DNA from: a virus
IMG/VR virus record: IMGVR_UViG_3300029448_000592
Coordinates: 1 to 20,048 of that record
Length of the DNA stretch: 20,048 nt
Strand: one strand, 5' to 3'
Below the pieces are notes generated by a model. That model did no database searches, had not been told where the DNA came from, and was given only the letters and a program-made list of their open reading frames with translations. Shown in pieces: positions 1-20,048 of the stretch. The translations under genes were made by a program, and so were the position numbers. Within the stretch, counting starts at the first letter, position 1; each line of letters starts with the position of its first letter.

Positions 1-96
1 ATATCCTCTTTTAGCTGGACTACCAGTAACACCAGTTAAGTCTTGCTTGGCAAAGCTTGTGAAATTTACGTCAGGTGTGTTTCCAATAAAAGGCAT
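1..96 (-). CDS. Start of a further tail/virion gene, cut by the window edge
   Basis: An open frame begins at an ATG at 96 and runs off the left edge without a stop. The 32 visible residues begin MPFIGNTPDV, followed by NFTSFAKQDLTG and VTGSPAKRGY. AGGA lies about 7 bases upstream and overlaps the stop codon of the preceding gene at 105-107, so translation is well placed and probably coupled. Openings of the form 'MPxIGxTP...' followed by 'KQDLTG' are, from memory, common at the start of marine-phage fibre or tail-accessory proteins that follow the tail fibre gene. That, and its position, suggest an adhesion or appendage protein. The specific function cannot be decided from 32 residues. Confidence 0.7.
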   Translation of the reverse strand, partial: MPFIGNTPDVNFTSFAKQDLTGVTGSPAKRGY

Positions 97-104
97 ATCA
101 AATC

Positions 105-431
105 CTATGTGCTAATTTCTTGAACATAACTTACTATTACATCTAATGATGAAGCTGTATCACTTACAAAATACAAACGATCTCCAGCTAAAACATTAAT
201 CTTGGCTTCATGGGAATAGGCAGAACCACTTGGTATAACCATGTCTTTAACAATGTAAAAATTATTTGTATTAGTTATGTAAACAGAAACTTTTATGGCA
301 TTAGCAGTTACATTAGCCATGTTTATTCCGATCAGAGTATGAAAGCCAGTAGGAAAGTTTGCATTGTCAGGAATGTCTGTGGCACTTGTGCCAATGTTCC
401 TCATTTTTATTTGTTTAAAATTTTGTGCCAT
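105..431 (-). CDS. Small beta-rich virion-associated protein after the tail fibre
   Basis: This is a 108-residue protein with no signal peptide or membrane segment. It starts MAQNFKQIKMRNIGTS and continues as alternating hydrophobic/polar strands (IKVSVYITNTNNFYIV, then LYFVSDTASSLDVIVSYV). This suggests a single compact beta-sandwich. The start is well supported by AGGAG about 7 bases before the ATG; that site overlaps the stop of the fibre gene. Short 'MAQNF...RN(I/V)GTS' proteins beside tail fibre genes are, from memory, frequent in marine podoviruses and myoviruses and are usually left as hypothetical or structural. A tail-fibre accessory, tip or decoration role is inferred from position and fold class only. 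No catalytic motif is visible. Confidence 0.75.
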   Translation of the reverse strand: MAQNFKQIKMRNIGTSATDIPDNANFPTGFHTLIGINMANVTANAIKVSVYITNTNNFYIVKDMVIPSGSAYSHEAKINVLAGDRLYFVSDTASSLDVIVSYVQEIST

Positions 432-440
432 ATTCTACTC

Positions 441-1799
441 CTATAAAGCTATAGCCATTGCTACTGCAAAACCATTTGTTGCCAAATTACTTGTGTCTGT
501 TGCTTCTACTGTTGACCATGCACTTCCAGTATAAAATTTGAGTACATTAGAACTGCTATTAAAATACAAATCTCCAGCACTAACAGAACCACCACTAGGA
601 TCAGAAGAATGAGTGCCTTGATAAATATTAGAAAACTCTGTTTTAGATAAAGCTGACTGTTCTGCCCAATATTTAGCAGAATATAATCCAGTATTTCCTA
701 TTGTTGTTGATGTAGAAAAACTATCTCCACCACCTAACGCCCAGTTTTTAGCTGATCCAGCATTTAATGTAGAACCTGATCCTGCATATACCTTTGCTGA
801 GAACTCTGTGCCATCTACTGCATCAGCTTCAACTGCCCAAGACTTTGCTGAACCTGACCCTGCTGTGTCAGTTACACCAGTTCCACCAATCGCCCATGCT
901 TTAGATGAATATTGGCTTGATTCAACAGCTCCATCTACTTTAATAGCATAATTTTCTGCTTTAGTAGCACTAGTACCAGCGGCAGTTGCAGAAGCGGCTG
1001 CTTCTCCAGCTTTGGTAGTTGCAGTACCAGCATCTGTATCTGCTTCACCAGCTTTAGTTGTTGCAGTTGCAGCAGCTGTTGTAGCAGTTGCAGCATCTAC
1101 TAATAGTGACCACTTAGCAGCATCTGTGTTTGATGTTAATGGCTGTGACCCACTAGATGTATGAGCTGTAATAGCAATGAATATATTATTTGTGCTTGTG
1201 TCTTTTACAATATCTCTTTGAGCGTAAGTTGTACTAGCTGCCCAATTACCTTTAACTGATCCTAATTCTTGAGTTACAGCTAATTCACCAGAGCTGTCAA
1301 AAGCTAAAAGCTTACTAGCTCTATCTGTTGCACTAGTTGTGAATTGTGTTGACGTCATCGTATTGGTTTTAGAAATTTTTAAAGATCTATCAGATTCTTC
1401 CTGGAGAGCCTGGGCTATGAAGGTTAATCTATCTAATGCATTTTCATGAGACGTTGAGGCAAAGGTATCATTTTCAATATAATCTGTACCCTGGGTAAGA
1501 GTAAGATTTCTCCTTAATAAAATAGTTTCACCAGAAGCTGGTCTATAATCTGTTGTTGAATAATGGGCATCTGAAGATGTGCCAGTATTAAATTTAAATA
1601 AAACATTACCGCCAGAATCTGTTCCAGCATTAGTAACTATATAATGTGTATTTAATGTCTTTGTTGTTTCTGTACCAGTTGAAGATCTTACAATTACTTC
1701 TATATCAGCCTCTGCAAAAATCTTAAATCCATAGGCAAAACTGTGCTGGGTTCCATTGCCAGTATAGGAATTTGTGTTGGTGGTTGAACTAACAGTCAT
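441..1799 (-). CDS. Tail fibre protein with T7 gp17-like N-terminal anchoring domain
   Basis: A 452-residue fibre. Residues 1-150 match the T7 tail-fibre N-terminal family, which docks the fibre on the tail: an early YTGNGTQHSFAYGFKIF, then an 'ETILLRR' strand, 'QGTDYIENDTF' and an amphipathic 'LDRLTFIAQALQEESDRSL' helix. Residues about 185-233 (WAASTTYAQRDIV ... KWSLL) look like a small carbohydrate-binding-module-type fold. Residues 236-285 are Ala/Thr-rich with repeated TTKAGEA. Residues 290-380 carry four SAK-x-(W/Y)A repeats, typical of a trimeric fibre shaft. A 'GDLYFNSSSNVLKFYTGSAW' module at 409-428 precedes a short hydrophobic end. The start overlaps the upstream stop as TAATG with AAGGAG upstream. 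At 452 aa it is shorter than T7 gp17 (553) and lacks an obvious large receptor-binding tip, so downstream proteins may supply it. Confidence 0.9.
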   Translation of the reverse strand: MTVSSTTNTNSYTGNGTQHSFAYGFKIFAEADIEVIVRSSTGTETTKTLNTHYIVTNAGTDSGGNVLFKFNTGTSSDAHYSTTDYRPASGETILLRRNLTLTQGTDYIENDTFASTSHENALDRLTFIAQALQEESDRSLKISKTNTMTSTQFTTSATDRASKLLAFDSSGELAVTQELGSVKGNWAASTTYAQRDIVKDTSTNNIFIAITAHTSSGSQPLTSNTDAAKWSLLVDAATATTAAATATTKAGEADTDAGTATTKAGEAAASATAAGTSATKAENYAIKVDGAVESSQYSSKAWAIGGTGVTDTAGSGSAKSWAVEADAVDGTEFSAKVYAGSGSTLNAGSAKNWALGGGDSFSTSTTIGNTGLYSAKYWAEQSALSKTEFSNIYQGTHSSDPSGGSVSAGDLYFNSSSNVLKFYTGSAWSTVEATDTSNLATNGFAVAMAIAL

Positions 1800-4700
1800 T
1801 ATCTAGCTCCTTTAACATAAGGCTCATTTCGTTCTTTATAGGCTCTATAAAGATCTTCATTCTCAGGCATTGCAATTAAACGCTGGAATGCAGCTTCATA
1901 AAAATCATTCTCTACGGCTTTAATTAAATTTATCTTTTCTTTTCTTGATGCATCTACATATTCAAAAGTTTTAACAAACTGCTCCAGGTATTTCTGGAAA
2001 GGCAGCGGTTCTGTACCAGCTGCAACTTGTAATTTTATGGCATCTTTATTTGTTGGGTCTTTAGCAATAAAGTTTAGCTGTCCTTTTCTAGCATTCGATA
2101 ATTCAATGCCTTCAATAACGTCAACCTCATCTCTTAAAGGAAGACCAATTTTAATTAATTCTTTTTGCCAGTCAGGCATTTCTTCACCATAACTAATAGC
2201 AAATGGCGTTGTAAGGTTCCAATAAGCATGAACTGGGTTTACACTTGATGGAACTCCAGCTGTAAGCTTGTTCCCAATTGAATCATATAAATATTGATAA
2301 TCATCCATAGTTTTTTTGTACCAGGGATTATTTTTCATTTGATCTTTAAAAACTAAAACAGAGCTATCAAAGAATGTTTTAGCTGAGCTGTCTTCTTTAA
2401 CAGTTGCTACTAAATGATAAGGAACCTCGTCTAATGGTTTATCTGTAGTTTGTGAATCGTTATACATTTTTTGAACATCAGCTATAGTATAATAAGTAAC
2501 TGGCGTTGATGATTTATATCTTTGTGTATCTGTTGCTTTTTTCTCCACCCTTATTGCAGCACTAAATGGAACTGGTAAAACGCCAAACATATTATTCATT
2601 GGACTTCTTAGTATAATGCTTGGATCATCGTATTCCATTGCAGCAAATATTGATGACATACCTTGCAAAAATGGTATTTGTTTAAAATAATTTACTGTTG
2701 CAGCTGTGCAAGCGGTTACTAAATCTTCTCTATCAGTTTGCTTGACTACCCTTCTTCTTCTTTCTGCGCAATCAGCGCCAATACCAATCAAGGCACTTAC
2801 TGGCTCAAAACCAGCGTAATTAACATAAACTAACTCTCCATTAGGAATGCCGTTTCTGTCATATAATGGCAATTTATCACCGTTATTATCTACTGGAAAA
2901 CCTTCACCTCTAAAAACAAATGAATATGGTTGCCAATTTTTAGGCAGCATTGCTCTTATTTTTGGATCGCTAGGCATGGCTCCAGTAAGCCTACCTTCGT
3001 CAGACCATTGATAAACCTGGTACATTGTCATTGACCCAACAGCCATCCTAGACAATGCTTGTTGCTGAGCTTGCCCTCCATTTTTGCCACCAATATCAGC
3101 TCTTATCTTAGGAGAGAAAAACAATGACAATGGGTGACTTTCACCAACCATTCTAATGCTATTATTTGGGGCTTTAGCAAAAGGTATTAACAATTTACCT
3201 AAAAAATATTTTTGTACATTCTTAGTTAAGTTACCAGCAACTCCATCAAGGTTTTCAGTTAATAAATTTCTATTTCCAGCGTATTCAATTTCTGTTCTTA
3301 CAGCTTCTGGATCAAGTAATATCATCAAGCCATTATCAGCTGCTTCCTGATCTGTGGCTCCATTCATTTTTGAAATTCTAGCAGCTTTTATAGCTTCTTC
3401 ATAAGCAGCCCCACGCTGAACTATTATTCTCCAAAAATCATCAGATGATTGAAGAGCTGCTCCTGGAACTCTTATAGCTCTTCCTAAAAAATCTATAGCT
3501 TTGCCTAAAGTTCCTGACTGCCCTAAAAACTGACTATCTATAGCGTTAAAACCTTCAATCTTGTTTGTTCTACCAGCTGGTATTTCTGTTGTTGCTGTTT
3601 TGTAGGCAGTTAACCAGGCATCTTTAAAAGCTTGCCCCATTCCAATATTGCGAGCAAGAATGTCTGAAATAAACATACCATCAGGATTAATTTCCATCCC
3701 TAATGATTTTTTACCACCTCTTACAACAGTCATTGTTGTAGCTGCAACTAAGTCAGTTAATTGGTTGTAAACAATAAAAGTTGGAGTAGCAAAAAGGTTT
3801 TTTAATGCTGTCTTACTGTTCGATAATAATCCATTAATATAAATTTCTTGAAATACTTTAGGTAACTTTTCTTTCCAGCCCCTAGCAATTGCTTCAGACA
3901 TTCCAGCTTTACCGCCTTCTAATTCTCCTTTTTTAATAGCCTGGACTAATTTTATTGCTGTATCTTTACCGCCTGATTCATCTAACAATTCATTTTTTAT
4001 ATCACCTATATTTATAGGATTTCTTGCACCAACTGGAACTGTAAAAGCTTGCAATGCCCTTGCTATTTCAGTCTGAGCGCCTTTAGCCCTCATTTGCAAT
4101 CCACTATGAATAGCAACTAGGCGTCTATATCTTAATAAATTGTCATTACTGTCAGCACCAGCCAGGATCTCATCACCTAACTTAGATATTTTTTCAGCTG
4201 AGTTCTGTAATAACATTCTCAAAGCAGTCATTTGAGAAGCGTTAAGAGTTGTTCCAATTTTTGCTTTTAACATTGTTTTAGTGAAACCAGTTTCATCAGA
4301 TAATAATGCAACAGCCTCATCTACAGTTTGTGTATTACTTACAACACCTCTTTTAAACTCATCTGTTTCTTTACTAACAATTTCACTTACACCATTGATA
4401 ACGCCAAGAACATCTTCAGAAGAGTTCATTTTATCAAAGTTAAAATCTATACCTTTGTCTGTTTTGAAAAAAGCATTTGCAGATCCAGTAAGTAAATCTA
4501 ATGAATCACCTTCATTAGCTAACCCTCTTGGCTTTTCATTTACAGCTAACTTGGCATCATCCAAAATTTGCTGTGACGCCTCAAATTCCTGATCTGCCAT
4601 TTTTACCAGGTCTTCTTTAGGCGTTAACATCTCTTTACCGCTCATTGCCACATTACGGTTTTCTGTAAATCTTTGCAGTCCTTCTGGGCTTAATATCTCT

Positions 4701-4942
4701 TCAGCCATATTATTTTGGACTTGAGTATTCGTTGTGCCTTCTTTTAATAATCTTTCTTCATTAGGCAATGCAACACGCTTACCGCCAGTTACAGACGGTG
4801 ACATTTTGCTAGACTGTTTTAATATACTATTAAACCAACCAGCTAACTCAGTATATTCTGGACTATTTGGATTCTTGGACGCTGGAGTCAACACTCCCCC
4901 AGTCAAAGAAGCATTCATTGCTTGTTCGTTAGGTATTGCCAT
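1799..4942 (-). CDS. Giant internal virion / DNA-ejection protein (gp16-like)
   Basis: A 1047-residue protein in the position of T7 gene 16, directly before the tail fibre. It is mostly helical. Residues 367-384 (IYINGLLSNSKTALKNLF) match a motif I know from large ejection proteins of many podoviruses ('LLSxxRTxxxN'). It is followed by a hydrophobic stretch (about 385-408), 'RVPGAALQSSDDFWRII' at 491-507 and 'LLIPFAKAPNNSIR' at 584-597. T7 gp16 is ejected with gp14 and gp15 to form a DNA conduit across the cell envelope; a similar role is inferred here. I see no lysozyme or lytic transglycosylase domain, unlike the N-terminus of T7 gp16. The ribosome site before 4942 is modest (GGGA), immediately downstream of a hairpin with a U-tract. 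The end overlaps the fibre start (TAATG). Confidence 0.75.
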   Translation of the reverse strand: MAIPNEQAMNASLTGGVLTPASKNPNSPEYTELAGWFNSILKQSSKMSPSVTGGKRVALPNEERLLKEGTTNTQVQNNMAEEILSPEGLQRFTENRNVAMSGKEMLTPKEDLVKMADQEFEASQQILDDAKLAVNEKPRGLANEGDSLDLLTGSANAFFKTDKGIDFNFDKMNSSEDVLGVINGVSEIVSKETDEFKRGVVSNTQTVDEAVALLSDETGFTKTMLKAKIGTTLNASQMTALRMLLQNSAEKISKLGDEILAGADSNDNLLRYRRLVAIHSGLQMRAKGAQTEIARALQAFTVPVGARNPINIGDIKNELLDESGGKDTAIKLVQAIKKGELEGGKAGMSEAIARGWKEKLPKVFQEIYINGLLSNSKTALKNLFATPTFIVYNQLTDLVAATTMTVVRGGKKSLGMEINPDGMFISDILARNIGMGQAFKDAWLTAYKTATTEIPAGRTNKIEGFNAIDSQFLGQSGTLGKAIDFLGRAIRVPGAALQSSDDFWRIIVQRGAAYEEAIKAARISKMNGATDQEAADNGLMILLDPEAVRTEIEYAGNRNLLTENLDGVAGNLTKNVQKYFLGKLLIPFAKAPNNSIRMVGESHPLSLFFSPKIRADIGGKNGGQAQQQALSRMAVGSMTMYQVYQWSDEGRLTGAMPSDPKIRAMLPKNWQPYSFVFRGEGFPVDNNGDKLPLYDRNGIPNGELVYVNYAGFEPVSALIGIGADCAERRRRVVKQTDREDLVTACTAATVNYFKQIPFLQGMSSIFAAMEYDDPSIILRSPMNNMFGVLPVPFSAAIRVEKKATDTQRYKSSTPVTYYTIADVQKMYNDSQTTDKPLDEVPYHLVATVKEDSSAKTFFDSSVLVFKDQMKNNPWYKKTMDDYQYLYDSIGNKLTAGVPSSVNPVHAYWNLTTPFAISYGEEMPDWQKELIKIGLPLRDEVDVIEGIELSNARKGQLNFIAKDPTNKDAIKLQVAAGTEPLPFQKYLEQFVKTFEYVDASRKEKINLIKAVENDFYEAAFQRLIAMPENEDLYRAYKERNEPYVKGAR

Positions 4943-4953
4943 AAATTTCCCAT

Positions 4954-4980
4954 AAAAAAAGGCTGCCTAAAAGACAGCCT
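4954..4980 (-). terminator. Intrinsic-terminator-like hairpin inside the late operon
   Basis: Read on the minus strand, an 8-bp stem (AGGCTGTC / GGCAGCCT, with one G-U pair) closes a 5-base loop (TTTTA). It is followed by seven T residues. This is a textbook rho-independent terminator for minus-strand transcription. It sits between the 59-aa gene (ending at 5006) and the 1047-aa ejection gene (starting at 4942); the U-tract ends about 11 bases before that ATG. It may be a leaky terminator that lowers expression of the genes after it, or a processing or stability hairpin. Confidence 0.8.
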
Positions 4981-5005
4981 GACTATATATAGATATTACC
5001 AAATT

Positions 5006-5185
5006 CTAGGACATTTGTATATTTTTATCTTTTTTTGGTTTGTTGTAAGAACCAGTAACATAAAGATCTTTAAAAGACTGCCCAGATTTTTCTGCCATTA
5101 TCTGTCTATTAAGATCCTGGACTATTGGGGCTTCCGCTCCCAGCTCCTGAGACATTTCGTCTCTCAATTGTTCCAGTTTCGTCAT
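5006..5185 (-). CDS. Small protein of unknown function overlapping the 1008-aa gene
   Basis: A 59-residue protein starting MTKLEQLRDEMSQELG, with a charged helical first half and a basic, lysine-rich tail (SYNKPKKDKN). I chose the ATG at 5185 because GGAGG lies 8 bases before it. The in-frame ATG at 5200, giving 64 residues, has only a poor GGTGG at 4-base spacing. It overlaps the 3' end of the 1008-aa gene by 77 bases in another frame. The overlapping end of that gene is low-complexity (GAGSGSPNSPGS), which suggests this small frame is the constrained one. It is followed by a terminator-like hairpin. Function is not recognised; a small virion or chaperone protein would fit its place among the internal-core genes. 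A +1 frameshift product of the upstream gene is a less likely alternative. Confidence 0.65.
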   Translation of the reverse strand: MTKLEQLRDEMSQELGAEAPIVQDLNRQIMAEKSGQSFKDLYVTGSYNKPKKDKNIQMS

Positions 5186-8135
5186 ATCCAATGCCTCCAT
5201 CTATCCACCCAGTATCTGGGTTAGATTTGTTAACATAAACTTTAGTATCATAATAAACAACGTCAGCGTATGTAACGCCATCTATTGATCTCATTTCGTT
5301 CATCGCTCTTAGATAAACCTTAACTTTCTCAGCCATTATACTAGCTAAATCAGCTGAACTAGCTGTACCATCAAATTCTGGAATATACTGGAAACGAATA
5401 CCAGTCAATTTTGCAGTCTCTTCAGTACCTCCTGATTGTACTACAGCTCTGTCTGATTGTCTAGCATCAGTTACAAAGGTAAACCCATCAATATCGTACT
5501 TTTTAAGTATTTCAGATATAGCAATTAATTCTTCTTTAGACTTTGCTGTTTTAAAGTAAACCTCACCACCTGGTCTAGCATTTGGTGTATCAGCATTAAC
5601 AACCTTAGATATAAAAACTGAATCCTGATTATATTTTTTACCAGCTTTGACAAGATCTGATATTAATGGAGCTGGGTCAAAATCTGTCTGTGTTGTTACC
5701 TCAAGATTTAATGACCTTTCATTACCGCCATCAAATCTACCAATAGTATTGTTTGCCTGGAACCCAATAACCTTTGGATCGTTTTTAACAGAAATAGTAA
5801 CCTCATCAGCTAACAATGATTGCTGCATATTGGTTGGCACTTCACCAGGTCTTTGCATAGCAACACCACCAGCAAATCTTTGAGGCGCCCCCTCAAGTGT
5901 TTTTAGTTCTTCAGCTGCCTTTATTTTATCAGCTTCACTACTATTAACAGAATTTATAATAGATCTTAGCTCTTTTGTTCTTTCAAAGTTTGGTGATCCT
6001 CCATAAACACTTTCAAAATCTAATGACCCACCTTCACCAGCTTTTGTTGTCCAACCATTTTTAGACCATTTTTCTTTTTCTAAAAACCATATAACAGCCT
6101 GGAGATCATCAGCGCCCAGATCACCAATTTCTGAATCGAAAGCCTTTATCTCTCCATTTTTATTTATAATTTTCACGGCATCTGCGAACACTTCTTGACC
6201 AAAACCAAACTCAGACCCTATTTTAGGATCATCTAAATTACTACCAGTCAAATGTTTACCAGCTACCGCTTTTTCTGCTGGCGGTGGTATTCTTGGTAAC
6301 CCAGCTGCATCTCTTAAATACCTAGCAGCCCATACATCAATTGTTGCATCATTACCAAACCCAATAAGGTTACCAGTAAAGTTAACAGTTTTAGGTGATC
6401 CACCTTTTTTAACTTGTCTAAACATATCTAATAAAGCCATAGTTGCTGCTGGACTATTTGTATTAAACAATGCCCCTGATGCCTTTGTAATTAACTTGAA
6501 AGGATTGTTAGGGTCTTTATGCATATTAGTTAAAGTTTCAGAATTTAGGTTTTCACCAGCATCAATTTTCTCTTGAAATAATTTTATCTCAGCATCAAAA
6601 TCACCTTTGGTAAACTGTCTTAAAACTTGAATAGCATTTTCATAATTTTGCTGGACATTTGTTTGAGCTGAAGTAGCTCCTATAATATCAGCAAATACAT
6701 CTGCCATGCCGCCAAATTCTTTTCTTAACCTAGTTCTCATGGTTCTATACCAGCTAGCCTGGTTAATAATATCTATTGCAGCCTGGTCACCATTTTTGGC
6801 TCTTTCAAGCACATCCCCAACATCGGTTACCATTCTGTTAACTAGGTTTGATTTATGCTTAGCATTAGCAGCTGCTTCTTCTGCACCTTTTAATTTTTTA
6901 CCAGGATGAATATGGAACCCATACATAGGTAAGTTCCATTTAAGTTCTATCTTACCTTTTTTATTAAGTTTAAATGATGGAGCTGTACCACCAGCATTAA
7001 TCTCTATAGGCAACCATCCATCATCTGGACGGTATTGATTCTTAACTCTTAATGCCTCATTTTTTACTTCACTAAATGAAACTTTAGGTTTTTTCATACC
7101 TGACAAAGTTTTTTTAATTGCCTGGTTTTCTGATGTTGATAGAGCTTTGAAAAAACTAGATAACACAGATCCTTCCGCATCATCAGAATATGTTACACCA
7201 GCTCCTCCAGCTGCTGCTGGGGTCACAGTTTTTAGCAATTGTTTCCAGGGAACTATTGTAGATGCTTTGAGAATACCGTTAATAAGAACTTCCGCACCAG
7301 CGCCAAACAAGGCTCCATCTACCATATTCTTTAGACGTTTTGTTGTTTCACCGTCTGTATCATGTTTTTCCACAACCGAAATTGCATAATTAGCCCAGTC
7401 AGATCTTTCTTTAGGATCTGCACCTTTCCACCAGGTTAACAGCATTTGAGTAGCTGTTGGATCATCTGGATTCATTGACATATAATCTGCAATGCCGCCC
7501 CACGCCAAGCCTCTAACAAATGGGTTAGCTGAACTCATCATTTTAACTAACCTGGCTGCTGGCACAGCTGTAATCCCAAATTGAGAAATACCTTTTACAA
7601 TCTCGCCATAAGTTTCAAAATTAAATGGCTCATTTAAATATTCATCAATAGGTTTTTTAATAAAACCAGGGATAAGTTTATTAACGCCATCTATATAAAA
7701 ATTCATAGCTTCAACATTCATTTCACTACCCATAAAAGGTCTGTCGCTACTTTTTATGCCTAAAAAATCTAAGACTGGTTTAATCGCATATTTATTTGCA
7801 ATATCAAATGGCACGCCAGCTAAATCAGCGGTTCCAATCATAGTTTCATATAAACCTTTGTCAGCGCCTTTTATCATGCCTTTTGTAGTATCTTCACCAA
7901 TTTTATTTAATGTTCCTTGTTGATCATTTAGTGATGTACCAACAGCACTAGCGCCTTCTTCAATTACCTCACCAAGAGTTGGTTTTTTATTTCCAGAAAC
8001 ATCAAAGTCATCTACCTGGGGCATAGACATAGAGCCATATTGTTTTTTTAATGATCCAATATAATAAATGTCATTAGCTTCTTCTTCACCAATAATATTG
8101 CCATTGTCGTAGCTTGTGTTTTCTAATTGTTCCAT
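5109..8135 (-). CDS. Giant internal virion protein with embedded DUF7178-like domain
   Basis: A 1008-residue multidomain protein between the gp15-like and gp16-like genes, presumed packaged and ejected with the DNA. The N-terminal third has Gly/Ala-rich hydrophobic stretches (about 95-115, 180-200 and 273-315) that could contact membrane. Residues about 480-695 show a recognisable pattern: 'IIGATSAQTNVQQNYENAI', then 'KTVNFTGNLIGFGNDATIDV-WAARYL', then 'DLQAVIWFLEKEKW'. From memory this resembles the phage domain DUF7178, whose '(S)PQT..NY..A' and 'N-L-G...TID.W..R' pattern recalls helix-hairpin-helix DNA glycosylases. Residues 775-970 form a second alpha/beta domain (NNTIGRFDGGNERSLNLEV, later KKYDIDGFTFVTD) that I do not recognise. 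AGGAG sits 8 bases before the ATG, which overlaps the upstream gene by 13 bases. The Ser/Gly/Pro-rich tail overlaps the next gene. Confidence 0.75.
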   Translation of the reverse strand: MEQLENTSYDNGNIIGEEEANDIYYIGSLKKQYGSMSMPQVDDFDVSGNKKPTLGEVIEEGASAVGTSLNDQQGTLNKIGEDTTKGMIKGADKGLYETMIGTADLAGVPFDIANKYAIKPVLDFLGIKSSDRPFMGSEMNVEAMNFYIDGVNKLIPGFIKKPIDEYLNEPFNFETYGEIVKGISQFGITAVPAARLVKMMSSANPFVRGLAWGGIADYMSMNPDDPTATQMLLTWWKGADPKERSDWANYAISVVEKHDTDGETTKRLKNMVDGALFGAGAEVLINGILKASTIVPWKQLLKTVTPAAAGGAGVTYSDDAEGSVLSSFFKALSTSENQAIKKTLSGMKKPKVSFSEVKNEALRVKNQYRPDDGWLPIEINAGGTAPSFKLNKKGKIELKWNLPMYGFHIHPGKKLKGAEEAAANAKHKSNLVNRMVTDVGDVLERAKNGDQAAIDIINQASWYRTMRTRLRKEFGGMADVFADIIGATSAQTNVQQNYENAIQVLRQFTKGDFDAEIKLFQEKIDAGENLNSETLTNMHKDPNNPFKLITKASGALFNTNSPAATMALLDMFRQVKKGGSPKTVNFTGNLIGFGNDATIDVWAARYLRDAAGLPRIPPPAEKAVAGKHLTGSNLDDPKIGSEFGFGQEVFADAVKIINKNGEIKAFDSEIGDLGADDLQAVIWFLEKEKWSKNGWTTKAGEGGSLDFESVYGGSPNFERTKELRSIINSVNSSEADKIKAAEELKTLEGAPQRFAGGVAMQRPGEVPTNMQQSLLADEVTISVKNDPKVIGFQANNTIGRFDGGNERSLNLEVTTQTDFDPAPLISDLVKAGKKYNQDSVFISKVVNADTPNARPGGEVYFKTAKSKEELIAISEILKKYDIDGFTFVTDARQSDRAVVQSGGTEETAKLTGIRFQYIPEFDGTASSADLASIMAEKVKVYLRAMNEMRSIDGVTYADVVYYDTKVYVNKSNPDTGWIDGGIGYDETGTIERRNVSGAGSGSPNSPGS

Positions 8136-9856
8136 GTGTCAGCTCCTACAACACCAATATACTTTTCAAATTTATTTAACCACGATTTATAGGCTGCATC
8201 AGTTGGCGTAGCTTTCTCAACAAGAAACATCATTATATTTTTATGAGTGTATTTACCATCCCATTGCACATTAGGGTTTTCTGGTCTAAAAGACGTAAAT
8301 TGTGCGCTATAAGTATTTTTAAATGATGTTACTTCTTGATCAAAAGTTGTTTTAAATAATGTGTTTATTTCTTCTTGATATGGAACCATAATATTTTTAC
8401 CAGCTTGAATAATTTCTGCATGGGTGGCTTTCGTTCCAGCTGGTGAATTTAAGTACTCTTCAAAAGCTTTAGCCGCTGACAATCGCATAGTATTAAATCT
8501 GGTAGATAAGGACGTATTATCATTGGTTAATTTATCAATATAAAAAGATTTGTTAATTATGGTTGACCTTACATAGGATGCACCGTCATTTCTTTCTTTT
8601 ACTAATCTGTTGAGAAAATTTTTGTAATCACCAAAATCTAACCCATTTATAGAATCTGTAATAGCTTTTCTTGTTAATTGGTTTTTTTCATCTAATTCAT
8701 CCAACATATTGTAAACAGCTGGATCTGTCTTTTTTGCGGTTTCCTTATCTTCATCTACCTCAAATAACTTTTCTACCGCTGTAATTTCACTTGGCTTAGT
8801 AAAATAGCCGTTTTTCTTTAATGTATTAAATTTTTCTAAAGCAGAAGATTTTTCAGCAGCATTGTCAAAATTAGTGTTAACAATTTCATTAAACATATTG
8901 TCATTTAATTTATTGTTTTCTTCATCTGCTGCTTTTTTAGCGTCAGCATTATCCTTCTTCATTTTGTTTTCTAGTTCTCTAACCTTATCAATAAAATCTA
9001 ATTTATCTTTAGGCTCTAACATTCCGAATACTTTAGCTAAAATAGGATCTACAGTTTTTAATTGTTCTGGAGTTCCAGTCCTTAAAGTTTCTGTAATTGA
9101 CATTGATGAATGAGTTTTAGATTTAATTAGATTAAGGCTTATACCAGTAACAATATTTTCTAATGATTTCTTTTGTTTTGTAATTAGCTCTTTGGCATTG
9201 AATGTACCTTTAGCAGCAAATTCTGAAAACTTACCTCCAGGCATCCCTTTATAATTACTAAAATCTTGTGGTTTGCTTTTGTCATAAAAAGATACAGAAT
9301 GATTACCATTTAATGCATTTAACCTGGTATTTATATCTAATGAAGTATTAGTTGCAATATTATCATTGTCAGAAACAATTTTACTTTCATTAATTTTATT
9401 TAACTCAATGATATAACTGTTATTGGCTTTCTTCCAGTTAAGTATACCGCTAGAAACTAATTGTGAAGCTTTTGTGCTAAAACCAGATTTAGCTAGCCTA
9501 CTGCTTAAATATGGCTGACCTGATTCATTTAAAATTGTTCCTGATGAATATCTGCTATAGGCTTTCATCATTTCTTTTTTAACTAATTTTTCTGCCTCTA
9601 TTGGGTTTCTATGATTTTTATACTTTTCTTTAATGGTTTCTATCTCAGCTGTAAAAAGAGGTAATGTTTCATTAACATCTGACGCCGCTTGTATCTTATA
9701 TTTCTCTTCACCAATTTTAAAGACAGTATCCCCAATATCACTCATTGCTTTACCCATAGCTCCCCAGGCATTAGGGTTGGCTTGGGCTGTTAAAAAAGTA
9801 CCACCACCAGCAGTTTTAGTCCTGGATAGTCTTTCTGAATATGTAGGAACTTTCAT
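8123..9856 (-). CDS. Internal virion protein, gp15-like by position
   Basis: A 577-residue, strongly helical and charged protein with no signal peptide or membrane segment. It begins MKVPTYSERLSRTKTAGGG and soon shows long heptad-like helices (AWGAMGKAMSDIGDTVFKIGEEKYK near 30-55; a Lys/Glu/Asp/Asn-rich coiled region near 270-330, ELENKMKKDNADAKKAADEE). It stands where T7 encodes the core protein gp15 (747 aa), after the gp14-like gene and before the giant proteins. In T7 gp15 builds the tubular core and the ejected conduit with gp16. Sequence likeness to T7 gp15 is not evident by eye, so the call rests on order, size and helical content. GAGG lies 7 bases before the ATG at 9856; the 3' end overlaps the next gene by 13 bases. 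Confidence 0.65.
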   Translation of the reverse strand: MKVPTYSERLSRTKTAGGGTFLTAQANPNAWGAMGKAMSDIGDTVFKIGEEKYKIQAASDVNETLPLFTAEIETIKEKYKNHRNPIEAEKLVKKEMMKAYSRYSSGTILNESGQPYLSSRLAKSGFSTKASQLVSSGILNWKKANNSYIIELNKINESKIVSDNDNIATNTSLDINTRLNALNGNHSVSFYDKSKPQDFSNYKGMPGGKFSEFAAKGTFNAKELITKQKKSLENIVTGISLNLIKSKTHSSMSITETLRTGTPEQLKTVDPILAKVFGMLEPKDKLDFIDKVRELENKMKKDNADAKKAADEENNKLNDNMFNEIVNTNFDNAAEKSSALEKFNTLKKNGYFTKPSEITAVEKLFEVDEDKETAKKTDPAVYNMLDELDEKNQLTRKAITDSINGLDFGDYKNFLNRLVKERNDGASYVRSTIINKSFYIDKLTNDNTSLSTRFNTMRLSAAKAFEEYLNSPAGTKATHAEIIQAGKNIMVPYQEEINTLFKTTFDQEVTSFKNTYSAQFTSFRPENPNVQWDGKYTHKNIMMFLVEKATPTDAAYKSWLNKFEKYIGVVGADTWNN

Positions 9857-9867
9857 TTAATATCCTC

Positions 9868-10338
9868 TTATATGCTTGCCATTGAACCAGCAAATTTACC
9901 AATTGCTTGCAGTCTCATTGCTTTTGCCTGGGCTTTAGCCTCATACCTAGCTAATATTCCTTTAAGCCTCATATTTTCAGCCTGATCTCTTAAATCGCCA
10001 GCTTCTGCTTTAGCGTTATATTCTAAATTATTTATATCAGCGTCCATTTCTTCTGCTGACTTCATGGCTATTTCTAAAGCAGTACCAGTTCCAGTCAATA
10101 TGTTAGCTTTGCTGTATTGCACTTGCTGTTCACCAGCTAAACCTTGATACTGATTTCTAAACTTAACAATGTCTTGCTCAGCTCTAAATACTCTAAGTTC
10201 AGCTTTTTGCTCAGCTACCTTTGCATTTCTATTGGCTAATAATTGATTATAAGCACCAGCTTTACTAATAGCGCTAGCACCAGCCATAGATCCCATAAAA
10301 GATATACCAGCTCCTATTGCCATCATTGTTACACTCAT
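9868..10338 (-). CDS. Internal virion protein B, gp14-like
   Basis: A 156-residue protein with a hydrophobic N-terminal segment (residues about 4-27, MMAIGAGISFMGSMAGASAI) followed by one long Ala/Glu/Gln-rich coiled-coil region to the C-terminus (NAKVAEQKAELRVFRAEQ and onward). This layout is characteristic of T7 gp14, which is ejected first and inserts in the outer membrane; T7 gp14 is 196 aa. The ATG follows the stop of the gp13-like gene with no gap (TAGATG), so the two are probably translationally coupled. Order between the gp13-like and gp15-like genes supports the call. No enzymatic motif is visible. Confidence 0.8.
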   Translation of the reverse strand: MSVTMMAIGAGISFMGSMAGASAISKAGAYNQLLANRNAKVAEQKAELRVFRAEQDIVKFRNQYQGLAGEQQVQYSKANILTGTGTALEIAMKSAEEMDADINNLEYNAKAEAGDLRDQAENMRLKGILARYEAKAQAKAMRLQAIGKFAGSMASI

Positions 10339-10779
10339 CTAATTCACCCTAGCCCATCTAATATAATCACGCCCAGCTGGGCAAAACTTTTCCATAATTC
10401 CCTCCTCTTTCATTCCTAAAAACTGCATCCATCTTCTGGAAGCTAAAAAGCTTTCTAATGTTGCTGCCTGAATACGATGAAATTTATAATCAATCATTAT
10501 CTTATGCAGATGCCGTTTTAATATTCTCATTGCACTTAATGGGTTTTCAGTAAGATTATGTGAGCCAATAAACCAGGCTTCTCCCACTCCATCCCATATT
10601 GGGTATATTCCACCAGCAGCAACCACCAAATTTTCTGTGACGCCAGTAAAGCTCATCTCAGGAACAACCATCCCTTCAACAAACTGGCTAATTTCTATGC
10701 TAGGTCTAAAGTCTTCACTATTGAGATCACCCTCTAATATATTGTGAGCGTGAGCTGTCTCAAAATTTATTAAATTCAT
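10339..10779 (-). CDS. gp13-like (DUF2833) protein with GNAT-type fold
   Basis: A 146-residue protein at the T7 gene 13 position, directly after the tail tube gene; T7 gp13 is 138 aa. The pattern is that of a GNAT acetyltransferase fold: a beta strand with 'VVAAGGIYPI', a strand 'GEAWFIGS' at about 66-73, a long helix 'LSAMRILKRHLHKIMIDYK' and the closing 'RIQAATLES ... ASRRWMQFLGMKEEGIM' at 102-129. Gp13-family (DUF2833) proteins share this GNAT-like pattern and are needed for T7 virion assembly; whether they acetylate anything is unknown. The usual acetyl-CoA pyrophosphate loop (Q/RxxGxG/A) is not obvious here, so a structural or degenerate role is at least as likely. It overlaps the upstream gene by ATGA. 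Confidence 0.75.
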   Translation of the reverse strand: MNLINFETAHAHNILEGDLNSEDFRPSIEISQFVEGMVVPEMSFTGVTENLVVAAGGIYPIWDGVGEAWFIGSHNLTENPLSAMRILKRHLHKIMIDYKFHRIQAATLESFLASRRWMQFLGMKEEGIMEKFCPAGRDYIRWARVN

Positions 10780-13043
10780 TTATCAAATACTGACAATGTT
10801 GGAAATATTGCCAAAACCGTCATTGGCAATGGCAAATCTTGAACAATTGTTATTGTTGCATCATCATCGTAGCCACCATTAAACTCAGCTGTTTTATCAC
10901 CAGTAAATAAAGTTAATGCTGTATCCATGCCATCTGAGCTTGATCTAAATGGTATTGTATCTAACTCTGTCGAACTAGTGCCTATTTTTAGACCAACCGT
11001 TCTAAATAACCTTACAGTAACTTCACCAATTCTTTTATTCTTACCCTGGGAAGATCCCATTGCAGAACCAGCATCTATTCTTAAAGTTTCTAATTTACTT
11101 GTGAATGGTAATCCAATTTGGGCTTTAGTAACAGATTTGTCTAACGTAATAGCTCCAGAACTAACCGTCTTATTTGCATGAGCTGCACCATCAGCTAAAA
11201 TGGCAACTGACTGACCTTCCAGGTGATTTAACCCAGATATAGTTGTTGCCGCAGATCCACTATAGGTTAAGCCACTATCTACAAAAAAAGCATCGCCAAC
11301 ATCTGTACCAAAATCAAAACCTCTTAGATATTCTACATATCTTTTTGTGGCTCCATTAATAGTACGTTTAACTATAAACCAAACCTGATCTTCATCTATA
11401 TCACCAGGTATTGTCGCTACACTTTCTACAACTGAATTTCCAGATCCAAAAACACCACCTATAATATGCCTATGCCAGGCAACCACTTGTTCTTCTCTTC
11501 TAAATGTCATACACGCTAAAACACCGTCAGCTCTTACACACCAGGCAACGCTGTCAGGCTCTTGCTGGTACGCCATTTCTTCTATACCGCCTTCAGTAAT
11601 ATGCTCAGCTAAAATCGTCATGTCTGGCGCTACATAGCTATCTGATTCAGATGAAAACGCTAATTCTCTTAGTTTTCTTTTTGCTCTTTGAATAAATAAA
11701 GTTGAGTTGCCAATTAGTAATGGTTGTATTGGCGCAGATCCAAATGTGGTCTGTTGCTTTATCTGAGTGTTTGTTGGCGTTAACGGCTCATCAAAACCTG
11801 ACGCTCTAACGACAAACTCACCACCAGAGGTTCCCACTACAAGCTGTGACCCACTAACTAAATATCTAATAACATTAACTTCATTAGATCCTATTGTGTA
11901 TTGCAGTCCATCATCTGAATCTGTGCCTATTTCAAAATTTTCAAAATCACCAGACTGGCTAAAAAACATTGTCTGTGGCTGGTTTGATGTTCCAGCAAAT
12001 ACTAATCGTTGTTCATAAAATGCAACTGTTGATGGATATGAGCCAATAAAGAATGCACCTAATCTCCATTTTTTATCAGCCACTAATGACCCAACTAACG
12101 TAACGCTATCTCCAGCTGCTTCTGCTGCTAGATCATTTCCAGGAGCTATAACTAATGTTGTATCTGTTACAGCCACAACCAATAGATTAGTAAAGTTATT
12201 ACTAGTAGATCCAGTCAAGGTAACCCTCATGCCTACCTCAAAACCTTCATCAATAAAATTACCAGCTGTATCTTCTAATCTGTCATTATGCTCTAAACCA
12301 GTACTGTCTGGATCACCTTCATGAAAAGATATAGTTGTACAAGCATATGTAGGCATCAACTCAGTTCTGCCATCTTCTAATTCTTGTACAGCTGCAACCG
12401 CTACTGTTGCACTTGTAATAGATGTAATTTTAGCAAAACCTTTATGAAGCTGAACTAAACGCCCTACATCATTTGATGTAAACAAACTAGCTGATGCTGT
12501 TATATTAACATTACCAGTTCTGCCATTAGCTAATAAAGTTGTGGTGGTTATATTAGGATCTAACATTGCTCCACGCTTTAAAGCAACGTCTGTAATACTC
12601 CAGGATGTATGACTTGTTCTAGTTAATTTTCTTGGGGGATGATCTGGATGGACTAAATACATAACGTCAGCTGTTTGAGCAAACTTTACGTCAGGCACTT
12701 GAGCTGTTGTGTATGTGGTCGTTAATTCAATTGCATTAGAACTGCCGTCAACAATTTGTCCGCCATCTTTGAAAAAGCGCATATAATTATTGCCCATTTC
12801 AATAATGTAGACTTGCTCGACATTAAATTGAAAACGTATAAGTCTGGTTTTTGCGCTGCTTGTTTTTACTTCTGCTACATATCTAGTGCCTGGTCTTCTT
12901 GACAATCCACCATGAGGCTGCACCAAAAAGTTTTCTACAGTCGTAGCGCCATTATCATAACGTCCTAAATCAGTACGTCCGAATAGCCTTTGTGTTAATT
13001 CACCAGCTGTAAAGTTTTGTTTTGCCGCAGAAACCTTCGCCAT
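10776..13043 (-). CDS. Tail tubular protein B (T7 gp12-like nozzle)
   Basis: A 755-residue protein matching the T7 gp12 nozzle family (794 aa in T7). The N-terminus is diagnostic: 'FTAGELTQRLFGRTDLGRYDNGA', then 'ENFLVQPHGGLSRRPGTRYVAEV', the conserved 'GELSxxLxGRxDxxxY...NxxxxPxGGxxRRPGT' signature at residues about 11-60. Later strands include 'WRLGAFFIGSYPSTVAFYEQRLVFAGTSNQPQTMFFS' near 325-365, another conserved block. Six copies form the distal nozzle of the short tail below the gp11 ring. The ATG follows the TubA stop after three bases (TAATTTATG), with a weak AGG upstream, so coupling is probable. The stop overlaps the gp13-like start (ATGA). Confidence 0.92.
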   Translation of the reverse strand: MAKVSAAKQNFTAGELTQRLFGRTDLGRYDNGATTVENFLVQPHGGLSRRPGTRYVAEVKTSSAKTRLIRFQFNVEQVYIIEMGNNYMRFFKDGGQIVDGSSNAIELTTTYTTAQVPDVKFAQTADVMYLVHPDHPPRKLTRTSHTSWSITDVALKRGAMLDPNITTTTLLANGRTGNVNITASASLFTSNDVGRLVQLHKGFAKITSITSATVAVAAVQELEDGRTELMPTYACTTISFHEGDPDSTGLEHNDRLEDTAGNFIDEGFEVGMRVTLTGSTSNNFTNLLVVAVTDTTLVIAPGNDLAAEAAGDSVTLVGSLVADKKWRLGAFFIGSYPSTVAFYEQRLVFAGTSNQPQTMFFSQSGDFENFEIGTDSDDGLQYTIGSNEVNVIRYLVSGSQLVVGTSGGEFVVRASGFDEPLTPTNTQIKQQTTFGSAPIQPLLIGNSTLFIQRAKRKLRELAFSSESDSYVAPDMTILAEHITEGGIEEMAYQQEPDSVAWCVRADGVLACMTFRREEQVVAWHRHIIGGVFGSGNSVVESVATIPGDIDEDQVWFIVKRTINGATKRYVEYLRGFDFGTDVGDAFFVDSGLTYSGSAATTISGLNHLEGQSVAILADGAAHANKTVSSGAITLDKSVTKAQIGLPFTSKLETLRIDAGSAMGSSQGKNKRIGEVTVRLFRTVGLKIGTSSTELDTIPFRSSSDGMDTALTLFTGDKTAEFNGGYDDDATITIVQDLPLPMTVLAIFPTLSVFDK

Positions 13044-13046
13044 AAA

Positions 13047-13637
13047 TTAAAACCTACTAGCTATAAATATATCACCTTCAGCATAAGTACGCTGATCCTG
13101 GTTAGTAATATTTTCTGGAGTTCCTTCTGTTGCATCAACAAACCTGGCTTCACGAATTTTAGTATTAAATTGTGTTTCCATTAATTGTGTTAATGAGGTG
13201 CTGTTAACCAGGCTATAAGATATCTCCATTGCCATTCTAGATGACAACGCTTCTATTAGCAGCTGGTCATATTCATTGGGATCTGTAATTCTTGCAATAT
13301 ATACAAGCTGTATAGTTGCATCATCACATAATAATTTTCTGCCTTCTATCTTATGTACAGTATCTGGATCTTGTAGTCTTAACACTCTAAGGCAATAAGG
13401 ATCTGTAGGAAGGGTAAATTGGTTAGCATAATCAAAAGGTGGAGATGTACTGTCAGGAGATAATGTTACCCTGGTCATTAAACAATTCCAAGGATGAGAT
13501 CTAAAAACTGAATCCCTGACTAATGCATAACGCTGATTACAAATACGTCCAGCCTTACTATCTTCATTTAATGAGATAATATTACTAGCGCCAATCATAT
13601 TCAAAGCAGAATTACAAATATCAACTTCTGATGCCAT
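13047..13637 (-). CDS. Tail tubular protein A (T7 gp11-like adaptor)
   Basis: A 196-residue protein, about the same length as T7 gp11. It shows the family's signature: 'ICNSALNMIGASNIISLNEDSKAGRICNQRYALVRDSVFRSHPWNCLMTRVTL', then 'FDYANQFTLPTDPYCLRVLRL'. The Asn-Ala-Leu..Ile-Gly start, the RDxxxxxxPWN motif and the aromatic 'Y.NQFTLP.DPYCLR' block are all present. It forms the adaptor ring between portal and nozzle. It is the first gene after the terminator-like hairpin at 13652-13684. An 'AAAAGGAATAGTT' stretch before the ATG supplies the ribosome site. Confidence 0.92.
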   Translation of the reverse strand: MASEVDICNSALNMIGASNIISLNEDSKAGRICNQRYALVRDSVFRSHPWNCLMTRVTLSPDSTSPPFDYANQFTLPTDPYCLRVLRLQDPDTVHKIEGRKLLCDDATIQLVYIARITDPNEYDQLLIEALSSRMAMEISYSLVNSTSLTQLMETQFNTKIREARFVDATEGTPENITNQDQRTYAEGDIFIASRF

Positions 13638-13651
13638 AACTATTCCTTTTA

Positions 13652-13684
13652 AATAAAAAAGGGCAGCTGGGGGTAACTGCCCTT
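13652..13684 (-). terminator. Rho-independent terminator after the capsid module
   Basis: On the minus strand an 8-bp perfect stem (AAGGGCAG / CTGCCCTT) encloses a 10-base loop (TTACCCCCAG). It is followed by a T-rich run with one interruption (TTTTTTATTT, counting the last stem bases). It lies 12 bases after the decoration-protein stop and just before tail tubular protein A. The position matches T7 Tphi, which follows gene 10 and lets capsid transcripts exceed tail transcripts. Partial read-through is expected, since no promoter is evident in the 58-bp gap. Confidence 0.88.
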
Positions 13685-13695
13685 CTAAAGTTTAT

Positions 13696-14154
13696 TTAAT
13701 CAAGCACATAATACATTGTAAGCTCGATTAACCCAGTACCATTAGCACCAGCTAAACTTACTGTGATTGGAATGCCGTCTTTATCAGCATCAACAACACT
13801 ATTTTTACCAAGAGCCGATGTTAAGCAACAGCCCACAGTTGTAATAGATGTTGAAGCAGCAGCCGCTTTATACTCATCAACGTCTAATGCAACAGCAGTT
13901 CCAGCAGCATTTGTGTATGCGGCGTGTCCTACTGACAAAGTGGTTGATGAACCTAACGCCACATGAACAACTTCACCGTCCAGGATTCTCGCTCCATTTG
14001 GTAAGTTAAACATATGAATGTCAGATTGTTCAGCAGAAGCTGTATAAGAACCATAAGCAATTCGGATTCTACCGCCTTGCTCAATCGTTTTGATCATACT
14101 AGATGGATCGTTCTGATCCCATTTAGTTTTTTGATCTGAGTAAACTGTACCCAT
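13696..14154 (-). CDS. Probable capsid decoration/cement protein
   Basis: A 152-residue beta-rich protein directly downstream of the major capsid gene, starting MGTVYSDQKTKWDQNDPSSM. Blocks such as 'GGRIRIAYGSYTASAEQSDIHMFNLPNGARILDGEVVHVALGSS' and the ending 'GANGTGLIELTMYYVLD' suggest a beta-barrel or sandwich. A similar small protein beside the capsid gene is the cement protein (Bbp16) in Bordetella phage BPP-1-type podoviruses. The call here is by position, size and fold class, with a plausible family likeness. A very strong ribosome site (AGAAGGAG, 7 bases before the ATG) implies high expression, as for a protein made in hundreds of copies. The terminator at 13652-13684 ends this capsid unit. 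Confidence 0.7.
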   Translation of the reverse strand: MGTVYSDQKTKWDQNDPSSMIKTIEQGGRIRIAYGSYTASAEQSDIHMFNLPNGARILDGEVVHVALGSSTTLSVGHAAYTNAAGTAVALDVDEYKAAAASTSITTVGCCLTSALGKNSVVDADKDGIPITVSLAGANGTGLIELTMYYVLD

Positions 14155-14176
14155 TTTAGTCTCCTTCTAATTAAGA

Positions 14177-15034
14177 TTATTCGTTACAAGCGATTTCCAC
14201 TATTTTCTCTTCTTCCATTCTTGTCGCACCAAGGGTCTGACAATAATAGATTTGAGTTGAGTAGGATTTATCAGCTCTTTCATCAATTTTCGCTGTTGGT
14301 TCTTTTCCAATAGCTACTTTCATTCCATCCATAGCATAAGCAAAAACTTGTCTTGAAGTTCCATTATGCGGTAAACGGTTAGAGGATATAAATTTGAATC
14401 CCATGAACGAATCTACCTGACCTTGGACAAGAGCTTTCACCGTATTGAAATCACTCGATGTTACCTGAGTTGTTCCTAACAAATCTGACATTTGTTTTGG
14501 AGCGCATACTAAATAACGAGGAATAGAAGGATCAACACTATTAGCGTCTAACAGCTCTTTTGCTGATAAAAGCTTAGCAATAGTTAAGCCAGCTGAACCA
14601 TGAGCAATTTGCTGACCAGCTGGAAAGCTGACACTTGTTGCACCTGATGCACCAGTTTTAGCTGTTCCATGCATAGCAGCAATAATAACGTCATCCATTG
14701 CTCTACCCATTGCAGCAGCCGCAGCTCTTGCATAAGTTGATGTTGGATCAGCTAACATTCTAATTTTATCCTGGGAGTCAATTAGATCTGCATATTCATA
14801 GTCAGTCATTGTTACCATACGTCTTGTATGAGGTGTATCCATTAATGGGGTGTCACTATTTCTGGTAGTCCTTGCAACCGCTGCTGCTACTCCTACCTGA
14901 TCAAAGAACGCCTTTTCTGCATTAACAGATTCTACGTCAACAGATGATCTAAGTAATGATCCCATCTGCTGTGATAAAAGGGCTATGTTTGAGCTAAACT
15001 GCTGCACAAAAGCCGTAGTTATAGTAGTACTCAT
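14177..15034 (-). CDS. Major capsid protein (HK97-fold type)
   Basis: A 285-residue protein with the features of the phage major capsid family found in BPP-1-like and many marine podoviruses. These are a short helical N-terminus (TTITTAFVQQFSSNIALLSQQMGSLLR), 'DTPHTRRMVTMTDYEYADLIDSQDKIRMLADPTSTYARAAAAAMGRAMDDVIIAAM' as the P-domain spine-helix region (about 66-122), and a C-terminal 'FMGFKFISSNRLPHN' strand pair followed by 'KVAIGKEPTAKIDERADKSYSTQIYY'. The R-(M/A)xDDxIIAAMxG pattern is strong. AGGAG at 8 bases before the ATG and the scaffold genes upstream confirm the role. T-number cannot be told from sequence. Confidence 0.92.
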   Translation of the reverse strand: MSTTITTAFVQQFSSNIALLSQQMGSLLRSSVDVESVNAEKAFFDQVGVAAAVARTTRNSDTPLMDTPHTRRMVTMTDYEYADLIDSQDKIRMLADPTSTYARAAAAAMGRAMDDVIIAAMHGTAKTGASGATSVSFPAGQQIAHGSAGLTIAKLLSAKELLDANSVDPSIPRYLVCAPKQMSDLLGTTQVTSSDFNTVKALVQGQVDSFMGFKFISSNRLPHNGTSRQVFAYAMDGMKVAIGKEPTAKIDERADKSYSTQIYYCQTLGATRMEEEKIVEIACNE

Positions 15035-15115
15035 TTGAGCATCTCCTTATTGATTTAAGATTAAGATTAAGCATTCGGCTATCTGAAAAACTACAGACCA
15101 AACTAATATTTACGT

Positions 15116-15289
15116 TTACTTAACGACCTTACTCAAAGGTTTGCGCTCAAGGGCTTTTGGCTTGTCTTGAGATTCATTAACCCACATAAAGTAGGTATTT
15201 GCTAATTCTATTGGATCATTAATATTATTTAATGACCCATGACTGACTGCTAGTTTTAAGCACTCAAGTCTTACTATATTATCTTCCAT
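15116..15289 (-). CDS. 57-aa helical protein between scaffold and capsid genes
   Basis: A short open frame whose ATG (15289-15287) overlaps the scaffold stop codon as TAATG, a common coupling arrangement in this operon. The product starts MEDNIVRLECLKLAVSHG, continues NNINDPIELANTYFMWVN and ends in a lysine-rich tail. The pattern 'RLxxLxLAVxxG...(D/P)xELAxxYxxWV' resembles small helical proteins I know from phage head modules, where they are uncharacterised. Tight coupling, a coding-like composition and an otherwise unexplained 254-bp gap between scaffold and capsid support it as a real gene. Function unknown; a head-assembly accessory role is an inference. Confidence 0.75.
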   Translation of the reverse strand: MEDNIVRLECLKLAVSHGSLNNINDPIELANTYFMWVNESQDKPKALERKPLSKVVK

Positions 15290-16107
15290 TACAACTCTCT
15301 AAGCCTTAATGCTTCATCAACATATTTATCATGTTCTGGATGATGCTTATCCCAATAAGGCGTTCCAGGAGCTGTTAACCTAGTTATTTCCATTCCTATA
15401 TCTGCTGCACTTAAACCAGGTTGCGATTCTCTTCCGCTGAATTGATCTTCACCTAATCTCTCAGCTATAAAACCACCTATTTGATGAAATAACTTTATAA
15501 CCTCTGGATTGTCACCCAGCATTTTACCATCTGCCATTTGCATCTCAGTTAAATTTGACATACCAAACTCAGACAAGACGTTATTAGCTTGCGCCATATT
15601 AGCATCAAACTTATCACCCCAGTCTTTTCTTAGATCTTGCTCTAAGGTAACACGGTGGCTTTCTAAATCTACTTCACTTGCACCAGTTTCAACACCAGCC
15701 CTTTCACCATATGCCGCTAAAAGCTGTGACGCTTGGTTTTGAGACAACCCTATTTTATGTGCTGTTTCCTTAAACCATTGACCGTTTTCTTCTGTGTCCT
15801 TGTCAAAAGATAAATCATATTTATCCGCTGTTTCTGGTCTTCCTAATTTACTGTAAACTTGTGACCAATCATCTTCTGTTGCCCAGCTTCCTGGTATAGC
15901 CACTTTATCAGCGCCAACCATCTTCTGAGCATTAATAAGAGATTTAGCCATCCCATTAATATCTTTATATGTCGATAAAGAAGGATCATTTCTGTAACCT
16001 TCATCAATATGCTGTCTAAAATCAAATGCCTGATCTTCAGACGTTGCTTGTCCAGCTTCCTCAACTATTGGGGCTTCTGGGGCATCCGCTACCTGGGCGT
16101 CATCCAT
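15289..16107 (-). CDS. Capsid scaffold / assembly protein
   Basis: A 272-residue acidic protein between portal and capsid genes. The N-terminus is disordered and acidic (MDDAQVADAPEAPIVEEAGQ). The central block at about 66-98 (DKVAIPGSWATEDDWSQVYSKLGRPETADKYDLS) and the following 'WFKETAHKIGLSQNQASQLLAAYGE' are hallmarks of scaffold proteins in podoviruses. The end (TPYWDKHHPEHDKYVDEALRLREL) is a conserved C-terminal pattern with basic and aromatic residues, expected to bind capsid protein. Scaffold assembles inside the prohead and is removed before packaging. AAGGA 7 bases before the ATG overlaps the previous gene's end. T7 gp9 is the functional counterpart. Confidence 0.88.
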   Translation of the reverse strand: MDDAQVADAPEAPIVEEAGQATSEDQAFDFRQHIDEGYRNDPSLSTYKDINGMAKSLINAQKMVGADKVAIPGSWATEDDWSQVYSKLGRPETADKYDLSFDKDTEENGQWFKETAHKIGLSQNQASQLLAAYGERAGVETGASEVDLESHRVTLEQDLRKDWGDKFDANMAQANNVLSEFGMSNLTEMQMADGKMLGDNPEVIKLFHQIGGFIAERLGEDQFSGRESQPGLSAADIGMEITRLTAPGTPYWDKHHPEHDKYVDEALRLREL

Positions 16108-16110
16108 TTT

Positions 16111-16320
16111 TTATTCCTTTTCTGGTTGTTTATTATTCATCATATTATTAATTAAAACCAAAACAGAACGCTGTCCTTCCTTGTAGACAGTTTCATCGCT
16201 GTTAGGCACATAAGTAGAATTATTCATTGAAAATCTTTTACCTAAGTCTTCCATAATCTTTTTGCCGCTATTTGATGTAAAAACTTCTTTATACAAAACC
16301 TTTAATTGTTCTGGCGTCAT
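16111..16320 (-). CDS. Bbp19-like small head-module protein
   Basis: A 69-residue protein overlapping the portal stop by ATGA. The pattern 'YKEVFTSNSGKKIMEDLGKRFSMNN' then 'YVPNSDETVYKEGQRSVLVLINNM' fits the Bbp19-like phage family (F.s..Gk.vL.dL...f.......p.d...t.f.EGqRsv...I), found between portal and scaffold in Bordetella BPP-1 and many podoviruses. The function is not established; presence in the head module suggests an assembly factor or minor head component. No membrane segment or catalytic motif is seen. Its small size and coupled start are consistent across the family as I recall it. Confidence 0.8.
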   Translation of the reverse strand: MTPEQLKVLYKEVFTSNSGKKIMEDLGKRFSMNNSTYVPNSDETVYKEGQRSVLVLINNMMNNKQPEKE

Positions 16321-18023
16321 TGCTCAGCTGCTCCCAACTGCTCAATAATTTCGCCTATACCTTCCTGGGTTTCTGGAGAAGATCCCTCAATAGCTCTTAG
16401 AGCTGGTGCTGCATTACCAGCTGCTTCTGCTGTTTGCATTGTTTGTTGCATTTCAGCTTGTTCCTGCTGCTGGGCTGCTCTTTGCTGCCTTAGTTCGTCA
16501 ACATCAGCTTTACCTCTAACAACTGTAGCTGGTACATTAGTAACCTTAATAATATGCTCAGCTAATCCATCAACATCCAAGAAATCAATAACAGATGGAT
16601 CTATTTGCATAAGAGGCTGTAAGAAGCCAAACAACTGCATTGCAGATTGAACATCACTTGATCTTTGAGCTTTAGCCATTGGTGATACATATTCAATATC
16701 AATTTCACCTGACTGCATAAATTCTGGCGCATTATCAAAAGCTTTTCTTTTCGATAATAAAGCAAATATTCTATTAATTAATGGATGAAGTAACTCAGCC
16801 TGCATTCTTCCCAATGCTGGTGACAACAGTCTCATTTTTTCTTCTGTTCTTTGTATAACTTCTGTAGCTGTCATATTTGGGCTATTACCCATAATTAACT
16901 GATCAACATAAAACGCTGCTCTTATTGCCTGCCGTCTTTGTTCTAACTGTTCTTGCCCTATTGGATTATTGCCTCCAATATTTAATGGCTCAATTCTATC
17001 TCTACTGCCTGATCTATAAAAATTTAATCCTCCAGGCACAGTTCTGACTGGCATATGAAATCCATCGTCTGGAACCATTAATGGTGGATGTATATGTAAT
17101 TGAGCTGCTCTTATAACAACCTCAGACATTTTATTAACCATTTTAACATCACTTAATGCTGACATGGCTACAGATCGTCCATAACCCTGGTTTTCAAATG
17201 AACTTTTTAAATATCTTGGCACACAATATGGGAACTCATCATATCCGCTTTCAGATAAAATAATCTTTTCTTCTTGATCCATATATATAGAAGCAAAAGG
17301 TTTATTCTTATTATCAAGCTTAACTGGATCTCTTTCTTCTCTTGGCATAACTATATGAAGCAACTTTACTTCTTCGTTAGGATCATCCTTGTAAACTTTA
17401 GCAATTCTTTTTCCAACATTTTCTGCACCAAATTGTTTTACAGCTGCCCTGGCTGAAATACGAAATTCACGGTAGACGGTGTCAACTCGACCCATCTCGT
17501 CCTCTGCAAGGTAACATTCAGATATATGCCTGGTACTAAAACGTAAAACGCCATCATTATCTGTATCAACAAACATGACGCCAGTACCAAAACAAACTAG
17601 ATCTGTGTATAACTCATGTATTGCTTCATGAAAATTTGACCTGGCAACTTCACGGTACATTACATCTTCAGCTGTATGCAGCCATTCTTTAGCCTCGTCA
17701 TCCTCTTCAAAATTATCATCTGTATATCTAAGAGCAAACCAGGGTGATGCCGCATTTGTTAGCATACCATGTAAACTAGCTGACATAAGTTCTGCTGCAT
17801 GAATAGCTGTACCATCAAATATTAATTCTGTTCTTTTATCACCAGATGTACGTTTTTTGGTAATATCAGCTTTTCTGGGGATAATATAATCAGCAATTTC
17901 TTGCCAATGAGATTCCCAGTTAGCACGATGCTTTTGCAAGGTGCTAAACCTTTTCATAAATATCGCACCCCTTTTGTCAGTATCACTACCAACAGTCTGG
18001 ACGCCGCTATACATTTCAGCCAT
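16317..18023 (-). CDS. Portal protein (head-to-tail connector)
   Basis: A 568-residue protein of the podoviral head-tail connector family (T7 gp8, 536 aa). Diagnostic blocks are 'RFSTLQKHRANWESHWQEIADYIIPRK' at about 25-51, 'IFDGTAIHAAELMSASLHGMLTNAASPWFALRY' at 68-100, and 'MGNSPNMTATEVIQRTEEKMRLLSPALGRMQAELLHPLINRIF' in the wing/stem region (the 'TATEVxxRxxEKxxxLxP' motif). The C-terminal tail from about 510 is Gln/Ala-rich and coiled (ELRQQRAAQQQEQAEMQQTM). Twelve copies form the unique vertex for DNA entry and tail attachment. Genes for terminase on one side and scaffold on the other are consistent. The ribosome site is weak. Confidence 0.95.
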   Translation of the reverse strand: MAEMYSGVQTVGSDTDKRGAIFMKRFSTLQKHRANWESHWQEIADYIIPRKADITKKRTSGDKRTELIFDGTAIHAAELMSASLHGMLTNAASPWFALRYTDDNFEEDDEAKEWLHTAEDVMYREVARSNFHEAIHELYTDLVCFGTGVMFVDTDNDGVLRFSTRHISECYLAEDEMGRVDTVYREFRISARAAVKQFGAENVGKRIAKVYKDDPNEEVKLLHIVMPREERDPVKLDNKNKPFASIYMDQEEKIILSESGYDEFPYCVPRYLKSSFENQGYGRSVAMSALSDVKMVNKMSEVVIRAAQLHIHPPLMVPDDGFHMPVRTVPGGLNFYRSGSRDRIEPLNIGGNNPIGQEQLEQRRQAIRAAFYVDQLIMGNSPNMTATEVIQRTEEKMRLLSPALGRMQAELLHPLINRIFALLSKRKAFDNAPEFMQSGEIDIEYVSPMAKAQRSSDVQSAMQLFGFLQPLMQIDPSVIDFLDVDGLAEHIIKVTNVPATVVRGKADVDELRQQRAAQQQEQAEMQQTMQTAEAAGNAAPALRAIEGSSPETQEGIGEIIEQLGAAEQ

Positions 18024-18026
18024 TAA

Positions 18027-18245
18027 TTAATCACTCATCTTATTTTGACCAAGTAAACTTGGCTTAGATGTTGGCGCTTCTTGCAATAAACCAGTACCAC
18101 CAGTTACATTAGCTGCTGCCTGACCTTTTTTTCTTGCCTGGGCATCGGCTGCTCTATCAGCTGTCTTTGTTTTAGCTGGCGTAATAGCTGGCGCTGGAGG
18201 CGGCGGCGGTGGCGGCGGCGGTGATTTTGCTCTTAAAAAACTCAT
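18027..18245 (-). CDS. Small polyproline protein between terminase and portal
   Basis: A 72-residue, low-complexity, disordered protein: MSFLRAKSP, nine consecutive prolines, then Ala/Lys-rich sequence and a small 'TGGTGLL ... KPSLLGQN' tail. The proline codons (18195-18221) form a strikingly GC-rich patch in AT-rich DNA. Similar 'MSFLR.KxPPPPP...GGxxLL...xLLG' proteins sit beside portal genes in many podoviruses in my recollection, with no known function. It begins one base after the terminase stop and ends three bases before the portal start, so it belongs to the same transcript. A peripheral portal- or terminase-associated peptide is possible but unproven. Confidence 0.75.
   Translation of the reverse strand: MSFLRAKSPPPPPPPPPAPAITPAKTKTADRAADAQARKKGQAAANVTGGTGLLQEAPTSKPSLLGQNKMSD
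18195..18221 (-). repeat. CCG/CCA proline-codon tract
   Basis: Nine tandem proline codons (mostly CCG, with two CCA and one CCT) form a 27-bp trinucleotide-like repeat, GC-rich against the surrounding AT-rich sequence. It encodes a polyproline run of the kind that usually needs EF-P to translate and is prone to length change by slippage. Confidence 0.8.
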
Positions 18246-18246
18246 T

Positions 18247-19533
18247 TTATGCAGCTCCTATTCTTTCAAAGGGATTATAGTCATTTTGTGCCATTAATTG
18301 TGGCGGTCTTGTATCTGCTACAGTTTCTTTTATACCAATAGATGTATATCTCCAGGCATCAGCAAAATGCGATGACCAGTCATGAACTGGAGAATTTCTA
18401 AAACTCCTGGTTCTTTCATTATACGCTCTATGATATTGTCTTAATGCATCCAATAACCCTTTAGTCTTTTCTGCATCAAAATAGGTTCTAGGTATTAACA
18501 TCTGCCCAGCGTGGATACCATCCTCAACTGGCAATTTGGGAACAACCCTAAAATTAATTCCTAATGAATAAGCTATTTCTCTTCTGGATTTACCAGTACT
18601 CAATTCTCTCACTTCAATATCATGCGGTGCAAAATGATTGCCGTATAAATATTGTTTTCTTTGCAATACATCAACGTAATGAGGCAGCCCTTCATTTCTG
18701 TTTTCATAACAATCTATTACATGAACAGCCCTGCCCACACTTTGGGTAAACACAATAGCCGTTGAATCACCAATCCCTAAATCCCAAAAGGTATCAACCC
18801 TGGAACTCGGATCATACGGCACATTACATATTCTTCTTTCTTCCAGCGCTGCCTGGATCTCTTTCCCATAAATACTACCAGGAACATTTGCCACCCAGGA
18901 ACACTCATACTCTTGAGCAAACTGATCAGGCGTCATTGTCTCTTTAGCGCTATCTAATTCTTCATCATCAATGATACCAGTCTCACTTGACCTATGAATA
19001 GCCGTGTACCAGTCATCCCTATGAACACCATTCTCGTACATCTCATAAAAAGCATTCTGCCCTCTAGGAGTTCCTACAAAATAACAAAACCCTTTTCTAT
19101 CTGACAAAGCTGGTCTGATAATCTCAGGGAATACACTCTCAGGCATATCCGCAACTTCATCCATAAAACATCCATCAAGATAAATCCCTCTTAAACTATC
19201 TGGATTTTCAGCACCTAATAAACTTATCCTAGCTCCATTAGGTAAATCACATCTAAGCTCAGTCTCATGAAACTTAGCTGTGGGTATTTTCTCAGCAAAC
19301 TGCTTCAAATAATCCCAGGCAACTGCTTTAGCCTGCCTATAAGTGGGCGCCAGATATGCATACCTTGGATTAGGCTTCTCACATAAAATAGCACTCCTCA
19401 ATAAATGATTAATAGCCATCACAGTTTTACCCATTCTACGATGACAAACTATAACGCCCCATCTATGCTTGTTTAAATCAGCATGGATCTTAGCTTGTAA
19501 AGATCTTGGCGTATAAGGGATGACGATGTGCAT
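18247..19533 (-). CDS. terL: Terminase large subunit (packaging ATPase/nuclease)
   Basis: A 428-residue protein with both terminase domains. ATPase: Walker A 'CHRRMGKT' at 30-37 (the R/K-rich variant common in podoviruses), Walker B 'CFMDE' at 122-126 with catalytic Glu, and coupling motif 'GTPRG' at 154-158. Nuclease, RNase H/RuvC-like: 'VDTFWDLGIGDSTAIVF' with first Asp at 251, 'HFAPHD' with Asp 305, and 'HDWSSHFADAWRY' with Asp 392. It drives DNA into the prohead through the portal and cuts the concatemer. It is shorter than T7 gp19 (586). The start at 19533 has AGGAG about 12 bases upstream, slightly long. It lies immediately upstream of the portal module, unlike T7 where gene 19 is at the genome end. 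No small terminase is recognised nearby. Confidence 0.95.
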   Translation of the reverse strand: MHIVIPYTPRSLQAKIHADLNKHRWGVIVCHRRMGKTVMAINHLLRSAILCEKPNPRYAYLAPTYRQAKAVAWDYLKQFAEKIPTAKFHETELRCDLPNGARISLLGAENPDSLRGIYLDGCFMDEVADMPESVFPEIIRPALSDRKGFCYFVGTPRGQNAFYEMYENGVHRDDWYTAIHRSSETGIIDDEELDSAKETMTPDQFAQEYECSWVANVPGSIYGKEIQAALEERRICNVPYDPSSRVDTFWDLGIGDSTAIVFTQSVGRAVHVIDCYENRNEGLPHYVDVLQRKQYLYGNHFAPHDIEVRELSTGKSRREIAYSLGINFRVVPKLPVEDGIHAGQMLIPRTYFDAEKTKGLLDALRQYHRAYNERTRSFRNSPVHDWSSHFADAWRYTSIGIKETVADTRPPQLMAQNDYNPFERIGAA

Positions 19534-19627
19534 GAGTGTAAGAAACTCCTAAGATAGTATATATACGTTACAGAGCTGCGCCAGGTGTTTTGGGGGTATA
19601 GGGGGTCGCTCCAGGAAAAACGTCATA

Positions 19628-19657
19628 AATAATTGGACTAAACCTGGACTAATTATT
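19628..19657. repeat. Inverted repeat with internal GGACTA direct repeats
   Basis: AATAATT (19628-19634) is matched in reverse complement by AATTATT (19651-19657). Between them the sequence GGACTA occurs twice (19635-19640 and 19646-19651), separated by AACCT. Combined inverted and tandem arrangement in a non-coding gap is typical of a protein-binding site, but no family is identifiable. Confidence 0.55.
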
Positions 19658-19756
19658 TCTACAGCAGCGGCTAGACTATACATACCAACAGATTCAGATC
19701 TCCAGGGTTCCGCCCTATAACACCGCTGAAAACTAATGACTGCCTCGCGCGTGTAG

Positions 19757-19777
19757 ATAAGACAAGCAGAGTCTTAT
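19757..19777. repeat. 7-bp inverted repeat downstream of the HNH gene
   Basis: ATAAGAC (19757-19763) and GTCTTAT (19771-19777) are perfect inverted repeats around a 7-base loop. It follows the HNH gene by about 10 bases in its direction of transcription. There is no U-tract after it, so a rho-independent terminator is not supported. A processing hairpin or a binding site is possible. Confidence 0.5.
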
Positions 19778-19787
19778 ATATATACAT

Positions 19788-20030
19788 CTAATGCTTAGAC
19801 CTATTCCTACTCCTACTCATTACACTCAAGTTACTTCTCTTGTTATCCTTTGGGTTACCATTAGAATGATCTACATCCTTACCATCAAATGGCTTAACCT
19901 TTCCTTCACTCTCAAGCTTACGTCTAGCTCTCTTCCTAGCTGCATTGTCATCTCTATGAGCTGCTGAATACTTCCTTTGATAGACTGATCTAGGCTTAGC
20001 ATTGCTATCATATTCACCCAGCTTACCCAT
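19788..20030 (-). CDS. Small HNH-type endonuclease-like protein
   Basis: An 80-residue, highly basic protein. After a helical, Arg/Lys-rich N-terminus (YQRKYSAAHRDDNAARKRARRK), the C-terminal half (residues about 50-78) has 'GKDVDHSNGNPKDNKRSNLSVMSRSRNRSK'-type spacing: a catalytic-type His in VDH, a central Asn in SNL, and a final Asn in RNR where classical HNH has His (an HNN variant). An in-frame stop directly precedes the ATG at 20030, so this is the full length. It lacks the upstream zinc-binding or DNA-binding domains of homing enzymes. HNH proteins next to terminase can aid packaging nuclease activity (HK97 gp74 is the known case). A free-standing homing nuclease is the alternative. 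Confidence 0.75.
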   Translation of the reverse strand: MGKLGEYDSNAKPRSVYQRKYSAAHRDDNAARKRARRKLESEGKVKPFDGKDVDHSNGNPKDNKRSNLSVMSRSRNRSKH

Positions 20031-20048
20031 CTACTGTGACTTCACCCT

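Follow-up and report, generated by a model that had tools for sequence, protein, structure and literature searches.

A putative internal virion protein with a DUF7178-related, DNA-glycosylase-like domain encoded by an uncultured phage

Background

Among the described systems closest to the locus studied here are the HhH-GPD DNA glycosylases, one of which, the 8-oxoguanine DNA glycosylase/AP lyase Ogg2 (with structures from M. jannaschii, 3KNT, and T. maritima, 3N0U), uses the carboxylate of its C-terminal lysine to recognise 8-oxoguanine (PMC3397491). A second point of reference is DUF7178, a phage protein family for which we found neither a paper naming it nor an activity for any of its members in the open-access literature. 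Its stand-alone representatives (phrog_3842) are proteins of about 190-200 aa that score 190-246 bits against the DUF7178 model and occur in actinobacteriophages (mycobacteriophages and streptomyces phages) and in marine podoviruses (roseophages and cyanophages), with examples in Mycobacterium phage MK4 (gp76), Synechococcus phage S-CRES3 (gp63), roseophage SIO1 (gp9) and Prochlorococcus phage P-SSP10 (PROG_00035). Some of them are annotated as 'glycosylase', 'N-glycosylase' or 'N-glycosylase/DNA lyase', and most of the genes lie no more than a few kb from one end of the genome, ahead of the RNA polymerase gene or in the early region. The third system is that of the polyvalent proteins, which likewise bring enzymatic domains together in large, putatively injected phage proteins (Iyer et al. 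2017, PMC5512222) and which, according to that survey (and to its restatement in PMC7824862), are often aimed at nucleotide signals. The word glycosylase is absent from the main text of the survey (PMC5512222), and our search of the open-access literature returned nothing on HhH-GPD domains with internal virion proteins or on glycosylases in polyvalent proteins.

Gene context and ejection

We analysed a stretch of viral DNA of 20,048 nucleotides (IMG/VR record IMGVR_UViG_3300029448_000592, positions 1 to 20,048; hereafter the window), the relevant features of which are collected in Table 1. The open reading frame of 1008 aa that a first-pass annotation had placed at 5109-8135, leaving its strand unstated, is present and lies on the minus strand; the plus strand over the same region is packed with stop codons. 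The gene order in the window is gp14, gp15, the 1008-aa gene, gp16 and fibre. The position between gp15- and gp16-like genes that the annotation had assigned to this gene is borne out by the PHROG matches and by 62 unique relatives in which such genes flank it on both sides, the gp15-like gene itself having received no PHROG name in the profile search. The small conserved ORF at the 3' end also has related ORFs at the equivalent place in relatives (best E 2e-15). The phage is a marine, short-tailed one of the T7 type.

Table 1. Positions in the window of the 1008-aa gene, its parts and its neighbours
Feature	Coordinates	Strand	Basis
gp16-like internal virion protein gene, next downstream gene	1799..4942	-	phrog_6651, E 2.1e-15
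Terminator-like hairpin and T tract, before the gp16-like gene	4960..4980	-	
Small conserved ORF, ~59 aa, overlapping the 3' end of the 1008-aa ORF	5006..5185	-	related ORFs
1008-aa ORF, putative ejection (internal virion) protein	5112..8135	-	ORF call; ATG at 8135; stop codon 5109-5111
Domain B, alpha/beta ferredoxin-like, residues 766-985	5181..5840	-	predicted structure, conservation
Domain A, DUF7178 superfamily, predicted HhH-GPD (Ogg2-like) fold, residues 398-722	5970..6944	-	
Helix-hairpin-helix and next helix, residues 558-610, ending ...GGSPKTVNFTGNLIGFGNDATIDVWAARYLRDA	6306..6464	-	model secondary structure, conservation
Asp600 codon, counterpart of the catalytic Asp	6336..6338	-	aligned with Ogg2 and Nth Asp
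Lys582 codon, corresponding to the lysine that forms the Schiff base in bifunctional HhH-GPD glycosylases	6390..6392	-	
N-terminal helical region, variable, residues 1-354	7074..8135	-	matches Roseobacter phage CRP-804
gp15-like gene, directly upstream, overlapping the start of the 1008-aa ORF	8123..9856	-	position and conservation
gp14-like internal virion protein gene	9868..10338	-	phrog_418, E 1.2e-10

Single scans of IMG/VR recovered between 463 and 522 stretches encoding relatives of the 1008-aa protein, and identity over residues 355-765 is 40-72% across 26 relatives, a conservation that is far beyond chance. Its architecture was not detected by tblastn in 50,697 phage records. A second, stand-alone DUF7178 gene was sought in 14 longer related contigs and none was found, each contig giving one match.

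The N-terminal region relates the protein to the ejection apparatus of T7-type phages. Its residues ~150-289 match residues ~187-314 of internal virion protein D of CRP-804, a name that was itself assigned by similarity, with 28% identity (E 2e-3) and, in a profile comparison, with E 5.8e-6; in a further comparison the CRP-804 protein matched the N-terminus of the 1008-aa protein at 184-329 and the product of the gp16-like gene at 704-907. The T7-type gp16 (CRP-804 gp34) has a comparable gene position, and it matches both the N-terminal segment and the downstream gp16-like gene. Unlike in CRP-804 gp34, which has no DUF7178 match, the gp16 equivalent of the window is a separate gene and the region of DUF7178 and domain B lies upstream of it. 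In one further locus (L138) domains A and B and a gp16-like region are found in a single protein of 2558 aa. The protein thus has the gp15/gp16 position of a T7-type internal virion protein as well as homology to one, and its packaging in the head and injection are plausible on the grounds of synteny, the N-terminal match and the L138 fusion. The terminator-like hairpin and the small gene lying between the 1008-aa gene and the gp16-like gene would fit instead a non-packaged or scaffold-like late protein, the enzyme of which would act late on replicated DNA and would not be injected. We consider this reading unlikely, however, given the homology of the N-terminus to an annotated internal virion protein, the union of both domains with the gp16-like region in L138 and the strict gp15/gp16 neighbourhood.

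DUF7178 homology and predicted fold of domain A

The first-pass annotation had recognised a DUF7178-like core at residues 480-695, quoting peptides that are all found in the protein; the core is there, while its bounds should be widened to about 398-722. The DUF7178 model (PF23802) matches residues 426-607, with E 1.3e-4 and 22.4 bits for the whole protein and E 9e-6 and 26.2 bits for the domain alone, just under the curated Pfam cut-off of 27 bits. The model is also matched by 26 of the 27 close relatives and by 116 of 117 diverse ones (best E 3.9e-16), the L308 protein lies above the cut-off with 40.8 bits, and the embedded domain matches the stand-alone proteins with E = 2e-17 when profiles are compared with hhalign. 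Because its score falls below 27 bits, we regard domain A, on this sequence evidence, as a divergent DUF7178 homologue and not as a formal member of the Pfam family. The motifs WY, SP/TSA, PK..F, D-x-[WH] and QA..W are common to domain A and the stand-alone proteins; domain A differs from these in having loop insertions and in being embedded in a protein of the virion cluster, whereas the stand-alone genes lie outside the structural cluster at the loci examined. Among the families listed, no Pfam LPD model matched domain A. Weak matches to HAMP_N3, DUF2057 and P110-adhesin in one or a few sequences were taken as chance, and so were the TPR-like matches that were all the PDB sequence searches returned.

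An AlphaFold2 model of domain A, built from an alignment of 117 sequences of this domain alone, reached a pLDDT of 93.1 and a pTM of 0.90. An earlier model of residues 340-1008 (27 sequences) was weak round the hairpin, and with it Foldseek/VIA picked up domain B only. The nine best VIA-align matches of the new model all belong to the HhH-GPD superfamily or to its queuosine-hydrolase offshoot: the two Ogg2 structures 3knt (Z 10.0 over 184/207 residues) and 3n0u (Z 9.5), MagIII (Z 7.2), OGG1 (7.1), AGOG (6.9), the DUF2419 queuosine enzyme 7u5a (6.6), EndoIII (6.5) and, last of those named here, Tga-AGOG (4.2), the first unrelated chain following after a gap at only Z 3.0. Foldseek alone gave no match with E < 0.001 against the PDB for this model, the glycosylases surfacing only on realignment. 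Domain A is hence predicted to have the all-alpha, two-lobed fold of HhH-GPD DNA glycosylases, and the structure prediction and structural search of the core, which the first-pass annotation had itself proposed, gave Ogg2 as the best match.

In profile comparisons the stand-alone family matches the Ogg2 profile (E 4.4e-4) and the Nth/MutY profile (E 0.007) better than 60/60 shuffled decoys in each case. The embedded domain reaches only E 0.008 against Ogg2, one decoy in 60 being equally good, and is not significant against Nth/MutY (E 0.16-0.18), a null result that we resolved by way of the stand-alone DUF7178 family and Ogg2. The Pfam HhH-GPD model (PF00730) did not report domain A.

Active-site residues

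The glycosylase flavour noticed in the first reading of the sequence finds its counterpart in two conserved, catalytic-type residues of the predicted fold. Lys582 begins the second helix of the helix-hairpin-helix in the model and Asp600 caps the following helix; the lysine and aspartate of Ogg2, the nearest structure, correspond to them, and a conserved helix with a tryptophan near the C-terminal end is common to Ogg2 and domain A. The spacing of 18 from lysine to aspartate is that of endonuclease III (E. coli Nth K120/D138), with which the pattern D-x-[HW]-x-x-R is also shared, and it is kept in 212 of 214 unique motif-bearing cores (220 cores in all). Each of the two residues is invariant in 117/117 diverse relatives, although the Asp600 motif, unlike Lys582, formed part of several search patterns and its invariance is partly due to this selection. 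The overall predicted fold is like that of endonuclease III and MutY (PF00730; EndoIII Z 6.5), but domain A has no Fe-S cluster cysteines and its hairpin is without the usual LPGVG sequence. It also differs from Ogg2 in being internal, with about 286 residues following it and no C-terminal lysine; the stand-alone proteins have no conserved terminal lysine either. Since the chain runs on and an Ogg2-type terminus is missing, specificity for 8-oxoguanine is unlikely.

That domain A sits within a structural gene cluster and that its conserved enzyme-like features are all predicted would suit an HhH-GPD remnant without catalytic activity, retained in the internal core for binding DNA or as a structural element. 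This seems quite unlikely to us, given that Lys582 and Asp600 are invariant over sequences with identity down to 26-30%, that stand-alone DUF7178 proteins retain both of them, and that the domain recurs in unrelated protein contexts in many phages, including proteins of 1300 to >3000 aa.

A further reading accepts the enzyme and changes its substrate, the domain acting on a free nucleotide, a nucleoside or an RNA base, for instance on a nucleotide signal of the host or on a tRNA base that carries a modification. The presence among the nine structural matches of DUF2419, a queuosine nucleoside/nucleotide hydrolase rather than a DNA enzyme, the missing canonical LPGVG hairpin for binding the DNA backbone, and the targeting of nucleotide signals described in part of the literature on injected polyvalent proteins would accord with it. 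The nearest folds are nevertheless those of the DNA-acting Ogg2, and the invariant lysine is the mark of bifunctional DNA glycosylases, and we rate this reading as rather unlikely.

Proposed role

On balance, and with moderate confidence, we read the 1008-aa protein as one of the ejected internal virion proteins of a short-tailed phage of the T7 type, with a DNA-glycosylase-like enzyme domain built into it. During assembly it would join the products of the neighbouring gp14-, gp15- and gp16-like genes in the internal core, and it would enter the host together with the genome, as gene order, fusion and N-terminal homology suggest. Once in the host, the DUF7178 domain would attach to DNA by way of the helix-hairpin-helix and would flip out and excise a single type of base, damaged or modified, with Lys582 attacking C1' to form a Schiff base and Asp600 assisting, by analogy with endonuclease III, OGG and AGOG; as in these enzymes, a nick by beta-elimination might optionally follow. 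Because the stand-alone genes of unrelated phages lie mostly close to one genome end or in the early region, the beginning of infection is probably when DUF7178 activity is required, and ejection would supply the enzyme at time zero. Its most likely role would be to rid the entering phage DNA of a lesion or of a base modification imposed by a defence system, an attack on modified host DNA being the alternative.

These results suggest that many uncultured phages deliver a DNA-glycosylase-like enzyme along with the genome. Should the domain prove to be an active glycosylase, the phages of hundreds of IMG/VR contigs would bring a base-excision enzyme into the cell with their genome. Such enzymes would form a new class among injected effectors, alongside those exemplified by T4 and N4, and DUF7178, a phage family without a stated function, would gain one. 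Lys582 and Asp600 are the two residues on which that function can be tested, and the question raised is which base, modified or damaged, is important within minutes of the start of infection.

Domain B

The second alpha/beta domain, seen in the first-pass annotation at residues 775-970, is a separate conserved domain of the protein, with an extent corrected to 766-985 and a ferredoxin-like arrangement according to the model. It had no significant match to Pfam, PHROG or PDB sequences. Phage SAM lyases (T3 0.3 and Svi3-3) likewise have a ferredoxin-like fold, and the model of domain B aligns to Svi3-3 with Z 7.0-7.1; ferredoxin-like domains of RND pumps align better than the SAM lyase (Z 9.8), a match that probably reflects a common ferredoxin-like arrangement. 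The pattern G-x-[FY]...E...Q-[DE], to which G799, E806/E812 and Q837 belong, resembles the conserved Gly56, Tyr58, Glu69 and Gln104 of SAM lyases, the likeness being one of sequence pattern. Fold and residue pattern make the assignment as a SAM lyase attractive, but we do not adopt it, as the profile comparison gave it no support: hhalign returned E 0.31, with 23/100 decoys equally good. The Pfam model S-AdoMet_lyase was matched by one relative at E 0.046. An assignment to LPD or DUF3293 was discarded, no such Pfam match appearing in the 27 relatives. It is very doubtful that one injected polypeptide would bring two counter-defence enzymes, a base-excising HhH-GPD domain and a SAM-lyase-like domain destroying SAM and so disarming SAM-dependent restriction-modification before phage expression. 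Domain B probably serves as a further effector or has a regulatory role, and its invariant or almost invariant residues are G799, E806, E812, Q837, E858, G912 and R914.

Gene context of the 1008-aa protein

The large protein that the first-pass annotation placed between the gp15-like and gp16-like genes is confirmed as a 1008-aa ORF (Table). In the window, a virus record of 20,048 bases, its neighbourhood follows the T7 gene order, reading leftwards terminase, portal, scaffold-like, capsid, tail tubes, gp13/gp14-like (matching phrog_418), gp15-like, the 1008-aa ORF, gp16-like (matching phrog_6651) and fibre. The gp15-like gene overlaps the start of the ORF by 13 bases, and between the ORF and the gp16-like gene lie a small conserved ORF and a terminator-like hairpin, the latter suggesting a transcription boundary within the internal-virion-protein cluster. 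The small gene has 110 related short ORFs in related loci (E up to 1; best 2e-15) which, among the matches listed, adjoin the end of the gene that encodes domain B (residues 766-985). The fibre-like protein shows a weak match to a carbohydrate-binding module at 185-230 (CBM_5_12, E 0.014). The new element in this arrangement is an enzyme-like domain, domain A (residues 398-722), located within a candidate ejection protein.

Features of the 1008-aa ORF region and of the fibre-like gene
Feature	Position	Strand	Remark
1008-aa ORF	5112-8135	minus	stop codon 5109-5111
Small conserved gene, ~59 aa, MTKLEQLRDEMSQELG...	5006-5185	minus	overlaps 3' end of the 1008-aa ORF
Terminator-like hairpin, 9 pairs + T tract	4960-4980	minus	just upstream of gp16-like gene
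Fibre-like protein	441-1799	minus	T7-type fibre N-terminal families over ~130-230 residues

Domain A belongs with DUF7178 and is predicted to adopt a glycosylase fold

Pfam DUF7178 matched the window protein at E 1.3e-4, the excised domain A scoring 26.2 bits where the cut-off is 27, and was detected in 116 of 117 diverse relatives (best 3.9e-16); phrog_3842 behaved towards these relatives as DUF7178 did. Using a distant relative as the query we reached small, stand-alone phage proteins, MK4 gp76 and DroogsArmy gp83 (annotated 'glycosylase') and Kumao gp115 ('N-glycosylase'), all of them strong members of DUF7178 (217-246 bits). MK4 gp76 in turn matched 159 phage records, among them those of Gordonia, Streptomyces and Rhodococcus phages, of roseophage SIO1 and of cyanopodoviruses, two of the matched proteins being annotated 'N-glycosylase/DNA lyase', and comparison of the stand-alone with the embedded family in hhalign gave E 2e-17. 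Two further DUF7178 proteins, Rhodococcus phage Jflix2 gp104 (L340:847-1449) and Tunturi_3 ORF111 (L346:750-1346), carry in the public records of these phages the labels 'glycosyltransferase' and 'portal protein', which are probably misannotations.

A structural model of residues 398-722 from an alignment of 117 sequences reached a mean pLDDT of 93.1 and a pTM of 0.90. Foldseek alone found no significant match to this model in the PDB; realignment of its candidates (503 aligned chains) yielded M. jannaschii Ogg2 as the top structural match (Z 10.0, 184 of 207 residues), followed by T. maritima Ogg2 (Z 9.5). Nine chains exceeded Z 4, the others being MagIII, human OGG1, Pyrobaculum AGOG (two entries), endonuclease III, Tga-AGOG and DUF2419, an HhH-like queuosine enzyme, and the next chain scored Z 3.0. 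This concentration of one superfamily at the top is the strongest evidence for the predicted fold.

In the model, a helix (558-568) and a hairpin precede a second helix (581-591) that opens with Pro581-Lys582, and a loop then runs to Asp600 before a helix from 601. The catalytic Lys and Asp of AGOG and OGG1 occupy places matching Lys582 and Asp600, K140/D172 of Pae-AGOG corresponding to K249/D268 of OGG1 (PMC9638937). Both residues are kept in 117 of 117 diverse relatives, the invariance of Asp600 being partly selected for because this residue, unlike Lys582, lies inside some of the search patterns. The motif was located in 214 unique cores, and in 212 of these the spacing of the two residues is 18, as for K120 and D138 in E. 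coli Nth. The earlier guess of a DUF7178-like domain of glycosylase character is well supported for the modelled fold and its residues.

Profile comparisons of stand-alone DUF7178 gave E 4.4e-4 for 20 archaeal Ogg2 sequences, in an alignment that pairs the Asp, and E 0.0073 for Nth/MutY; none of 60 shuffled decoys reached either score, and reversed profiles gave no matches in these comparisons. The embedded family alone gave no significant match to Nth/MutY, and E 0.008 against Ogg2, a score equalled by one of 60 decoys. The link between domain A and the glycosylases is therefore led by the fold, with moderate support from sequence.

With regard to the substrate base, the C-terminal lysine of Ogg2 discriminates 8-oxoguanine, and truncated Ogg2 keeps AP-lyase activity while losing 8-oxoguanine removal (PMC3397491). 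Domain A is internal and differs from Ogg2 in having no such lysine end, and we found no conserved Lys at the C-terminal end of the stand-alone DUF7178 proteins. Specificity of domain A for 8-oxoguanine is therefore unlikely.

Domain architecture and domain B

Scanning IMG/VR with the whole protein identified 48 loci. With domain alignments as queries, as many as 463 to 522 stretches that encode relatives were matched, as were 8 loci from genome assemblies. Against 50,697 phage records, the whole protein produced in tblastn only a partial match, of its N-terminal segment to 'internal virion protein D' of Roseobacter phage CRP-804, domain A one match at chance level and domain B none, so that the architecture lacks a close cultured representative in that collection. 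In the alignment of relatives a variable N-terminal third is followed by two highly conserved blocks. Domains A and B are fused in that order in 84 of 96 unique cores from the shorter proteins; in phage proteins of greater length, from 1300 to more than 3000 aa, B accompanies domain A in 69 of 126 unique cores and is missing from the rest, domain A frequently being close to the C-terminus. Its occurrence with and without B in varied proteins marks domain A as a mobile module. Both domains occur in phage proteins of 2500-3100 aa (L137:6153-15542, L136:5451-14210 and L138:5433-13106) on genome-assembly contigs from Sutterella, Opitutae and Euryarchaeota MAGs; Pfam at E 0.01 gave no matches in the L137 and L138 proteins. 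A 2466-aa phage protein (L308:1644-9044) contains DUF3293 (residues 1908-1968, E 1.6e-6) and DUF7178 near its C-terminus.

Domain B appeared in a first model as a ferredoxin-like alpha/beta domain, whose best structural matches were RND-pump domains (Z 9.8). Phage SAM lyase aligned at Z 7.0-7.1 over about 118 of 125 residues, and a phage 'S-adenosyl-L-methionine hydrolase' appeared weakly among viral models. SAM lyases have Gly56, Tyr58, Glu69 and Gln104, a set that resembles the invariant G799, E812 and Q837 of domain B together with its aromatic position 801; profile comparison of the two gave no support (E 0.31), and we give domain B no assignment.

Ejection and timing

Proteins shorter than 1300 aa contributed 96 unique domain A cores, with many contigs ending nearby; a gp16-like gene lies downstream of 65 of these cores, and 62 have core or tail genes on both sides. 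Residues 184-329 of CRP-804 'internal virion protein D' match the N-terminus of the 1008-aa protein and 704-907 match the window gp16-like gene, and domain A, domain B and a gp16-like region are all present in a single 2558-aa protein of contig L138. The simplest reading, we infer, is that the 1008-aa protein would be part of a split gp16-type ejection protein that acquired domains A and B.

Each of 14 longer contigs with the fused form gave one DUF7178 match and no second. Ejection of the fused domain would give it the same timing as an early-gene location. The stand-alone genes matched by MK4 gp76 lie mostly a few kilobases or less from a genome end (CRP-1 1.1 kb, P12053L 0.8 kb, A-4L 1.4 kb, MK4 ~1.7 kb from the right end). 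The P-SSP10 gene precedes the RNA polymerase gene by a few genes, and we take these locations to be early-gene territory in the phages concerned.
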